60,986 bases of DNA, taken from positions 1 through 60,986 of the forward strand of contig NZ_FOTD01000017.1 in assembly GCF_900114465.1 (NCBI RefSeq), in the 5' to 3' direction. The notes below the pieces were generated by a model. It was not told the origin of the DNA, did no database searches, and saw only the letters and a list, made by a program, of their open reading frames with translations. Source of the stretch: Trichococcus palustris (GTDB lineage Bacteria > Bacillota > Bacilli > Lactobacillales > Aerococcaceae). Position numbers and translations under genes: made by a program. Shown one piece after another: positions 1 through 60,986 of this stretch. Each line of letters opens with the position of its first letter. Position 1 is the stretch's first letter.

Positions 1-438
1 GCGTTGTCACGCAAGCAAAAAGGCAGCAAGAACCGGGAAAAAGCACGCATAGTACTGGCCAAGAAACACGAAAAGATTGCGAACCAACGCAAGGACTTCC
101 TGCACAAACTCTCCAACCACATCACGGACGAAAACCAAGTCATCGTGATCGAGACGCTGCGCAGTTCGAATATGATGAAGAACCACAAACTTGCGAAAGC
201 GATCGGGGACGTCAGTTGGTCCGAATTCTGCCGGCAATTGACATACAAAGCCGAATGGAAAGGCCGAACGCTCATCAAGGCGGACAGGTTCTACCCGTCC
301 ACCCAACTCTGTTCGGTTTGCGGACATCGGGACGGCAAGAAAGCCCCGCATATCCGCGACTGGACCTGTCCGATTTGCGGTGCAAACCACGACCGGGACA
401 TCAATGCCAGCCTGAACCTCTTGGCGTTAGCCAAGTAA
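1..438 (+). CDS. tnpB: TnpB-type RNA-guided nuclease of an IS200/IS605 element, C-terminal part only
   Basis: The reading frame is open from the first base, so the N-terminus lies outside the window. The visible 145 residues carry the hallmarks of the TnpB RuvC domain: an acidic residue in VIVIETL (RuvC-II region), a four-cysteine zinc ribbon (CSVCG ... CPICG) and the terminal DRDINAS motif, whose Asp is the RuvC-III catalytic residue. TnpB proteins are known as RNA-guided DNA endonucleases that help IS200/IS605 elements persist. No frameshift is seen in the visible part, and both remaining catalytic motifs look intact. Whether a tnpA transposase lies upstream cannot be judged. The first in-frame TTG is at position 4, but this is almost certainly not the true start. 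Confidence 0.93.
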   Translation, partial: ALSRKQKGSKNREKARIVLAKKHEKIANQRKDFLHKLSNHITDENQVIVIETLRSSNMMKNHKLAKAIGDVSWSEFCRQLTYKAEWKGRTLIKADRFYPSTQLCSVCGHRDGKKAPHIRDWTCPICGANHDRDINASLNLLALAK

Positions 439-565
439 AAGGAAACTACTGAGGCAGGGACTGCCTTTTGAGCCTACCCATATCCATTCCCACTGTCTGC
501 AAAGACATACGCAGGCAAGGAAGGAGTTCGTAGGAAGCTCGCGACTTTAGTCGTGAGTAGTTCAC
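1..565 (+). mobile_element. IS200/IS605-family element, right-hand part
   Basis: The tnpB 3' end is followed by about 125 bp of noncoding DNA ending in a stem-loop (arms 538-545 and 550-557, loop TTTA, one G-T wobble) and then AGTAGTTCAC. A subterminal hairpin a few bases inside a TTCAC end is typical of the right end of this family, so the boundary is placed at 565. The left end is outside the window. There are no terminal inverted repeats or target duplication, as expected for this family. Confidence 0.8.
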
Positions 566-585
566 TTGAACTCGCCGATTGATAA
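400..585 (+). ncRNA. Predicted omega RNA of TnpB (approximate limits)
   Basis: In characterised IS200/IS605 elements the omega RNA comes from the 3' end of tnpB plus the right end, and its guide is the flanking DNA directly beyond the element. Here the scaffold would span the end of tnpB and the hairpin at 538-557. The guide would start at about 566 with TTGAACTCGCCGATTGATAA. The 5' limit is a guess; only the hairpin and element end are seen directly. Confidence 0.55.
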
Positions 586-594
586 CGCTATACT
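566..594 (+). promoter_or_regulatory. Sigma-A promoter abutting the IS right end
   Basis: TTGAAC (566-571) and TATACT (589-594) are separated by exactly 17 bp and lie 25 bp upstream of the start codon at 620. The -35 hexamer begins at the first base after the inferred IS boundary, so the element sits immediately next to the promoter of the following gene. Confidence 0.7.
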
Positions 595-619
595 AAAATA
601 AAAACGAGGAGGCTTTCCC

Positions 620-1222
620 ATGATCTATGAATTCCGAATCACCCTATTGGATGTAGGCGTACCGGTGTGGCGCGACATCCAGATCGATGACGGATCCAGT
701 TTCTCCGATTTGCATTTTGCCATCCAGGCTGCCTTCAACTGGTTGGATTTCCAACTGCACCAATTCGAGCTGATTGTGTCGGAAGGCAAAAAAATAGCCC
801 CCATCCTCCTTGAATCGCTGGACGATGAGGATGAACATTTTGAACCGGATGAGGCTGAAATCGAAGAGTATCACCCCCTGCGGGACTACTTCCAAAAACA
901 GGGCGACACCGCCGTCTATACCTATAACTTCGAAGAGAAATGGGAACACGAAATTGTATTGACGAAAATAGTCGCGCCTGCGGAAGATACGGTCTATCCG
1001 ATCTGCACAGGCGCGGAGAACCTTGCGCCGGAAGAGGAGCATACGCGCAAAGCTATCCGGAAAAAGAAAATCAAACTGGCCTACGAAAATTCCGAGGAAA
1101 TTGTTGCCTCCATCAATTTGGAATTCGCCTTTTTGACGAACACCGACTTTGAAGATACCAATCTTGAGTTCAACGAGGAGTATGGCATAGACGACAGTTG
1201 GGATGACGGCATGCCGTTCTGA
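620..1222 (+). CDS. PRiA4_ORF3-like protein
   Basis: This 200-residue acidic protein begins MIYEFRITLLDVGVPVWRDIQI and continues with a pattern (SFSDLHFAIQAAFNWLDFQLHQF) characteristic of the plasmid pRiA4b ORF-3-like family. Members have no firmly established biochemical role and are often near mobile elements. The middle contains the usual YxYNFEEKWEHEI segment, and the C-terminus is strongly acidic (Asp/Glu runs, final DDGMPF). The start is supported by an ACGAGGAGG Shine-Dalgarno 7 bp upstream of ATG and by the promoter at 566-594. It stands alone, between the IS remnant and a terminator. The family call is confident; no function is claimed. Confidence 0.85.
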   Translation: MIYEFRITLLDVGVPVWRDIQIDDGSSFSDLHFAIQAAFNWLDFQLHQFELIVSEGKKIAPILLESLDDEDEHFEPDEAEIEEYHPLRDYFQKQGDTAVYTYNFEEKWEHEIVLTKIVAPAEDTVYPICTGAENLAPEEEHTRKAIRKKKIKLAYENSEEIVASINLEFAFLTNTDFEDTNLEFNEEYGIDDSWDDGMPF

Positions 1223-1253
1223 ATGCTGAAGCCGCAGGAATCATGACAAAAAA

Positions 1254-1291
1254 AGCAGATCAGCCTCCATTTTTTTGAAGGCTAATCTGCT
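1254..1291 (+). terminator. Rho-independent terminator
   Basis: A 13-bp stem (1254-1266 with 1279-1291, one mismatch) has a T-rich loop, with A-rich sequence before it and TTTTCAT after it. It follows the PRiA4-like gene by 31 bp and could work in both directions. Confidence 0.8.
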
Positions 1292-1482
1292 TTTCATGTA
1301 GAGTACAGTAAGTTTGCGTATCCGGCTCGGTCACTCTTTGAATCTGTCTTCGAGGCTCCCTCCAACAACAGATTCCCAAACCTTCTCACAATAGCTTAAA
1401 CAGCCATTGCGAATTCAATCGGGATTATTTATAGCATCCGATGGCCATTCCAAGGTTGCCATCAGGAAATAAAATGCGTTGA

Positions 1483-1581
1483 TTATGCGTCAGCTTTTGC
1501 GCTGTCATGGATCATGCAGATTCCTGCATATGCAAGGATGATGACGGCTGGGATGATTGGTAATATTGCGATGAGAATCAT
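1483..1581 (-). CDS. Candidate 32-residue hydrophobic peptide
   Basis: A short minus-strand ORF starts at ATG (1579-1581). It is preceded by AAGGGGAGG, a strong ribosome binding site ending about 8 bases before the start. The product (MILIAILPIIPAVIILAY... ending MIHDSAKADA) is one predicted membrane segment of about 22 residues with a short polar tail. This layout is seen in type I toxins and other small membrane proteins, but I recognise no family. Evidence for expression is the ribosome binding site, a TATAAT-like box at 1662-1667 on the same strand, and a hairpin in the putative leader. No antisense RNA could be identified confidently. The rest of the 1292-1902 gap holds no other gene that I can support. 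Confidence 0.45.
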   Translation of the reverse strand: MILIAILPIIPAVIILAYAGICMIHDSAKADA

Positions 1582-1614
1582 GGCTGATTCCTCCCCTTGC
1601 TGTTATGCCTTATC

Positions 1615-1667
1615 TGCATTTATCATTGTAAATGCAAATGTAACTAAAGTCCACCGCATAAATTATA
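1615..1667 (-). promoter_or_regulatory. Putative promoter and leader hairpin of the small ORF
   Basis: On the minus strand TATAAT (1662-1667) has only a weak -35 (TTTATG at 1685-1690). The predicted leader of about 70 nt contains a perfect 8-bp inverted repeat, TGCATTTA (1615-1622) with TAAATGCA (1629-1636), 6-bp spacer. It could be an operator or an RNA hairpin. Confidence 0.4.
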
Positions 1668-1902
1668 CTATTCCTTGTAAATTTCATAAAACATTTGCTT
1701 TATAGGTGTTTTAAAAATGACAAACACTTCACATACACAGGAGAAAAAAACTCCTTTCATCAAATTCTATGCTTCTTTCAGCCTGTTATCTTTTCACAAT
1801 CTTTCTGCATCATGAGCCTCAAACTTCTATTTATCGAATTATTGGCTTTTTTTGAATCGTAAGTGAAATCATGCTTCCCAAGGTTTCTTTGGCATCTATT
1901 CT

Positions 1903-3150
1903 TTAATTTTCGATTCGTTGTTTCCCTATTGCACTGACTGCTGCCGCTTTTTTGATTGCCATTTGCTGTTTTGTTTCCTTCATGCCAAATCTAAAGGAAA
2001 GAATAGCCCCCACCAACAACACTCCGATTGCCACTGGAATGATGCCCACTATCGTGTCGACATGCAGGATACGCTGAAGGAATGTCGTGGCATAGGTGGA
2101 AAGGAAGGCGCCGATTGCGGACACACTTGTAGTGATCCCGATTGACAGAGAGACCTTCGACATCGGAACAACCATTGTGCTTTGCATCATGTAATAAGAC
2201 ATCCCCAATCCAAACGCAACACCAAGCAGTGTACTCACAATGGCCACAACCATAAAACTGGAAGCAATCAACAGCAGTATGTAACTGAAGGACATCATGA
2301 AGAAGCAGACAAACGGCGTGAATCGCTTAAACAAAGAGTAGCTGAAACCAAACGTGACACAGCCCACAAAACTGCCGACTGTCCCCAAAGAGGCCGCAAC
2401 GCCAGACTGGACCGCTTCCCCGACACCCATTTCCATAACCAGGATGGCGATTTGATAGAACACAAGCCCATGCATCATGCAAAATACAAAAAAGGCGCCA
2501 TTCAATCCCGAAACCTTCAGCCAAGATATTTTCTCGTCTTTTTCGAAAATCGTTTCATCTGCCTGTTCCTGCTTCGTTTTCACATCCGGAACAAAGAAGA
2601 ACATCATGATCCAAATAGGGATCAAAATCAGGTAAAGGTAGAACACATAGGACCAACCGAAGCCCGCGACGAATCCGCCGACCAACCCCATCACTGCCCC
2701 GATAGCGGACATGGCGCCATTATAGATGCCGATCATGGCGACACGCTTCGACTCGGAAACAAACGTCTTTGAAATGATCGCCATCGCCGTTACCCCTAGA
2801 AGCCCCATACCGATGCCGACCAGCGAGCGCATAAAAGCGAGGTAATAAATATTTTGAAAGGCCGCCCCGAAAATCGCCCCTACCGTCAGAACACCGAATC
2901 CGATGATCATCAGTTTTTTATCGCTGATATATTGCGAAAATTTCCCTGAGAGCAGGGAAAAAATAGCCATGAACAAGGTCGGTCCAGTCAATATATAGTT
3001 CATGATCCCTGGCCCCGCAGCCGGGAAGGCAGCGGCAATCCCCCCTGCTGCCGGAATGATCACCATATCTGCCATGATTCCGAAGCTCGCCAAGCAAAGC
3101 GTGACCATCAAGAGCACATTGCTTTTATTTTTCTTTTCCACATTTCCCAT
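1903..3150 (-). CDS. MFS transporter, substrate unknown
   Basis: This 415-residue integral membrane protein has the length and twelve-segment hydrophobic pattern of the major facilitator superfamily. Segments are separated by short basic loops such as GKFSQYISDKK after TM2, the usual MFS motif-A position. A longer central polar loop (VPDVKTKQEQADETIFEKDEKIS) lies between the two six-helix halves. It acts in the cytoplasmic membrane as a secondary transporter, probably a drug/metabolite antiporter; the substrate cannot be read from the sequence. The ATG at 3150 follows an AGAGGA site. It is transcribed away from the AraC-type regulator at 3496-4407. An 18-bp palindrome lies just upstream of the start, so it may be controlled by a nearby regulator. 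Confidence 0.85.
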   Translation of the reverse strand: MGNVEKKNKSNVLLMVTLCLASFGIMADMVIIPAAGGIAAAFPAAGPGIMNYILTGPTLFMAIFSLLSGKFSQYISDKKLMIIGFGVLTVGAIFGAAFQNIYYLAFMRSLVGIGMGLLGVTAMAIISKTFVSESKRVAMIGIYNGAMSAIGAVMGLVGGFVAGFGWSYVFYLYLILIPIWIMMFFFVPDVKTKQEQADETIFEKDEKISWLKVSGLNGAFFVFCMMHGLVFYQIAILVMEMGVGEAVQSGVAASLGTVGSFVGCVTFGFSYSLFKRFTPFVCFFMMSFSYILLLIASSFMVVAIVSTLLGVAFGLGMSYYMMQSTMVVPMSKVSLSIGITTSVSAIGAFLSTYATTFLQRILHVDTIVGIIPVAIGVLLVGAILSFRFGMKETKQQMAIKKAAAVSAIGKQRIEN

Positions 3151-3170
3151 CCTCTTTTCCTAAAAAAAAC

Positions 3171-3188
3171 GGATGATCATTATCATCC
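3171..3188 (-). promoter_or_regulatory. Palindromic operator candidate
   Basis: GGATGAT-CATT-ATCATCC is a perfect 7-bp inverted repeat with a 4-bp spacer, about 20 bp upstream of the MFS start. On the minus strand it includes GATAAT, a possible -10 box, so a bound protein would block transcription. The rest of the 345-bp divergent region shows no other clear element. Confidence 0.5.
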
Positions 3189-3495
3189 TATCCATCTAAT
3201 CGTTTACGTCCTCTATCGTACCAAATCAATCAACGTTCCAAAATGCGAAAGCTGTTCAACAACATGTTAAAATTGCTGTCTCCATCCCTGGAGGCCGAAA
3301 TAGAAGGATAGGCACCAGGCTGACTCATCCTTCCTATCCTCTCCCTATCTCCATCTCATAACTTCCGCAATGGATCCAGCTACCCCTATGCCTTTCCCTT
3401 TGCAGAAAAACACCATTGAAAAGGCCTTCATAAAGTGTTAGAATCGAACAATAACATGCGATTATTGCGGATTGCATGACCCTAGGAGGGATAGG

Positions 3496-4407
3496 ATGTC
3501 CAAGTTGCCATCCAGCACCAAAATTTATAATGAATTCTTCGAAATAATGGAGTCCCTGACCTTTAAAGACGAGGGAACGGTTCTGCCCAAGTTTAACAAA
3601 AGCTATCACGATGACTCCGATTGGGACATTTATTTGTCCCTGCATTTTCATGACCACTATGAATTCTTCTTCTTCAAGGGCGAAGAATGCGAGTTTCTGG
3701 TTGACGGTTTTAAGCACACGCTTCATTTTGGGGACATCTTGCTCATCCCTCCTTTTACCGTCCACTGCATGACGAAGTGTGATCCCGGCAACTACAGGAG
3801 AATCATCCTTTCCTTTACAGATAGGCTGATCGATGATTACAACAATGCCGGTTTGGATATCCTGAATCTTGTGAAACTATTGAAGGAGAAGCGCCATTAT
3901 CTGATTCAACTGCCCTTCGAAGGAAAGAAGGATGTCGATTATTTACTGCAGAAGACCATCCATGAAATCGCAGATAACGCTAACCATAGGGAAATCGGCC
4001 TTTTTGCCAATTTGTTAGGCTGTTTCAATCTGATCGCCTATTTTATGGGTGAAAACGATGTCGAAAATACGGCGGACAAACGTTTGTTCAACATGTTGGC
4101 GTTTATCGAAGATAATCTGTCTTCCCGTGACCTGTCATTGGAAACCATCGCCGCTGCCTTCCATCTCAACAAATATTATCTGTCGCACTATTTCAAAGAC
4201 AACATCGGCATCCCGCTCTATCGTTACATCAACTATAACCGGTTGGTGCTCGCCACAAAATACCTGAGCCAGAACTATCCGATCAACGAAGTCGTCACCC
4301 TCTCCGGGTTTTCCGACTACTCGAATTTTTACCGTCTCTTCGTAAAGGAATTCGATGAAAACCCTACCGAATACCTAAAAAAACACCGATCCGGTCTCCC
4401 TGAATAG
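3496..4407 (+). CDS. AraC family transcriptional regulator
   Basis: The 303-residue protein has an N-terminal cupin-type sensing domain (about residues 25-120, including LHFHDHYEFFFFKGEECEFLVDGFKHTLHFGDILLIPP). Two helix-turn-helix motifs make up the C-terminal AraC domain (about 200-295; LSLETIAAAFHLNKYYLSHYFKDNIG and INEVVTLSGFSDYSNFYRLFVKEF). I chose the ATG at 3496 because AGGAGGG ends 5 bp before it; an upstream TTG at 3472 would put the ribosome binding site inside the gene. It lies between a divergent MFS gene and a convergent GH3/GPH sugar pair, so it probably responds to a sugar or related ligand. The ligand is unknown. Confidence 0.88.
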   Translation: MSKLPSSTKIYNEFFEIMESLTFKDEGTVLPKFNKSYHDDSDWDIYLSLHFHDHYEFFFFKGEECEFLVDGFKHTLHFGDILLIPPFTVHCMTKCDPGNYRRIILSFTDRLIDDYNNAGLDILNLVKLLKEKRHYLIQLPFEGKKDVDYLLQKTIHEIADNANHREIGLFANLLGCFNLIAYFMGENDVENTADKRLFNMLAFIEDNLSSRDLSLETIAAAFHLNKYYLSHYFKDNIGIPLYRYINYNRLVLATKYLSQNYPINEVVTLSGFSDYSNFYRLFVKEFDENPTEYLKKHRSGLPE

Positions 4408-4410
4408 AAA

Positions 4411-4452
4411 AAGAGCGGACTATCCATCAAACTCTGATGGATGGCCCGCTCT
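4411..4452. terminator. Bidirectional terminator between araC-type and GH3 genes
   Basis: A long hairpin pairs AAGAGCGG...TCCATCA with TGATGGA...CCGCTCTT, with A and T runs outside. It sits between two convergent genes. Confidence 0.85.
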
Positions 4453-4468
4453 TCTCATTTTACAATTT

Positions 4469-6232
4469 TTAGAGTCTTGTATCCCAACGGTCGCAGAAGA
4501 CGATGCTGTTTGCGGTTCCGTTGAAAGCAGCTTTCCCGGCTATTTTTTGGATTGTCTCGCGGATGACTGCTCTGGTAGGCGCGTAGGCATTCACAAAAGT
4601 GCGCATCATCGGCAGATCGTTCAGATGCGTCGTATAGTTCAAGGAAATGCCCACTGTCGGAACTTCCGGGCAGAACCACGGGATTTCCGCCGCATGTCCC
4701 GTCGAATAGCTCAATCGGACTACATTTTCCTGCGCATAGCCTTTCATATGGACAAAGTAGAAGACGGCATCATATTTCGCCTTGAATTCCTCCACGCTCC
4801 CGACGGTCGTCGCCGTTATCATGTTTTCAAACTTGCTTTCCTTCTGCTCCAGATCATAATAATTTTCATATGGATCGACTTCAAAGCCGGCCGCTTCCAA
4901 TTCCTCCACCAACAATTTCTTGATCGGATCGGATTGGTAGTCTCTTGATTGAGGGGCGGCATTCACATAATATAATCTGACCCGTTTATGCGTCTCCGGA
5001 CTGATCGGCAACTGGTTCTTAGTGTCTTTCAACAGGGTGATCGATGCAGCCGCCGCTTCTTTGGCAAGTCGCAGATGTTCTTCACTCCCGATGACCGCCA
5101 AACCTTCAACTGGTGGAACCAAATTCCCTTCTGTTTGTTTTTCATGCAAGCGAAGCGATGCTTTCAAGCCAAGTATTCTTTCCAATGCTTCCTGCAGGCG
5201 TTCTTCCGTGAGGATGCCTGCCTTGTAGCCGTCCAGCATATATTGGAAATCTTCCGCTACTACGTTGAAATATAGGAACATATCACATCCGGCTGCGATA
5301 GCCCGGGGAACTTGTTCGCTTCTTGGCAATTGGCTTGTCATCCCTGCCATATGGGAGGCGTCCGTCATAAGCAAGCCGTTGAAGCCCAGTTGGTCGCGCA
5401 AGAGATCCTGCAGCAATTCCGGTGCCAGCGTAGCCGGTAGGATGTCTTCATCCCTGATGCCCGGTCTGAATTTCCGCGAATAGTCCGGCATGGCAATGTG
5501 CCCTACCATGATGCTTTGCAAGCCGTCATCGATCAATTCTTGGTATACTTTTCCGAATGATTTGTCCCACGTCTCGATGCTCAAATCATTCAAGCCCATG
5601 ATCAAATGTTGATCCCGCTCTTCCACTCCGTCCCCGGGGAAATGTTTCGCGCAGGCAGCCATGCCGCTTTCGTTGACGCCTTTGATATAGGCACGCGCAT
5701 TTCCCAGAACGGCCGCTACCTCATCCCCGTAGGCGCGGGTGTTGACGATCGTGTTGCGCCAATTGAACAGAATATCCGCAACCGGTCCGAACGTCCAATT
5801 GCACCCGATGGCGGAGCCTTCGCGCCCGCTCACTTGTCCGACATGATAGCTGGTTTCTGTTCCATCGGTTGCCCCGCAAGCAGCTGCCGTGGCAATATAA
5901 GTACCATCGGACATCGCACCATCTCCGCCTGAATCGCAGTTGGCCGCAATCAGCAAAGGAACTTTCGTTGCACTTTGAAGTTGCACATGTTCCTCACGCA
6001 ATTCACTGGCAGGTTTGTTCATGTAGCGGATGCCGCCGATGTGATAATCGCGAACCAAATCCAGTGTTTCTGAAACATCTCCCGATTCGGAACAGCCGAT
6101 GAATAGTTGGCCTACCTTTTCTTCCAACGTCATCCCTTGGATGGTGTCCTGCACCCATCGGATAGCTTCCTCTTTCAAATAAAACGGCTTTGCTTTTAAG
6201 TCAACTGTTTTTCTTTTCAACCCAACTGTCAT
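4469..6232 (-). CDS. Glycoside hydrolase family 3, beta-N-acetylhexosaminidase-like
   Basis: The N-terminal (beta/alpha)8 GH3 domain occupies about residues 15-350. It contains KHFPGDGVEERDQHL, the signature whose His-Asp pair acts as acid/base in NagZ-type enzymes, and LLMTDASHMAGM, where the Asp is the expected nucleophile. A C-terminal GH3_C-like domain follows. Such enzymes release N-acetylglucosamine or related sugars from muropeptides or glycans. No signal peptide is evident, so action is probably cytoplasmic on imported oligosaccharides. The GPH transporter just upstream fits this. The start is uncertain: the frame is open to 6331, overlapping the transporter stop, and ATGs exist at 6292, 6274 and 6232. 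I chose 6232 (587 residues) because family homology begins soon after it and a weak GCAGG precedes it. Confidence 0.83.
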   Translation of the reverse strand: MTVGLKRKTVDLKAKPFYLKEEAIRWVQDTIQGMTLEEKVGQLFIGCSESGDVSETLDLVRDYHIGGIRYMNKPASELREEHVQLQSATKVPLLIAANCDSGGDGAMSDGTYIATAAACGATDGTETSYHVGQVSGREGSAIGCNWTFGPVADILFNWRNTIVNTRAYGDEVAAVLGNARAYIKGVNESGMAACAKHFPGDGVEERDQHLIMGLNDLSIETWDKSFGKVYQELIDDGLQSIMVGHIAMPDYSRKFRPGIRDEDILPATLAPELLQDLLRDQLGFNGLLMTDASHMAGMTSQLPRSEQVPRAIAAGCDMFLYFNVVAEDFQYMLDGYKAGILTEERLQEALERILGLKASLRLHEKQTEGNLVPPVEGLAVIGSEEHLRLAKEAAAASITLLKDTKNQLPISPETHKRVRLYYVNAAPQSRDYQSDPIKKLLVEELEAAGFEVDPYENYYDLEQKESKFENMITATTVGSVEEFKAKYDAVFYFVHMKGYAQENVVRLSYSTGHAAEIPWFCPEVPTVGISLNYTTHLNDLPMMRTFVNAYAPTRAVIRETIQKIAGKAAFNGTANSIVFCDRWDTRL

Positions 6233-6320
6233 TTCTATTACCTGCTTTTCATTTAATTTTTCATTTTTTGCCATAAAAAGAGGGGACGTCATACGCCCCG
6301 ACCAGAAAGTTACTAACCTT

Positions 6321-7721
6321 TTATGCTTCACGTTTTGCTACAATATCTTCTGTAAGTTTGATTGTGCGTTTTTTATTCAATGGGTATAAGAATAAGATGA
6401 TTGCCCCAACAGCCATGTAGCCGATGCCCATTACAAGCGTATTAAGTGAATAAATCCCATGAAGGGTGCTTGCAGATTGAACTTTATTGGTAGCATCGTA
6501 GCCAATAACGGAAAGGGCAAAACCGCCTAAACCACCGGCAACTGCTTGGCCTACTTTACGGATGAAAGAATAGATAGAATAGATAGATCCATCTTCACGT
6601 AAACCCGTTACTAATTCATGGTAGTCAATGCAGTCCGTTACAAATGCCCAAATCGCGGTTTGGAAGAAACAGAGCCCGAAAAATCCAATTGATGAAATAA
6701 CGATGAACGTTGTTAAAGATACATTTGGAATGAAATATAAAGCCGTATAAATGAGTCCGCCAACGATGGTCGATACACCGGCCATTTCTTTTTTGCCAAA
6801 CTTTTTAGCAAGCGGTGTAACCAGCGGAATAGCACAGATTGCAAGAACGCTTTGACTCGTATAGATAAAACTTAATGCATCCATGTTACCAAAATAAGCT
6901 TTAAATAAATAAGTAGTAACTGCACCTTGTAACATTGAAACAACAAGTAAAACCAAGGCAGCAAGAATCAGTACCAAGAACGGTTTGTTTTTGCTGACGC
7001 CTTTCAGTGTTTTAAGCAAGTTTGTTTTTTCTGTTTGCTCTTGTAAAACAACGCGTTCCGTCGATAATTTGTAGCATGAAATGTAGCAAGCCAGCGCAAG
7101 GATAGCCAAAACGATTGCAGCCATGAAGAAATGGCTCGAATTTACTTCATTATTAGTAAACAAGACTACTGGTCCGACTGCGCCGAGTAATAAGAAGGCG
7201 ATGCTACTACCTAATGTTCTCCAAGACGATAAGCTTGTACGGTCGTTCGGATTGTTTGAAATGACTGAGGCCATAGAACCATAAGGAATATTTACAGTGC
7301 TATATAAAGTTCCCCATAAAATGTATGTGACGAAAGCCCATGCCATATAAAAACCGTTAGACATACCTGGTATTTTAGTGAACAACAATATACCTGTAAT
7401 GACAAGCGGGAATGACATCCGGAAAATCCATGGTTTGAATTTACCATTTTTTCCAGTCTTTCTTGTATCGATAAAACGCCCCCAAGTGACATCGGCAAAA
7501 GCATCCCATAACCGTGCTACTAAAAACAGTACCCCAACAGCTGCTGGGTTAATATATAGCGAATCGGTAAAATATACCATTAAATAGTACATTATAAAGC
7601 CAAAGAAGAGATCATTGCCTAAATCTCCACATAAATACCCTACTTTGTCTCTCCAACCGAACGCTCTTTTTTCTTTTGTTGCAGCGGGACCGAACACCCC
7701 TGCTTTTCCTTGTGCCTCCAT
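6321..7721 (-). CDS. GPH-family (MelB-like) sugar:cation symporter
   Basis: The protein of 466 residues carries the typical GPH start (FGWRDKVGYLCGDLGNDLFFGFIMYYLMVYFTDSLYI) and the conserved loop ARLWDAFADVTWGRFIDTRKTGKNGKFKPWI, which includes the cation-binding region of MelB relatives. About twelve membrane segments follow. It imports a glycoside, oligosaccharide or uronate with Na+ or H+. Start chosen at 7721: AAGGGG lies 8 bp upstream, whereas the longer frame to 7802 lacks a good site. It is followed directly by the GH3 gene in the same direction, so import and hydrolysis are probably co-expressed. Confidence 0.87.
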   Translation of the reverse strand: MEAQGKAGVFGPAATKEKRAFGWRDKVGYLCGDLGNDLFFGFIMYYLMVYFTDSLYINPAAVGVLFLVARLWDAFADVTWGRFIDTRKTGKNGKFKPWIFRMSFPLVITGILLFTKIPGMSNGFYMAWAFVTYILWGTLYSTVNIPYGSMASVISNNPNDRTSLSSWRTLGSSIAFLLLGAVGPVVLFTNNEVNSSHFFMAAIVLAILALACYISCYKLSTERVVLQEQTEKTNLLKTLKGVSKNKPFLVLILAALVLLVVSMLQGAVTTYLFKAYFGNMDALSFIYTSQSVLAICAIPLVTPLAKKFGKKEMAGVSTIVGGLIYTALYFIPNVSLTTFIVISSIGFFGLCFFQTAIWAFVTDCIDYHELVTGLREDGSIYSIYSFIRKVGQAVAGGLGGFALSVIGYDATNKVQSASTLHGIYSLNTLVMGIGYMAVGAIILFLYPLNKKRTIKLTEDIVAKREA

Positions 7722-7910
7722 ATTTTGAACCCCTTCCATTTCATGATGCTTTGTTTCTCTAAATCCCTTTATGATAGATACCTTCCGTTTAAGCGCTACC
7801 ACAAAAAGAATATTACCAAATGAAAAGGGTTCCGAAAATGTGGAAATTGTTTAATACCATGTAAAAATTGCGGTTTTTGAAAAGTTACGGCCAGTTGCCT
7901 CAAACGCGAA

Positions 7911-7924
7911 GAAAAGCGCTTTCT
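7911..7924 (+). promoter_or_regulatory. cre-like site (CcpA) overlapping the pfkB-type promoter
   Basis: GAAAAGCGCTTTCT closely matches the catabolite-responsive element core. It lies 4 bp upstream of a -10 box TATACT (7929-7934), in the spacer/-35 region of the promoter for the gene at 7978. CcpA binding there should repress. It also lies upstream of the divergent GPH transporter. Confidence 0.65.
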
Positions 7925-7977
7925 GATGTATACTATAGGAAAGAGAAACACCAGCACAAAATTTGGAGGGATGAACG

Positions 7978-8892
7978 ATGATTTACACCATTACCTTAAA
8001 CCCGACGATCGACTATATTGTGAATGTTCCGAACTTAACCCTAGGCAAGTCCCATCATATGCAAAGCGAATTAATCAGGCCCGGCGGCAAAGGCCTCCTG
8101 GTTTCGCGGGTGTTGAAGGAATTGGATACCCCCTCCATCGCGCTTGGTTTCCGGGGGGGCTTCACCGGGGAATTCGTTAGAGACTACTTGGATGAATTGC
8201 AGATCATCAACTCCTTCACCGAAATCGCTGAACGGACGCGCATCAATTTGGTATTGAAATCCGATCAGGATACGGAAATCAGCGATTATGGTCCCTCCGC
8301 CAGCGAGGCTGAAGTCAAGGAGTTCATGGAGCAGTTTGACGGGATTTCCCCGCAGGATTTTGTCGTTCTTTCCGGAAGCAAGTTGCCATCGATGCCGGCC
8401 GATTTTTACGAGCAATTGATCCGATTGCTCGCCGAAGAAGGTGTTCCCTTCGCTTGTGACATCACCAAAGAAGAATTGCGCAACAGCCTCCAATACCACC
8501 CGTTGGTCGTCAAACCAAACCAAAAGGAAGTCGGCGATTTGTTCGGCAAAAAATTCGAAACGTGGCAGGAAGTCGTCCCCTACGGAAAACAGCTGCTTGA
8601 AGCCGGTGCGCAGCATGCTATCGTTTCATTGGGAGGCGATGGCGCCCTGTTGTTCACCCCCCGCGAGGTCATTTACGCTCCCCCAGTTCCAGGCAAGGTG
8701 GGAAATCCCGTCGGCGCAGGGGATTCGATGGTGGCGGGTTTTGTAGGCACCTACCTCAAAATGCATGATCCGGTCGAAGCCTTTAGAGTTGCCGTAGCTT
8801 GCGGGACCGCCACCGCCTTTTCGTCGGATATCGCTACGGCGTCAGAAATCCAAGTGCAGCTTCCCCGTGTCGTTTTGGAGCAAATAGAATAG
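7978..8892 (+). CDS. PfkB family hexose-phosphate kinase (1-phosphofructokinase / tagatose-6-phosphate kinase type)
   Basis: The 304-residue protein starts MIYTITLNPTIDYIVNV like FruK/LacC proteins. It has the two PfkB signatures: RPGGKGLLVSRVLKELD (about 37-53) and PVGAGDSMVAGF (about 243-254), the latter with the catalytic Asp. KPNQKEVGDLFG is also typical. These enzymes phosphorylate fructose-1-phosphate or tagatose-6-phosphate with ATP in the cytoplasm. Unusually, the first signature reads GGKGLL where FruK/LacC relatives generally have GGKG followed by N two residues on; this Asn helps shape the sugar site, so substrate choice may differ. The gene is alone, not in a fru or lac operon. 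GGAGGG precedes the ATG by 7 bp, and a cre site suggests carbon catabolite control. Confidence 0.85.
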   Translation: MIYTITLNPTIDYIVNVPNLTLGKSHHMQSELIRPGGKGLLVSRVLKELDTPSIALGFRGGFTGEFVRDYLDELQIINSFTEIAERTRINLVLKSDQDTEISDYGPSASEAEVKEFMEQFDGISPQDFVVLSGSKLPSMPADFYEQLIRLLAEEGVPFACDITKEELRNSLQYHPLVVKPNQKEVGDLFGKKFETWQEVVPYGKQLLEAGAQHAIVSLGGDGALLFTPREVIYAPPVPGKVGNPVGAGDSMVAGFVGTYLKMHDPVEAFRVAVACGTATAFSSDIATASEIQVQLPRVVLEQIE

Positions 8893-8972
8893 CCCCCTTG
8901 CGAAGAGAAATGCTGCTTCAAATGGCTAACCCGGCTATGGATTCTTTTTGAGGCCTCCCTTATTTGGAAAAC

Positions 8973-9014
8973 TTGATAACGATCAAGTTATTTTATGCGC
9001 CCAAGTCCTATACT
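8973..9014 (+). promoter_or_regulatory. FNR-type box and promoter of the HMA gene
   Basis: TTGATAACGATCAA (8973-8986) is a perfect match to the FNR consensus TTGAT-N4-ATCAA, and the symmetry extends to 8 bp per arm. A TATACT -10 box (9009-9014) has no good -35. With a start near 9021 the palindrome is centred near -41.5, the classical class II activator position. The Crp/Fnr-family gene at 13378-14100 is the natural candidate regulator. Confidence 0.75.
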
Positions 9015-9047
9015 AGGGTCATACCAAACAAATAGGAGGAATACAAA

Positions 9048-9269
9048 ATGAGCAAAGCTGTTATTCAATTGGAACCCATGACCTGCCCGTCCTGCATCAA
9101 AAAAATCGAATCCACTGTCAGCAAAATGGCTGGCGTCGCAAACGCGAAGGTGCTGTTCAACTCCAGCAAAGTGAAGGCAGAATTCGATGAAAAGACGACA
9201 TCCGCCGATGCGATCAGCGCAACGATCCAAAAACTGGGTTACAGCATCCAGACCGTGAAAGTTTCCTAA
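9048..9269 (+). CDS. Free-standing HMA-domain metallochaperone (CopZ-like)
   Basis: The 73-residue protein is a single heavy-metal-associated domain with the ferredoxin-like length and the metal-binding MTCPSCIKKIE motif (M-x-C-x2-C) at residues 11-16. Such proteins carry Cu(I), Zn(II) or similar ions in the cytoplasm and hand them to P1B ATPases. The ATPase at 11430 lacks its own HMA domain, so this protein may serve it; that pairing is inference. A TAGGAGG site precedes the ATG. It is monocistronic, with an FNR-type promoter upstream and a terminator downstream. Confidence 0.88.
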   Translation: MSKAVIQLEPMTCPSCIKKIESTVSKMAGVANAKVLFNSSKVKAEFDEKTTSADAISATIQKLGYSIQTVKVS

Positions 9270-9286
9270 AAGGGAAGGCCAACTCA

Positions 9287-9324
9287 GGAGCCCGGGGCGA
9301 AACGCCTTGGGTTCCCGTTTTGTC
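9287..9324 (+). terminator. Rho-independent terminator after the HMA gene
   Basis: GGAGCCCGGGGCG pairs with CGCCTTGGGTTCC through several G-T wobbles, followed by CGTTTTG. Confidence 0.6.
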
Positions 9325-9355
9325 ATTATGATTATTTTGGCTGGGAGCATGATAG

Positions 9356-9673
9356 TTGCTTTTATAAAATAAGCGTGCTATATTGTTTTTACATTAATAA
9401 AAGAGCGTTGAAGAGAAGAAGTACCTTTTACGATCATTTCAGAGAGCCTCGTTAGGTGGGAAGGGGCATGGTTAAGGAAGCGAAAATGCGTCTCGGAGCA
9501 AAATGATGCGTTAGTGTCATTTCGGTTTGTACCCGATATTGTACAGGAGTATGGCTTGTTTTGCGTACTTCATAAGGCATTGTCTGTGAAGACGATGCGA
9601 ATAAGGGTGGATCACGAAGAGCTTTCGTCCCTGTATTTCAATTATTTGGAATATAGGGACGAGGGCTTTTTTT
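9356..9673 (+). ncRNA. T-box leader, predicted tRNA-Cys specific, with its promoter
   Basis: A promoter TTGCTT-17-TATATT (9356-9384) starts a leader of about 280 nt. T-box marks in order: a Stem I with the AGAGAGCC motif (9441-9448) and GGTGGGAA in the apical region; a specifier strand GAAAA-TGC-GTCTCGGAGC with TGC at 9487-9489; the T-box antiterminator AAGGGTGGATCACG (9603-9616); and a terminator hairpin whose T run ends at 9673. Two independent signs point to cysteine. The specifier aligns column for column with the ATG specifier of the metA T-box at the other end of the window. The TGGA bulge would pair with a U73 discriminator, as in tRNA-Cys, whereas the metA leader has TGGT for A73. Uncharged tRNA-Cys should promote read-through into the cystine transporter gene. 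Confidence 0.88.
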
Positions 9674-9694
9674 GTCTCGAAAAGGAGGGTGCTC

Positions 9695-9760
9695 ATGATA
9701 AAGAAGGAAGTTCCGTTTTCGGCATTCCGGTTGTATCTGGAAAGCCAGCGATGTTGTTGA
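9695..9760 (+). CDS. Candidate leader peptide ending in Cys-Cys
   Basis: A 21-codon ORF follows a strong AAAAGGAGGG site and lies between the T-box terminator and tcyP. The peptide begins MIKKEVPFSAF and ends ESQRCC; codons 20 and 21 are TGT TGT, directly before TGA. Tandem codons for the regulated amino acid are the hallmark of ribosome-mediated attenuation, and the downstream gene imports cystine. No clear terminator/antiterminator pair was found in 9761-9874, so a translational mechanism or a chance ORF remain possible. Confidence 0.5.
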   Translation: MIKKEVPFSAFRLYLESQRCC

Positions 9761-9874
9761 TGCAGGGAGTTTTCAAACGGTGGTCAGCAGTCAAACCGTA
9801 TGCAGCAATCGTATTCAAAAAACAAGGCCACTGCGCCTGTTCAACAGCACGTTTATATCAAAAGGAGGATTTTC

Positions 9875-11269
9875 ATGGAAATTATATCCATTATATTAAT
9901 TTTAGCCGTCTTTGCGGCATTAGTCTTTTCACTCTACCGCTTGGGATCCAAGCACGTTAAGTTTTCGAAACGCGTATTCATCGCGTTGGCGCTCGGAATC
10001 ATCTTCGGTGCCGCCATTCAATTGATTTTTGCGCCCGACAGCGTCGTGACAACCACTGCCATCGATTGGATCAGCATCGTCGGCAGCGGCTATGTCCACT
10101 TCTTGCAAATGTTGATCATTCCCTTGATTTTCGTTTCCATCGTCGGTGCCTTCACCAAAATCGAAGAAACAAAAAATCTCGGAAAAATCAGCGGATCCGT
10201 TCTGGGGACTTTGCTTGGCACAACCGCCATTGCGGCTTTCATCGGTTGGGGCTCCGTTATCCTGTTCAATCTTGACGGTGCCCAATTCACGCAAGGAGCC
10301 GCTGAAACAGCGCGGATCGAAGCCTTGACGCTGAAACAAACGGAAGTTACAGGCTTAACCATCCCCGGCCAAATCCTTAACTTCATCCCGACGAACATCT
10401 TCCAGGATCTTGCCGGGCTGCGCAGCACAAGCACGATTGCCATCGTCATCTTTTCTGCCTTTGTGGGCATCGCCTATATGGGCATCAAGAAAAAACAGCC
10501 GGAACAGGCTTCGTTGTTCAAGAGCGGCCTGGACGTCATCCATGCCATCGTGATGCGCATCGTCACTTTGGTACTGCGCCTGACGCCTTACGGCATTTTG
10601 GCTCTGATGACAAAAATGATGGCGACATCCAGTTACCAAGCCATCGTGAATCTGGGACTTTTCGTGGTCGCTTCCTACGCAGCCTTGATCGTCGTTCTTC
10701 TCGTCCACAGCCTGATTTTGGCGGCTGCCGGCGTTAACCCGATCGCATACTTCAAAAAGGCATTCCCGGTCTTGAGTTTCGCCTTCACTGCCCGCTCCAG
10801 CGCCGGCGCTTTGCCGTTGAACGTTGAAACACAGACAAAAGCATTGGGTGTCGATGATGCCTCAGCAAACTTTTCCGCGAGCTTTGGATTGTCCATCGGG
10901 CAAAACGGCTGTGCCGGTGTCTACCCTGCCATGTTAGCGACCATTGTGGCCCCTACTTTAGGAATCGATGTAACCAGCATCGGCTTCGTATTGACACTGA
11001 TCCTGGTCGTAACAATCAGTTCCTTCGGTGTTGCCGGTGTCGGCGGCGGGGCAACGTTCGCAGCCCTTATCGTCTTGGGCGCCTTGAATTTGCCGGTTAC
11101 CATTGCCGGTCTGGTCATCTCGGTTGAGCCGGTCATCGACATGATGCGCACGATGACGAACGTCAATGACAGCATGGTCGCCGGGGTCGTATCCTCCCGT
11201 GCCATCGGGCAATTCGACTCCTCTGTCTTGAATGACGGCAATGCCATCATTGATGGGGATGCCATCTAA
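9875..11269 (+). CDS. tcyP: L-cystine:cation symporter (TcyP-like, DAACS family)
   Basis: This 464-residue dicarboxylate/amino acid:cation symporter-family protein has multiple membrane segments. Family features include ARSSAGALPLNVETQTKALGV (serine-rich hairpin region) and GQNGCAGVYPAMLATIVAP, which I associate with the TcyP cystine branch rather than glutamate carriers. It takes up cystine across the cytoplasmic membrane. Start chosen at 9875, where AAAGGAGG lies 6 bp upstream; the frame is open back to 9800, but the longer N-terminus is polar and unlike the family. A Cys-type T-box and a Cys-Cys leader ORF upstream both support the substrate call. It stands alone and is closed by a strong terminator. 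Confidence 0.88.
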   Translation: MEIISIILILAVFAALVFSLYRLGSKHVKFSKRVFIALALGIIFGAAIQLIFAPDSVVTTTAIDWISIVGSGYVHFLQMLIIPLIFVSIVGAFTKIEETKNLGKISGSVLGTLLGTTAIAAFIGWGSVILFNLDGAQFTQGAAETARIEALTLKQTEVTGLTIPGQILNFIPTNIFQDLAGLRSTSTIAIVIFSAFVGIAYMGIKKKQPEQASLFKSGLDVIHAIVMRIVTLVLRLTPYGILALMTKMMATSSYQAIVNLGLFVVASYAALIVVLLVHSLILAAAGVNPIAYFKKAFPVLSFAFTARSSAGALPLNVETQTKALGVDDASANFSASFGLSIGQNGCAGVYPAMLATIVAPTLGIDVTSIGFVLTLILVVTISSFGVAGVGGGATFAALIVLGALNLPVTIAGLVISVEPVIDMMRTMTNVNDSMVAGVVSSRAIGQFDSSVLNDGNAIIDGDAI

Positions 11270-11285
11270 CGATCTATCGAAACGA

Positions 11286-11333
11286 ATAGGCAAGGCCAAC
11301 ATCAGATTCGCTCTGAGTGTTGGCCTTGCCTAT
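11286..11333 (+). terminator. Strong terminator after tcyP
   Basis: A perfect 16-bp stem (11286-11301 with 11318-11333) is followed by TTTCTTT. Confidence 0.92.
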
Positions 11334-11349
11334 TTTCTTTCTCCAAAAA

Positions 11350-11391
11350 TTGACGGCGGTCAAGTTGTTTTCCCGGCGGATGCCGTAAGAT
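11350..11391 (+). promoter_or_regulatory. FNR-type box and promoter of the P-type ATPase gene
   Basis: TTGAC-GGCG-GTCAA (11350-11363) is an FNR-like palindrome with one symmetric change in each half-site. A TAAGAT -10 box lies at 11386-11391. With a start near 11398 the palindrome is again centred at about -41.5, the same geometry as at 8973. Confidence 0.68.
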
Positions 11392-11429
11392 GGGAACAAC
11401 AAAGACATCACCATAGGAGGAAGACAGCC

Positions 11430-13331
11430 ATGTTCAAACATATCCATCACCATAAAAATCACATCACCGCCCTGACCGGCATCCTGATCGCGGCGGGGTT
11501 CATTCTGAAGAGCGTTGGTAACGTCGTTGCCGGCGACCTGTCCCTGTTCATCGCCACCCTCATCGCCGCAGTGCCCATCGCCATCAAAGCCTATCAGGCG
11601 CTGCGGATGAGGGCCTTCAGCATCGAACTGCTGGTGACGATCGCCGTCATCGGCGCCCTGTTCATCCATGAATATACGGAATCTTCGATCGTGGCCTTCC
11701 TGTTCCTCTTCGGCGATTTCCTGGAAGCCCGCACCTTGGAAAAGACGCGCTCTTCCTTGCGCGCATTGACCGATATGGCCCCGCAGGAAGCTATCCTTAT
11801 CCGCGGCGGTGAACAGGTGACCGTTCCGGTCGAAACTGTCGCAGTCGGCGACCGCCTCTTCATCAGACCCGGCGGCAAAATCCCTGTCGACGGCTCCATC
11901 GTAAAGGGACAGGCTGCCATCAATGAAGCGACGGTCACCGGCGAAGCGGTCCCGGCCAATAAATCCTTGGATGACAAAGTATTCTCGGGAACGTTGGTGG
12001 ACAGCGGCTTCATCGAAATGATCGCGGAAAAAGTCGGCGACGATACGACTTTCGCGAAAATCATCGCCTTGGTGGAAGAAGCGCAGGAATCAAAATCCAA
12101 AGCGGAGCGATTCCTGGACAAATTCGCCAACATCTATACACCGGCCGTTGTCCTCCTGTCCAGCATCGTTTTCCTTGCCACACGGAATCTGCATCTCTCC
12201 ATCACCTTTCTCGTCATCGCCTGCCCCGGTGCCTTGGTGATCGGTGCACCCGTCTCGAGCGTGGCCGGCATCGGCAACGGCGCGAAGAACGGCGTCTTGG
12301 TGAAGGGCGGGGAAATCATGGATAGGTTCTCCAAAGTGGATACCCTCGTCTTCGACAAGACCGGCACGCTGACGAAAGGCAAACCGGAAGTGACCGATAT
12401 CCACCTGTTCGGCGGCCAGAACCGCGAAGAGCTCCTGCGTTGGGTGGCCAGCGCCGAAACCATCTCGGAGCACCACCTAGGTCTGACCATCGTGAAACAG
12501 GCCAGACGGGAGAACCTCGCTGTCGACGCAGCCCTCCAGGATGCGGAAGTCATCAAAGGGAACGGGCTGAAGGCAACCGTCACGGGGCATCGGCTCGTCG
12601 TCGGCAACCGTAACTTGCTGGCTTCGGAAAAAATCGTGATCGAACCTTCTGTCGAAGCCTACGCAGTCGGCCGCGAAAAAGGCGGCAACACGGCCATCTT
12701 CGCGGCGGTGGACGGCACCGTCAAAGGGATTATCTCCGTCGCGGACCAGATCCGCGAAGACGCCCCGCAGGCTTTGGCGGAAATGCGGAAAAACGGCATC
12801 AAGAATATCGTCATGCTGACCGGGGACAATCGGCATACCGCCCGAGCCGTCGCGGAACAGCTGGGGTTGGATGAATACCATGCCGAACTGCTGCCGGAAG
12901 ACAAAGTGGCCTTCATCAACCGGTTGAAGGCCGCCGGTGCCGTCGTGGCGATGGCCGGCGACGGCATCAATGACGCTCCCGCCATCGCGACCGCCGACAT
13001 CGGCCTGGCGATGGGCGATGGCGGAACGGACATCTCCATGGAAACAGCCGACGTCGTCCTGATGGCGGATAAACTGATGCAGTTCTCCCACGCCTACTCC
13101 CTTTCCAAAGCGACGATGCGGAACATGAAGCAAAACATCTTCATCGCGGTGGCTGTCGTCATCCTTCTACTGACCGGCGTTCTGACGGGCTCCGTCCACC
13201 TTGCCAGCGGCATGTTCATCCACGAAGCCAGCGTCCTGGCCGTCATCCTGAATGCCATGCGGCTGATCGGTTTCAACCGCAAAACGAGGATTTCCGGACA
13301 GCTAAAAATTGGCGCAAAGCAAACGGTATGA
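11430..13331 (+). CDS. P1B-type heavy-metal ATPase with CPG transport motif
   Basis: The protein has 633 residues. P-type motifs are clear: TGEAVPA in the actuator domain, DKTGTLTKG with the phosphorylated Asp near residue 309, and MAGDGINDAPA in the hinge. It pumps a metal ion across the membrane using ATP. Three points are unusual. The TM6 metal-site motif is CPG (C265-P266-G267) instead of CPC. The normally conserved HP dipeptide of the nucleotide-binding domain reads HH (SEHHLG, 348-349). There is no N-terminal HMA domain, only a His-rich start (MFKHIHHHKNH). Overall resemblance is to the Zn/Cd group, but metal choice cannot be stated. ATG at 11430 has TAGGAGG 9 bp upstream. It is followed at once by the FNR-like regulator gene. 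Confidence 0.87.
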   Translation: MFKHIHHHKNHITALTGILIAAGFILKSVGNVVAGDLSLFIATLIAAVPIAIKAYQALRMRAFSIELLVTIAVIGALFIHEYTESSIVAFLFLFGDFLEARTLEKTRSSLRALTDMAPQEAILIRGGEQVTVPVETVAVGDRLFIRPGGKIPVDGSIVKGQAAINEATVTGEAVPANKSLDDKVFSGTLVDSGFIEMIAEKVGDDTTFAKIIALVEEAQESKSKAERFLDKFANIYTPAVVLLSSIVFLATRNLHLSITFLVIACPGALVIGAPVSSVAGIGNGAKNGVLVKGGEIMDRFSKVDTLVFDKTGTLTKGKPEVTDIHLFGGQNREELLRWVASAETISEHHLGLTIVKQARRENLAVDAALQDAEVIKGNGLKATVTGHRLVVGNRNLLASEKIVIEPSVEAYAVGREKGGNTAIFAAVDGTVKGIISVADQIREDAPQALAEMRKNGIKNIVMLTGDNRHTARAVAEQLGLDEYHAELLPEDKVAFINRLKAAGAVVAMAGDGINDAPAIATADIGLAMGDGGTDISMETADVVLMADKLMQFSHAYSLSKATMRNMKQNIFIAVAVVILLLTGVLTGSVHLASGMFIHEASVLAVILNAMRLIGFNRKTRISGQLKIGAKQTV

Positions 13332-13377
13332 TGTACACTTTAAACAAATACAGGAAACGGAAGGAGAAATCTGCAAA

Positions 13378-14100
13378 ATGGAAGATAACCATTCGGCCCG
13401 CAGCAGTCACCCTCACAGTCAATGCAACGGGCAATGCCGGCCAGCCCATACTTATTGCATATCTTTGGTGCCGATCTTCAATCATCTTGAACCTGAGCAG
13501 ATGGATGAGATCATGTCGGTGACCCGATCGGCTGCCTATAAAAAAGGCGAAACGATCTATCGCCCCGGTGAGGCATCCGACACGCTCTACATCGTCAACT
13601 CCGGTCTGATCCGGATCTACCGTTTGGCGGAATCCGGCAAGGAACAATTGGTCCGCTTCCTCCATCCCGGCGACTTCACGGGGGAATTGGCGTTGTTCAG
13701 CGAATCGGAGCATGAATCCTTCGCGGAAGCCGCAAAAGATACGAAAGTCTGCTTGATGCAGCGCTCCGACCTGCAGGGGTTCTTGATGAAGTACCCCGTC
13801 ATTTCGTTGAAGCTGCTGCAGGAATTCTCGAACCGGCTGGAAAGGTCCGAGAAGCAGACGACCTATGTGGCGACGGAAAAGGTGGAGACCCGGCTCGCCC
13901 TGTATCTGGCAGAATTGTTGGAACCGGGCGATGAAATAGTCACCCTGCCCATGTCGAAAAAGGATTTGGCTTCCTATCTGGGAACGACTCCGGAAACCAT
14001 CAGCCGGAAATTGGGGTCATTGGAAGACCGCCGCCTCATCCAACAATTGAATCATAAAAAAATCAAGCTATTGGATCTGGATGGCTTGTTGCTGGTTTAA
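13378..14100 (+). CDS. Crp/Fnr family regulator with FNR-type cysteines
   Basis: The 240-residue protein has a cyclic-nucleotide-binding-type beta barrel (about 33-130) and a C-terminal winged helix. Its recognition helix TTPETISRKL places E206, S209 and R210 like the residues by which FNR reads TTGAT. The N-terminus has C16, C20 and C27 and the barrel has C125, a pattern close to E. coli FNR (C20, C23, C29, C122). This suggests an oxygen- or redox-sensitive Fe-S cluster, or metal sensing through the same residues. Start chosen at 13378, with AAGGAG upstream. It lies 46 bp behind the ATPase gene and is probably co-transcribed with it. The boxes at 8973 and 11350 are its likely targets. Confidence 0.87.
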   Translation: MEDNHSARSSHPHSQCNGQCRPAHTYCISLVPIFNHLEPEQMDEIMSVTRSAAYKKGETIYRPGEASDTLYIVNSGLIRIYRLAESGKEQLVRFLHPGDFTGELALFSESEHESFAEAAKDTKVCLMQRSDLQGFLMKYPVISLKLLQEFSNRLERSEKQTTYVATEKVETRLALYLAELLEPGDEIVTLPMSKKDLASYLGTTPETISRKLGSLEDRRLIQQLNHKKIKLLDLDGLLLV

Positions 14101-14107
14101 CGGCATT

Positions 14108-14133
14108 GAGGCTGGGACAAGAGTCCTAGCCTC
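14108..14133 (+). terminator. Terminator after the FNR-like gene
   Basis: GAGGCTGGGAC and GTCCTAGCCTC form an 11-bp stem with a 4-nt loop, followed by TTCGTTATT. Confidence 0.75.
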
Positions 14134-14223
14134 TTCGTTATTCCTACTAATCAATCCTTCCTGTATCCACCGGACGGCTTTGTGGTAGAATAAGTTTACA
14201 AAAATAATAGGGGATGATCCTGT

Positions 14224-14514
14224 ATGACATCTAAAATTAAAACAAATCTTTTACTTTCCTTTGCCGCAATGGTCGGCCTTGTGATCGGCTACCTAAATCC
14301 GGTCGCATCGCAGGCCCTTTTATCCGCCCTTGGCATGATGGTCGGTATCGGCATGTTCTTCCTGTTCCGAATCTCCAATAAAAAGGCGGGCTTTGACTAT
14401 ACGGAAAGCTGGGTTTACCTTTTGCTCCGCATGCTGCTGTTCTTCGTCATCGGCGCCGCTTTGGGCGGGATGGTTCCTTATTATCAAATGATCATGGAAA
14501 CACAGCAAAAATAG
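14224..14514 (+). CDS. Small membrane protein, unknown function
   Basis: The 96-residue product has three predicted membrane segments (about 8-24, 28-46 and 64-86) separated by a short basic loop, FRISNKKAGFDYTE. I do not recognise the family. A GGGG site lies 8 bp before the ATG, and a TAGAAT-like -10 box lies about 30 bp upstream. It is followed after 73 bp by the exonuclease gene, with which it may share a transcript. Confidence 0.7.
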   Translation: MTSKIKTNLLLSFAAMVGLVIGYLNPVASQALLSALGMMVGIGMFFLFRISNKKAGFDYTESWVYLLLRMLLFFVIGAALGGMVPYYQMIMETQQK

Positions 14515-14587
14515 TTGCACTTTTCCATTTTCCGACTACAATAGACGGTACATATAGAAAAGATTAAAAGAAAAAAGGGGTATGCAA

Positions 14588-15499
14588 ATGGATTATGTTG
14601 CCATTGACTTTGAGACTGCAAACGGACGTGGTGACAGTGTCTGTTCGATCGGCTTGAGCCGCTTTTCGGACGGGAAAGAGATCGACCGCTATTATGCGCT
14701 CATCAATCCGGGCCAATATTTCAGCCAATCGAATATCCTCATCCACGGCATCACGGAGGAAGATGTAGCCAGCAAGCCCTTCTTCGATGACCTCTATCCG
14801 GAAATCCGTTCGTTCATCGGCGATGCGCCATTAGTGGCGCACTTCGCCCAGTTCGACATGAGTTGTCTGCAGAAAACGATCGAAACCTACCGTCTGCCGA
14901 AGATGCAGAACGAATTCTTCTGCTCTTGTAAAATGGCCCAGCGCATGTTGGATTTGCACAATAACCGCTTGCCTACAGTGTTGGACTATTTCGGCCTGAC
15001 GATCGAAAACCACCACAACGCCAGCGACGACGCCGTCGCCTGCGGCCTCATCACCAGCAATATGCTGAAACAATACGATTATGATATCGCCGGATTTCTG
15101 GAACAGTACCAATACCAAATGGGGAAACTGTTCTCCCATCCGTTCGGCGTGGCAAAAGGGGGTAAGAAAGCTCCTGCCAAGAAAAAAGCGGCGCCTGCCT
15201 TAAAGCCGAAATCTTTATTTTTCGATAAGGAGCACGTCTTCTACGGCAAACACGTTTGCTTCACCGGCAGGCTGCAGAAGCTGAAGCGCAACGATGCTGC
15301 CCAACTCGTCATCGATGCGGGCGGACACTTTGACTCCCAACTGTCCTATGAAACGACTTATTTGGTCGTGTCCGACAGCGATTGGCGGAAGATCGGCACC
15401 CCGGGCGAAAGCAGCAAAATCCAGGCTGTCCGCGAACTCCAGGGCGGCGGCCGGAATGTGACGATGCTGTCCGAATCCGATTTTTTGAGGATTTTCTGA
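14588..15499 (+). CDS. DnaQ-like 3'-5' exonuclease with C-terminal BRCT domain
   Basis: The N-terminal DEDDh exonuclease domain (about 1-165) shows VAIDFETANG with the first two acidic residues, VAHFAQFD (third) and HHNASDDA with the catalytic His and final Asp. After a basic Lys/Ala-rich linker (GGKKAPAKKKAAPALKPK) comes a BRCT domain (about 218-302; GKHVCFTGRLQKLKRNDAAQLVIDAGG). Such proteins trim DNA or RNA 3' ends during repair; the BRCT domain probably aids DNA or protein binding. I prefer the ATG at 14588 over 14582, because AAGGGG is 8 bp from it and only 2 bp from the earlier one. Confidence 0.9.
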   Translation: MDYVAIDFETANGRGDSVCSIGLSRFSDGKEIDRYYALINPGQYFSQSNILIHGITEEDVASKPFFDDLYPEIRSFIGDAPLVAHFAQFDMSCLQKTIETYRLPKMQNEFFCSCKMAQRMLDLHNNRLPTVLDYFGLTIENHHNASDDAVACGLITSNMLKQYDYDIAGFLEQYQYQMGKLFSHPFGVAKGGKKAPAKKKAAPALKPKSLFFDKEHVFYGKHVCFTGRLQKLKRNDAAQLVIDAGGHFDSQLSYETTYLVVSDSDWRKIGTPGESSKIQAVRELQGGGRNVTMLSESDFLRIF

Positions 15500-15564
15500 A
15501 GAATAAGGCAGCGGCAAAAAATCGTTTTGATCCAAATAACGGGAATCCGTTTCAAAACCCATAA

Positions 15565-15615
15565 AGAGCGGCTAAGGCACGAATCATGAAACCTGATTTA
15601 TGCCCCAGCCGCTCT
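15565..15615 (+). terminator. Terminator after the exonuclease gene
   Basis: AGAGCGGCT (15565-15573) pairs with AGCCGCTCT (15607-15615). Inner GAATCAT/TGATT pairing extends the stem. Confidence 0.75.
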
Positions 15616-15667
15616 ATGTCATACGCGAAAACTACGTTATATTATCCAGTAGAGGTGAAATGGTGTC

Positions 15668-16531
15668 ATGAATATTTTCAATAAGATGGAAAATTTAGTC
15701 AATGTAACCGAAAACGAAAAAATTCTGGTTTCATTCATAAAAAGTAATCCTGATAATTTTATAAAGATGACTTCTTCAGAAATCAGCGAAGCCTCTTTTG
15801 TTTCAAACGCAACCATCTATCGATTGTGCAAGAAATTAGAACTATCAGGGCTTTCTGAATTAAAAATACTCGTTTCGGCATCCGTGAGCGATTATTTGAA
15901 AGAAAATACGGCACTCGATTTTAACTATCCCATCCATCAAAATGAAACGCAATACCAGATCACATTGACGATGAAAGAACTCTACGAACAAACGCTCGTT
16001 TCATCGCTCAACAATATCGATTTGGAGCAATTAAGAAAGGCTGCTTCATTGATGAAAAAAAAGCCCTCCATCGATCTTTATACCTCAGCCGGAAATATCT
16101 TCTTCGCCGAAAACTTTAAATTTCAGATGCAGGAAATCGGAAGATTCGTCAATGTTCCGGTCGAAGAATACCATCAACGATTGACGGCAGCAGCCAGCGA
16201 TGCTTCACACCTTTCCATCATTGTATCGTTTGGCGGCCGGGGAACCATTATCCCAGATATTGTGGAAATCCTAAGGAAAAACAAGTCACCCATTCTTTTG
16301 ATTTCTTCTACAGAAGATATTCCCTGGGCCAAACATGCTACCAACCATCTCTATCTGAGTTCAAACGAAAGCCATTATAATAAAATTTCTTCCTTTTCAA
16401 CGCGGCTTTCTTTGCTTTACCTATTGGATTGTCTCTATACAAGTTACTTTAAACTTGATTATGACCATAATGTGGATTTCAAAATGGCCGCCTACAAAAA
16501 ACTATCCAGACGGAATGGTGATGCACCTTGA
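15668..16531 (+). CDS. MurR/RpiR family transcriptional regulator
   Basis: This 287-residue protein has an N-terminal HTH_6 domain (about 1-75; MTSSEISEASFVSNATIYRLCKKLELSGLSELK). A SIS domain (about 125-255; LYTSAGNIFFAENFKFQMQEIGR and SLSIIVSFGG-like strand) binds phosphosugars. RpiR-type proteins regulate sugar or amino-sugar catabolism in response to sugar phosphates. GAGGTG lies 10 bp before the ATG. It is separated from the following HAD gene by a strong terminator, so the two are probably separate units. No sugar pathway genes adjoin it, so its targets are unknown. Confidence 0.87.
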   Translation: MNIFNKMENLVNVTENEKILVSFIKSNPDNFIKMTSSEISEASFVSNATIYRLCKKLELSGLSELKILVSASVSDYLKENTALDFNYPIHQNETQYQITLTMKELYEQTLVSSLNNIDLEQLRKAASLMKKKPSIDLYTSAGNIFFAENFKFQMQEIGRFVNVPVEEYHQRLTAAASDASHLSIIVSFGGRGTIIPDIVEILRKNKSPILLISSTEDIPWAKHATNHLYLSSNESHYNKISSFSTRLSLLYLLDCLYTSYFKLDYDHNVDFKMAAYKKLSRRNGDAP

Positions 16532-16594
16532 GTCAGAGCCATAGGGAGCAGCTAGTAACCGGTATGCACCTTCCCTATTCTCAATCATTTGTGC

Positions 16595-16661
16595 AATCAT
16601 GCGTCGGCATCCCAATTTCTCTCTATTAGAAGACGGGATGTGGACGCATGATTTCTTTTTT
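16595..16661 (+). terminator. Strong terminator between rpiR-type and HAD genes
   Basis: AATCATGCGTC pairs with GACGCATGATT and inner CATCCC with GGGATG, followed by TCTTTTTT. Confidence 0.88.
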
Positions 16662-16805
16662 GCCAGCCTCAGTGAGGGGAAGTTCTCATCATTCCGAAAC
16701 AACAGGCGTAAACTTTGAAAGATTCTTTTCATAATGGCCTTTTCGTCTTCCTTCAATCGATTTCATTCAGTATACTCAGTTATACAAACAGACGGAGGTT
16801 CGCAT

Positions 16806-17618
16806 ATGACCGGTAAAGATATTAGAATTATTATGAGCGATATCGACGGCACCTTACTCACTTCGGAAGGCAAGGCCAGCCCTAAAACGATTCATGAAAT
16901 CAAACGGGTTAAAGCCGATAAAAATATCCTTTTTGGCTTAGCGACGGGAAGAGCCGTAGAATCTGTAGAGAATTGCCTAGATAAATGGGGATTGAACGGC
17001 TTAGTCGACATCATCATGGGCATGAACGGCATCCATGTCAAAGATAGCATCCTGCAAAAAGAAACCATTTCCCATCTTCTGGATGGCGGTTATATCCGTG
17101 AAGTCATGGACTTATACAATCACCTGAATGTAAATTTCACCATTTTTGATGAAGGCATCTTCAAAACCTATCAAGATGATGCTCTCATCCAAAAATTAAG
17201 TGACGTTGATCAGATCCCTTACGAAGTAGTCGATTTTGATGAACTATTGAAGAAACCGCACAACAAACTGATCATTCTTTGCGAAGAAGAAGATATGCCC
17301 AGCGTTCAGAGACGCGGCGATGAAATCAAGAGCGAAAACTACTATGGGATTCAAACTGGCCCCATTCTTTTTGAATTCATGGATCCCCATATTTCGAAAA
17401 GCGCCTCTTTGCATAAAGTGATGGCCGCACACGGACTGACTATGGACAATCTCTTGACGTTCGGTGATGCGAATAATGATTATGAAATGACACGCGACAG
17501 CGGCTTGGGGGTTGCCATGGCAAATGGCAGCACGTTAACCAAAAAAGCTGCCGATGTCATCACCAATGATAATGACCATGACGGCATCGGTAATTTCTTA
17601 GAAAGTTACTTCCAATAA
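16806..17618 (+). CDS. Cof-type HAD-IIB phosphatase
   Basis: The 270-residue protein starts with motif I MSDIDGTLLTSEGK, containing the nucleophile Asp, and ends with the HAD-IIB motif IV LLTFGDANNDYEMTRDSGLGVAMANG. The cap domain lies between. Cof-type enzymes dephosphorylate sugar phosphates, flavin phosphates or similar metabolites in the cytoplasm; specificity cannot be read here. Start chosen at 16806, where CGGAGG lies 7 bp upstream; the frame is open to 16734 but without a site. No operon partner is apparent. Confidence 0.88.
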   Translation: MTGKDIRIIMSDIDGTLLTSEGKASPKTIHEIKRVKADKNILFGLATGRAVESVENCLDKWGLNGLVDIIMGMNGIHVKDSILQKETISHLLDGGYIREVMDLYNHLNVNFTIFDEGIFKTYQDDALIQKLSDVDQIPYEVVDFDELLKKPHNKLIILCEEEDMPSVQRRGDEIKSENYYGIQTGPILFEFMDPHISKSASLHKVMAAHGLTMDNLLTFGDANNDYEMTRDSGLGVAMANGSTLTKKAADVITNDNDHDGIGNFLESYFQ

Positions 17619-17725
17619 AAGGGTAACCGAAAATCAGCAAACTATTTCCTTTGTATCCCCTTCCCAAGTGTATAAGGTAATGAGTAGTTGTACACTTGCT
17701 TTGCAATACCCATCCTATTCATTTG

Positions 17726-17824
17726 GAATGGCTTCTACCTAAGTACTGCCATATTTAGATGGAAGCCATTCTTAATACGTAAATAAGCCTGGACAATGGT
17801 TTCATTGTCCAGGCTTATTTTTTG
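17726..17824. terminator. Inverted repeat plus strong bidirectional terminator
   Basis: The terminator proper is a perfect hairpin: AAATAAGCCTGGACAATG, loop GTTT, then its complement and TTTTTT (17781-17824). Upstream lies a second inverted repeat, GAATGGCTTC (17726-17735) with GAAGCCATTC (17762-17771). No gene is seen elsewhere in the 435-bp gap 17619-18053. Confidence 0.8.
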
Positions 17825-18053
17825 CGTACAGGAACAAGCGCTGCTATTGGGAATGGATTTGCTTTTGTATGAAAATAAATGATTAAATTGAAGTGGATTC
17901 TCTCCATTCTTCATTCCCGCAAGTAACGGCAGAATTGCCTTTTTCTGCAAATTGGACCCCTCACATTATGCTGAATTGGTGGTTTTAAGTCTACCCATCC
18001 TTTGCTAAAATTATCAGCAATAAGATAATCGATTTAACCAGGGAGGATTTTAG

Positions 18054-19202
18054 ATGCGATTTAAACCAAACTATGCGCCGGGACCAACGGAAGTACGCGA
18101 AAATGTCCGTTTGGCTCGCACAAAACGGACGAATAACACGGATTTTGATAGAGAGTTTGTGCACTATTACCATGAAGTATGCCAAAAGATGGGACAGATC
18201 ATGGGTACGAAGAATGACGTCCTGCTGCTTGCCGGGGAAGGCATATTGGCATTGGAAGCCGCTTGTGCAAGCTTGACTGAACCGGGAGACCGTGTCCTTG
18301 TGCTCGATAACGGCATCTATGGCGAAGGCTTCAAAGATTTTGTCAGCATCTACGGCGGAGAACCGGTTGTCCTGAGTTTCGATCATCATAAAGGCATCCC
18401 GGTTGAAGAAGTGCGCGAATACCTAAAAATGGATCATGATTTCAAATATGCAACCTTCGTCCATTGCGATACACCCACATCCGTCCTGAATGCCGCCACC
18501 GAGCTCTCGCCCTTGCTGAAGGAATACGGCATTCTGACAGTGGTCGATTCGGTAGCTGGGATGGTTGGCGAACCGATTGCAGTCGATCAAAACCAAATCG
18601 ATATCTGCTGCGGCGGTACGCAAAAAGCGATCTCTGCACCGGTCGGGTTAGCCATCGTTTCCATCAGCGAGGACGCCAAAAAAGCGATGGACAACCGCAA
18701 GACGCCCATCACTTCGTTCTATGCAAATTTACAAATTTTCAAAGGCTACGCAGAAAAAGAATACTTGCCTTACACCATGCCTGCCAGCGATGTCGAAGCA
18801 TTGGACGTAGCTCTGGATAATATTTTGGAAGAGGGCCAAGAAGCGGTCTACAAACGCCATGATAAAATTGCCTCCGCCGTGCGCAAATCCGTACAAGCAT
18901 ACGGGCTAACCTTGTTTTTGGAATCGGAACGTTCCAATACGGTCACTGCCATCGTCATCCCAGAAGAAATCGGCGCCCTGCGCTTGCAGGAACACATCAG
19001 CGAAACATACAACCTGCTTATCGCTACCTCTTTGGCGCAATATGCCGATGTCATTTTGCGGATCGGCCATATGGGCGAAAATGCTTTCGTCGACAAAGTT
19101 GTGTTCGTATTGACCATTATCGATAACGGTTTGCGCGATTTAGGCTTCAAAGGAAACGGCAACCTTGCTCAACTTTTCCTTGATGCGTATAAAGAAAAAT
19201 AG
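18054..19202 (+). CDS. Class V PLP-dependent aminotransferase (alanine-glyoxylate type)
   Basis: The 382-residue fold-type I enzyme begins MRFKPNYAPGPTEV, the start typical of the alanine-glyoxylate/serine-pyruvate aminotransferase group. The PLP pocket is visible: GEGILALEAA (phosphate-binding turn), VDSVAGMVGEP with the pyridine-binding Asp, and GGTQKAIS with the Schiff-base Lys. It transfers an amino group in the cytoplasm; the amino donor is not certain. It is followed after 12 bp by an ECF S component, and that pairing suggests a vitamin or cofactor salvage role rather than photorespiratory-type metabolism. GGGAGG precedes the ATG. Confidence 0.85.
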   Translation: MRFKPNYAPGPTEVRENVRLARTKRTNNTDFDREFVHYYHEVCQKMGQIMGTKNDVLLLAGEGILALEAACASLTEPGDRVLVLDNGIYGEGFKDFVSIYGGEPVVLSFDHHKGIPVEEVREYLKMDHDFKYATFVHCDTPTSVLNAATELSPLLKEYGILTVVDSVAGMVGEPIAVDQNQIDICCGGTQKAISAPVGLAIVSISEDAKKAMDNRKTPITSFYANLQIFKGYAEKEYLPYTMPASDVEALDVALDNILEEGQEAVYKRHDKIASAVRKSVQAYGLTLFLESERSNTVTAIVIPEEIGALRLQEHISETYNLLIATSLAQYADVILRIGHMGENAFVDKVVFVLTIIDNGLRDLGFKGNGNLAQLFLDAYKEK

Positions 19203-19214
19203 GGAGGTATCATT

Positions 19215-19748
19215 ATGCAAAAAACACAGGGTTATTCAAATTCACGCACTTATGATTTGGTATTGACGGCAATTTTGATTGCACTCGTATTCGTTTCAAC
19301 CGTCTTCTTGAACATCAAATTGCCTATCGGGGCAAACGGCGGGTTGATCCACCTTGGGACAGCCATGCTCTTCATCGCATCCATCCTATTCGGCCCTAAA
19401 AAAGGAGCCATCGCCGGCGCTGTCGGTATGGGTATCTTTGACTTATTGTCAGGTTGGGTGATGTGGGCGCCCTTCACAATCGTGACGCGCGGCTTGCAGG
19501 GATATTTGGTCGGGAAACTTGCCTGGTCGAACGGCCGCCAGGGAAGCAGTGTGGCTGTCAATCTACTGGCTACCATCCTTTCGGTTCCGATTATGTTGGC
19601 CGGCTATTACCTTTGTGAATGGATTTTATACGGAAATGCGCTTGTGCCTTTAGCCTCCATTCCGGGAAACATCGTTCAGAATGTTGTGGGGATCTTTATC
19701 TCCATTCCGCTTTCCACGTTGATGCAAAAAGTCCGCGCTACAAAATAA
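19215..19748 (+). CDS. ECF transporter S component
   Basis: This is a 177-residue membrane protein with about six hydrophobic segments. Its pattern LIHLGTAMLFIASILFGPKKGAIAGAVGMGIFDLLSGW is typical of substrate-binding S components of energy-coupling factor vitamin transporters. It works in the membrane with shared EcfA, EcfA' and EcfT subunits encoded elsewhere. AGGGAGG lies 7 bp before the ATG. It is co-transcribed with the class V aminotransferase, which hints at a B6-type or amino-compound substrate; this is inference. Confidence 0.83.
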   Translation: MQKTQGYSNSRTYDLVLTAILIALVFVSTVFLNIKLPIGANGGLIHLGTAMLFIASILFGPKKGAIAGAVGMGIFDLLSGWVMWAPFTIVTRGLQGYLVGKLAWSNGRQGSSVAVNLLATILSVPIMLAGYYLCEWILYGNALVPLASIPGNIVQNVVGIFISIPLSTLMQKVRATK

Positions 19749-19761
19749 TTCACAAAAAGAT

Positions 19762-19790
19762 GAGGCCGGGAAAAAATCCCAGCCTCTTAT
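19762..19790. terminator. Terminator after the ECF S gene
   Basis: GAGGCCGGGA pairs with TCCCAGCCTC across an A5 loop, followed by TTATTTTC. Confidence 0.82.
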
Positions 19791-19833
19791 TTTCTAAAAA
19801 TTAATCGTAAACGTGTTCAGTCTCACTCTCGGT

Positions 19834-20724
19834 TCAATCGTTACCCACTGAAACAGCTTTTTCCCTTTTGCCGGTATATTCATTCAGAAATGCCGCCGCC
19901 AGGATCAGCATCCCACCCGCTACTTGCAGGGTCGATAGGTCTTCCTGGAGGAAGATGGACGATACAGCAATCGCAGTCACCGGATCGATGTAGCTAAGCA
20001 CCGCAAAGGTTTGGCTCTCTATTTCCTGCGAACCGGAAAACATCAGGACATACGCGACTCCGGTATGGATGATTCCCAGAATCAACAAAGCCAGGATGGA
20101 GGTTCCGCCCAAGCGGCTGAGACCGAATCCGGAAGTCAGGGCTACGTAAGGGATGAGGATAACGGTCGCGATGACCAACGTCAATGACGTCAATTGAATA
20201 CCGCTCAAACCGGTAACTTTTTTATTCGAAATGATGGCGATGGCATAAAAGAGGGCTGCGGCCAAACCAAACCCTACCCCAACCGGATGGTTATAGGTCC
20301 CATTGTTTTGGCTGACTCCGATGATCAGGAACATCCCCAGCATCGCCAAAAGGACATAGCCCAGTTTCTTCACCGTCAGGGATTCCTTGAAGATGATCGG
20401 GGCCAACAACATCATGAAAATCGGCTGGAAATAATAGCTCAAGGTCGCGTTCGATACCGTCGTGTACCGATAGGCTTCAAACAGCAAAATCCAGTTCATC
20501 CCGACCGCAAAACCAGACAGGAGCAAAAACTTCGCATTCGCCTTTATCAGCGGCATCGGAATCCTTTCCTTGCGCACCAGCAACGTCCCCCAGAGGAACA
20601 GGCTGCCCAATGCCCCGCGATAAAACGCAATCTGGTTGGTCGCCAAATCGATATTCTTGACGAAAATGCTGATTGTCCCAAATATCAGCATCGCGATCAC
20701 TACTTTCACTTTCCCGTTCGACAT
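19834..20724 (-). CDS. DMT-superfamily (EamA) transporter
   Basis: This 296-residue protein has ten hydrophobic segments arranged as two EamA repeats. The second repeat (about 150-285) contains the usual IATVILIPYVALTSG and LSYIDPVTAIAVSSIFLQEDLSTLQVAGGMLILAAAFLNE. EamA proteins export amino acids or other metabolites, or import nucleotide sugars; the substrate is unknown. The start at ATG 20724 is chosen for AAGGTG 9 bp upstream and because family homology begins MSNGKVKVVIAMLIFGTISIFVK. It converges on the ECF S gene across the terminator at 19762. Confidence 0.86.
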   Translation of the reverse strand: MSNGKVKVVIAMLIFGTISIFVKNIDLATNQIAFYRGALGSLFLWGTLLVRKERIPMPLIKANAKFLLLSGFAVGMNWILLFEAYRYTTVSNATLSYYFQPIFMMLLAPIIFKESLTVKKLGYVLLAMLGMFLIIGVSQNNGTYNHPVGVGFGLAAALFYAIAIISNKKVTGLSGIQLTSLTLVIATVILIPYVALTSGFGLSRLGGTSILALLILGIIHTGVAYVLMFSGSQEIESQTFAVLSYIDPVTAIAVSSIFLQEDLSTLQVAGGMLILAAAFLNEYTGKREKAVSVGND

Positions 20725-20843
20725 ATCCTCAACACCTTCCGCATACATGAGTAAAAATAATAAAACCATCATAACATATAAGGCGGGTCACTATCATCAC
20801 TTTTATGCGCCAGCTCAGCCTCCGAAGGGATCTACGCAGAAAA

Positions 20844-21026
20844 AAATTTGCAGATTCTGTATTGGGGACAGATTCTGCAAATTTAGATTGTACGGGTTAA
20901 GATTAAGCATTCATTTCGTAAGTGAATCTTGTCAAAAATTATTTTGTGCGCTCCTCTTGGGGATTTTCGAAAATTTATTTTAGCGTTCCCCCAAAAAAGG
21001 ATGCCTAGATTTTTGACAAAAGATTC
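20844..21026. repeat. Cluster of large inverted repeats in a gene-free gap
   Basis: Two structures lie here. The first is a 17-bp stem with one mismatch, 20844-20860 with 20868-20884 (AAATTTGCAGA...). The second is a 103-bp nested structure. Its ends GAATCTT-GTCAAAAAT (20924-20939) and ATTTTTGAC...AAGATTC (21009-21026) pair over 16 bp, and an inner TTGGGG/CCCCAA pair forms inside. Neither has a typical T run on the plus strand. The second resembles a miniature inverted-repeat element or a structured RNA. No ORF fits the gap 20725-21094. Confidence 0.5.
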
Positions 21027-21094
21027 AGAATCGGTATTTTTTCCAGACCGATAAAACAATCGCGATTCCTATTACCATTCCCCATGAGGGTTAC

Positions 21095-21394
21095 CTAGTC
21101 TACTGCAGTAGTCAGGATGGAGGCTTCTCGTTCTTCTTCCTCAAGGGCGAAAAAGCGGACTTTTTTAGATTTCTCCCCTTCGACTTTTTGATAATCCATT
21201 TTTTTACCTATTTCGGTAAACTCGCGTACCAGTATGATGCTCAACCCGGCAAAGATGACTGTCTCCACGAAATAACCACCCAACAGCATCCCTGTGAAGG
21301 ATACCGCGAAGGCAATGGACAACATCACCGGCACCGCTGAGAGCGTTTCAGAAAAATAATGACCTGCATATTCCCGCTTAAGAAAGTTTTTCAT
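21095..21394 (-). CDS. Small two-helix membrane protein, unknown
   Basis: The 99-residue protein has two predicted membrane segments (about 18-40 and 42-60) followed by a highly charged cytoplasmic tail rich in Lys and Glu (KKMDYQKVEGEKSKKVRFFALEEEERE). I do not recognise the family. It begins 27 bp after the patB-like gene on the same strand, with AGGAG in front of the ATG, so it is probably translated from the same transcript. Confidence 0.7.
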   Translation of the reverse strand: MKNFLKREYAGHYFSETLSAVPVMLSIAFAVSFTGMLLGGYFVETVIFAGLSIILVREFTEIGKKMDYQKVEGEKSKKVRFFALEEEEREASILTTAVD

Positions 21395-21421
21395 AATGAA
21401 GCTCCTTTCCTGCTATAAATG

Positions 21422-22657
21422 TTATTTTTCCAGCTTCTGTTGATAAAATCTATCTAAAGCAGCACCCAGACGATTCAACGAACCTTCAATGACCGTCGTT
21501 GGTGCCGCGAGGTTTATGCGTTCGTAGCCGGCTCCTTCCTCTCCGAAAATATAGCCTTCATCGGTGAAAAATTCCGCCTCCAGATGCATAAATTTTTCCA
21601 GTTCTTGCGGGGTCATTCCTAACTTATTGAAGTTCACCCATTGCAGATAGGTCCCTTCAACCAGCGGCGCTGTTATTTCAGGGAAATTATTCTTGAAGTA
21701 ATCCCGTACCAGATGTTGGTTCCTGTCGATGACCGGCAACAGATGGTCCAACCATGCTTCCCCTTCCTCATAGGCGATGCGGCATCCTTCCAACCCCATA
21801 ATCCCGACCATGCCGGATGCGGTATCGGTTAAAGCCTGCACCATTTTCGCCCGTAATGTTTCGTTTTTGATGATTACGTTTGAGTTGCATAATCCGGCTA
21901 AGTTGAACGTCTTGGATGGGGCCGTGCACGTGATTGTCTTTTCCGCAATCTCATCGGAAAGGGTTTGGAATACCGTGTGCTCGTAGCCCGGCATAATCAA
22001 ATCATTATGTATTTCATCCGAAATGATGATCATGTCGTTTTTAACCACTATCTCTGCTAATTCACCCAATTCTTCCCTTGTCCATACTCTGCCGACCGGA
22101 TTATGCGGGCTGCTGAAGATGATCAATTTGTTCTTTTGTTTCTTACAGAGCTCGCCTAGCCCCTTAAAATCGATCGCATAAGCATCACCATGATTAATCA
22201 GCGGATTCTTCACAAGTTTGCGGCCGGCGTTTTCAATGGCCGCATAAAACGGATAGTAGACAGGTGGCATGATGATGACGCCATCTCCCGGTTGTGTATA
22301 GGTCCTTACCGCCGCAAAGAGGGCTGTGACTATCCCCGGACTGTTGATGATCCATTCTCTTTCCACAGCAAAACCGTGACGGCGCTTTTGCCAGTCGATG
22401 ACCGCTTCATAGTAGCCTGTTGTAGGGACGCTGTATCCCAATACGGCATCCTCCAAAAAAAGTTGTAACCCCTTCGTGATTTCCGGAGCGGTCTTGAATT
22501 CCATATCCGCCACTGTCAGAGGAATGACACCGTCTGATACATCCGGATTCCATTGGATCATTTGATTCCATTTGGAAGACCCTTTCCCTTTTCGATTCAC
22601 CAAGGTCTCAAAATCATAAACCTTTCTGCTGGTTGGTGTCTCTGTTTCATAGACCAT
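21422..22657 (-). CDS. patB: MalY/PatB family C-S lyase / aminotransferase
   Basis: The 411-residue fold-type I PLP enzyme has the PatB/MalY start (YDFETLVNRKGKGSSKWNQM, VIPLTVADMEF). Further marks are SSPHNPVGRVWTREEL, ISDEIHNDLIMPGYEH and TAPSKTFNLAGL, where the Lys binds PLP. These enzymes cleave C-S bonds in cystathionine or cysteine, giving homocysteine or sulfide, pyruvate and ammonia. This fits the sulfur amino-acid genes elsewhere in the window (tcyP, metA), although those are not adjacent. The start at 22657 is supported by AAGGAGG 7 bp upstream. The following small membrane gene is probably in the same operon. Confidence 0.88.
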   Translation of the reverse strand: MVYETETPTSRKVYDFETLVNRKGKGSSKWNQMIQWNPDVSDGVIPLTVADMEFKTAPEITKGLQLFLEDAVLGYSVPTTGYYEAVIDWQKRRHGFAVEREWIINSPGIVTALFAAVRTYTQPGDGVIIMPPVYYPFYAAIENAGRKLVKNPLINHGDAYAIDFKGLGELCKKQKNKLIIFSSPHNPVGRVWTREELGELAEIVVKNDMIIISDEIHNDLIMPGYEHTVFQTLSDEIAEKTITCTAPSKTFNLAGLCNSNVIIKNETLRAKMVQALTDTASGMVGIMGLEGCRIAYEEGEAWLDHLLPVIDRNQHLVRDYFKNNFPEITAPLVEGTYLQWVNFNKLGMTPQELEKFMHLEAEFFTDEGYIFGEEGAGYERINLAAPTTVIEGSLNRLGAALDRFYQQKLEK

Positions 22658-23114
22658 CTTAATTCCTCCTTCGCTCAATATTATAAAAAGTTACATCCGA
22701 ATTATTGGGATGATGATTTCTTTTAATGGATATTTATTATGCTACTAACTATAAGCCCCTATTGAATGATTGTCTAATTTCCCGTAACAACCATTGTAAC
22801 GAAATGTCACATTGTTTATGGGTAGATAGCGAAAATATTGCTGGAATCCACTTTTGTCAATAATCTGACGTAAGAACATCTCACATGCGAAAAGATTGAA
22901 ATCATCCTAACACAACTAAACCATGAAAACCGAGCATTTTTCTCACAAAAATTTGAAAAGCGGGTCCTTGATTTTTACATCCAGCACACCTGCTTTCAAC
23001 CATTGGCGAAGCCGTCTCGGGATTCCTTTATCAGAGATGCTTTGTTACACAAGCTTCATTCGTCATGGTTGCCATTGTCGATTCACCAGTCAGCAATCTG
23101 CGGAAATAAAAAAA
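22658..23114. other. 457-bp gap without a supported gene
   Basis: The region is AT-rich and contains the patB upstream sequence. No convincing ORF, riboswitch or strong palindrome was seen. A plus-strand ORF beginning at 22923 runs into antisense sequence of the DUF4153 gene and is rejected. Confidence 0.5.
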
Positions 23115-23154
23115 AGCCTTAGCGGAGTGTTTGGATTTACACTACGCCAAGGCT
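23115..23154 (-). terminator. Terminator of the ABC/DUF4153 operon
   Basis: A 16-bp stem with two mismatches (23115-23130 with 23139-23154) is followed on the minus strand by eight T residues. Confidence 0.9.
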
Positions 23155-23177
23155 CGTTTCTTCTTGCTGTCCTTGCA

Positions 23178-24986
23178 TTATTTGAATTCGATGAACAGGT
23201 AGATGTCCCCACCGGCATATCCGTTGGACCGTTCAAGCGAAGCGACCAGGATGTTCATCCTGACCTTATCGTTTTCGGTCGTCAGGGTGGCATCCTCCAT
23301 CTTCAGATTGCCTTTATCAAACCCAGATGTCACACCTTTATCCAAAATGGCATCATACAGCTCTTTGGTGTCATACCGGATCAGCTCTTGACCGGTGTCA
23401 TCCTTCAAGATAAGCAGGTAGTACTTGTCGACAAGTTCTTTTGCCAACACATACTTCTTCCCACCCACTTCCAACGGCACATCTTGGGTGGTATTCGGCT
23501 CGCCTGTTGAATAGTACAAGTACTGGTGGACCATCATATCGAAGCCCGTGATGCCGATTGCCGGATTGGCATCCCAGTTCAAGTAGGCGGATTGCCCTTC
23601 CCCTTGCGGATATTCCGTTTCCGAATAGGTCATATCGAACCCGAAGGTATCACTGAAATCCCTGTAGATAGAAAAGTCGCTCGGCAGGAAAGCTACTTCT
23701 TTATTGTAGCCCATATTATCGATGTAGGAAGCCACCTTGGTGATCACAATTTTGTCCTTGAACGAGACGTCACTTTTTGGGACAATGGCGTCGTTTACCA
23801 ACATATCATTCTCAGTCAGTTTCTGTTCCAGGAAGCTGATCTGGTTGTTTTTGCTGACGGTAAAGGCGTCGATCGGCGGGATGATGGAAATGGCCGACAG
23901 GACAAGCAGCGCAATGGCGATCAGCCCGTTATGTTTGGGTTTCATGAAGCTGAAGATCAGCCCCGCAATCGTAGCGAAAATGCCGAAGAGGATGACATAG
24001 TAACGGCCGTGGGTGACGCCCATTTCCTGAATCTTCAGGAAAGAGGCAATCGTTTGGAAAACGACGATCGGCACCAAGATTTTAGGGAAAATCTTGCGGA
24101 AAAGCAGCGCAAACTTATTTTCCAGGTTGCAGGCCAAAATATAGACGATGATCACAATGATGGCATAGGACACCAGCATCGGTTCCAACAGATTATTGGT
24201 CCAGAATTCCCCGCGGATATTCAGGATGACGTAGGCCAACAGAATCAACGTATAGACCGCAGTCAATGGGATGATGATGTAGGAAATCAGGATATCCAAG
24301 AAGCGCGGGACCGAGAATTGGCGTTCCAGCGTCTCTTCCCGTTTTGCCCACGCTTCATCCGGGATGAGTTCTTCGCGTTTGCCGGGATAGAGCGGTGTCA
24401 TCGACAAGAAATAGATCGGCGCGAACAGGGAAACTACGATATTCAGCAGATGGCTCAATATTTTGTAGTCGATGTTGAACAGCAGATAATCCGTCGCATA
24501 GAAGATGGCGCTGACCCCTGCGGACAAGACGCCTGTAAACAAAATCGTGATGAAGAAAGCCTTCAGCGCCGACAGGAAGCTGCGATGGAACGGAACCTTC
24601 ACGCTTTTTATCGAAGGTATCCAAATGAACGCAATCATCAGGGCAAAGAGCGCCACGCCGGTCTTGACGCTGATCGCTAGATTGTACAGCGTCTGCGGCC
24701 CAACCACAAAGTAGTAGCCCAGCGCCAGCAAGGCTGCACCGCCTATCAATAGATAGCGGGCATTCGCCTGCGTGAAGAAGCGTTCATATATCATTTGTCC
24801 GACAATACTCAACAGGGCCCCCACCAGGAAAGTAAACAGGTAGCGGGCATAGTCCTCTTTCGGCTGTTCAATCATGATGCCGTTCAACACCGCAACCGCA
24901 ATCAAAAAGAACACGGTCAGCGGATAGCGGCTAATGGATCGGCCCATGCCTTTAAAGGCCGTCCGCAATGAATCCTTAAATTTCAT
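23178..24986 (-). CDS. DUF4153 domain membrane protein
   Basis: The 602-residue protein has about ten or eleven membrane segments in its first 385 residues (start MKFKDSLRTAFKGMGRSISRYPLTVFFLIAVAVLNG). A soluble extracytoplasmic C-terminal part follows, from about 395 to the end. The N-terminal pattern matches the DUF4153 family, whose function is not established. It is the last gene of an operon with an ABC-2 permease and its ATPase, 49 bp downstream of the permease, so it may assist or be exported by that system. A GGGGTGA site precedes the ATG. Confidence 0.85.
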   Translation of the reverse strand: MKFKDSLRTAFKGMGRSISRYPLTVFFLIAVAVLNGIMIEQPKEDYARYLFTFLVGALLSIVGQMIYERFFTQANARYLLIGGAALLALGYYFVVGPQTLYNLAISVKTGVALFALMIAFIWIPSIKSVKVPFHRSFLSALKAFFITILFTGVLSAGVSAIFYATDYLLFNIDYKILSHLLNIVVSLFAPIYFLSMTPLYPGKREELIPDEAWAKREETLERQFSVPRFLDILISYIIIPLTAVYTLILLAYVILNIRGEFWTNNLLEPMLVSYAIIVIIVYILACNLENKFALLFRKIFPKILVPIVVFQTIASFLKIQEMGVTHGRYYVILFGIFATIAGLIFSFMKPKHNGLIAIALLVLSAISIIPPIDAFTVSKNNQISFLEQKLTENDMLVNDAIVPKSDVSFKDKIVITKVASYIDNMGYNKEVAFLPSDFSIYRDFSDTFGFDMTYSETEYPQGEGQSAYLNWDANPAIGITGFDMMVHQYLYYSTGEPNTTQDVPLEVGGKKYVLAKELVDKYYLLILKDDTGQELIRYDTKELYDAILDKGVTSGFDKGNLKMEDATLTTENDKVRMNILVASLERSNGYAGGDIYLFIEFK

Positions 24987-25035
24987 TTTAAGTCACCCCT
25001 TCAGTAAAATACTTTGCTCCCCCTGATAAAAGCAA

Positions 25036-25869
25036 CTACTCAGAAACCTCCATTTTTTTTCTTTTCCTTTTTCGCGTATGGGTAAAATCTGCCCGCTGGA
25101 ACGTCACGGTTGCCAGAATGAGGAACAAAATGCCGCAGCCGAATACGACCAGACCGCTCATCCACGGTTTGAATATGAAGCCATTGATGCTGAATGCCAA
25201 CCCGTTCTTAACCATCTCAGCATCGGTTCCATTGTTTTCCAAAACGATCGCCCGGAAGAACATGGTTGTGTACGTCATCGGATTCGCAAAAGACAGGTAC
25301 ACCAGAAAAGTTGGAAAGAGGTTGACCGGCACATACGCCCCCGAAAGAAAAACCAAGGGGAGGACGACTGCCTGTTCAACGATTTGATAGGTTTGCGCAT
25401 CCCGGACGAGCGTTGCCACCAACAGACCGAGCGCTGAATAGACCAATCCGACGAGGAACATGGAAAGGAAGACCAAAAGCAGGGTATGCGGCTTTTGGAA
25501 CCCCAATCCAGTGAACATCCCGATGGCAAAGATCAAAAACCCCTGCATTGTTGCGATTGTGGCACCGGCCAGCATCTGGCCAAAGGCAACTTGAAAGCGG
25601 CTGATGGGGCTGACCAGGATTTCCTTCATAAACCCCGAACCGATATCTTCGATCGTCGTCGCCGCGATATTTAAGGAGGTCTGGAATACCGTCGCAATCG
25701 TTACCCCGGCAATGACATGGCCGATGGGATTGCCTTGTAGCTGCGTTTGGAAAAGGGACGTCAAGACATAGATGAATCCGAACGGCGTCAAAATCGTGAT
25801 CAGCAGGCGCAGTCGGTCACGCATAAAATTACGCAGATTGCGCAGACACAATGCCCAGATGGCTCTCAT
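25036..25869 (-). CDS. ABC-2 type permease
   Basis: This 277-residue integral membrane protein has six hydrophobic segments in the ABC-2 arrangement. The marker region is ATTIEDIGSGFMKEILVSPISRFQVAFGQ, followed by LPLVFLSGAYVPVNLFP. It is the membrane half of a drug, lipid or polymer exporter. Its ATG overlaps the stop of the ATPase gene by 4 bp (ATGA), showing translational coupling. The C-terminus is unusually basic (FTHTRKRKRKKMEVSE). The substrate is unknown. Confidence 0.88.
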   Translation of the reverse strand: MRAIWALCLRNLRNFMRDRLRLLITILTPFGFIYVLTSLFQTQLQGNPIGHVIAGVTIATVFQTSLNIAATTIEDIGSGFMKEILVSPISRFQVAFGQMLAGATIATMQGFLIFAIGMFTGLGFQKPHTLLLVFLSMFLVGLVYSALGLLVATLVRDAQTYQIVEQAVVLPLVFLSGAYVPVNLFPTFLVYLSFANPMTYTTMFFRAIVLENNGTDAEMVKNGLAFSINGFIFKPWMSGLVVFGCGILFLILATVTFQRADFTHTRKRKRKKMEVSE

Positions 25870-26795
25870 TTCGCATCACCGCCTTCCCGAATCTCCTTAC
25901 CCGTTATTTCAAGGAAAACATCATTTAAATTGCCTTTCATAATCTCGATATCCAGAATAGTCTCTTTCAATGAATGGATCACTTCGATGAATTTCCCTAA
26001 ATCCTTCACTTCCAGGTGGAAATAACCTCCCTTTTTCTCATATGGGAATTCTCGCTGGAGAAACAGGATTTCCGCTTTCCGTTCGTTTTTTACCTTCAAT
26101 ATGGCACGGGTCTTTGTGTATTGCTCCTTCAGCGCTTGGGGCGTATCGTTGACGACAATCTTTCCGCCATCCATGATCGCCACCCGATCGCATACTTCGG
26201 CTTCTTCGATATAATGGGTCGTCAGAAAAATCGTAATATTTTTTTCTTTTTGCAGCTTCATAATATATTCCCACATGCGGTTCCGGGTCTGCGGATCCAA
26301 ACCCGTTGTCGGCTCGTCCAGGAAAAGGACTTTCGGATAATGCACCAGAGCCCGGACAATCTCGACCCGCCGCTTCATTCCTCCTGACAGGGTGGAAACC
26401 AGTTTGTTCCGCCATTCAACCAAATCGACCAAATTCAGCAGCATGCCGATGCGCTCGTCTATTTCATTTCTTGGTACACCGTAGAAAATGCAGTGGGAGA
26501 CCAGATTTTCCTGCAAAGTCATTTTTTGATCGAGCGTTGGTTCCTGAAAAACGATGCCGATTGCTTTGCGGACCTCTTTTGGCTGCTTAGAGACATCTTT
26601 TCCGTCGATCAGCAGGGTACCCGCTGTTTTATCAATCATGGTGCATAAGGTATTGATTGTCGTACTTTTCCCGGCGCCATTCGGCCCCAGAAACGCAAAG
26701 CTGCTGCCCTCCTCCACCTCAAAAGAGACATCCGCTACAGCAAGATAATCTCCATAATATTTGGAAAAACCTTTCACATCGATAATGGCTGTCAT
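25866..26795 (-). CDS. ABC transporter ATP-binding protein (DrrA-like)
   Basis: The 309-residue ATPase shows Walker A GPNGAGKST (about 36-44), the signature LSGGMKRRVEI, Walker B VLFLDEPTTGLD and the switch His in LTTHYIEEAE. A C-terminal extension of about 80 residues (VKDLGKFIEVIHSLKETILDIEIMKGNLNDVFLEITG) is typical of DrrA/CcmA-type exporters. It energises the ABC-2 permease encoded immediately downstream. It is the first gene of a three-gene minus-strand operon, with a TTGACA promoter at 26880-26909. Confidence 0.9.
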   Translation of the reverse strand: MTAIIDVKGFSKYYGDYLAVADVSFEVEEGSSFAFLGPNGAGKSTTINTLCTMIDKTAGTLLIDGKDVSKQPKEVRKAIGIVFQEPTLDQKMTLQENLVSHCIFYGVPRNEIDERIGMLLNLVDLVEWRNKLVSTLSGGMKRRVEIVRALVHYPKVLFLDEPTTGLDPQTRNRMWEYIMKLQKEKNITIFLTTHYIEEAEVCDRVAIMDGGKIVVNDTPQALKEQYTKTRAILKVKNERKAEILFLQREFPYEKKGGYFHLEVKDLGKFIEVIHSLKETILDIEIMKGNLNDVFLEITGKEIREGGDAK

Positions 26796-26874
26796 CGCCC
26801 CACCTGACTTTCCGACGCTTTCGTGTAAGCGTTATTATTTTTAAATTTACTAATGAAAAGAAGAGACCTCTTCA

Positions 26875-26909
26875 CCATAATTATGGCTATCCGACCCCTT
26901 GTTTGTCAA
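26875..26909 (-). promoter_or_regulatory. Promoter of the ABC operon with overlapping palindrome
   Basis: TTGACA (26904-26909) and CATAAT (26880-26885) are spaced 18 bp. The -10 lies inside the perfect palindrome CCATAATTATGG (26875-26886), a possible operator. Confidence 0.6.
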
Positions 26910-26960
26910 ATTTTGCGGCGGCTCAATAGCCTGCTACAGCCACTGGAAAAAGCAAAAAAC

Positions 26961-26993
26961 AGCAGGAAGCGCGTTGTTCTTCCGCTCCCTGCT
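26961..26993 (-). terminator. Terminator after the hydroxyacid dehydrogenase gene
   Basis: AGCAGGGAGCG and CGCTTCCTGCT pair on the minus strand, followed by GTTTTTTGC. Confidence 0.8.
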
Positions 26994-27003
26994 ATAACTA
27001 TTT

Positions 27004-27987
27004 TTATCCTTTGAACGGGCCGGTTTTTGCATCTTTCATCGCTAGCTGAATATAGTCGATGGAAGCATTCATTTTCGCTGTCTCCCATTCATCCAAGCTG
27101 ACGCCGTATTTTTTTTCTACGCCATTGCGTCCGATCAAGCAAGGCATACTCAGAGCTACGTCGCCGTCATGGCCATATTGTCCCCGTAAGATTGTGCAGA
27201 CAGGGTAGACACTCTTCTCATCCAACAAGACTGCTTGGGCCAACGTGATGGCAGCCTGTGCGACGCCGGCGTTCGTCCAGCCTTTTCCGTTCAGGACATC
27301 GTAGGCGGCCTTCACGACTGCAGCGCCAACTTCTTCTGGATCCAACGGTTGCACTTCAGGGAAGTAGGTGCCGAATTCATCATAGCGGATGCCGTTGATG
27401 TTCAGTCGGCTCATCACGGGGAAAGCTGTCAAGCCGTGTTCGCCCATCATATAGCCGGTGACGCTCTTCGGATCGATGCCATAATGTTGGGATACCACTT
27501 TCCTTAAGCGGGCGGAATCCAACATCGTGCCTGTACCGAATACGCGTCCTTCAGGATAGTCGAATTCGCTTGCTGCGATATAGGTCATCGTGTCCAACGG
27601 ATTTGTGATCAAGATGACGATCGCTTCTTTTGTGAATGTTGAGATCCCCGCCATGACTTCACGGATGACTTCAGCATTTATACCCGTCAAGGAGGCCCTG
27701 TCCGGTATCGCATCCGGATTGTTGTCGTCCTTCAAGACGCTTGGGCCGGCAGCCACAATGATCACGTCCGCATCGGCGCAGTCAGAATAATCGCCTGCAT
27801 GCACATCCACATTGGACATATAGGTCAATGCGGTTGCGTGCGCCTGATCCAATGCCTCACCGCGTGAAACACCTTCTAATATGTCTATTGTCGCTATTTC
27901 TGAGAAAAGTCGCAATTTCATCGCATCCGCCAAAACGTATGAACCCACGTGACCGACACCAACGACGACTAATTTATTTTTATGCAT
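27004..27987 (-). CDS. L-2-hydroxyacid dehydrogenase of the LDH/MDH family (HicDH-like)
   Basis: The 327-residue NAD-dependent dehydrogenase has the Rossmann start VVVGVGHVGSYVLADAM, the ITNPLD motif and GEHG with the catalytic His. The substrate loop (AAGPSVLKDDNNPDAIPDRASLT) is longer than in lactate dehydrogenase and lacks its usual GETR. The inserted DNNP resembles L-2-hydroxyisocaproate dehydrogenases, which reduce branched or bulky 2-oxoacids. Lactate dehydrogenase activity cannot be excluded. A GAGGGG site lies upstream of the ATG. It is monocistronic with its own terminator. Confidence 0.82.
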   Translation of the reverse strand: MHKNKLVVVGVGHVGSYVLADAMKLRLFSEIATIDILEGVSRGEALDQAHATALTYMSNVDVHAGDYSDCADADVIIVAAGPSVLKDDNNPDAIPDRASLTGINAEVIREVMAGISTFTKEAIVILITNPLDTMTYIAASEFDYPEGRVFGTGTMLDSARLRKVVSQHYGIDPKSVTGYMMGEHGLTAFPVMSRLNINGIRYDEFGTYFPEVQPLDPEEVGAAVVKAAYDVLNGKGWTNAGVAQAAITLAQAVLLDEKSVYPVCTILRGQYGHDGDVALSMPCLIGRNGVEKKYGVSLDEWETAKMNASIDYIQLAMKDAKTGPFKG

Positions 27988-28350
27988 TCTTTCCCCTCCA
28001 TCTTTAATCTAATTATCATTCTAACACCATTTTCTCATTTTTAAAATATTTCTTTTTCCTGTCGTCAAATTGTTTCCTTTTAGGGAAGGAAAATCACAGA
28101 ATGCAGTAAATCACCTAAGTTTGTCAGCTTGGATACCGGAAAAAACCATCGTAATATCTGGATATCCATCAAAGAAAGTGCATATCACTCCGTTCATTCA
28201 TCAAGCGGGATCATTTAAGGCAAACAGCGTAATTTTATTGGCAATTCCCCGATATTCACATCATTTTGTCAAATTCCCCCCAAAAGCTCTTGAATGAGAA
28301 ATGAGAACATCCAGAATATTCATGCGATTATCCGAAAAAAATAGCGGGCA

Positions 28351-28380
28351 AAGGGTCCAGGACAAATCGTCCTGGGCCTT
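28351..28380 (+). terminator. Orphan terminator-like hairpin upstream of a tetR gene
   Basis: AAGGGTCCAGGAC pairs with GTCCTGGGCCTT across AAATC and is followed by TTGCCTTTCC. No gene precedes it on the plus strand for more than 300 bp (gap 27988-28472, otherwise featureless). It could end a small RNA or attenuate the tetR message. Confidence 0.55.
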
Positions 28381-28472
28381 TTGCCTTTCCAGTGAGCGAA
28401 AACTTGCAGAAAACCAGTTGGGCATATATTATAGGAAGATAATCATAAAGAGAGAAACAGGTGTTGTAAAAG

Positions 28473-29120
28473 ATGGAGATGTTTATCGAGGCTTTAAAGA
28501 AAAAAATCCGGAGCAACGAAGGATTGTCACCCAAGATGCAGGATATCCTGGATGCCAGCGTGGCCCTATTTTCCACAAAAGGCTTCTCGAATACCAGCAC
28601 AAAAGATATCGCGCAAGCCGCAAATGTTGCGGAAGGTACGATTTATAAACATTTTGGAACGAAGGAAAACTTATTGTACGCCACTATCCTGCCGATTCTA
28701 CGGGATGCCATTTCTGAAGAAGCCATCAATCGGATTCGGATTATCCATAAGTGTCTGGAAAACACACCTTTTGAAGTTTTTGTGCGCTACATCGTCACAA
28801 AGAACGTACTGATGCCGGAGGATCATTTTCAGTCGGGAAAGATTTTCTTTACAGAGATGATCTACGACAAAGAACGCTGCAAGCAATTCGTCGATATGAT
28901 TCCGCCGGAGTTCATCCAAGAGATTTCCAGCATCCTTGACAATTACAAAGCAAAAAAAGAGATCGTCGATTGGCCCAATATCGTCATTTGGCAGTTCATC
29001 ATGAGCATCTTATCCGGACACCACCTGACCCATCACATCCTTTTACCGGATCGGAAGTGGGACAATGAATCGGACATCGACTACTTGACGCAGCAAATCG
29101 TAAAAGGCCTACAGCCTTAA
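28473..29120 (+). CDS. TetR family transcriptional regulator
   Basis: The 215-residue protein has the TetR helix-turn-helix at about 17-65 (ILDASVALFSTKGFSNTSTKDIAQAANVAEGTIYKHFGTKENLLYA), then a helical ligand-binding domain. It probably represses the adjacent MacB-type exporter, because a TetR-type palindrome covers that gene's promoter start. The first ATG has only a moderate AGGTG upstream; a second ATG two codons later is possible. Confidence 0.9.
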   Translation: MEMFIEALKKKIRSNEGLSPKMQDILDASVALFSTKGFSNTSTKDIAQAANVAEGTIYKHFGTKENLLYATILPILRDAISEEAINRIRIIHKCLENTPFEVFVRYIVTKNVLMPEDHFQSGKIFFTEMIYDKERCKQFVDMIPPEFIQEISSILDNYKAKKEIVDWPNIVIWQFIMSILSGHHLTHHILLPDRKWDNESDIDYLTQQIVKGLQP

Positions 29121-29132
29121 GAGTTTCTTACA

Positions 29133-29191
29133 TTGACGACGTTATTTTAAAAGTATATACTATCCACATGAAGTGGTGAGTAAACACTCAC
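29133..29191 (+). promoter_or_regulatory. Promoter and TetR-type operator of the MacB-like gene
   Basis: TTGACG (29133-29138), a 17-bp spacer and TATACT (29156-29161) form a near-ideal promoter. GTGAGT-AAAC-ACTCAC (29176-29191) is a perfect 6-bp-arm palindrome covering roughly +9 to +24. Binding of the upstream TetR protein would block transcription. Confidence 0.8.
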
Positions 29192-29234
29192 TCATTACCA
29201 ATTATTTTCACTCACGAGGAGGATTCCACAGCAT

Positions 29235-31244
29235 ATGTCTTTTATAGAACTGAAACACTTGAACAAATTTTACCCCATCAGCGGCGCAAAAGATTTCCAG
29301 GCCCTGAAGGACATCAATCTGTCTTTGGACAAAGGCGAACTGGTTTCCATCATCGGTGAATCCGGCAGCGGTAAATCGACCTTAATGAACCTGCTGGGCG
29401 GCTTGGACAGCCAGTTCTCCGGCGAAATCACCGTAGACGGCAAAAAGATGAGCACCTTTAAAGATCAGGATTTCGTAAACTACCACAAAGAAAAAATCGG
29501 CTTCGTCTTCCAAAGCTTCAATCTCGTTTCCCATCTATCCGTATTGGACAATGTGACGCTGGCCATGACGCTATCGAACGTCGACAAAAAAACCCGGAAT
29601 GAACGGGCAAAAGAAGTGCTCAAGCAGCTGGGCCTGGAAGAACAATACCACAAAAAACCGAGCCAGTTATCCGGCGGACAAAAACAACGGGTTGCGATTG
29701 CGCGCGCCTTGGTCAATGACCCAGATATCATCATCGCGGACGAACCGACCGGTGCCTTGGATTCGCAGACAACCGACCAAGTGTTGGACATCATTCAAGA
29801 GATCGCGAAAACCGGCAAACTGGTCATCATGGTTACCCATTCGGAAAAAGTGGCTGCCCGTTCGACCCGTGTCGTGACCATCGACGACGGGAAAATCATC
29901 GGGGACGTCCGTCAAGGCGAACTGCAGACACACGAAAATACCTTTGGATTGGAGAAAAAAGCCAAAAGTAAAAACCTTTCCTTCTTCGCAGCTATACGAT
30001 TGGCTCTTCTGAACATGAAAGAGAAACTGGGTCGGAACATCCTGATTGCTTTAGGTGGCAGCATCGGCATCATGAGCGTCATCGTGATGCTCTCGCTCGG
30101 TGCAGGGGTAAATGATTACCTGACCAAAACAATGAACGCCAACGTCAACCCTTTGGTCAGTGAGGTGAAGATGCCAATTGCGAGGGGTTCCAATGCAAGT
30201 AGCAGTGTTGCTGCAGATTCTTCCGTGATGGCCACAACACCGGCCGGAACGAGGCCTTCCGGACCACCTGCCGGCGTAACCCAATCCGATCCGTTTGCGG
30301 AAGAGAATCTGCAAGAATTACGGAACATCCCGCACGTCGCCGAACTGAATTTGGCCTACACATCCTTCACCATCGGAAGCGATAACGTCATTTATGAAGG
30401 TTCAAAATATGCCTTCATGACTTTCGGGACAACTTCCGGCATGACCGATTCCAACATTCTATATGGCACATTCCCGGCTGAAGGCGAAATACTCGTAACC
30501 GAAGGCATCGCCAATCAAATGGGCGCCACTGCGGAAGAAGCCATCGGAAAAGAAGTGACTTTGAGTGTTACCATCGACGGCGAAAAACTTGAAAAAAATT
30601 ATGTGATCAGCGGCATCTACACTGCCGGCCAATCCATCGGGGCATTTGAGTCTGTCTATATATCATCTGAGTCCTTCGATCTATTGACAGCCGAAAACAA
30701 CCTGGAAGTGAAACCGAACGTCGTATACTTGGTTTCTGACGATCCAAAAAATACGCAAGCCATCAAAGATGAAGTGGCTACATTAGGTTACCGCGGCTCT
30801 TCAGCCGATATGCTTGCTTCGACCTTTACCAAGATGTTGGATATCTTCACCTACATCCTATCCGGTGTAGCCGGTATTTCCCTGTTCGTATCAGCCATCA
30901 TGATTTTGACGGTGCTGTACATTAGCGTAGTGGAACGGACACAGGAAATCGGTGTCATCAAAGCCATCGGCGGCCGCAAAAAAGATATCCGCCGCATCTT
31001 CGTATCCGAGTCCTTCCTGATCGGTCTATTCAGCGGATTATTGGGTGTGGGCATCGCCTACCTGATCACCGTTGTCGGCAATATCATCGTTCAAAATCTG
31101 TTTGATACAGCCATCCTGAACATGACACCCGCTTTCGCCATTTTCGGAATCGTAACCAGCATCATCATCAGCATGCTCTCCGGCTTGCTGCCCGCCCAAA
31201 AAGCAGCCAGCCTCGATCCAGTCGAAGCCCTACGCCACGACTAA
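29235..31244 (+). CDS. MacB-type ABC exporter, fused ATPase and permease
   Basis: The 669-residue protein has an N-terminal LolD/MacB-type ATPase (about 1-225: [36 protein letters not shown]). A first membrane segment follows near 260, then a large extracytoplasmic MacB_PCD-like domain. Three C-terminal FtsX segments (about 535-660) include [24 protein letters not shown]. The extracytoplasmic part contains a low-complexity stretch rich in Ser, Ala, Thr and Pro ([22 protein letters not shown]). MacB-type pumps work by mechanotransmission and export peptides, antibiotics or lipids in Gram-positives. GAGGAGG lies upstream of the ATG. It is controlled with the TetR gene. Its stop codon overlaps the first linker box of the tandem hairpin array. 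Confidence 0.9.
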
Positions 31245-31254
31245 AGGATACGAT

Positions 31255-31353
31255 GAATTGCGCTTAGAACGGAATCACTGGAGCACCTAGTACTAAAATC
31301 TGCGGTTTTCAGATTTAAGTACTAGGTGTGAAGTGACGTCCGTTCTGCAATTC
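31255..31353. repeat. Tandem hairpin unit 1
   Basis: P1 is GAATTGC (31255-31261) with GCAATTC (31347-31353). The bulge is GCTT. P2 is AGAACGGA (31266-31273) with TCCGTTCT (31339-31346). The apical stem pairs CACCTAGTACT (31284-31294) with AGTACTAGGTG (31318-31328), topped by AAATCTG/CAGATTT. Confidence 0.88.
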
Positions 31354-31378
31354 AGAGTTCAACTAAAACAGGATGTGA

Positions 31379-31477
31379 TGATTCGCGTTTAGATACCCGT
31401 ACGTTGGAGCGAAGCACGAAGGGAACCTCTTTTGTTCCCTACTTGCTTCGTGAAACGTTAGCGGTATCTGCGAATCA
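31379..31477. repeat. Tandem hairpin unit 2
   Basis: P1 is TGATTCGC (31379-31386) with GCGAATCA (31470-31477). The bulge is GTTT. P2 is AGATACC (31391-31397) with GGTATCT (31463-31469). The apical part pairs ACGTT/AACGT, CGAAGCA/TGCTTCG and AGGGAAC/GTTCCCT. Confidence 0.88.
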
Positions 31478-31499
31478 GAACTCACTAAACAGGATGTGA

Positions 31500-31600
31500 T
31501 AAATCCCACGGTAGAAATCGAGCACTAAGAAGACAACCACTAAACGGCCGGTTTTTGGCCGTGTGTGATTGTCAGCTTAGGCAGAGATTTCTGGGATTTA
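31500..31600. repeat. Tandem hairpin unit 3
   Basis: P1 is TAAATCCC (31500-31507) with GGGATTTA (31593-31600). The bulge is ACGGT. P2 is AGAAATC (31513-31519) with GATTTCT (31586-31592). The apical part pairs CTAAG/CTTAG, GACAACCAC/GTGATTGTC (one mismatch) and ACGGCC/GGCCGT. Confidence 0.88.
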
Positions 31601-31638
31601 GAACTCAACTAAAAGGATACAATGAATCCCGTTAAAAC

Positions 31639-31687
31639 AAAATAAAGGCAACCAGAACAGAATGACTGTCTTGGTTGTCTTTATTTT
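31639..31687. terminator. Bidirectional terminator after the tandem array
   Basis: AAAATAAAGGCAACC (31639-31653) pairs with GGTTGTCTTTATTTT (31673-31687), one mismatch. It directly follows the fourth linker box and separates two convergent genes. Confidence 0.85.
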
Positions 31688-31690
31688 GCC

Positions 31691-33094
31691 TTATTCCACT
31701 GAACGCAGCTGCAAATAAAATTCGTTTATTTGCCCAGCCAGCTCATCTTCTTGCATTTCTTTGAAGATGCTCATCAAGTTATGGATATACCTCAGAAGCC
31801 ATTCAAAGGAGTCTCTTTTGACGCTCTTCCCCGCCGCTGCTCCCCTTTCGATCTCTTTATGGAAATTAGCTATCCAATTATCTCCCAACACAATGTGGAC
31901 ACGTTGGATCTGTTCTTTAAAGAGCTTTTCCGCAGATAAGATTTCATCCTCCGCTAGCCACTCATTCCTGCCGGCGCTTCGATAATATTTAGGGATGAAT
32001 TCCTTGAAATAGGGATCGGATTGTTGCAACAGAAAAAAGGCTGCTTCATATTTCCCTTCCGTTATGTAATAATCCAGCAGATAGGAGACGAGGATATCCC
32101 GAAAATCAATCTCCAATTTGCGGATCACCAAATCCTTATAAGTATCATTGATCGGCACAATCTCAAGTTTGCTGTATAACGGCTGACGTGTTGCCCCCAA
32201 TACCAGTTCTTCCTTTTCCAACAAATCATGCGCTTCCTTTTTCGCCAATGTGTGCAGTCCGTTCGAACGAAAAATGACAAAGCGGATCCACTTCAATAAG
32301 GCCGCCTCTTCTTCCGGCAATTGCAAATCTGGATTCTCATCCAACACCGCTGTAAAATTTTCCATTTTTTGCACAGTATCAGGATATTTGAAACGCTGCC
32401 ATTGGATATAGCTGGACGGTTGCTTCTCATAAAGGAAGCTGACTAAAATCAGCTGCATCCATAATTTTTTTATATCGGAAGGCTTCTCCGTAGCCGCTAG
32501 TTGATCCCACAATAAAACCTCGACTTCTTCTTTTATAGCCAAGGGACTCCAACCGGCTCCCGAAGCCTCAAACCCGAATAATTGCACAAAGTCGATTGCT
32601 TTTCTGGCGGTTAATTTGTTCCCTTTTATTAATTTGTTTACGATAGGGGCAAGAATAAGATGGGACAATCCCATTTGATTTTTAAAGTAAGGGAAAATCA
32701 AATATTTTTCATTCACTCTTTTCCTCAAAATACCGCTATGAAGCGGCTGATGCCCCAATGGCCCTATTACAGGCGAAAAATCCTTCAATTCATATTCTCC
32801 TTCTATGAACTCCTCGTTCGCATAGCTGAAGGGATAGCCATCAGGGAAGTTTTGTTTATAGAAGAAGATATACCAATCGTGCGCTTCCTTAGCATCCAAC
32901 AGTAGGTTATTCACAGAAATGCTATTTTCAGCAAATTGTTTTGCGAACCTTTGGGCATCATTTGATAAGCGGTAAAAGTCATCTGCATGAGAGAAGTCCT
33001 GGAGTGTCTTTTCATTGACCGGGAACTTATTCGCCTTCACATAATCGTATAACGCATAGTAATATTCATAAAACAAAGCGTAATCGTCTTTCAT
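31691..33094 (-). CDS. Protein of unknown function, 467 residues
   Basis: I do not recognise this protein. It is soluble, with no signal peptide or membrane segment, and is rich in aromatic residues near the start (YALFYEYYYALYDYVK). It appears largely alpha-helical after about residue 140, with a Glu/Lys-rich C-terminus (MSIFKEMQEDELAGQINEFYLQLRS). A conserved-looking segment is SPVIGPLGHQPLHSGILRKRVNEKYLIFPYFKNQMGLSHLILAPIV. Start chosen at 33094, since GGAGGG lies 8 bp upstream; the frame is open to 33244 but without a site. It converges on the MacB-like gene, with the tandem hairpin array between. There are no informative operon partners. Confidence 0.65.
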   Translation of the reverse strand: MKDDYALFYEYYYALYDYVKANKFPVNEKTLQDFSHADDFYRLSNDAQRFAKQFAENSISVNNLLLDAKEAHDWYIFFYKQNFPDGYPFSYANEEFIEGEYELKDFSPVIGPLGHQPLHSGILRKRVNEKYLIFPYFKNQMGLSHLILAPIVNKLIKGNKLTARKAIDFVQLFGFEASGAGWSPLAIKEEVEVLLWDQLAATEKPSDIKKLWMQLILVSFLYEKQPSSYIQWQRFKYPDTVQKMENFTAVLDENPDLQLPEEEAALLKWIRFVIFRSNGLHTLAKKEAHDLLEKEELVLGATRQPLYSKLEIVPINDTYKDLVIRKLEIDFRDILVSYLLDYYITEGKYEAAFFLLQQSDPYFKEFIPKYYRSAGRNEWLAEDEILSAEKLFKEQIQRVHIVLGDNWIANFHKEIERGAAAGKSVKRDSFEWLLRYIHNLMSIFKEMQEDELAGQINEFYLQLRSVE

Positions 33095-34262
33095 CTTCCA
33101 GCCCTCCAGAGTGTAACCCCTTACAATTCTTATTTCTATTTTAACATATCGCGGATGAAACATAGGCAAATACCATTTGAATCTGAAAAAGCTATGACAT
33201 AGCATGACTAAATTGCGTAGCGCGTTATTCTTCAAAACAAGCATCCGACAAAAAAATCAGTAAAAATTCGGACAAATTTTATGCATTTCATATCAAAATA
33301 TTCGGCTAATTAATGACGTTTTCAAGTTCTGGTGCTATACTATATGCGAGGCAACATTCGGATCCTCGTAATGCAGGCAACTCATTTTTTCCATGTCATC
33401 CAACTTTTTCTGGATTTTTGTGGAGAAAACCCTGTCAGATTACTGGGAATGATTGCATTCCCCATGGCATGGCAACCGTTCGTAACGGATGTACCTTTGT
33501 CGTATCATTATATTAAAAAATTGCTTTTGTCGTTAATTTCCCCTCGAACGCTTTTTTAAAAATGTTTAACCGGCAACTGACCAGAGACTATTTTGAATCG
33601 ACTAGCTATCTGATGAACACAATCCGCAAATCAGAATGGATTCTTCCGTGAGGAAAAATCCCCAATTTTTGGGTGAAAGAAACACCGAAATCTATCCATT
33701 AAATGGGACAGCAACTCAAAATAAGCAGCGGATCCAACTGTTTGGTAAATATTGGCTTGCCCGGACCACGATTTTATTATGAAATTTATGCTTCTTCATA
33801 GAAATTTCATAAATAAATGATAAGTTACCCTTATGCTGCGGATTTCATTCCTAGCACTTCGTTTATTCCTTTTCCTGGCTTCAGCTTTCTCGCATAGCTC
33901 ATCCCTTGGCCTAAATCATTTCGTCTATGTTGCCCAAACATTGGGATGAAGCACCTGTCCTGATGCCAATTAACAATTTTCGAAAAATTGGTTTTATTAA
34001 CCGCAATAAAAGGTCGGCAATAAAATTACTTTATTTTTTATCCAGCCTATACAGGCCAACCAATATGACAGATATATTACAAAAAGAACCTATTTAGAAC
34101 AATGATTAAAATTTTATTTTTTTAAAAATTATGCTAGACAAATCTTAAAAATAGTATATTATTATTGTTATTGGCTGAGATGAAAAATATGGAATTTGAG
34201 TCAATTAATTATTAAACTGCACCATCACTCTAGCATTACACATACACGTTAGGAGGATAACT
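33095..34262. other. 1.17-kb gap without a supported gene
   Basis: This AT-rich stretch separates the unknown protein from an AraC-type gene. It contains a perfect 11-bp inverted repeat TTATGAAATTT (33777-33787) with AAATTTCATAA (33802-33812), a short GGGAAT/ATTCCC hairpin near 33445, and a CAATTTT-CG-AAAAATTG hairpin near 33975. Short ORFs at 33313-33559 have no ribosome binding sites. Close to 34150-34180 TATA-rich sequence probably holds the AraC promoter, giving that gene a long leader. Confidence 0.5.
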
Positions 34263-35075
34263 ATGTATACTATGTCCAACATAAAAAATCTCTCCCTGAA
34301 GATTGTACTTGCCGAAAAAAACACGATTACTCCTGTTCAACCAACCACTTACCAAAAATTTCCATATGTTAAATTATTCTATGTAACGTCTGGCGAATTA
34401 GCGTTAACGATGAAGGAAACAACTGAAAAGCTTTCTAAGGATCAGTTAGTTTTGTTGAATCCAAATGTGGAATATTACTGGGATTTACCCGGTGACAAAA
34501 CTGCAGAAGTTATCGAAGTTGGGATTCACGGTCTTGAATTCTCTAAAATTGGCGATTCGGAAAGCGATTTCGCTTACTACCGCCACAATGATAGCGCAAA
34601 AGACACGGCGACTTTCTTACATCTATTATTAGATGAAATGAGTACAAGAGAGCAAGGATATGAAGAAGTAGGCAAACGTTTCATTGAGATTATTTTGATT
34701 CACTTATTGCGTTTAGAGGAATTCTCAATCCGGAATTCACTGAACAAAAAGAACCACAAAGAGATCCAAACGGTCAAGAACTATATGAAGGTAAATTACC
34801 ATAAGAACATCACGTTGGATGACTTGGTAGATTTGGTTCATATCAACAAATTCTACTTGATCCGTATCTTCAAACAAGAAGTTGGGATGTCCCCAATCGA
34901 CTACTTGATCCATATTCGTATCGATGAAGCACAAAAAATGTTACGCAATACGAATATTGCGATTGCTGACATTGCACATTTGGTCGGATTCCAATCTCCG
35001 TCCCATTTCTCTAAGACATTCAGAGAATTGTCCAATTGCACGCCATCTCAATATCGCCGTCAAGGAAACCAATAA
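34263..35075 (+). CDS. AraC family transcriptional regulator
   Basis: The 270-residue protein has an N-terminal cupin-like ligand domain (about 20-110; KLFYVTSGELALTMKE, LVLLNPNVEYYWDLPGD). Two HTH motifs follow in the last 100 residues (ITLDDLVDLVHINKFYLIRIFKQEVGMSPIDYLIHIRIDEA and IADIAHLVGFQSPSHFSKTFRE). The second motif is a clean AraC-family signature. TTAGGAGG lies 7 bp before the ATG. It stands alone behind a very long AT-rich upstream region and is closed by a terminator, so its targets are unknown. Confidence 0.9.
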   Translation: MYTMSNIKNLSLKIVLAEKNTITPVQPTTYQKFPYVKLFYVTSGELALTMKETTEKLSKDQLVLLNPNVEYYWDLPGDKTAEVIEVGIHGLEFSKIGDSESDFAYYRHNDSAKDTATFLHLLLDEMSTREQGYEEVGKRFIEIILIHLLRLEEFSIRNSLNKKNHKEIQTVKNYMKVNYHKNITLDDLVDLVHINKFYLIRIFKQEVGMSPIDYLIHIRIDEAQKMLRNTNIAIADIAHLVGFQSPSHFSKTFRELSNCTPSQYRRQGNQ

Positions 35076-35086
35076 TAGTTATCGAT

Positions 35087-35129
35087 AAAAAGAAGAAGTT
35101 TGGTGGAACCCACCGATCTTCTTCTTTTT
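35087..35129 (+). terminator. Terminator after the second AraC gene
   Basis: AAAAAGAAGAAG pairs with CTTCTTCTTTTT, with an inner GTGG/CCAC stem. Confidence 0.88.
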
Positions 35130-35189
35130 CATTTATCAGGACGTATCCGGATAATGCTGCTTCACTCGCTTTACGGAAATGATGGGCGG

Positions 35190-35969
35190 CTATCGATTCA
35201 ATAGCCAGGGGAAAATCTGTTCGATCGTCATTTTCCAAAAATCCCAATCGTGTTCGCCGGGATAGGCGATATACTGATGTTCGACGTTCTCTTCCAGCAG
35301 AAATTCATGAAAAGCCTGATTATCATCGCATAGGGCATCTTCCGTACCGCAAGCCAAAAAAATGGCCGGCATCGTTCCCTTTTCCTGCGCATCATGCACG
35401 ATTTGGACGAGGTCATTTTCCAAACCTAAGTCCTTTATATCGTTCGAACCTACGATAGATTCCAGCATCGGTATGCGTGCCACCGGATTATCTTTTACGA
35501 TTCTTTCTGATTTGGTGAGAATCACGCTGGAAAACGCTGCGATTTGCCCGAAGGTATTCAGGTTTTTCAGCCCGTTCCGCAAAGCCCCGTAGCCACCCAT
35601 CGACAACCCGACAATGCTCGTGTCTTCCCGTTTGTGGGACAGCGGGAACAGTTCGCGGGTCACCCGGACCAATTCCTCCCCCACGTAAGTTGCATAATGG
35701 CCACCCGTACTCTGATTGACATAGAAACTATTTTCGCCTGCCGGCATGATGACCGCAAAGCGATAGATATCCGCCAACTGTTCAATGTTCGTTTTCATCA
35801 TCCAATCATTGTGATCGCCTTGATAGCCATGCAACAGGTAGATTGTCTTTAATGGCTCCCGTTCCCCTGTACCCTCATGTGACCCTTGCGCCTGCAGGGG
35901 AATGATTGCGCTGAATGTCACTTTACGGCCCAAAGCTTGCGATTGGAAATTAACTGTTATGATTGCCAT
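35190..35969 (-). CDS. Alpha/beta hydrolase, esterase D/putative carboxylesterase family
   Basis: The 259-residue protein shows TIYLLHGYQGDHNDWM (oxyanion-hole region), GLSMGGYGALRNGLK with the nucleophile Ser, CGTEDALCDDNQAF (probable acid) and GEHDWDFW with the catalytic His. It belongs to the esterase family that includes acetyl-xylan and tributyrin esterases. It has no signal peptide, so it is intracellular. AAGGAT lies 9 bp upstream. It is probably monocistronic; the natural substrate is unknown. Confidence 0.87.
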   Translation of the reverse strand: MAIITVNFQSQALGRKVTFSAIIPLQAQGSHEGTGEREPLKTIYLLHGYQGDHNDWMMKTNIEQLADIYRFAVIMPAGENSFYVNQSTGGHYATYVGEELVRVTRELFPLSHKREDTSIVGLSMGGYGALRNGLKNLNTFGQIAAFSSVILTKSERIVKDNPVARIPMLESIVGSNDIKDLGLENDLVQIVHDAQEKGTMPAIFLACGTEDALCDDNQAFHEFLLEENVEHQYIAYPGEHDWDFWKMTIEQIFPWLLNR

Positions 35970-36130
35970 ACCGCTGATCCTTCTTTCCTAACGTAGTAGC
36001 CTTTTTCATCTATCATTTTATCATATTCTTTGATTTACAGGGTAATTCGACAAGGTGCAGCGCCTCTACAAATCTGTTGGTGATATAATAGAAGGGAAAT
36101 CATAGCCAGACAAGACAAAGGAGGTACTCT

Positions 36131-36700
36131 ATGATACGCGAGGCACGAAAAGAGGAGTGTGCAGCTTTGTATGACTTGCTGTACGAGATTTTTTTGGATA
36201 TGGAATTGCCTTTATTGGACCTATTGGATCCTGAAACCCTGAAGACGGCAATCGTCCGTGCTATGCAGCAGGATTTTTATCGATTCAGCTACCGGAATGG
36301 CTTGGTTTTCGAAGAAGATGGCGAAATCCTCGGATGCTGTTTTGGCTACAAAGGGGAATTGGAAAAGACGATCGATGATGCCCTGTATACTGTCTTCCGC
36401 GAGATGGGCATCGCGTCGGCACAAGCTTTGTTCCCTGATCCGGAAACCTTTGCAGGGGAATGGTATCTGGATTCCATCGTAGCCAAGAAGACGGCGCGCG
36501 GCAAGGGAATCGCCACCGAGCTTCTGCAGGCCTTGCCCCCTGTCGCCAGAGCGTCGGGAGAGGGCATCATCGGGTTGAACTGCGAGCAGGATAATCTGAA
36601 GGCGAAACGCCTTTATGAAAAAATTGGGTTTGTGACCACATCCGAAAGGATACTGAGCCATCATCCCTATGACCATATGCAATGGTTTTTTAAGGCTTAA
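36131..36700 (+). CDS. GNAT family N-acetyltransferase
   Basis: The 189-residue single-domain acetyltransferase contains LDSIVAKKTARGKGIATELLQALPP, the acetyl-CoA pyrophosphate-binding loop (R-G-K-G-I-A), and NLKAKRLYEKIGFVTTSERIL, the usual C-terminal strand. An acidic N-terminal region with EEDGEILGCCFGYKGEL forms the substrate side. The acceptor is unknown. AAGGAGG lies upstream of the ATG; it is monocistronic, with a terminator shortly after. Confidence 0.87.
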   Translation: MIREARKEECAALYDLLYEIFLDMELPLLDLLDPETLKTAIVRAMQQDFYRFSYRNGLVFEEDGEILGCCFGYKGELEKTIDDALYTVFREMGIASAQALFPDPETFAGEWYLDSIVAKKTARGKGIATELLQALPPVARASGEGIIGLNCEQDNLKAKRLYEKIGFVTTSERILSHHPYDHMQWFFKA

Positions 36701-36710
36701 AAATGAACGA

Positions 36711-36746
36711 AAACAGAGAGCCGCCATGATGGCGGTAATCTGTTTT
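36711..36746 (+). terminator. Terminator after the GNAT gene
   Basis: AACAGA...CCGCCAT pairs with ATGGCGG...TCTGTT, followed by TTTGTTTTTTTTG. Confidence 0.88.
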
Positions 36747-36914
36747 TGTTTTTTTTGTTTCAAAAAAGGATGTGTCACGTAAATCTGTGCGCATCAATCT
36801 GCAAACACAGCCAAATGCGGGCGCGAAAAAGAGCGACCCCTCCCACACCCCGATAGGTGGAGAAGAAATCGCCCTTGTATGAATTCATCTATTTCTCAAT
36901 AAGTCTGCCCAGGA

Positions 36915-38723
36915 TTATTCAACAGTAACCGATTTCGCCAAGTTTCTTGGTTTATCGACGTCATAACCGCGGGCAAGTGTGGCATAGTATGCCATAAGTT
37001 GCGTCGGCACAACCGTCAATAATGGAGCCAATGCTGGATGGACGGCAGGCAGAATGACTTGATCGTTATCGTGCGCCAAGCCTTCCATCGCGAAGACACA
37101 TGTATTCGCTCCGCGTGAACGGACTTCTTCGATGTTTCCGCGCGTATGGCTTGCTACATTTGCTTGCGTGATGATTGCCAGCACCGGTGTGCCTTCTTCG
37201 ATCAATGCAATGGTCCCATGCTTCAATTCTCCAGCTGCGAAGCCTTCTGTTTGAATGTAGGAGATTTCTTTCAATTTAAGCGCTGCTTCCATGGAAACAT
37301 AGTAATCCAATCCACGTCCGATATAGAATGCGTTGCGTGTGTTCGGCAAGTAAATATTAGCCAATTCGCCGATGCGTTCTTTATCGTCGATGACAGCTTC
37401 CATTGCAGTCGCTACGATTCCCAATTCACGGACCATATTGATGCCCATATCATGGCCTAATTTCGCTCCTAAAGCATCCGACAAAACAGCCAAGACAGCA
37501 ATCTGTGCGGTATAGGCTTTGGTGGAAGCAACCGCGATTTCTGGACCTGCATGCAACAGCAAGGTAAAGTCCGCTTCACGCGATAATGTCGATCCGGCTA
37601 CGTTCGTGATCGTCAAAGATGGGTATCCCCATTCTTTTACTTTCACCAGCACTTGGCGGCTATCCGCAGTCTCTCCACTCTGTGTAAGGAAAACGAAGAA
37701 CGGATTGCCTGTTAATAATGGTGGATTGTAGGAAAATTCGCTGGCGACATGCACTTCCGTCGGGATCTGTGCAAATTTTTCCAGATAATGTTTCCCTACC
37801 CAACCGGAATGGTAGCTCGTTCCGCATGCAACGATATGGATACGGTCAGCAGCCAACATAGCAGTAACCAAGTCCTCCGGAACAGTCAGACGACCCTCTT
37901 CATTTTGATACTTTTGCACGATGTTACGCATAACAGCGGGTTGCTCGTCGATTTCCTTCAACATGTAGTAAGGGTATGTCCCTTTTTCCAGATCGCTGGC
38001 ATCGATTTGAGCCGTATATGGATTGCGTGCTATCGTTTTTCCGTTCAATGTTTCGATTGTGACGCCTTCAGCCGTCAAAGTGACCATTTCACCATCATGG
38101 ATTTCCACGTATTGATTCGTGATCTGAACAGTAGCCATCGCATCGCTGGCAACAACGTTGAAGTCATCGCCCAAGCCGATCAACAACGGGCTTTTGTTTT
38201 TGGCTGCGTAAAAGACGTTTGGTGCTTGTGTATCCACCAACGCGAAGGCATAAGATCCTCTTACGATCGACAATGCGCGGCGCAAAGCTTCTTTTCCATT
38301 CAAATTTTCTTCTGCAGCGATTTTCCCGATCAGCTGCACAACGATTTCCGTATCCGTTTGGCTGACGAAAGTCACATCCTGCAGATATTCATCTTTGATT
38401 TCTTTGAAGTTCTCGATGACCCCGTTATGGACCAATGTAAAACGTCCGTCCGTTGATTGGTGCGGATGCGCATTCTCTACGCTCGGCACGCCATGTGTTG
38501 CCCATCTTGTATGTCCGATGCCTACATGCGCATCGATATCCATGTCCACGATTGCAAGCAAATCTGCGATGCGGCCTTTTTCCTTGAACAAGTGGCCTTT
38601 GTTATCAGCATCAACGACAAGAATACCGGCTGAATCATAGCCGCGGTATTCCAATTTTTCTAATCCATGCAATAATACTTCCTGTACATTGCCTTTTCCT
38701 ACATATCCCACTATTCCACACAT
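36915..38723 (-). CDS. glmS: Glutamine--fructose-6-phosphate aminotransferase
   Basis: The 602-residue enzyme begins MCGIVGYVG, where Cys2 is the N-terminal nucleophile of the glutaminase domain (about 1-230). Two SIS domains follow (about 285-600; [48 protein letters not shown]). It makes glucosamine-6-phosphate from fructose-6-phosphate and glutamine, the first step to UDP-GlcNAc and the cell wall. The start must be 38723 because the catalytic Cys has to be residue 2; the open frame to 38831 covers part of the ribozyme leader. A glmS ribozyme lies upstream, so product feedback acts by mRNA self-cleavage. Confidence 0.97.
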
Positions 38724-38783
38724 AAGCGCAAAAATCCCCTTTATTATGTTTTTTGTGTTCTGGGTGTGGGGATTGATCTCTGT

Positions 38784-38960
38784 AAGACCTTTCAACGTCA
38801 GCTGACGCCTGAACGGTCTCTTTTCTTTCAATCCTGTAGACTACACTTGCCTTGGGTCATCCGCCGAATCCTTCGATAAACCCAATCCTCGTCACTTCAA
38901 GAAATTGTTTCAACCGGCTTATTCCCAGCGAAACCTGCACATCCTCGAAGTCTGGCGCTA
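38784..38960 (-). ncRNA. glmS ribozyme
   Basis: The minus-strand leader carries ribozyme core elements in order: AGCGCC at the cleavage site (38959-38954), GTGCAGGTT, GACGAGG...GGGTTTATCGA, GCGGATGACCC, and the P4-type hairpin GACC...CGTCAGCTGACG...GGTC. Glucosamine-6-phosphate binding triggers cleavage and loss of the glmS message. The cut lies near 38958/38959, and the 3' limit is approximate. Confidence 0.93.
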
Positions 38961-39012
38961 TCCAAATGTTTTTCCTCTATCCTCCTATATATAAATTTTC
39001 CAGAATACATGT

Positions 39013-39042
39013 ATTTTATCCTACAAACAGTGACATTGTCAA
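39013..39042 (-). promoter_or_regulatory. Promoter of glmS
   Basis: TTGACA (39037-39042) and TAAAAT (39013-39018) are 18 bp apart, just upstream of the ribozyme. Confidence 0.7.
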
Positions 39043-39101
39043 AATGTTTCTCATTCGCTTTCACTTGTAACGCTAGTTTAAAGCATTATTTAAGAAAAAC
39101 T

Positions 39102-39170
39102 TATACTCGTTGTGCCGCTTGATTTCACTCAAGATGTCTCGAATGACCGTTTGACGACACAACGGGTATA
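39102..39170. repeat. Long inverted repeat between mtlD end and glmS promoter
   Basis: TATACTCGTTGTG (39102-39114) pairs with CACAACGGGTATA (39158-39170) with one wobble. The 43-bp loop has an inner CTTGA/TCAAG pair. There is no T run, so it is not a standard terminator. It lies upstream of glmS and downstream of mtlD. Confidence 0.55.
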
Positions 39171-39205
39171 CCTGATAGTTACGCGCAAAGCAATATTCCC
39201 TGGAA

Positions 39206-40360
39206 TTACGCCACCTTATACGCGTACTTCTCGACGTTCTGTTTGATGCTGCCCAAGATTTTTTGATTGTCTATCCCGGTTATTTCCGGAATGATTTTAT
39301 CCAAGCCGTTTTTCAGGATCATTTCTTTCAACTCTTGGCATTGTTCATCTTCAGGGTCGAAATAATTGAAGACCATGCCGATCGTTTCCAGCAAGTGGAA
39401 AGGCATCTCATCGATTTGGGTAAGCTCGACCATCGGGCGGATAAAGCGCTCGTGGTTGCCCAATTTCCTCAAAGGCGTGCGCGCCACACGGGTGATTGCG
39501 TCCGAAATGTATTTGTTTTGGAAACGGCCGATGATCTTTTCGATATATTTCTCGTGTTCTGCTTCATCGAATCCCCATTTCGCGATCAACAGTTTACCGG
39601 TTTCATGCAATACAGAGCGTAATTGGATGACGACCAGATTATCCTGCATCGCTTCATCGATTGTTTCATAACCTTGCAGAGCACCGGTATAGGCTACCGT
39701 TGCGTGCCCCGTGTTGACGCTGAAAAGTTTGCGTTCAATATACGGCTCCAAGTCCTTTACGTATGCGATGCCTTCCAGACGGATCGGGCTTTTGCATGCG
39801 GTCCCTTGTACTACCCATTCGCTGAAAGGTTCCACTTGCACAAAGAGAGGATCCGCATGTTGCTGCATCGGAACGATACGATCTACCGCCGCATCGGGAA
39901 ATCCGACGTATTCAGTAAGGTAAGCAGTATCCGTGCAATATTTTTTTACTTCTTCCCCCAGGAAAGTCGATCCGCCGATCATATTCTCGCAGGCGATGAT
40001 GTCGATCGGCTGGTTAATTTTCCGGGCTGCACGCGCCGCTATTCCTTCCGCGATCAATTGCGCGATTCTAGGCAGAATATTGGGACCGATGGCAGTCGTG
40101 ATGATGTCCGCTTCAACGATCGCCTCCACAACTTTATTTGCTTCTTTGGCATTGTTCAGGCCGGTGACGTTCTGGATTTGGATCTGTTCGCGTGACTCGT
40201 CCGCCAGTTCGATCGTATAGCCGCCCCGCGTTTTTAAGGCTTCGATAATTTTTTCGTTTACATCTACAAAGGTAATTGCGTACCCATTATGATTAAGAAT
40301 TTCCCCGATAAAACCGCGGCCGATATTTCCGGCTCCAAAATGTACTGCTTTCATTTTCAT
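39206..40360 (-). CDS. mtlD: Mannitol-1-phosphate 5-dehydrogenase
   Basis: The 384-residue protein starts KAVHFGAGNIGRGFIGEIL, the NAD-binding motif of polyol-phosphate dehydrogenases, and contains IIACENMIGGSTFLGEEV and FPDAAVDRIVP, typical of MtlD. It oxidises mannitol-1-phosphate to fructose-6-phosphate in the cytoplasm. It is the last gene of mtlA-mtlF-mtlD, 6 bp after mtlF. AGGAGAG lies upstream. Transcription comes from the MtlR-type promoter at 42602-42660. Confidence 0.95.
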   Translation of the reverse strand: MKMKAVHFGAGNIGRGFIGEILNHNGYAITFVDVNEKIIEALKTRGGYTIELADESREQIQIQNVTGLNNAKEANKVVEAIVEADIITTAIGPNILPRIAQLIAEGIAARAARKINQPIDIIACENMIGGSTFLGEEVKKYCTDTAYLTEYVGFPDAAVDRIVPMQQHADPLFVQVEPFSEWVVQGTACKSPIRLEGIAYVKDLEPYIERKLFSVNTGHATVAYTGALQGYETIDEAMQDNLVVIQLRSVLHETGKLLIAKWGFDEAEHEKYIEKIIGRFQNKYISDAITRVARTPLRKLGNHERFIRPMVELTQIDEMPFHLLETIGMVFNYFDPEDEQCQELKEMILKNGLDKIIPEITGIDNQKILGSIKQNVEKYAYKVA

Positions 40361-40366
40361 CTCTCC

Positions 40367-40804
40367 TTATGCAATGGCTAAGCTGCCAGTGATTTCATCT
40401 TTTGTTAAAGCGTCCGCTAATATCACGACGTTATCTACGTCACTGCAATACAGCGCGATTTTTTGGATCAACTGCAGATGGTCATCCCCGACCCCTGCGA
40501 TGCCGAACAGAACGGTCGCCACTTTTTCATCGTGCCCGTCGCCGAAATCAACCCCATCAGGGACTTGAACAACGCAAATGCCTGATTTTTTCACGTGGTC
40601 TTTGGCTGCATCGGTACCGTGGGGAATCGCGATGAAATTCCCCATATACACCGACAGTATTTGATCCCGTTGCACCATGGCCTCCACATAATCCGCATCC
40701 ACACAGCCTGCTTCCACTAATTTTTGGCCGCAAAACCGGATGGCTTCCTCTTTCGAAGCAAAAGCTTTATTCAAAACGATCATTTCAGCATCTAAATTTT
40801 TCAT
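40367..40804 (-). CDS. mtlF: Mannitol-specific PTS enzyme IIA
   Basis: The 145-residue IIA protein of the mannitol/fructose class has its phosphorylated His in [15 protein letters not shown] (about residue 62). The C-terminal [25 protein letters not shown] matches MtlF. It passes phosphate from HPr to the IIB domain of MtlA. It lies 17 bp after mtlA and 6 bp before mtlD. Confidence 0.94.
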
Positions 40805-40821
40805 CTTAATTCTTCCTCTCC

Positions 40822-42561
40822 CTAAGCTATTTCCTTCAAGTTGGCGACGATACTTTCATATTTCGGCGTGGTGATCAGACTGTCGACTGATAGATGCACG
40901 GCTTTTGGAACTTTTTTCTGGGCCGCTTGCGTCAAACTGTTTTTGCTGATCACCAACGTTTGTGGAGATGCTTTCAAGTCATTGATATGCATTTTTTTCA
41001 AAGGGATTGCCAAAGCCTCCCTTTCCAAAATCCGTGCTACTACTTTTTGCCCCATCGTGGCGGAGCCTTTGCGGTCGTCATGGACCAACACGATTTCACT
41101 GATATTTGCCAAGTCAAAACCAAGGGTCGGTGCTGCCGGTTCAACGACTATTTCTTCGTGGCTAATGCCGGATAGCGTCGCCACGATTTCATCGTATTTT
41201 GGCGAGTTCAGGAAATTCTCGATTGCGACAAAAGTTGCACTTGGCGCTTTTTGTTGGGCTCTTTCCTGCAATTCCTCCTGGGTGACGATCAACGTGTTCG
41301 CCGCATCCGTCAGATTATTGATGGCGCGATTGGTAACATCTTGGGGTAACCCGGCGGTGTTGATTTTTTTGCGTAGGATAGAGGCTCCCATTGCACTGGA
41401 TCCCATCCCTGCATCGCAGGCAAAAATGATGTGTTGGATTCCCGCCATGCTTGTTTGGCCCGCAAGCCCTTTCGCGCTTAATTTTGCGGCCTGTGTCGCT
41501 TTTACGCTTTCTTCAAAATTATCGACTGCTTCTGTGGCGTCGGCTTTCAAAATGACGGTTGCTACCGCAAAGGATGCTGCTGCGCCTGCCGCGACCCCTA
41601 AAATAACGGGTAGATTTCCCCCCATTGGTGTCATAGCTAAGATCGCGATGATTGAACCTGGTGAAGCCGGAGCCCGTAAACCGGCACCTAAAAGTTGGAA
41701 CACAAAACTTCCGGAAACGCCGCCTGAGATAACCGCTAAAAATAACAGCGGTTTCATCATGACGTAAGGGAAATAAATTTCATGAATTCCGCCGAAGAAG
41801 TGGATGATCATAGCGCCTGGCGCTGTCGATTTTGCTGAGCCTTTGCCGAACAAAGTGAAGGCTAATAACACGCCTAACCCAGGACCAGGATTTGATTCTA
41901 ATAAGAAGAGGATCGAACGTCCTGTTTCACCGACTTGTTCCGTTCCTAACGGTGTCAAAATCCCGTGATTGATCGCATTGTTCAAGAAAAGAATTTTCGC
42001 TGGTTCGATAAAGATATTCGCCAAAGGAATCAAGTGTGCATTCAAGATAGTTTCTACGCCGGCTGCCATTGCTTGTGTCAAACCATCCACCACCGGTCCG
42101 ATCGCCACAAATCCCAGAAGGGCTAAAGCAAACCCGATCAAGCCTGCCGAGAAATTGTTGACTAACATTTCAAAACCGGTTTTGATTTTACTTTGGAAAA
42201 TGTCATCGAATTTCTTGATGACAAAACCACTCAACGGGCCCATGATCATGGCCCCCAGCATCATGGGAATGTCAGTCCCTACGATGACTCCCATTGTGGC
42301 GATTGCGCCGACAACTGCACCGCGATCGCCTGCGATTACTTTTCCTCCGGTATAGCCGATCAACAAGGGAATTAAATACGTAATCATCGGGCCAACCATC
42401 GTAGCGAAGGATTCATTCGGCAAATAGCCATCGGGAATGAATAGTGCCGTTAAAACTCCCCAAGCGATGAGTGCCCCGATATTTGGCATCACCATGCTTG
42501 AAAGCGTACTGCCAAACTTTTGAACTTTTGCCTTTAGCGATGCCTGTTGTGTCTGTTCCAT
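40822..42561 (-). CDS. mtlA: Mannitol-specific PTS enzyme IICB with a second, degenerate IIB-like domain
   Basis: The 579-residue protein has an eight-to-ten-segment IIC domain (about 1-340; includes [10 protein letters not shown] and [11 protein letters not shown], conserved in mannitol permeases). A IIB domain follows with the phosphorylated Cys382 in [16 protein letters not shown] further module (about 488-575) aligns with IIB, but the active-site loop reads [13 protein letters not shown], with His494 where Cys should be. It imports and phosphorylates mannitol. It is the first gene of the mtlA-mtlF-mtlD operon, with an MtlR-type site upstream. GGGAG precedes the ATG. Confidence 0.94.
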
Positions 42562-42601
42562 CTTTTGTTTCTCCCTTCAAACTGTTTCTTTTGATGTCTT
42601 T

Positions 42602-42660
42602 ATTGTATGCGCTTCCCACTTGGGTTTATAGTCGTGCTTTGGCACGTTTATTTGTGCCAA
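42602..42660 (-). promoter_or_regulatory. MtlR-type operator and promoter of mtlA
   Basis: TTGGCAC-N8-GTGCCAA (42639-42660) is a perfect 7-bp-arm palindrome close to the TTGNCACA-N4-TGTGNCAA site known for MtlR of Bacillales. On the minus strand TACAAT (42602-42607) gives a start near 42595 and no good -35. The operator is then centred near -54, suited to activation by the PRD protein encoded at 43225. Confidence 0.72.
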
Positions 42661-42713
42661 GCCTTGATTTAGTTTTTGTTCAGGAAGACCTATGCAGGAA
42701 ATAAGCGCAAAAA

Positions 42714-42755
42714 AATGCAATCAGACTTCCATCCGGTGGAAGGACTGATTACATT
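42714..42755 (-). terminator. Terminator of the second mannitol PTS unit
   Basis: AATGCAATCAG pairs with CTGATTACATT and inner TTCCA with TGGAA. On the minus strand a T run follows. It separates the two mtl transcription units. Confidence 0.85.
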
Positions 42756-42780
42756 TTGTAGTTAGTTTAATTTGGATATA

Positions 42781-43215
42781 TTATCCGTTTTTTAGAATTT
42801 CTTGTATCGCTTGTAAATCTTTGGCATCGCTCAACGCCATCACGTTCTCGAGATCCGAGCAGAAAAAAGCGATATCCTGCAAGGCTTCCAATTGTTTTTC
42901 CTTAAGGGCCACCACAAAAAGAACAGTCGCAATTTGCGGTTCCTGTCCGTTGCCGAAATCAACGCCGTCAGGCACTTGAATCAGGCAGATGCCCTCTTCT
43001 TCAATATAAGGCTGTCCCTCGCTGTCACCGTGGGGCAGGGCGACAAAATTGCCGACGTAGACACTCACTTTACGCTGGCGCGCAAGCATGGATTGGATAT
43101 AGGGCGGTGATACCAACCCCTGCGCCACCAGGAATTCCCCGGCGGCGACAAGCGCTTCTTCGGCAGTGCGGTAAGTTTGATTCAACAGAATATGCTGATC
43201 TTTGATTGTAATCAT
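42781..43215 (-). CDS. Second mannitol-type PTS enzyme IIA
   Basis: The 144-residue IIA protein is similar in plan to MtlF, with the phosphorylated His in [44 protein letters not shown]. It is the third gene of the IICB-MtlR-IIA unit and starts 9 bp after mtlR. It may serve the second IICB or phosphorylate MtlR. ATG at 43215 has AAGGAAT-like sequence nearby, a weak site, so translational coupling to mtlR is likely. Confidence 0.9.
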   Translation of the reverse strand: MITIKDQHILLNQTYRTAEEALVAAGEFLVAQGLVSPPYIQSMLARQRKVSVYVGNFVALPHGDSEGQPYIEEEGICLIQVPDGVDFGNGQEPQIATVLFVVALKEKQLEALQDIAFFCSDLENVMALSDAKDLQAIQEILKNG

Positions 43216-43224
43216 AAGGATTCC

Positions 43225-45258
43225 TCACTTCTTCACTTCTTCGATCAAGAGGGCGGACAACAATTGGTAAATGATCGCTTCATTGCCGGAATTAAAAATC
43301 TCGATCCCCAAATCGTTCATGATGATCGCTCCGCTGATTTTTCCCAGCATCTTAGCGACATTCTCTTCGATCGGATCGGGGGCCAGCATGACCAGCATCC
43401 GGGATAAAGTCATTGTTTTTTTGTCCATACCCATTATTTCAAGTGGCGTTTTCAAATCAAAGACACAAAAACAGGGTTGTAGAACCGCAGCGTGGGAGGC
43501 GTGGAACAAGGCAAAGTGGGTATTGGGAATGCCGATCGGCGCTTGCTGATAGCGATTCATCAATTTATCCCGGACCGTTGCCGGATCGGCGATGGTGTCA
43601 GCTGCAATGCTTTTCACAGCCAAAGAGACCGTTTCAAAAACATTGGCGTTATTCTCCAACGGCTTGACGAAAAAATGCTTCAACAACTGATTGATTTCAT
43701 CGATAAAGGTCATGACTTCCTGATAGTCATCATTTTCGGACAAGCTAGGCTTCGCCGGAAGCTGGACATTCCGCTTCGTATGACTGATTGCACGAAACGC
43801 TTCTTTGAGTTGCTTGACCTCGTCCTCCAAAAGCAAAGGGGAGACCAATAAATATTTCCCGCTGTATCCCGGCAACAATGAAGTAGAGATGGTCAAATCA
43901 AACTTCTCTTCCAGATTGAGTTTCCCCAGGTCGGCTATGCGAAAAAAGACGATATCATTGATGAAAGGAAAATGTTTCCGCAAACGCATTTCCAGCATGC
44001 GCGTCGAAGCCAATCCGCTGGGGGAAATTCCGGCAATATCCACTGCAATGACTTTAGGGCTGCGTTCCAGGGAATTAGCGAAATGCAATACCATATAGGC
44101 GATCTCTTCTTCAGAAAATTGCTGCTGCGGAAAGACTTGCGGCAAGGCGTTGCGGATCGCACTCGCAACTTCCGAGTATTGCGCCATGATTCGTTCCAGG
44201 ATGGGATTATTGAGGTTTCCTTGGTTTAAAATGGCTCGGCTTAACGCCCCCGAAAGGTGCGTCAAGAGCATTTTGTACAAATTGGGATCTTCAAAGAAAT
44301 TGACTTCCGCATCGCGACTGACGTTTTCGATCAATTGCTTCACTTGATAAGCTAAGCGCGTATCAAAGCTTTCCTTAAAAAAATCGTCATCCAAGGACTT
44401 GGAAAAATCGCCCAATAAATTAGCAAAGAAAACGACTTCACTGACCGCATACAATTGCTTCGTATGCGCTGCGATTTTGGCAAAAATTTGCTTCGCTAAA
44501 TCCAAAAGTTCTTTATTGATTTGTCCCGCATAGGAATCTTCCACCAGCTGGTGGCCTCGTGGGACGCGATCCATGGCAATGGTCAGCATCAAAATCAAAA
44601 ATTCCAGTTTCCGGTCACTCAAGTCAGAAAAACGTGGTTCTACGATTTCCCGTACCAGTTTTTGAGCAAAAAGCAGCTGTTCTTGATTTACGAATTGCAA
44701 AAAGAAACTTTCTTTATCTTTCGATTCTGAAAAGTGAAAGAAGTGATACTCATTGATCTCTATCCCCAGAATATTGGCCAATAAGAGACGGCGATACTTT
44801 TCGCTGCCGGCAAGTTCATAGCCGCGATTTCTCGTGATTGTTAGGGGCAGGCGAGCCAACCGCGTTTCCAACTGTTTGATATCGGCAAAAAACGTGGTGT
44901 TGCTGATCAGGAATTCATCCAGAAAAGTCTGCATGCTGATCGGCTGATCACTGTTCAATAGCTGCAGCAAAATGGCATGTTGGCGTTCGGTGGCAGATAA
45001 TTCGGAAGGCTCATCTTCAGAAACGGCGGAGAGAATTTCTGTTTTTACGCTATCCTCAGCAATTAATCGGAAACGACCCAGTCCCGCTTTTTCCAGCTTT
45101 GCACCGATGGATTCCAAAGACAGCTCCAGATTTGCCAATTCGCGGTAAACCGTACGCTTGCTGACTTTAAGAAGACTCATCAGGTGTTCCACGGTGACCG
45201 GCGAGGCAGTATGCAGCAATTCTTTTAAGATGATAGTCTCTCTAGGCGTTAGAAACAT
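43225..45258 (-). CDS. mtlR: PRD-containing transcriptional activator MtlR
   Basis: The 677-residue protein has an N-terminal DeoR/HTH_11-type domain (LTPRETIILKELLHTASPVTVEHLMSLLKVSKRTVYRELANLE) and a second helical HTH region. Two PTS-regulation domains lie at about 190-400, with His residues in MDRVPRGHQLVEDS and LMLTHLSGALSR. A Gat-type IIB-like domain and a C-terminal IIA domain of the mannitol type follow (IGIPNTHFALFHASHAAV). Phosphorylation by HPr and the mannitol IIs tunes its activity. Its start overlaps the end of the second IICB gene by 17 bp. It is the likely activator at 42639-42660. Confidence 0.92.
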   Translation of the reverse strand: MFLTPRETIILKELLHTASPVTVEHLMSLLKVSKRTVYRELANLELSLESIGAKLEKAGLGRFRLIAEDSVKTEILSAVSEDEPSELSATERQHAILLQLLNSDQPISMQTFLDEFLISNTTFFADIKQLETRLARLPLTITRNRGYELAGSEKYRRLLLANILGIEINEYHFFHFSESKDKESFFLQFVNQEQLLFAQKLVREIVEPRFSDLSDRKLEFLILMLTIAMDRVPRGHQLVEDSYAGQINKELLDLAKQIFAKIAAHTKQLYAVSEVVFFANLLGDFSKSLDDDFFKESFDTRLAYQVKQLIENVSRDAEVNFFEDPNLYKMLLTHLSGALSRAILNQGNLNNPILERIMAQYSEVASAIRNALPQVFPQQQFSEEEIAYMVLHFANSLERSPKVIAVDIAGISPSGLASTRMLEMRLRKHFPFINDIVFFRIADLGKLNLEEKFDLTISTSLLPGYSGKYLLVSPLLLEDEVKQLKEAFRAISHTKRNVQLPAKPSLSENDDYQEVMTFIDEINQLLKHFFVKPLENNANVFETVSLAVKSIAADTIADPATVRDKLMNRYQQAPIGIPNTHFALFHASHAAVLQPCFCVFDLKTPLEIMGMDKKTMTLSRMLVMLAPDPIEENVAKMLGKISGAIIMNDLGIEIFNSGNEAIIYQLLSALLIEEVKK

Positions 45259-46939
45259 CCGACAAGTCTCCCCTCAATAGTTTCTCGTATTTGTTCGTTG
45301 CAATAAGATGCTCCACAATCAGCAGCGGTCCCTTCGGCAGCGCGTTTTCAGAAGCAAATTTTTCAGTGACGATATATAGATTCCTTTGATCCAAAAGCAG
45401 ATGTTCCAGGGGTTGCTTTTCAACGTCGATCACTACGCTGTACTTCTGCGCTAAATTGCGGAACGCCTGCACCGCCATGGTCTGGGAACCCCGCACACCA
45501 TCAGCATATAAAAAGACGATCTTTTGATACGGTATTTTTTCTCCGAACGGTTCCGGACTAACATTTTTTTCATGTTCCTCAGTCAGCAACGCCACAACTT
45601 TCGTATACTCCTCTTGATCCAAAAAATTTCCAATTGTGACTATTTGGGCGTGGGGGGCTTGGATTTCGGCTAAATGCTTCAACTCATTTTGGGTAATAAG
45701 CAAAAGATGGGGATCATCATTCACGCGGTAAATGGAAGTGTAGTCAACGGGGATGGAAATGCCCCTTTCCTTCAATTGTTGCCGCATCATGCTGGCTCCC
45801 ATCGCACTTGAACCCATGCCCGCGTCACAAGCGAATAAAATCTTCTGAACTTCCGTCAATTTCGTCACCTTTTCTGAAATTTCTTTTTTTGTGTAATCTT
45901 TTCTGATCACGATGGCGGCGATCAAAAAACTAATCAGAGCGCTTACTGAAATGCCGCAAGTAACCCCCAGCAGCATATTTTGCGGTGCATTCGCTAAAAT
46001 CATCACGAGCGATCCCGGGGAAGCCGGAGCCTTCAAACCCACTTGAAATAATTCAAAAATCAAAGTGCCGCTCATGCCGCCCAAAATGACGGCCGCAAAC
46101 AACAAAGGGTTCAGTAAAACAAACGGGAAGTAAATCTCATGGATCCCGCCGATCAGATGAATCATTAATGCGCCGCTGGCATTGGCCTTCAGTTCTTTAC
46201 GGCTGAACAGAATAAATGCCAATAATACCCCCAGCCCCGGCCCGGGATTCGTTTCGATCAAAAAGAGCAGCGAAGTTCCTGTATCCCCCGCTTGCTCAAT
46301 CCCCAATGGCGTCAAGATACCGTGGTTGAGCGTATTGTTCAAGAACAACACTTTCAACGGCTCGATAAAAATATTGGCCAACAAAAGCAGGTTCCGCTGG
46401 ATCAACCAGCCAACGAACAGACCCGCTTTCTGAGTGACGCCCGCAATGAACGGGCCGATAAAAACCAGACTCAAATAGCCGAACAGCATGCCGATGATCC
46501 CCGCCGAAAAATTACGGATCAGCATCTCATAACCTGCTTTGACCTTTGGCAAAAAATATTTATCGAAAAGGAAAACACTCCAGCCAGCCAACGGTCCTAT
46601 TACCATAGCTCCCAGTATTTGCGGGTCTTCAAAGTCTACAAGAATTCCAATCACCGCGATGGCCGCCACGACCCCGGCTCTTTGCTCGATCAATCGTCCC
46701 CCAGTATAGGCAATCAGAACCGGGAGGAGAAAATAAATCATGATGTGATCCATTTCAATAAAGGATTGCTGGAGCGGACCCTGAAGGTATTGAATGAGAG
46801 TTGTAATGATACCCCAAGTGATGAAGACACTCACATTCGGCATGATCATTCCGCTGAGATAATGGCCAACCCTCCTTATGTTCGGCAACTCAAAAAGGTC
46901 TTCATTTGCATGGAATCGTTTTGGTTTTGTCATGGCCAC
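45242..46939 (-). CDS. Second mannitol-type PTS enzyme IICB
   Basis: The 565-residue paralogue of mtlA has the same domain order: IIC (about 15-345; [23 protein letters not shown]), a IIB domain with Cys in [17 protein letters not shown], and a third IIB-like module. The loop of that module (FLYADGVRGSQTMA) lacks the Cys and its following Asp. It probably imports a hexitol, mannitol or a close analogue. It is the first gene of a unit with mtlR and a second IIA, and TAAGGAGG precedes its ATG. A possible cre site lies downstream of its promoter. Confidence 0.92.
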   Translation of the reverse strand: MAMTKPKRFHANEDLFELPNIRRVGHYLSGMIMPNVSVFITWGIITTLIQYLQGPLQQSFIEMDHIMIYFLLPVLIAYTGGRLIEQRAGVVAAIAVIGILVDFEDPQILGAMVIGPLAGWSVFLFDKYFLPKVKAGYEMLIRNFSAGIIGMLFGYLSLVFIGPFIAGVTQKAGLFVGWLIQRNLLLLANIFIEPLKVLFLNNTLNHGILTPLGIEQAGDTGTSLLFLIETNPGPGLGVLLAFILFSRKELKANASGALMIHLIGGIHEIYFPFVLLNPLLFAAVILGGMSGTLIFELFQVGLKAPASPGSLVMILANAPQNMLLGVTCGISVSALISFLIAAIVIRKDYTKKEISEKVTKLTEVQKILFACDAGMGSSAMGASMMRQQLKERGISIPVDYTSIYRVNDDPHLLLITQNELKHLAEIQAPHAQIVTIGNFLDQEEYTKVVALLTEEHEKNVSPEPFGEKIPYQKIVFLYADGVRGSQTMAVQAFRNLAQKYSVVIDVEKQPLEHLLLDQRNLYIVTEKFASENALPKGPLLIVEHLIATNKYEKLLRGDLSDVSNA

Positions 46940-47025
46940 ACCTCCTTATTCATTTTCAGCAGGGCAGGCAGAATCAGGATTTGATAAAAATTTCCGTGTC
47001 ATAGTCGGACTAGCCTCCAAAACTT

Positions 47026-47066
47026 TGGTTCCGCTTACAAAAAAACGGCCGCTTTTAGCGCATTAT
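47026..47066 (-). promoter_or_regulatory. Promoter and weak cre-like site of the second IICB gene
   Basis: TATAAT (47061-47066, minus strand) has a poor -35, suggesting an activator. TGTAAGCGGAACCA (47026-47039) matches the cre consensus at 12 of 14 positions and lies downstream of the start, where CcpA would act as a roadblock. Confidence 0.4.
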
Positions 47067-47151
47067 ACATTTTTAACATGCGGTTGTATAGCTTTGCAAT
47101 CATTCCGATTCATCCCATGATTGAAATCACGGGTGTTCTCGGTGCATGAAT

Positions 47152-47188
47152 AAAAAGAGCCATGAAACACCACTCCTGCAGTGTTTCA
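47152..47188 (-). terminator. Terminator of the cdaA-cdaR-glmM operon
   Basis: TGAAACAC and GTGTTTCA form an 8-bp stem. On the minus strand CTTTTTATT follows. Confidence 0.8.
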
Positions 47189-47217
47189 CGACCCTGAACG
47201 TTATATGACAGCCTTTA

Positions 47218-48570
47218 TCAGATGCCTATTTCTTGTTTCACTATGTTGACGATGCGCATAACGTATTCATGGCATTTTTCGTCTGTTTCGGCTTCCGCCA
47301 TGACGCGCAGTAATGGTTCGGTTCCGCTTGGGCGAACCAGAATGCGGCCCTTTCCGTTCATTTCCGCTTCAACTTCTTCGATGACAGCTTTCACAGCCGG
47401 AATGTCCATCACGCCATCTTTATCGGAAACGCGCACGTTCACCAATTCTTGCGGGTAAATGGTTACTTCATCAGCCAACTCTGAAAGTTTTTTGCCGGTT
47501 TGTTTCATGACGTTCAACAATTGAATACCAGTCAACAGGCCATCGCCGGTTGTGTTCATTTCAAGGAAGACAACGTGTCCGGATTGTTCGCCGCCCAAGT
47601 TGTAGCCATTTTTGCGCATTTCTTCCACGACATAACGGTCGCCGACTTGCGTCTTCAAAGCGATCATGCCTGCGGCTTCGATAGCTTTATGGAAGCCCAG
47701 GTTGCTCATGACAGTGGAGACGATTGTGTTGTGGTTCAATTTATTGTGGTCCTTCAAATATTTACCGCAGATGAACATGATTCTGTCGCCGTCAATGATG
47801 CGCCCATTCTCATCCACCGCGATACAGCGATCGGCGTCGCCGTCAAATGCCAAGCCGACATCCGCTTTCTTCTCAACGACAAATTTACCTAGGACATCCG
47901 GATGCGTCGAACCGACGCCTTTGTTGATGTTGATGCCGTCTGGATTTGCACCCATTGTATAGAAGTCTGTTTCCAAGTCTGCGAATAAACGATTGACGAC
48001 CGGTGATGCTGCCCCGTTTGCCGCATCCAGGCAGACGGTGATGCCGGATAAGTCATCCGGGATGGTCGTTTGCAAGTATTGCGCATATTTCAAAACGCCT
48101 TCCGGATATTCATCCACTGTCCCCAAGCCTTCAGCGGAAGGTCTCGGTAAAGTATCCTCTTCTTGATCCAAGTATGCTTCGATTTCGTATTCCTGTTCAT
48201 CCGACAGTTTGAAGCCGTCAGCGCCGAAGAATTTGATGCCATTGTCGCCGGCAGGATTGTGCGATGCAGAAATCATGACGCCTGCCACGGCACCTTGAAT
48301 GCGTGTCAGATAAGCGACACCCGGTGTAGGGATGACTCCCAATTGCAACACTTCAATACCGACTGATAATAAGCCGGAAACCAGTGCATATTCCAACAAT
48401 TGTCCTGAAATTCTAGTATCACGCGCAACCAACACGAGTGGATGTGCTATATCTTTAGCATGTTGTCTTAAGACATATCCTCCAAAACGGCCTAGTTTGA
48501 AAGCTAATTCCGGTGTCAATTCGCTATTCGCAACGCCTCTTACACCGTCTGTTCCAAAATACTTACCCAT
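47218..48570 (-). CDS. glmM: Phosphoglucosamine mutase
   Basis: The 450-residue enzyme starts [21 protein letters not shown] and contains [17 protein letters not shown], whose first Ser after the Ala carries the catalytic phosphate. DGDADRC is the Mg-binding loop and [14 protein letters not shown] the phosphate-binding loop near the C-terminus. It converts glucosamine-6-phosphate to glucosamine-1-phosphate, following GlmS. It is the third gene of cdaA-cdaR-glmM, a conserved Firmicute arrangement in which GlmM is known to interact with and inhibit CdaA. AGGAG precedes the ATG. Confidence 0.97.
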
Positions 48571-48628
48571 TACCTGTAATCTCCTTTAAATTTTATATTT
48601 ATTTCGTCTTCATGGATTATTATTATTT

Positions 48629-49729
48629 TTATGAACTGCTGTCCTTTTGGCTGCCACTGCTGGCTTGTTCCGTCGAAGGACTCACGCTGCTCTCGCTTGC
48701 CGATGATGTATCTGAAGCCGTTGGAACGGAACTCGATTCAGCGGCCGTTGAAGCTGCATTCGCATCTTTAACCGTTATCGTGACTTCTACGCTGCCCGGC
48801 GTCGCTGTCAATGATCCGCTCGGCAGCGGGATGACGATCGTCTGCGTCTTGTTCTCAGCTACGCCAGTAACGCTGACCGGCAATGCGATTTGATCGATTC
48901 CTTCCAATAAGGCTCGATCACCGGTTAAGGTGACGACATCGTCGCCGGATATCTCAATCGCATACTGTTTGTTTTCAACAGGGACGCCGACTTGCTGCAC
49001 AATCAGCGGTACTTTCTTCCCATAAAGCGTAATGGGAATTTTGACATTTACCTCTTGCGGTTCGACAGAAACGTTTAATTTATTGCCATCGCTGTCTTCT
49101 ACTTGTACTACTGTATTCATATTTATCGAATTTGTCAATCCATTTTCAGCAGGGACGATCACGTATACATTTTTGACGCGCGCGATCGTAGATGCCGGAC
49201 CTGTAAGCGTAACAGTATTGGCGCTTAAAACCGGATTGCCTGCATTGTATGCTGGGTTGACCAGACTTTCATCGAAGCGGAGTTCCACAGGGCTCTTGAT
49301 GGACACGCGTTCTTCGATGACCACGTTTACCCGCGATGGCGTAAGCTGGTATTCTATTTCGTTTGACAGGTTCTCCACCCTCAGTTGGACGGTATGTTCC
49401 CCCGCCCCCAAAGCATTCAGATCCTCCGTCACCACGCGATAATCTGCGGCGGAAATGGTTTGCATCAACACACTCTGGGGACCTTTCAGAGTGAGCACAA
49501 CCGTTTCGGGAAGTCCCGAAATAAAATAACGATCCGTATTGATATCCACTTGGATCGGCACATTGGAAATGGTCTCCTGCGTGCTGGTGCTGATGGAGCT
49601 GTTCCTGTTGATTGTAGATAATCCGTAGTTTTCGGAATAGACATACGCGAACAGCAGTAACGCAACCAGCAAGGAAACGCCCCGGAGAACCCATTTTTTC
49701 TCGAAAAATTTGGCATCTTTTTTCTTCAT
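48629..49729 (-). CDS. cdaR: CdaA regulatory protein (YbbR domains)
   Basis: The 366-residue protein has one N-terminal membrane anchor (WVLRGVSLLVALLLFAYVYSENY) and several extracytoplasmic YbbR repeats of about 80 residues, for example VPIQVDINTDRYFISGLPETVVLTLKGP. The tail is low-complexity and Ser/Thr-rich (about 325-366). It modulates the c-di-AMP cyclase CdaA. Its ATG overlaps the cdaA stop by 4 bp (ATGA), with GGGGGAG 6 bp before. I chose this start over one five codons upstream for that reason. Confidence 0.94.
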   Translation of the reverse strand: MKKKDAKFFEKKWVLRGVSLLVALLLFAYVYSENYGLSTINRNSSISTSTQETISNVPIQVDINTDRYFISGLPETVVLTLKGPQSVLMQTISAADYRVVTEDLNALGAGEHTVQLRVENLSNEIEYQLTPSRVNVVIEERVSIKSPVELRFDESLVNPAYNAGNPVLSANTVTLTGPASTIARVKNVYVIVPAENGLTNSINMNTVVQVEDSDGNKLNVSVEPQEVNVKIPITLYGKKVPLIVQQVGVPVENKQYAIEISGDDVVTLTGDRALLEGIDQIALPVSVTGVAENKTQTIVIPLPSGSLTATPGSVEVTITVKDANAASTAAESSSVPTASDTSSASESSVSPSTEQASSGSQKDSSS

Positions 49730-50568
49730 TCGGAGCTCCCCCATTTCATATTGTCAAAAATGTCTTGAATGAAATTAGTGGATTTTTCCTCCTGGTCTTC
49801 CACAACCAACTGGTCCGTCAAATAGGCCACAAAATTTTCCCTTGTCATTTCCCGTAACAGTCTATTTCCATGGGCGATGCTGATGCCACCCGTTTCCTCT
49901 GAAACGATGATTGTGATGGCATCGCTGACTTCGGACAAGCCGATCGCCGCCCGATGACGTGTCCCTAATTCTTTTGGTATCAAGGAACTTTCGGAAAGTG
50001 GCAAATAGCTTGCCGCTGTTGCTATTTTATAATCTTGGATGATGACGGCGCCATCATGCAAAGGCGTATTCGGAATGAAAATATTGATGAGCAGTTGGTT
50101 GGTTACCACTCCTCCGATCGGTATGCCAGTTGAAGCATACTCGTCCAAGGAATCCTGTTCTTCCAATGAAATGAGCGCTCCGATTTTCCGTTTCGCCATG
50201 TACTGGACGGCTTTGTCCAGTTCCGCCACCAACCGTTCACCTGCATTGATGGTTCGTTTGGAGCGTTTCCGGAACCCGGTTTTCCCGAGATGTTCCAATC
50301 CTTTTCTGATTTCAGGCTGGAATACGATAATGACGGCGACAACGCCCCATTGGATGACGCTATTCATGATCCAATCGATGGTCTGCAGCTGCAAAAAAAC
50401 CGCTGCAAATTTGATCAGCACAAAGATGCCTACCCCTTTTAAGAGTTGAATGGCACGCGTCCCTTTAAATATCATGATCAGCTTATAGACCAGATACCAC
50501 ACAATCAAGATATCCAATAAATTAAAAGCATTGCTCCAAGTGATCATTTCTCCCCAATCGATTGACAC
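49726..50568 (-). CDS. cdaA: Diadenylate cyclase CdaA
   Basis: The 280-residue protein has three N-terminal membrane segments (about 10-80) and a cytoplasmic DAC domain. The active-site motifs DGA (PLHDGAVIIQD) and RHR (GTRHRAAIGLSE) are intact. It makes c-di-AMP from two ATP, controlling osmolyte transport and wall stress. The start codon is GTG at 50568, with GGGGG 7-8 bp upstream. It is the first gene of cdaA-cdaR-glmM. TATAAT-like boxes lie within 40 bp upstream. Confidence 0.96.
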   Translation of the reverse strand: MSIDWGEMITWSNAFNLLDILIVWYLVYKLIMIFKGTRAIQLLKGVGIFVLIKFAAVFLQLQTIDWIMNSVIQWGVVAVIIVFQPEIRKGLEHLGKTGFRKRSKRTINAGERLVAELDKAVQYMAKRKIGALISLEEQDSLDEYASTGIPIGGVVTNQLLINIFIPNTPLHDGAVIIQDYKIATAASYLPLSESSLIPKELGTRHRAAIGLSEVSDAITIIVSEETGGISIAHGNRLLREMTRENFVAYLTDQLVVEDQEEKSTNFIQDIFDNMKWGSSE

Positions 50569-50639
50569 ATGTGCACCCCCTGCTAATATTATAGATACAA
50601 TTATATCATAAACGATATTGCAAAATGCAGATTGTTTCC

Positions 50640-50668
50640 TTGAGTAAGCGCTTCAAAAGGCGTACAAT
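50640..50668 (+). promoter_or_regulatory. Promoter of the cupin gene with cre-like core
   Basis: TTGAGT (50640-50645), 17 bp and TACAAT (50663-50668) form a good promoter. The spacer begins with the palindrome AAGCGCTT (50646-50653), the core of a cre site, although flanks match poorly. Confidence 0.6.
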
Positions 50669-50786
50669 TAAGATGCACAAAAAATAATGGTCAATCAAGC
50701 TTATCGATTGCACAACTTTCTCATTTTGGTGTACTTAGGTTGTAACCATTATAAATAATCAATCCATTCAAACAGGAGGAATCAGC

Positions 50787-51209
50787 ATGACTATCGATTT
50801 TAAGGACCATGGTCAAACGCCCTATGTAGTGAACATTGAGGACGCAACGTTACAAAATGAGAATTACCGCACAACCATCTGGACAGGGAAAAAATTGCAG
50901 GTGACCGTAATGACCATTCAACCAAAAGATGACATCGGTTTGGAAGTCCATCATGGCATCGATCAATTCATCCGCATCGAAAAAGGCCAAGGACTGTGCC
51001 AAATCGGGCCGGCTGAAAATAACCTGAACTTCGAACAAGCCGTATCTGATGATGACGCTGTCTTTGTGCCTGCCGATATGTGGCACAATATCACCAATAC
51101 GGGTGACCAGCCGCTTAAATTATATACGATCTACGCAGGTCCCGACCATGTACCGGGTACCGTTCACCCGACACATGATGACGCAAGGAACGATCCGAAC
51201 GAACATTGA
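50787..51209 (+). CDS. Cupin-domain protein
   Basis: The 140-residue single-domain cupin has motif 1 EVHHGIDQFIRIEKGQG, with two His and a Glu-like ligand set, and motif 2 FVPADMWHNITNTGD with the third His, forming a metal site. It is similar to small cupins annotated as mannose-6-phosphate-isomerase-like or of unknown role; no substrate can be stated. CAGGAGG lies upstream of the ATG. The transcript has a leader of about 110 nt with no recognised riboswitch. Confidence 0.85.
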   Translation: MTIDFKDHGQTPYVVNIEDATLQNENYRTTIWTGKKLQVTVMTIQPKDDIGLEVHHGIDQFIRIEKGQGLCQIGPAENNLNFEQAVSDDDAVFVPADMWHNITNTGDQPLKLYTIYAGPDHVPGTVHPTHDDARNDPNEH

Positions 51210-51224
51210 TTATCGTATCCAAAA

Positions 51225-51258
51225 AAACGAGTCCAGGAGATTGCTCCCGGACTCGTTT
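51225..51258 (+). terminator. Terminator after the cupin gene
   Basis: AAACGAGTCC pairs with GGACTCGTTT with an inner GGAG/CTCC stem, followed by TATTTG. Confidence 0.88.
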
Positions 51259-51297
51259 TATTTGTAATGGATGAAGACAATCACAGAACGGCCGTCA

Positions 51298-51498
51298 TCA
51301 GTCGACTAATTTTGCAAGTTCTTCTTCAGGCAAGTAGAAAGATACTTTGCTGCAGCCAGGGCATACAGCCGCTTCTAAAGATGCTCTTACTGAATCATTC
51401 AATGTTTTTCCTTTTGAAACTTCAACTTGATAAACGCCTTGTGTATGTAGTGTCAAACCTTTCATTAAATCCATGTTGCAATCTGCGCATTTAGCCAT
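51298..51498 (-). CDS. Small zinc-ribbon-like protein
   Basis: The 66-residue protein has CADC near the start (residues 4-7) and CPGC at 46-49, a four-cysteine set that could bind one zinc. The region between is short, strand-forming and basic (QGVYQVEVSKGKTLNDSVRASLEAAV). I do not recognise a named family. An AAGCAGGG site precedes the ATG by about 8 bp. It is monocistronic and upstream of no other minus-strand gene. Confidence 0.75.
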   Translation of the reverse strand: MAKCADCNMDLMKGLTLHTQGVYQVEVSKGKTLNDSVRASLEAAVCPGCSKVSFYLPEEELAKLVD

Positions 51499-51612
51499 GT
51501 GTTTGCCCTGCTTTCCTATTTTTAATTTGTCTTTTTCATGTAAACATCTACATGTCTTATCATACCACGATTTCTACAATGAACTTTTTACTAATTTGTG
51601 AACTTTTTGCTA

Positions 51613-51661
51613 AAAAAACAGGAAAAACACATCCCGCAGTGGGATGTATTTTTCCTGTTTT
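51613..51661 (-). terminator. Terminator downstream of the tRNA pair
   Basis: A stem of more than 20 bp (ACAGGAAAAA...ACATCCC with its complement, one mismatch) with T runs on the minus strand ends the tRNA-Tyr/tRNA-Gln transcript. Confidence 0.9.
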
Positions 51662-51668
51662 TGCATGA

Positions 51669-51740
51669 CTGGGCTAGCTGGATTCGAACCAACGAATGAC
51701 AGAGTCAAAGTCTGTTGCCTTACCGCTTGGCGATAGCCCA
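51669..51740 (-). tRNA. tRNA-Gln (anticodon TTG)
   Basis: The minus strand folds as a 72-nt cloverleaf: acceptor TGGGCTA/TAGCCCA, anticodon stem ACAGA/TCTGT with loop CTTTGAC (anticodon TTG), T loop TTCGAAT. Discriminator G; CCA is not encoded. Confidence 0.95.
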
Positions 51741-51741
51741 A

Positions 51742-51825
51742 TGGTGGAGGAGGGCAGATTCGAACTGCCGAACCCTAAGGAGCGGATTTACAGTCCGCCG
51801 CGTTTAGCCACTTCGCTACTCCTCC
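51742..51825 (-). tRNA. tRNA-Tyr (anticodon GTA)
   Basis: The 84-nt class II tRNA has acceptor GGAGGAG/CTCCTCC, anticodon stem GCGGA/TCCGC with loop CTGTAAA (anticodon GTA) and a long variable arm. The 3' ACCA is encoded. It is transcribed just upstream of tRNA-Gln. Confidence 0.95.
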
Positions 51826-51923
51826 GTAAGCTTTCCATCAAAAGCTGACCAATATATAATATACCAGCTTTCCATTTATTTCAATACCTTAAAAAATATT
51901 TTTAGTTTTTTTTAATGAAAAAA

Positions 51924-51961
51924 GGAAAGCAGGCAAAACACATCCGCTCCGCTTGCTTTCC
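51924..51961 (-). terminator. Terminator of the yidD-phasin-ubiB operon
   Basis: GGAAAGCAAGC pairs with GCCTGCTTTCC on the minus strand (one mismatch), followed by TTTTTTCATT. Confidence 0.82.
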
Positions 51962-51970
51962 GCCAGTCAT

Positions 51971-53554
51971 TCAGAGATTCCCCGACCGGAATATGGAGAT
52001 GAGCAGCCAAATGCCGAACAAGCCGGCAATGACGAAGCCAGCCTGTCCCAAAAATTGGCCGCCCGGTGTACCCGACATGATCGAAGAGGCTAGGAGCAAG
52101 CCAGCCACTATCAAGGAAATGACCACCCGGTTGGACATTTTTTTGATGTCCTTCCATTTTTCATCCAACTCATCCACATCGAGCTTCAGCATCGTCCTTC
52201 CGCTCGCCATCTGCTTCAATAAGGTCAGGATGCTTCCCGGAATTTCGCTGCTGTCCTTTAGGATGGCATAGCTCTTCAATGCCAACTTTTCAGCCGAGAA
52301 CTTTTGCATCAAGGTAGCCACATTGATGTTTTCCTTCAAGTAGTCTTTCGCAAGCGAGATAAGCTTCAACTCCGGTGATATCTCTTGGAAAACGCCCTCC
52401 AGTATCGACAAGGATTTCGCCAAAATGGTCAAGTCGCTTGGGATGGCTATATTATGCCGTTTGAACATCCTGATGAAGTCGGTGATGAATGTCGCCATAT
52501 TCACGGTCAACATATTATTCGATAAATACATATCGAACATCAGCTCAATATCCGCATATAGCTTTCTTTTGTCGACCCGGCCTCTGGGGGTGCCCAATTC
52601 CAGGCAGACCTTCACCATCTTGTCGATATCTCTCGAGGCCAAACCCTGCATAATATCATTTAAAGATGCCTTTGTACTGTCCGACAGCTCACCCATTATG
52701 CCAAAATCGATGAAATAGATCTTGCCTTCCTTGATGATGAAATTGCCTGGGTGGGGATCGCCATGGAAAAAGCCGTCATGGAATACCTGTTTTAAATAAG
52801 ACAACATCAATTTACGGCTGATATCCTCCTCATTATAGCCGAGCAAATCGAGTTGTTCATGATTGTTGATTTTGGTCCCTTCGATATATTCCTCCACCAA
52901 AATGCGCCTGGTCGTCAAACCTGGATAAATTTTGGGGACGCCGATACAGGCGATGTTCTTGTTCAAATCGCGGAACCGCTGGAGCATATGGGCTTCGTTG
53001 CGGAAATCCAGCTCATTCAACGTATTGGCTTTCACCTGCTCCAGAGCCTCTTTCGGGTCGATGACTTCCACCAAGCCTGCCGGAATTTTTTTGCTTAACC
53101 GGATCAGGATATCCAAATCACGGATCAGCAGTTCATCGATGATTGGCCGCTGCACTTTCACGACAACAACTTCGCCTGTCCTCAAGATGGCTTTATGCAC
53201 CTGCGCAATTGAGGCGCTGGCTAAAGGTTTCTCGTCGATCGACAGGAAAGCATCCCCCAACGATAAGCTTGTTTCTTCCATAAATATGCGTGACACTTCC
53301 GAAAAAGGGAACTCGGGCGCCTTGTCCTGCAGCTGTGCTAATTCTTCCACAAATGCCTGCGGCAGGATATCGATGCGGGTCGAGAGGATTTGCCCTATTT
53401 TTATGAAACTGGGGCCCAGTTTTTCGAATGCAAGACGCAGGTTTTCCGGGTCTTGATCTTTATGGCTAGTCTTCACTTGATTATGGTAGACAAACTGAAC
53501 CCCGTAGGTGGAAAGGATTCTTATTATTTCATTCAATCGTTTGTCTCTCACCAT
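51971..53554 (-). CDS. AarF/UbiB family protein kinase-like
   Basis: The 527-residue protein has the ABC1/UbiB features: KLGPSFIKIGQILSTRIDILPQAF (KxGQ motif), ASASIAQVHKA (Ala-rich loop in place of the usual Gly-rich loop), VVVKVQRP (Lys), FHGDPHPGNFII (catalytic loop) and FIDFGIMGEL (metal loop). Two C-terminal membrane segments lie at about 480-525. In other bacteria UbiB-like ATPases aid isoprenoid lipid or quinone biology; the role in lactic acid bacteria is unclear. It starts 27 bp after the phasin-like gene on the same transcript. AAGGGGAG lies 6 bp before the ATG. Confidence 0.92.
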   Translation of the reverse strand: MVRDKRLNEIIRILSTYGVQFVYHNQVKTSHKDQDPENLRLAFEKLGPSFIKIGQILSTRIDILPQAFVEELAQLQDKAPEFPFSEVSRIFMEETSLSLGDAFLSIDEKPLASASIAQVHKAILRTGEVVVVKVQRPIIDELLIRDLDILIRLSKKIPAGLVEVIDPKEALEQVKANTLNELDFRNEAHMLQRFRDLNKNIACIGVPKIYPGLTTRRILVEEYIEGTKINNHEQLDLLGYNEEDISRKLMLSYLKQVFHDGFFHGDPHPGNFIIKEGKIYFIDFGIMGELSDSTKASLNDIMQGLASRDIDKMVKVCLELGTPRGRVDKRKLYADIELMFDMYLSNNMLTVNMATFITDFIRMFKRHNIAIPSDLTILAKSLSILEGVFQEISPELKLISLAKDYLKENINVATLMQKFSAEKLALKSYAILKDSSEIPGSILTLLKQMASGRTMLKLDVDELDEKWKDIKKMSNRVVISLIVAGLLLASSIMSGTPGGQFLGQAGFVIAGLFGIWLLISIFRSGNL

Positions 53555-53581
53555 CGCGAACTCCCCTTACCCAATTTCCTT

Positions 53582-53863
53582 CTATTTATTCAATAATTGA
53601 TCTAATTTTTCATTGAGCGCATCGACTTTTGCGGTCAGGGCTTCAACATCTTCTTTTTTCGCAAAATCCAATGCTTCCATTTCGGCTTTTGTGGCCGGAA
53701 CCGATTCTGTCGCTTTCCGTGTCAGTTCCGCCTGCAGCTCTTTTCCTTCTTGGACGGTTACGCGCCCCTTTTCAACCATTTCGTTGATCAGTTTCTCTGC
53801 TTTTTCTACTGAAGTTGAGGTGAACCCGATACCTGCTAAGAAAATTTTCTTTAATTCGTCCAT
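53582..53863 (-). CDS. Phasin-like coiled-coil protein
   Basis: The 93-residue helical protein starts MDELKKIFLAGIGFTSTSVEKAEKLINEMVEKG and ends in a coiled coil with heptads (FAKKEDVEALTAKVDALNEKLDQLL). This pattern is known from the small phasin/PhaF-like proteins that often precede ubiB genes in Firmicutes. It may act as a partner or scaffold of the UbiB-like protein; this is inference from neighbourhood. The start at 53863 is set by AAGGAGAG 7 bp upstream. Confidence 0.82.
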   Translation of the reverse strand: MDELKKIFLAGIGFTSTSVEKAEKLINEMVEKGRVTVQEGKELQAELTRKATESVPATKAEMEALDFAKKEDVEALTAKVDALNEKLDQLLNK

Positions 53864-53907
53864 GACTACTCTCTCCTTTGATTGTTGGAATGGTATATGC
53901 AAAAATC

Positions 53908-54189
53908 CTAGTGTTCGTGGAAATGCTCGTGATCGGAGTGACTATGCTGATGCTCTCTGTTGTGATGGATGCTGAATGCATCCGGTACGGGATCATATCC
54001 GCCCTTTATAAATGGGTGGCATCTCAAAATGCGTGTCATCCCCATGATGCTGCCTTTTATTGCGCCATGTTTCTGGATTGCCTGTACGGCATAATTCGAA
54101 CATGTCGGATAATACCGGCAACTCGGCGGAAACAGCGGGGATATAAATTTTTGATACCCACGGATAAATCCGATAAAAATCTTTTTCAT
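53908..54189 (-). CDS. yidD: Membrane protein insertion efficiency factor YidD
   Basis: The 93-residue protein has the full YidD core: [38 protein letters not shown] and [14 protein letters not shown]. It is peripheral to the inner membrane face and assists YidC-dependent insertion. The C-terminus carries a histidine-rich tail of about 20 residues ([20 protein letters not shown]) not needed for the YidD core, a possible metal-binding extension. It is the first gene of the yidD-phasin-ubiB unit, with AAGGGAAA before the ATG. Confidence 0.94.
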
Positions 54190-54318
54190 TTCCCTTTCCT
54201 TTCCTGCAACTATATTTATATTTTACCCTTTTTTCGGTCGAAATAAAACGAATACACTTTTCTGGTCAGAATCCATTTTTTTATTTTGTCGGCTCTTTCT
54301 ATTTTTTTGTCTGCCTTT

Positions 54319-54333
54319 TTGGTAAAATACCAA
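54319..54333 (+). promoter_or_regulatory. Palindromic operator over the ECF S gene promoter
   Basis: TTGGTA-AAA-TACCAA is a perfect 6-bp-arm palindrome. Its centre TAAAAT (54323-54328) is a plausible -10 box, so a repressor bound here would block the gene at 54385. Confidence 0.5.
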
Positions 54334-54384
54334 TGAGTTAACGTTTATCTGAAAAATCATGAAATTTAAGGAAGGTTGTGTCTC

Positions 54385-54972
54385 GTGCAAAATAGTAGAA
54401 ATAAAACATATCGCATCGCAATTTTAGGTATTTTATCTGCTTTTATCATCATCCAAACCTTTGTCCCTTTTTTGGGGAACATTCCGATTCCGCCATTGAA
54501 TCCGACAATCATCCATATCACCGTTATCGTCGCTGCCTTTGTTTTGGGAACAAAAGACGGAATGATCGTCGGATTGGTCTGGGGATTGACCCGCATGTTC
54601 AAAGCCTATACCCTGCCCGCTTCCCCTTTGGATTTGCTTTTATGGACAAATCCCATCATCGCCGTGGTTCCACGTGTTTTGGTCGGACTTGTCGCCGGTT
54701 TAGTGTACCAAGCCTTTTTGAAAAAAAAGAAAGAAAAAACCGGCATGGTCGTTGCCGCTGTTATGGGCTCATTGACCAACACCATTCTCGTATTGGGTTT
54801 CATCGCGCTCTTCTATGGAACGGAATACGCCGCAGCCCTTAATGTCGATCCTTCTAACCTTTTGAAAGTATTAGCAGGAATTGTTGCAACAAACGGCGTC
54901 GGAGAAGCGGTTGCCGCTGGCCTGATCGCTCCCTTCGTTGCAAAAGCATTGATGAAGGTCCGCAGAAAATAA
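54385..54972 (+). CDS. ECF transporter S component (PF12822-like)
   Basis: The 195-residue protein has six hydrophobic segments. Family marks include LNPTIIHITVIVAAFVLGTKDGMIVGLVWGLTRM and FLKKKKEKTGMVVAAVMGSLTNTILVLGFIALFY, which fit the PanT/FolT/CblT-type S components. It binds a vitamin or similar compound and works with a shared ECF module encoded elsewhere. The substrate is unknown. I place the start at GTG 54385, where AAGGAAGG lies 9 bp upstream; a TTG three codons earlier is too close to that site. Confidence 0.86.
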   Translation: MQNSRNKTYRIAILGILSAFIIIQTFVPFLGNIPIPPLNPTIIHITVIVAAFVLGTKDGMIVGLVWGLTRMFKAYTLPASPLDLLLWTNPIIAVVPRVLVGLVAGLVYQAFLKKKKEKTGMVVAAVMGSLTNTILVLGFIALFYGTEYAAALNVDPSNLLKVLAGIVATNGVGEAVAAGLIAPFVAKALMKVRRK

Positions 54973-54988
54973 GCATGTGATTAACAAA

Positions 54989-55040
54989 AATACTCTTTCT
55001 AAAAGGAAAAGATTTCACGTTTTCTTTTAGGAAGAGTATT
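54989..55040. terminator. Terminator between ECF S and TVP38 genes
   Basis: AATACTCTT-CTAAAAG-AAAA pairs with its complement over about 20 bp, followed by ATTTTTTG. Confidence 0.9.
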
Positions 55041-55049
55041 ATTTTTTGT

Positions 55050-55709
55050 CTAATGTAAGGCAGGTTGGATAGCAAGCCATCCCTTGATGATGGTCGGCAC
55101 ATTAAGAAATAGCCACGTTAAAAGGGAGGCGCCCCCGATACCATAAATGTACAGGGTAACGGGTTTGAATAGCATGAAGATGGCCATGAACCGTTTCATG
55201 GACATTTTTGTCAAGCCGGCAACCATGCATAAAAAATCATCGGGGAAGCCCGGCAAAGCGAAGGCCGATGCCAACAGCCAGTCGAAGCGTTTGCCCTTGG
55301 TCAGCCAAGTGTAGTATTTGAGGTAGCTTGCTTCAGAAACGAATGCCCGGACGAAAGTTTTGCCATATTTGCGGGCTAACAGGAAATTGATGACCGATCC
55401 GACCAGGACCCCGACGAAGCTGTACACGAATCCCCAGAGCGGGCCAAAAACCAACTGTGCTATGACCAGTGTGATGCCTCCTGGGATGACGGGATAGACA
55501 ACCTGAATGATTTGAATCAAAAGGAAAGCGATGGGGCCATATATGCCCATTCCTTCCAGGACGGCCTTGAAACTGCCTTCCGCTTCGAAAAAGCCTGAAC
55601 GATAAACCCAGATTCCCAAAAGAAGTGTCAATATTGACCCCACAACCGTCAAGCCTCGGATAATTTTGCGATTCAAATCAATCATTTGATGGGTACTTTC
55701 CATTTCCAC
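55050..55709 (-). CDS. TVP38/TMEM64 family membrane protein
   Basis: The protein of about 219 residues has the VTT/SNARE-associated core: QVVYPVIPGGITLVIAQLVFGPLWGFVYSFVGVLVGSVINFLLARKYGK and LASAFALPGFPDDFLCMVAGLTKMSMKRFMAIFML. Related DedA/TVP38 proteins are implicated in lipid flipping across the membrane. Start: AGAGGTGAT precedes a GTG at 55709 by 5 bp, and an ATG two codons on is the alternative. The longer open frame to 55829 has no site. The 356-bp gap upstream (55710-56065) holds divergent promoters and no gene. Confidence 0.86.
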   Translation of the reverse strand: MEMESTHQMIDLNRKIIRGLTVVGSILTLLLGIWVYRSGFFEAEGSFKAVLEGMGIYGPIAFLLIQIIQVVYPVIPGGITLVIAQLVFGPLWGFVYSFVGVLVGSVINFLLARKYGKTFVRAFVSEASYLKYYTWLTKGKRFDWLLASAFALPGFPDDFLCMVAGLTKMSMKRFMAIFMLFKPVTLYIYGIGGASLLTWLFLNVPTIIKGWLAIQPALH

Positions 55710-56065
55710 TCTATCACCTCTCGTATTCCTATTCCTCGGTTCAATCTCATTATACGTGACGAATATATGCTTTGTGTAATTTATGTGTAAGCTTTTCTGA
55801 AATGCAACCCTTCCGTTAAAATATCTCATTTTTCTGCATTCTCATTGTATCAGCATCTTTGTTATTATGCGTATGGCTAAAGTCTGATTTTCTTAACTGA
55901 TTATAAACAGTTACTTATATTTTGTCCATGATAACCTATTGTCCGATTTTTGTTATATTCCGACTTTCATTCAGCGCCCCGTTCCCGTTCCTATTGCTGG
56001 AAAAAAGCGACGGATTGTGCTATGTTGACCTATATGCTCTTCAATCAGCGACAGGAAGGTGATCT

Positions 56066-57289
56066 ATGTACGCTCCTCTTTCAAAAAACATCAAAACAAC
56101 TTTGGTTACCTCCTTTTTGGGTAGCTTAATCTATTCTTGCACCATCCCTTTTTTGATCATCTATCTGGCCGGCATCTACAGCCCAAAATGGACCGGACTC
56201 ATCGTCATGGTGAATGTCGTTTCAGCCTTCACCGCGGGGATCGTCGGCGGCTATCTGGCCGATACTTTCCAGAGAAAGCGGATTTTATTCATTTTCCAAA
56301 CGTCATACGGCTTATCTCTGCTCTTGATAGCCTTGACGTTTGCGGGTATACTGACAGCCAATTTTTGGCTCGTCATCGGCTATTGGATTTGCGGCATCTC
56401 TTTCAACCTCTATTCCCCAGCCTTCGATGCCGTGCTGATGGACTCGACCACACCCGTTGACCGCAAGACGGTCTATCAAATGCAATATTGGGCCTTCAAT
56501 CTTTCGATGGCTTTGGGATTTTCGATCGGCGGCTTCCTATTCAAACATTTTCTGCTCCATCTTTTCTTGGTTACAGCCATCCTGCAATTGCTGCTGGCCC
56601 TGTCATTCCAGAGAAAGTTGGACTACAACAATCAGGTTTCCGCGCAGCTGCACAAAAATCCCTTGAAGGACCTTTTGCTGAATTACCGCATTGCGGCGAA
56701 AGACAAACGTTGGGTGTTGCTCATCCTGGGCATGGCGCTGTTCAACGCGGCTGAATTTTCCTTGAAAAACTATACCGGTGTCCGTCTTTCCCGGGAATTT
56801 GAAGCAATCACGCTCTTCTCCGTCCCCATCGACGGAGTAAGGATGCTCAGTATCCTGCAGGTGATCAATACGATCTTGGTTGTCTGCTTCACCTTTTTGA
56901 TTTCCAAGCTGACCGAAAAGAGATCGGAACGGGGCGCCATTCTTTATGGACTGGTGCTGTATGTCATCGGCTACGGGTTGATTGCGGTATTCAACAGCAT
57001 TTATATTCTGGTGCCGTTGATGATTTTGGCGACGATCGGCGAATTGGCCTCCTCCCCTAATATCAACGCCCGGAAAGTGGATCTGATCCCTGAAAATAAA
57101 CAAGCCTCCTATCTGGCCTTCAGTTCCCTCTCCTACCAAGGTGCGGAACTCCTCGCCGCGCTGGGATTGACGCTAGGCGGCTACATCTCGGCTGGCGTCA
57201 TCAGCGCCTACATCATCATTCTGGGCTTGCTCGGCACCTGGTTCGTTATTGTGAGTCTGTACGGAAAAGAACGGAACCCATCGCCGTAA
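56066..57289 (+). CDS. MFS transporter, drug/multidrug type
   Basis: The 407-residue protein has twelve hydrophobic segments. MFS motif A is recognisable as GGYLADTFQRKRILF after TM2, and the second half starts at about residue 215. Features resemble the small multidrug MFS proteins of Firmicutes (DHA1-like); the substrate is unknown. AGGAAGGTGATCT precedes the ATG. It is monocistronic and ends at a strong terminator. Confidence 0.87.
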   Translation: MYAPLSKNIKTTLVTSFLGSLIYSCTIPFLIIYLAGIYSPKWTGLIVMVNVVSAFTAGIVGGYLADTFQRKRILFIFQTSYGLSLLLIALTFAGILTANFWLVIGYWICGISFNLYSPAFDAVLMDSTTPVDRKTVYQMQYWAFNLSMALGFSIGGFLFKHFLLHLFLVTAILQLLLALSFQRKLDYNNQVSAQLHKNPLKDLLLNYRIAAKDKRWVLLILGMALFNAAEFSLKNYTGVRLSREFEAITLFSVPIDGVRMLSILQVINTILVVCFTFLISKLTEKRSERGAILYGLVLYVIGYGLIAVFNSIYILVPLMILATIGELASSPNINARKVDLIPENKQASYLAFSSLSYQGAELLAALGLTLGGYISAGVISAYIIILGLLGTWFVIVSLYGKERNPSP

Positions 57290-57307
57290 AAATATCCTTA
57301 GAAAAGC

Positions 57308-57352
57308 AAAGAAGGCCGCCAAAATCACAAGCTGATTTTGGCGGCCTTCTTT
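57308..57352. terminator. Bidirectional terminator between MFS and CLC genes
   Basis: A perfect 20-bp stem (57308-57327 with 57333-57352) has a 5-nt loop and a T run. Confidence 0.95.
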
Positions 57353-57356
57353 TTCG

Positions 57357-58547
57357 TCAGATAAAATTGTTCAACTGTCCGGTGTAGATGGAGCGGTTAT
57401 TGTTAAAGACGTAGGAGATGCCCACTACTGTAAAGAAATAAGGCAGATACGCATAACCGAATATCTCCGCCCCGATGAATATGGGTGCCATGAAAGTATT
57501 CGTTGCGGATGCGAACACACTCGCATAACCCAGTGCGGCCACAAATTCTGTCGGCAAGCCGAGGAACGGGGCCAGCCAATAGCCTAGACTGGCGCCGATC
57601 GAAAACAGGGGCGTCACTTCCCCGCCCTGAAACCCTGCGGCCAACGTCAGAATAGTCAAAACAGCCTTCAGTATCCAATCATAGCCGTGGATGGCTTCAT
57701 TATGAAAACTCGCGTTGATCAAATTCGTCCCCAGTCCTGAATAACGTCCCATCTGGAGGACCAGCAGGATTGCGCTCAACCCAAGGCCCATGAAAAAGAT
57801 ACGCTGATACGGATTCTTCAGTTTCTCCGCCAACCATTTTTTTGTATCCGTCAATGCCTTGGCAAATAGTCCCCCTACGACCCCAAAAATAATGCCCAGC
57901 ACCAGCAATTTCATTATGAAAGGAAAAGTGACAGCTATTTCCGCATCCAATGAATAGGTGAATTTTTCCAAGCCTAAAAAATGTGACGTATAGGATGCCA
58001 CGAAGGCGCCTATCGCAGCCGGAAATAAGGACCGATAATCGAGGCGCCCCACCGCCAGAACCTCCAGAGCAAAGAAGGTTGCCGCAATCGGGGTTTCAAA
58101 AAGGCCGGCAAAACCCGCCGCCATCCCTGTAACCAGCATAATTCGCTTCGCATCATAAAAAGGCAGCCGTTTGCCGAATGTATAGCCGACAGTCGCCCCG
58201 ATCTGGACGGCTACCCCTTCGCGTCCGGCACTGCCGCCGAAGAGATGGGTCAGCCAAGTGCCTCCTACGACCAGTGGAATCATCCGTTTCGGGATCTCTT
58301 CCTCTTGCGTATTCCCTGCCGAAAAAACCAACCCCATCCCTTTGGCGGTGTTCTTACCAAATTTTTGATAAGCAAAGACGATCACCAATCCCGCAATGGC
58401 TAAAAATGGCAACAAAAATTGCGGTCGCGCGTCCCGGTATTCGCTTACGGCAATCAATATCCGTCCAAAAACGGTATCGACAGCACCGACGAGTATGCCT
58501 ATTATGATAGCCAGAATGCCATAAAAAGATATTATTCTATAATTCAT
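57357..58547 (-). CDS. CLC-family anion channel/antiporter, possibly fluoride type
   Basis: The protein of about 396 residues has the CLC fold pattern. Its selectivity motif is GSAGREGVAVQIGA, with GREGV where chloride CLCs have GREGP. A Met lies in GMGLVFSAG at the first selectivity segment. GREG followed by T or V, with a Met in that region, are marks of the CLC-F fluoride/proton antiporters; assignment from sequence is tentative. The start is bounded by the promoter at 58609-58637, whose start site near 58602 excludes the longer frame to 58610. ATG 58547, or TTG 58565 with AAGGGAG 7 bp upstream, are both possible. Confidence 0.82.
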   Translation of the reverse strand: MNYRIISFYGILAIIIGILVGAVDTVFGRILIAVSEYRDARPQFLLPFLAIAGLVIVFAYQKFGKNTAKGMGLVFSAGNTQEEEIPKRMIPLVVGGTWLTHLFGGSAGREGVAVQIGATVGYTFGKRLPFYDAKRIMLVTGMAAGFAGLFETPIAATFFALEVLAVGRLDYRSLFPAAIGAFVASYTSHFLGLEKFTYSLDAEIAVTFPFIMKLLVLGIIFGVVGGLFAKALTDTKKWLAEKLKNPYQRIFFMGLGLSAILLVLQMGRYSGLGTNLINASFHNEAIHGYDWILKAVLTILTLAAGFQGGEVTPLFSIGASLGYWLAPFLGLPTEFVAALGYASVFASATNTFMAPIFIGAEIFGYAYLPYFFTVVGISYVFNNNRSIYTGQLNNFI

Positions 58548-58608
58548 TATATTGCTGCGTTCCAATACTCCACTCCCTTTTCCGAAAGGATACTTTTGAT
58601 TTCCATTC

Positions 58609-58637
58609 ATTATACAGAGCGGGCTTTAGCCGGTCAA
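58609..58637 (-). promoter_or_regulatory. Promoter of the CLC gene
   Basis: TTGACC (58632-58637) and TATAAT (58609-58614) have a 17-bp spacer on the minus strand. No fluoride riboswitch motif was found in the leader. Confidence 0.75.
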
Positions 58638-58735
58638 TGGCTCAAGCAGCATGGATAAAAGCTCTTGCCTGCGGGCATTGCAATACGCTATCCCACAAAT
58701 AAGATGCGCAACCTCAAATTAACCTTTTTGAAACA

Positions 58736-58783
58736 AAAAGGTTGGTACAACAAAGTCGTAGAAACTTGTTGTACCAACCTTTT
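58736..58783 (-). terminator. Terminator after tRNA-Thr
   Basis: A perfect 18-bp stem (58736-58753 with 58766-58783) is followed on the minus strand by TTTTTG. Confidence 0.93.
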
Positions 58784-58790
58784 GATTATA

Positions 58791-58863
58791 TGCCGGCTGC
58801 AGGATTTGAACCTGTGACCTCCGCGTTACGAGTGCGATGCTCTACCAACTGAGCTAAGCCGGC
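58791..58863 (-). tRNA. tRNA-Thr (anticodon CGT)
   Basis: The 73-nt minus-strand cloverleaf has acceptor GCCGGCT/AGCCGGC and discriminator A, D arm GCTC...GAGC, anticodon loop CTCGTAA (anticodon CGT), T loop TTCAAAT. Two stem ends are A-C mismatches (31-39 and 49-65). CCA is not encoded. Confidence 0.9.
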
Positions 58864-59006
58864 ATGGATGTAACCTCACCTAATGAGTGAGTTACAACAC
58901 ACTAAATTATATATAATTTTAGACGATTTGTAAAGGCCCATTTCCCATTTCGGAGAACGGGCCCTCTACTCAATCGCAATAAACAACTATCTGCCGGCAG
59001 CCTATT

Positions 59007-59951
59007 TCAATTATCGTTCAGTTTTTGCCGGAGTTCCTCAATGCGTTTCAAGTCATACGGCGTCTCTTGATATACAAAATAGTTCAACCAATTGACACAG
59101 AGAATGTTTGCATGTGCTCTCCAACGCACCACCGGCTTTTGCGTCGGATCATCATTCGGATAGTAGTTGACTGGCAAGTTGATAGGTTTGTTCAGAGCAA
59201 GATCCCGTTTGTATTCCTTATCGAGTGTATCATGATCATATTCAGCATGGCCGGTCACAAAGACAAAACGGTTATCCCTGCTGCGCACAATGCAAACGCC
59301 GGCTTCTTCGGAGGTAGCAAGTATCTCCAAATCCTTGCAGGCCTCAATGTCTGCTTCCTTCACGTCAGTATGGCGGGAATGAGGCATATAGAATTCGTCA
59401 TCAAAGCCCCGTAGCAGCATTGTTTTGCTGTCCGATATAGAGTGCTTGAATACGCCGAACAACTTCTCAGGAAGCGGATATTTGCCGATTTGATAGTGGT
59501 GGTAGAGTCCTGCCTGTGCGCCCCAACAGATATGCAACGTCGAGAAGACATGGCTTGTCGACCATTCCATTATTGCAACCAATTCATCCCAATAATCCAC
59601 TTCTTCAAATGGAAGGTTCTCAACCGGGGCTCCCGTAATAATCATTCCATCAAAATATTTGTCTTTGATATCGGAAAACGTTCGGTAGAAATAATCCAGA
59701 TGTTGTTGGGAAATATTCTTCGCATCATAGCTTTCCATTCTCAGCAGCGTTATTTCCACTTGAAGGGATGTGTTTGACAGCAACCGAATAAATTGGGTTT
59801 CTGTTGCTTCCTTTGTTGGCATAAGATTCACGATGATGATTTGCAAAGGACGGATATCTTGTGTGATTGCCCTTGTTTCATCCATTACGAATATGTTTTC
59901 CTTGGCAAGTTCTTTGATTGCAGGTAGATGTTTCGATACTTTTATTGGCAT
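59007..59951 (-). CDS. metA: Homoserine O-acyltransferase (MetA family)
   Basis: The 314-residue protein has the MetA pattern: [56 protein letters not shown] with the catalytic Cys, SRHTDV, and [17 protein letters not shown] with the His-Glu pair. It acylates homoserine (succinyl- or acetyl-CoA; many Firmicute members use acetyl-CoA) as the first step of methionine synthesis. The start at 59951 has GAGGA 9 bp upstream. A Met-type T-box controls it, so expression should rise when tRNA-Met is uncharged. Confidence 0.95.
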
Positions 59952-60002
59952 ACCATCCATTCCTCATTTCTTTGTTTTTTGCCTGGATTTCCTTTTCCGT
60001 AC

Positions 60003-60354
60003 AAAAAAGCCTTCTCCACCACAGCCTTGCGACTATGGGGCGAAAGCTTCGCGTTACCACCCATGTTTATATAAACCTCACGATTTATATCTCAAAGAGT
60101 ACTAGGAAAGACTGCCGAAGGGCAATGATTCTGATACTCTGCAGTATATCGTCTGCGTACGTAATCAGGGTAATTATTCACCTGATCAAAAGCTCCAAGA
60201 CCATCTTCACTCTGTTATGATATGCTTCCTCTCACCCAACCAGAAGCTCTCTGCCATATCTCCCAAAGCTACTCTTCTCTTCATAGCCCCTATATCCTAT
60301 ATAGTTATCTTATTCCACTGTAATTAAATTATCATCATTATCTAATCTTGTCAA
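60003..60354 (-). ncRNA. T-box leader, predicted tRNA-Met specific, with its promoter
   Basis: Promoter TTGACA (60349-60354), 17 bp, TAATTT (60326-60331), start near 60319. The leader shows Stem I with AGAGAGCTTC and GGTTGGGTGAGAGGAAGC. The specifier strand is GAAG-ATG-GTCTTGGAGC (ATG at 60204-60202), and the T-box motif is GGGTGGTAACGCG (60062-60050). A terminator with AAGGCTTTTTT ends near 60003. ATG reads methionine, and the TGGT bulge pairs with A73 of tRNA-Met. Uncharged tRNA-Met should favour antitermination and metA expression. Confidence 0.92.
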
Positions 60355-60373
60355 TGAGAAAATTAAAATAACA

Positions 60374-60402
60374 GGCCGGAACTACTTCCCCTAATTCCGG
60401 CC
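60374..60402 (-). terminator. Terminator after the small GNAT gene
   Basis: GGCCGGAA and TTCCGGCC form an 8-bp stem. On the minus strand TGTTATTTTAATTTT follows. Confidence 0.8.
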
Positions 60403-60440
60403 CGCTACTATCATTTATGTGAAAACATGCGAATGATCCC

Positions 60441-60725
60441 TTAATCCTTACTGTAGATATCTTTATATTTCTCATGTTTACGGAACATGCTGTCGACGTA
60501 CGAGCAATGCGGCACAATCTTCTTGTCCTGCTCCTTCATTTCCTCCACTAGGCAGTCCAGGAGTTTTTCTGCAACCCCTTGCCCGCGTAAGGAAGGGTCC
60601 ACATAAGTATGATTAGCTATAACTTTATCTGCTCCATATGGAGCATAGGTGATTTCTGCAATCACCTTCTTATCTTCGTCATACATCACGAAACCATCTC
60701 TTGTTTTTACAAATTCTTCAGCCAT
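60441..60725 (-). CDS. Small GNAT-type acetyltransferase (PF14542-like)
   Basis: The 94-residue protein fits the minimal GNAT family: a strand region GFVMYDEDKKVIAEITYAPYG, then ANHTYVDPSLRGQGVAEKLLDCLVEEMKEQDKKIVPHCSYV, where RGQGVA is the acetyl-CoA loop. The substrate is unknown. AAGGAGG lies 7-8 bp upstream of the ATG. It is monocistronic. Confidence 0.9.
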   Translation of the reverse strand: MAEEFVKTRDGFVMYDEDKKVIAEITYAPYGADKVIANHTYVDPSLRGQGVAEKLLDCLVEEMKEQDKKIVPHCSYVDSMFRKHEKYKDIYSKD

Positions 60726-60832
60726 CGAAACTCCTCCTTAACCTCTTCCGATTATCTTTGATACTATTTTAACACTTTATTTCTGGATGATACATCAAAG
60801 CGACTTAGCCGGGACTTTATTTTACAGCCAAC

Positions 60833-60870
60833 AAAAAAAGGCTGCCGACAAGTTTGTCGATAACCTTTGT
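60833..60870 (-). terminator. Terminator of the rRNA operon
   Basis: On the minus strand AAAGG...CGACAA pairs with TTGTCG...CCTTT, followed by seven T residues, just after the 5S rRNA. Confidence 0.85.
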
Positions 60871-60891
60871 TGTGATCTTATATAAAAACAT

Positions 60892-60986
60892 GCGCGGCAA
60901 CGTCCTAGTCTCACAAAGGGAAACCCTTCACTACAATCGGCGCTAAGAAGCTTAACTTCTGTGTTCGAGATGGGAACAGGTGTGAC
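60892..60986 (-). rRNA. rrf: 5S rRNA, 3' part (cut by the window edge)
   Basis: The minus strand reads GTCACACCTGTTCCCATCTC, GAACACAGAAGTTAAGCTTC and onward to ACGTTGCCGCGC, the standard 5S rRNA core and 3' region. The 5' end and the rest of the rRNA operon lie beyond the right edge. Confidence 0.95.

Follow-up and report, generated by a model that had tools for sequence, protein, structure and literature searches.

The window analysed here is a stretch of 60,986 nucleotides from Trichococcus palustris (contig NZ_FOTD01000017.1, forward strand), in which the gene of a MacB-type ABC exporter is followed by three self-contained units of about 120 nt, arranged head to tail, and then by a stub and a terminator-like repeat. 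MacB was the best NCBIfam match of the exporter frame, with a score below the cut-off. The features of the locus are:

29235-31244, plus strand: MacB-type ABC exporter gene, 669 aa, from the ORF list; stop codon TAA at 31242-31244
31245-31365, plus strand: unit 1, class A; 5' box 31245-31253 AGGATACGA; 3' box 31355-31365 GAGTTCAACTA
31254-31261 and 31347-31354, plus strand: P1 and P1' of unit 1, TGAATTGC/GCAATTCA
31370-31487, plus strand: unit 2, class B; 5' box 31370-31378 AGGATGTGA; 3' box 31478-31487 GAACTCACTA
31379-31386 and 31470-31477, plus strand: P1 and P1' of unit 2, TGATTCGC/GCGAATCA
31491-31611, plus strand: unit 3, class C; 5' box 31491-31499 AGGATGTGA; 3' box 31601-31611 GAACTCAACTA
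31500-31507 and 31593-31600, plus strand: P1 TAAATCCC and P1' GGGATTTA of unit 3
31614-31633, plus strand: terminal stub; 5' box AGGATACAA, one base off, and the P1 start of a fourth unit
31633-31693, plus strand: inverted repeat, putative terminator; arms 31633-31660 and 31666-31693

The first 5' box starts at the base directly after the exporter's TAA, and the inverted repeat, whose 28-nt arms are 82% complementary and whose far arm overlaps the end of a convergent ORF (31691-33244, minus strand), follows the array as a putative terminator. The original prediction had placed structured tandem units with covarying stems at this position, beginning at the exporter's stop codon and ending at a terminator, and this description holds with small corrections. 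The boxes do recur, although the 5' boxes at 31245, 31370, 31491 and 31614 give spacings of 125, 121 and 123 rather than 122, 122 and 124; the proposed P1 pairings are right in each unit, although P1 comprises 8 bp instead of 7; and the boxes, which had been taken as linkers enclosing the hairpins, pair together as a basal stem (P0), so that each unit is closed. In unit 1, AC of the 5' box pairs with GT of the 3' box. The 3' box of unit 2 is one base short, and the terminal stub is without a partner arm; a similar stub closes several other arrays, ahead of the next hairpin.

Folding of positions 31230-31660 gave −169.4 kcal/mol (z = −12.2), with none of 100 shuffles as good. The box pattern AGGATRYRATRAWT, allowing up to two mismatches, matched the window 22 times, compared with 12.7 expected matches and 20 in the largest shuffle; perfect matches numbered only four and were the boxes of the array. 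The ORF list holds no frame of at least 50 aa between 31245 and 31633. As had been anticipated for the array, Rfam 15 returned no match at 31240-31632, nothing near a gathering score over 31200-31720 under a relaxed E-value, and no match in 13 other unit-bearing loci. The Rfam scan of the window also located a glmS ribozyme (38760-38970, minus strand) and a T-box leader (60033-60293, minus strand), both ordinary features.

Selection of units by their two boxes alone, without any demand on the stems, yielded 157 distinct bodies. The unit plan comprises P0, a weak basal stem formed by the two boxes, a GA/GA motif, the 8-bp P1, a bulge of about 4 nt on the 5' side, P2, and then P3 with a variable top, often with a 3x2 GGA/GA internal loop between P2 and P3. 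P1 paired at 8/8 positions in 117 bodies and at 7/8 in 15, compared with about 13 and 19 for shuffled partners, and the 132 bodies with at least 7/8 pairs carry 38 different P1 sequences. The remaining 25 bodies, recognised by their boxes alone, have fewer than 7/8 P1 pairs, and several of these pair in a shorter or shifted register. When 37 cluster members were folded, the boxes paired together in most of them, according to the scheme AG-GAT-GT-GA-P1...P1'-GA-AC-TC-AACTA, and the GGA/GA loop appeared in the minimum-energy fold of 18. Among 105 bodies of box flavour (i), the P0 dinucleotides were GT/AC in 43, AC/GT in 37 and others in 25, while 49 bodies of flavour (ii) carried GTG/CAC (37), GCG/CGC (5) or other combinations (7). 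GA flanked P1 in 80 of 81 cases on one side and 81 of 81 on the other, when it was not demanded by the search. The unit tail reads CTA or TTA, followed by a variable base. A reading of the GA motifs as K-turns was dropped, as inspection found no 3-nt bulge beside them. With respect to strand, the predicted fold of the sense RNA is more stable than that of the antisense RNA for 145 of 157 bodies, as it is for 33 of the 37 representatives, and G.T exceeded A.C in P1 and P2 by 63 to 37 (16 to 10 in the representatives), a modest strand signal.

Covariation was scored over 36 of the 37 cluster representatives, one (L249) being left out as it starts inside a unit. Paired cells made up 84.8%, compared with 59.3% after shuffling and at most 45.8% after sliding; the covariation score was 0.676, compared with 0.224 and at most 0.195, respectively; and double changes occurred in 163 cells versus 55 in shuffles. 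None of 500 shuffles reached the observed paired percentage, number of double-change cells or covariation score, while 20 of the 500 reached the count of 16 pairs at which some double change was seen. Window unit 2 aligned with 19 other class B units showed pairing-keeping double changes at 21 of 40 predicted pairs, and 32 class C sequences showed them at 26 of 39 pairs. In the inner P0 of class C, one pair was changed on both sides in 15 of the 32 sequences and broken in none. The two outermost P0 pairs showed no covariation beyond shuffles in the 105 flavour (i) bodies, and RNAalifold paired the class B boxes in another register. These data show that the units are structured and that their stems covary. 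The original prediction had read compensatory change in the three window copies as evidence of selection and had proposed a formal covariation check; three copies alone are weak evidence, whereas the 36 divergent representatives exceed both shuffled and slid controls and make it strong.

A search for further copies of the units had been proposed, and copies were found in the same genome, in congeners and in other Lactobacillales genomes. A blastn search with the window array gave 32 matches in its own genome, itself included, and the box patterns matched 26 and 56 places there, compared with 2 and 9 for the reversed controls. The fetched stretches of this genome, which cover 159,641 bases and thus part of it, held 62 candidate units, of which 58, forming 42 arrays, were retained; the other four (C15:72028, C32:12563, C30:46230, C40:2764) were dropped as false or mis-paired. 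An exact linker match recovered 22 named stretches, 17 from Trichococcus, four titled 'Sedimentibacter sp. SX930' and one from Aerococcus kribbianus, the last with an array (five units and a stub) whose start lies 4 nt after a stop codon and whose stems are others. The SX930-titled contigs (MUZD01; L195, L197, L199, L212) look like Trichococcus DNA, and their title seems wrong.

Across 395 Lactobacillales genomes, a linker pattern without stem letters matched 25 (22 in the window's family f1, in genera g1, g8, g9 and g14, and three elsewhere) with zero control matches. The single-unit pattern matched 34 with one control match, namely 23 in f1 (g1 11, g8 8, g9 4), ten in g24, a large genus of family f4 with genomes of about 2 Mb, and one in G301, where the match is not unit-like and appears to be due to chance. 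Four of the ten g24 genomes (G128, G209, G227, G394) were read as loci and the other six were counted by pattern alone; g24 corresponds, by inference, to Streptococcus. A class-level pattern matched five of 398 genomes, all within the order, with four control matches, and none of the 359 class genomes outside the order. Unit-like sequences were also recognised by eye in families f2 (G187) and f9 (G356). The notion of a genus-restricted family rested on a pattern of one box flavour and was abandoned, as broader patterns match other genera. The family is thus present, in a patchy manner, beyond Aerococcaceae, and it is dispensable, since 361 of the 395 genomes of the order lack it at the sensitivity of the single-unit pattern. 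Among viral contigs, the flavour (i) linker pattern gave 24 matches, none with a partner box, although one of them (L335) has a chance 7-nt complement; blastn of the window array against plasmids and phages gave no match.

The position behind a stop codon is not particular to the window. An array was scored as docked when no more than 20 nt separated its start from the stop codon of a sense open frame at least 100 codons long. This held for 75 of the 102 distinct array starts whose upstream sequence sufficed, compared with 139 of 2301 random positions outside sense frames (6%). Of these 75, 67 lie between −15 and +5, the commonest gaps from stop to start being +1 (15 starts) and −2 (12 starts, with TAG overlapping AGGAT), and 27 starts lie beyond 20 nt of a stop codon. 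Docking was seen in 20 of 33 starts of the own genome, 28 of 36 at other Trichococcus loci and 27 of 33 in other genera. Since 24 of the starts belong to four orthologous sites (macB 9, groEL 6, ychF 5, gatB 4; all 24 docked), which are distinct by sequence and not independent, we also counted each site once, leaving 55 of 82 docked. For antisense frames, an edge was located no more than 20 nt upstream of the array start in 3 of 102 cases, and in 8 of 97 cases the stop of such a frame was no more than 20 nt away from the array end. Behind stop codons, the units run in sense direction, singly or head to tail. Docking in sense is shown, and the place of the units, together with the hairpins that follow them, supports the 3'-UTR position that the original prediction had put forward as one option.

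The link drawn there to a MacB-type exporter is not supported, as the host genes are ordinary and include, besides the exporter, mnmE, gatB, groEL, uvrA, ychF, rpsG, glmM, pnp and others. At locus L008 the host is gatB by NCBIfam, another host encodes a MetI-like permease (match below cut-off), and downstream of the mnmE site lies a frame in the same direction, read as mnmG. The single units of g24 lie between rpsG (NCBIfam) and a frame read as EF-G.

Turnover is shown by orthologous sites, which differ in their units at macB, groEL, gatB and ychF, and the proposed comparison among relatives accordingly found that unit number and order differ between related species. Judged by eye, units of differing classes and numbers, or failing these a remnant, follow the 3' end of macB in the own genome and 12 of 12 congeners; G005 has a remnant alone and G010 an N gap. 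At groEL, a B-C' core is common to five of the six sites read, in one of them with C' cut short, and the first C unit, which L283, L285 and L212 contain, is missing from L205 and L207. Two adjacent units in L092 are identical by eye. Flanks of further own-genome units were searched in seven congeners, about 420 nt being judged by eye: the C26 flank was matched in all seven without a unit, the C12 flank had close matches (87-90%) in three of seven, none with a unit, six loci read for the C30 flank (69-73% alike, orthology unsure) held no unit, and the C20 flank had one match at 66%. At sites without a unit, the flanks are too diverged to show a target duplication. Whole units also occur nested within the GTTTA bulge of other units (C22:45106 and C22:91480), and L358 holds a hybrid unit with mismatched arms. 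The loss and truncation of units and the occurrence of hybrids have the look of turnover that is selfish or neutral.

Several variants were observed in passing. A smaller hairpin, insert x (CTCAAACGTCACAGTGCGACGTTTGAG...), is lodged in class C units, on the 3' arm, while insert y (GCACTGTGACCG...CATGACAA) occurs in the tops of class B units and, in one case, within a 5' box; hairpin inserts inside units were found in L199, L209 and, in the own genome, at C14:88468, C16:1212, C25:6804 and C18:10774. In a class A unit at C32:81644 the segment from P2 to the top is inverted inside an unchanged P1, a hairpin-top inversion. Several flavour (ii) arrays (C12:148772, C20:13684 and C33:20641) carry a recurrent end module, CGATTAATTGTTAGGAAATGCGAA or close to it, after which comes a terminator-like hairpin. 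A GC-rich interspersed repeat resembling CTCCGGCGAAGC was seen by eye downstream of congener genes (L181, L183, L191, L211, L286).

Judged from the sequences, we give about even odds (roughly 0.5) to the reading that these units are structured RNA elements of 3' UTRs, belonging to a family that moves or duplicates, and likely protein-bound modules of mRNA tails. We infer that the RNA form is what is selected, as sense docking, the predicted stability of the sense strand and the conserved unpaired G.A motifs fit selection on RNA. Each unit would then act as an mRNA-tail module: its stems would stop 3'-to-5' decay or keep co-transcribed genes apart, and a protein would bind the conserved G.A motifs. 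Spread would proceed by duplication in tandem, by exchange from one array to another and, now and then, by insertion at new gene ends or inside other units. A protective role of this kind is stated generally for 3' stem-loops, which block 3'-5' exonucleases, in the relevant part of a review (PMC7509114), and for BOX elements at operon ends Croucher et al. suggest, in the section concerned, that 3' stem-loops hinder such enzymes (PMC3049150). Guarding alone does not explain the boxes, because a plain terminator already guards a 3' end.

The main rival to the mRNA-tail module, which we consider a serious if somewhat unlikely explanation, is a purely selfish DNA element of the MITE or REP-like kind that has no host function, whose hairpin would be recognised as folded single-stranded DNA by a recombinase or transposase, and whose docking would reflect a target preference for TA or TAA together with tolerance at gene ends. 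Nested units, unit-free sites in congeners, the first groEL unit that is present or absent, dozens of copies in the own genome and the unit tails CTA/TTA, which on inspection resemble the TA of stop codons, are all as such an element would leave them. The strong preference for the sense direction and the closeness of docking (75 of 102 starts, with an antisense stop at the array end in 8 of 97) would be harder to understand, as would the predicted stability in favour of the sense strand. Y1 transposases (PF01797) were found in 10 of 14 array-bearing genomes searched, the own genome included, yet also in five of nine genomes without pattern matches, and they are absent from the unit-bearing G065, G036, G046 and G058. 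The viral matches without any partner box (0 of 24) and the lack of a blastn match for the window array among plasmids and phages also count against a mobile element. The hairpins may be sites for a structure-recognising recombinase, as had been proposed for the array.

Unlikely to a greater degree is a stop-codon module through which the end of translation would be coupled to the fate of the mRNA. With P0 and the GA motif about 2-15 nt from the stop codon, a ribosome at termination would sit over P0 and melt it; the full fold could form only after the ribosome has left, and a protein would then be recruited. Arrays would in this case represent exchangeable switch cassettes, docked by an RNA- or translation-guided insertion that reads gene ends.

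It is rather improbable that the units are precursors of small trans-acting RNAs, cut from the mRNA tail at the boxes: their similar size, self-contained fold and tandem arrangement would suit such a role, but the tops and P3 are highly variable with no shared target seed seen by eye, and the units adjoin unrelated genes. Less credible still is an origin of the perfect arms in template switching (quasi-palindrome correction) rather than selection. This process should erase internal loops, whereas the units retain GA/GA, the bulge on one side and often GGA/GA; the first groEL units of L283 and L285 differ by the swap of a single pair; and the conservation of unpaired motifs across genera would be left unexplained, even though multi-base compensatory changes in one event and the often perfect P1 arms are what template switching would produce. 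The least probable reading, a translated or translation-coupled leader in which AGGA-N4-ATG, three codons and TAG form a mini-ORF past the stop codon, was rejected: window units 1 and 2 do read AGGA-N4-ATG with an in-frame TAG in the bulge, but the ATG joins the last A of the box to the two bases that open P1; it varies with P1 and is not conserved, being lost where P1 starts otherwise, as in window unit 3 (TAAATCCC), CAAAAAGC, GCAATCGC, GGAAAAGC and others.

Among known systems, REP and BIME elements consist of palindromic units that are often arrayed in 3' intergenic regions, and the REP/RAYT system is marked by a conserved GTAG adjoining the hairpin and by a Y1 (HUH) transposase in the genome. 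Palindromic arrays are common to both, whereas the units are without a fixed GTAG tetranucleotide. Mobilisation by RAYT or Y1 transposases as a requirement was ruled out by the four of 14 array-bearing genomes without Y1. MITEs such as RUP, as well as ERIC, are non-coding and palindromic and occur in many copies that are present or absent among relatives; the units resemble RUP and ERIC in being non-coding, palindromic and multicopy, with sites both with and without a copy, while their stems change class by class. MITEs are marked by terminal inverted repeats and target-site duplications; in the units, inverted pairing of the ends was seen in the short P0, and the diverged flanks of unit-free sites established no duplication. 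Integron attC sites are defined by an R'/R'' core, GTTRRRY, with a gene cassette between sites; on inspection the boxes showed no inverted core, and, as noted above, no ORF of at least 50 aa lies at 31245-31633.

The BOX elements of S. pneumoniae and S. suis, as far as the sections of the paper used here describe them, are likewise modular, variable in number, dispersed and structured, with some transcribed and some inserting into one another (PMC3049150). BOX modules are known by their own conserved sequences, whereas here the stems covary, the boxes pair as P0 and docking occurs in sense behind stop codons; Table 1 of that paper counts 70 BOX elements that precede one or more genes and 16 that lie between convergent ones (PMC3049150). 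The boxE and boxF elements of S. suis, which measure 115 and 133 nt (PMC3049150), are a lead towards a possible identity with the units. A predicted rpsG-fusA leader in streptococci, described in the pertinent part of its source as a terminator-type attenuator, occupies the same gene junction as the g24 single units (PMC2965389), and one member of the family could have been glimpsed before. The L17 downstream element, a 3'-UTR structured element of Lactobacillales that is tied to one gene and included in Rfam according to the relevant passage (PMC2864571), is alike in its place, whereas the units follow many genes and have no Rfam match at their positions. The sanguinis-hairpin of Streptococcus, of uncertain status and without an Rfam accession in the table of the same paper (PMC2864571), is a further lead towards a possible identity. 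No description of such a hairpin-cassette family was found in the open-licence PMC literature.

Short repeats in bacteria are commonly regarded as copies of a single palindrome whose presence at gene ends is tolerated. What sets the units apart is that their hairpin classes share only the fold, the paired boxes and the G.A motifs, with pairing kept while most stem bases change, and that their position after the stop codon is nearly fixed in several genera. The family described here permits a direct test of the idea that mobile repeats can be retained for what their RNA does when translation terminates or mRNA decays, and its units are material for a new Rfam family.
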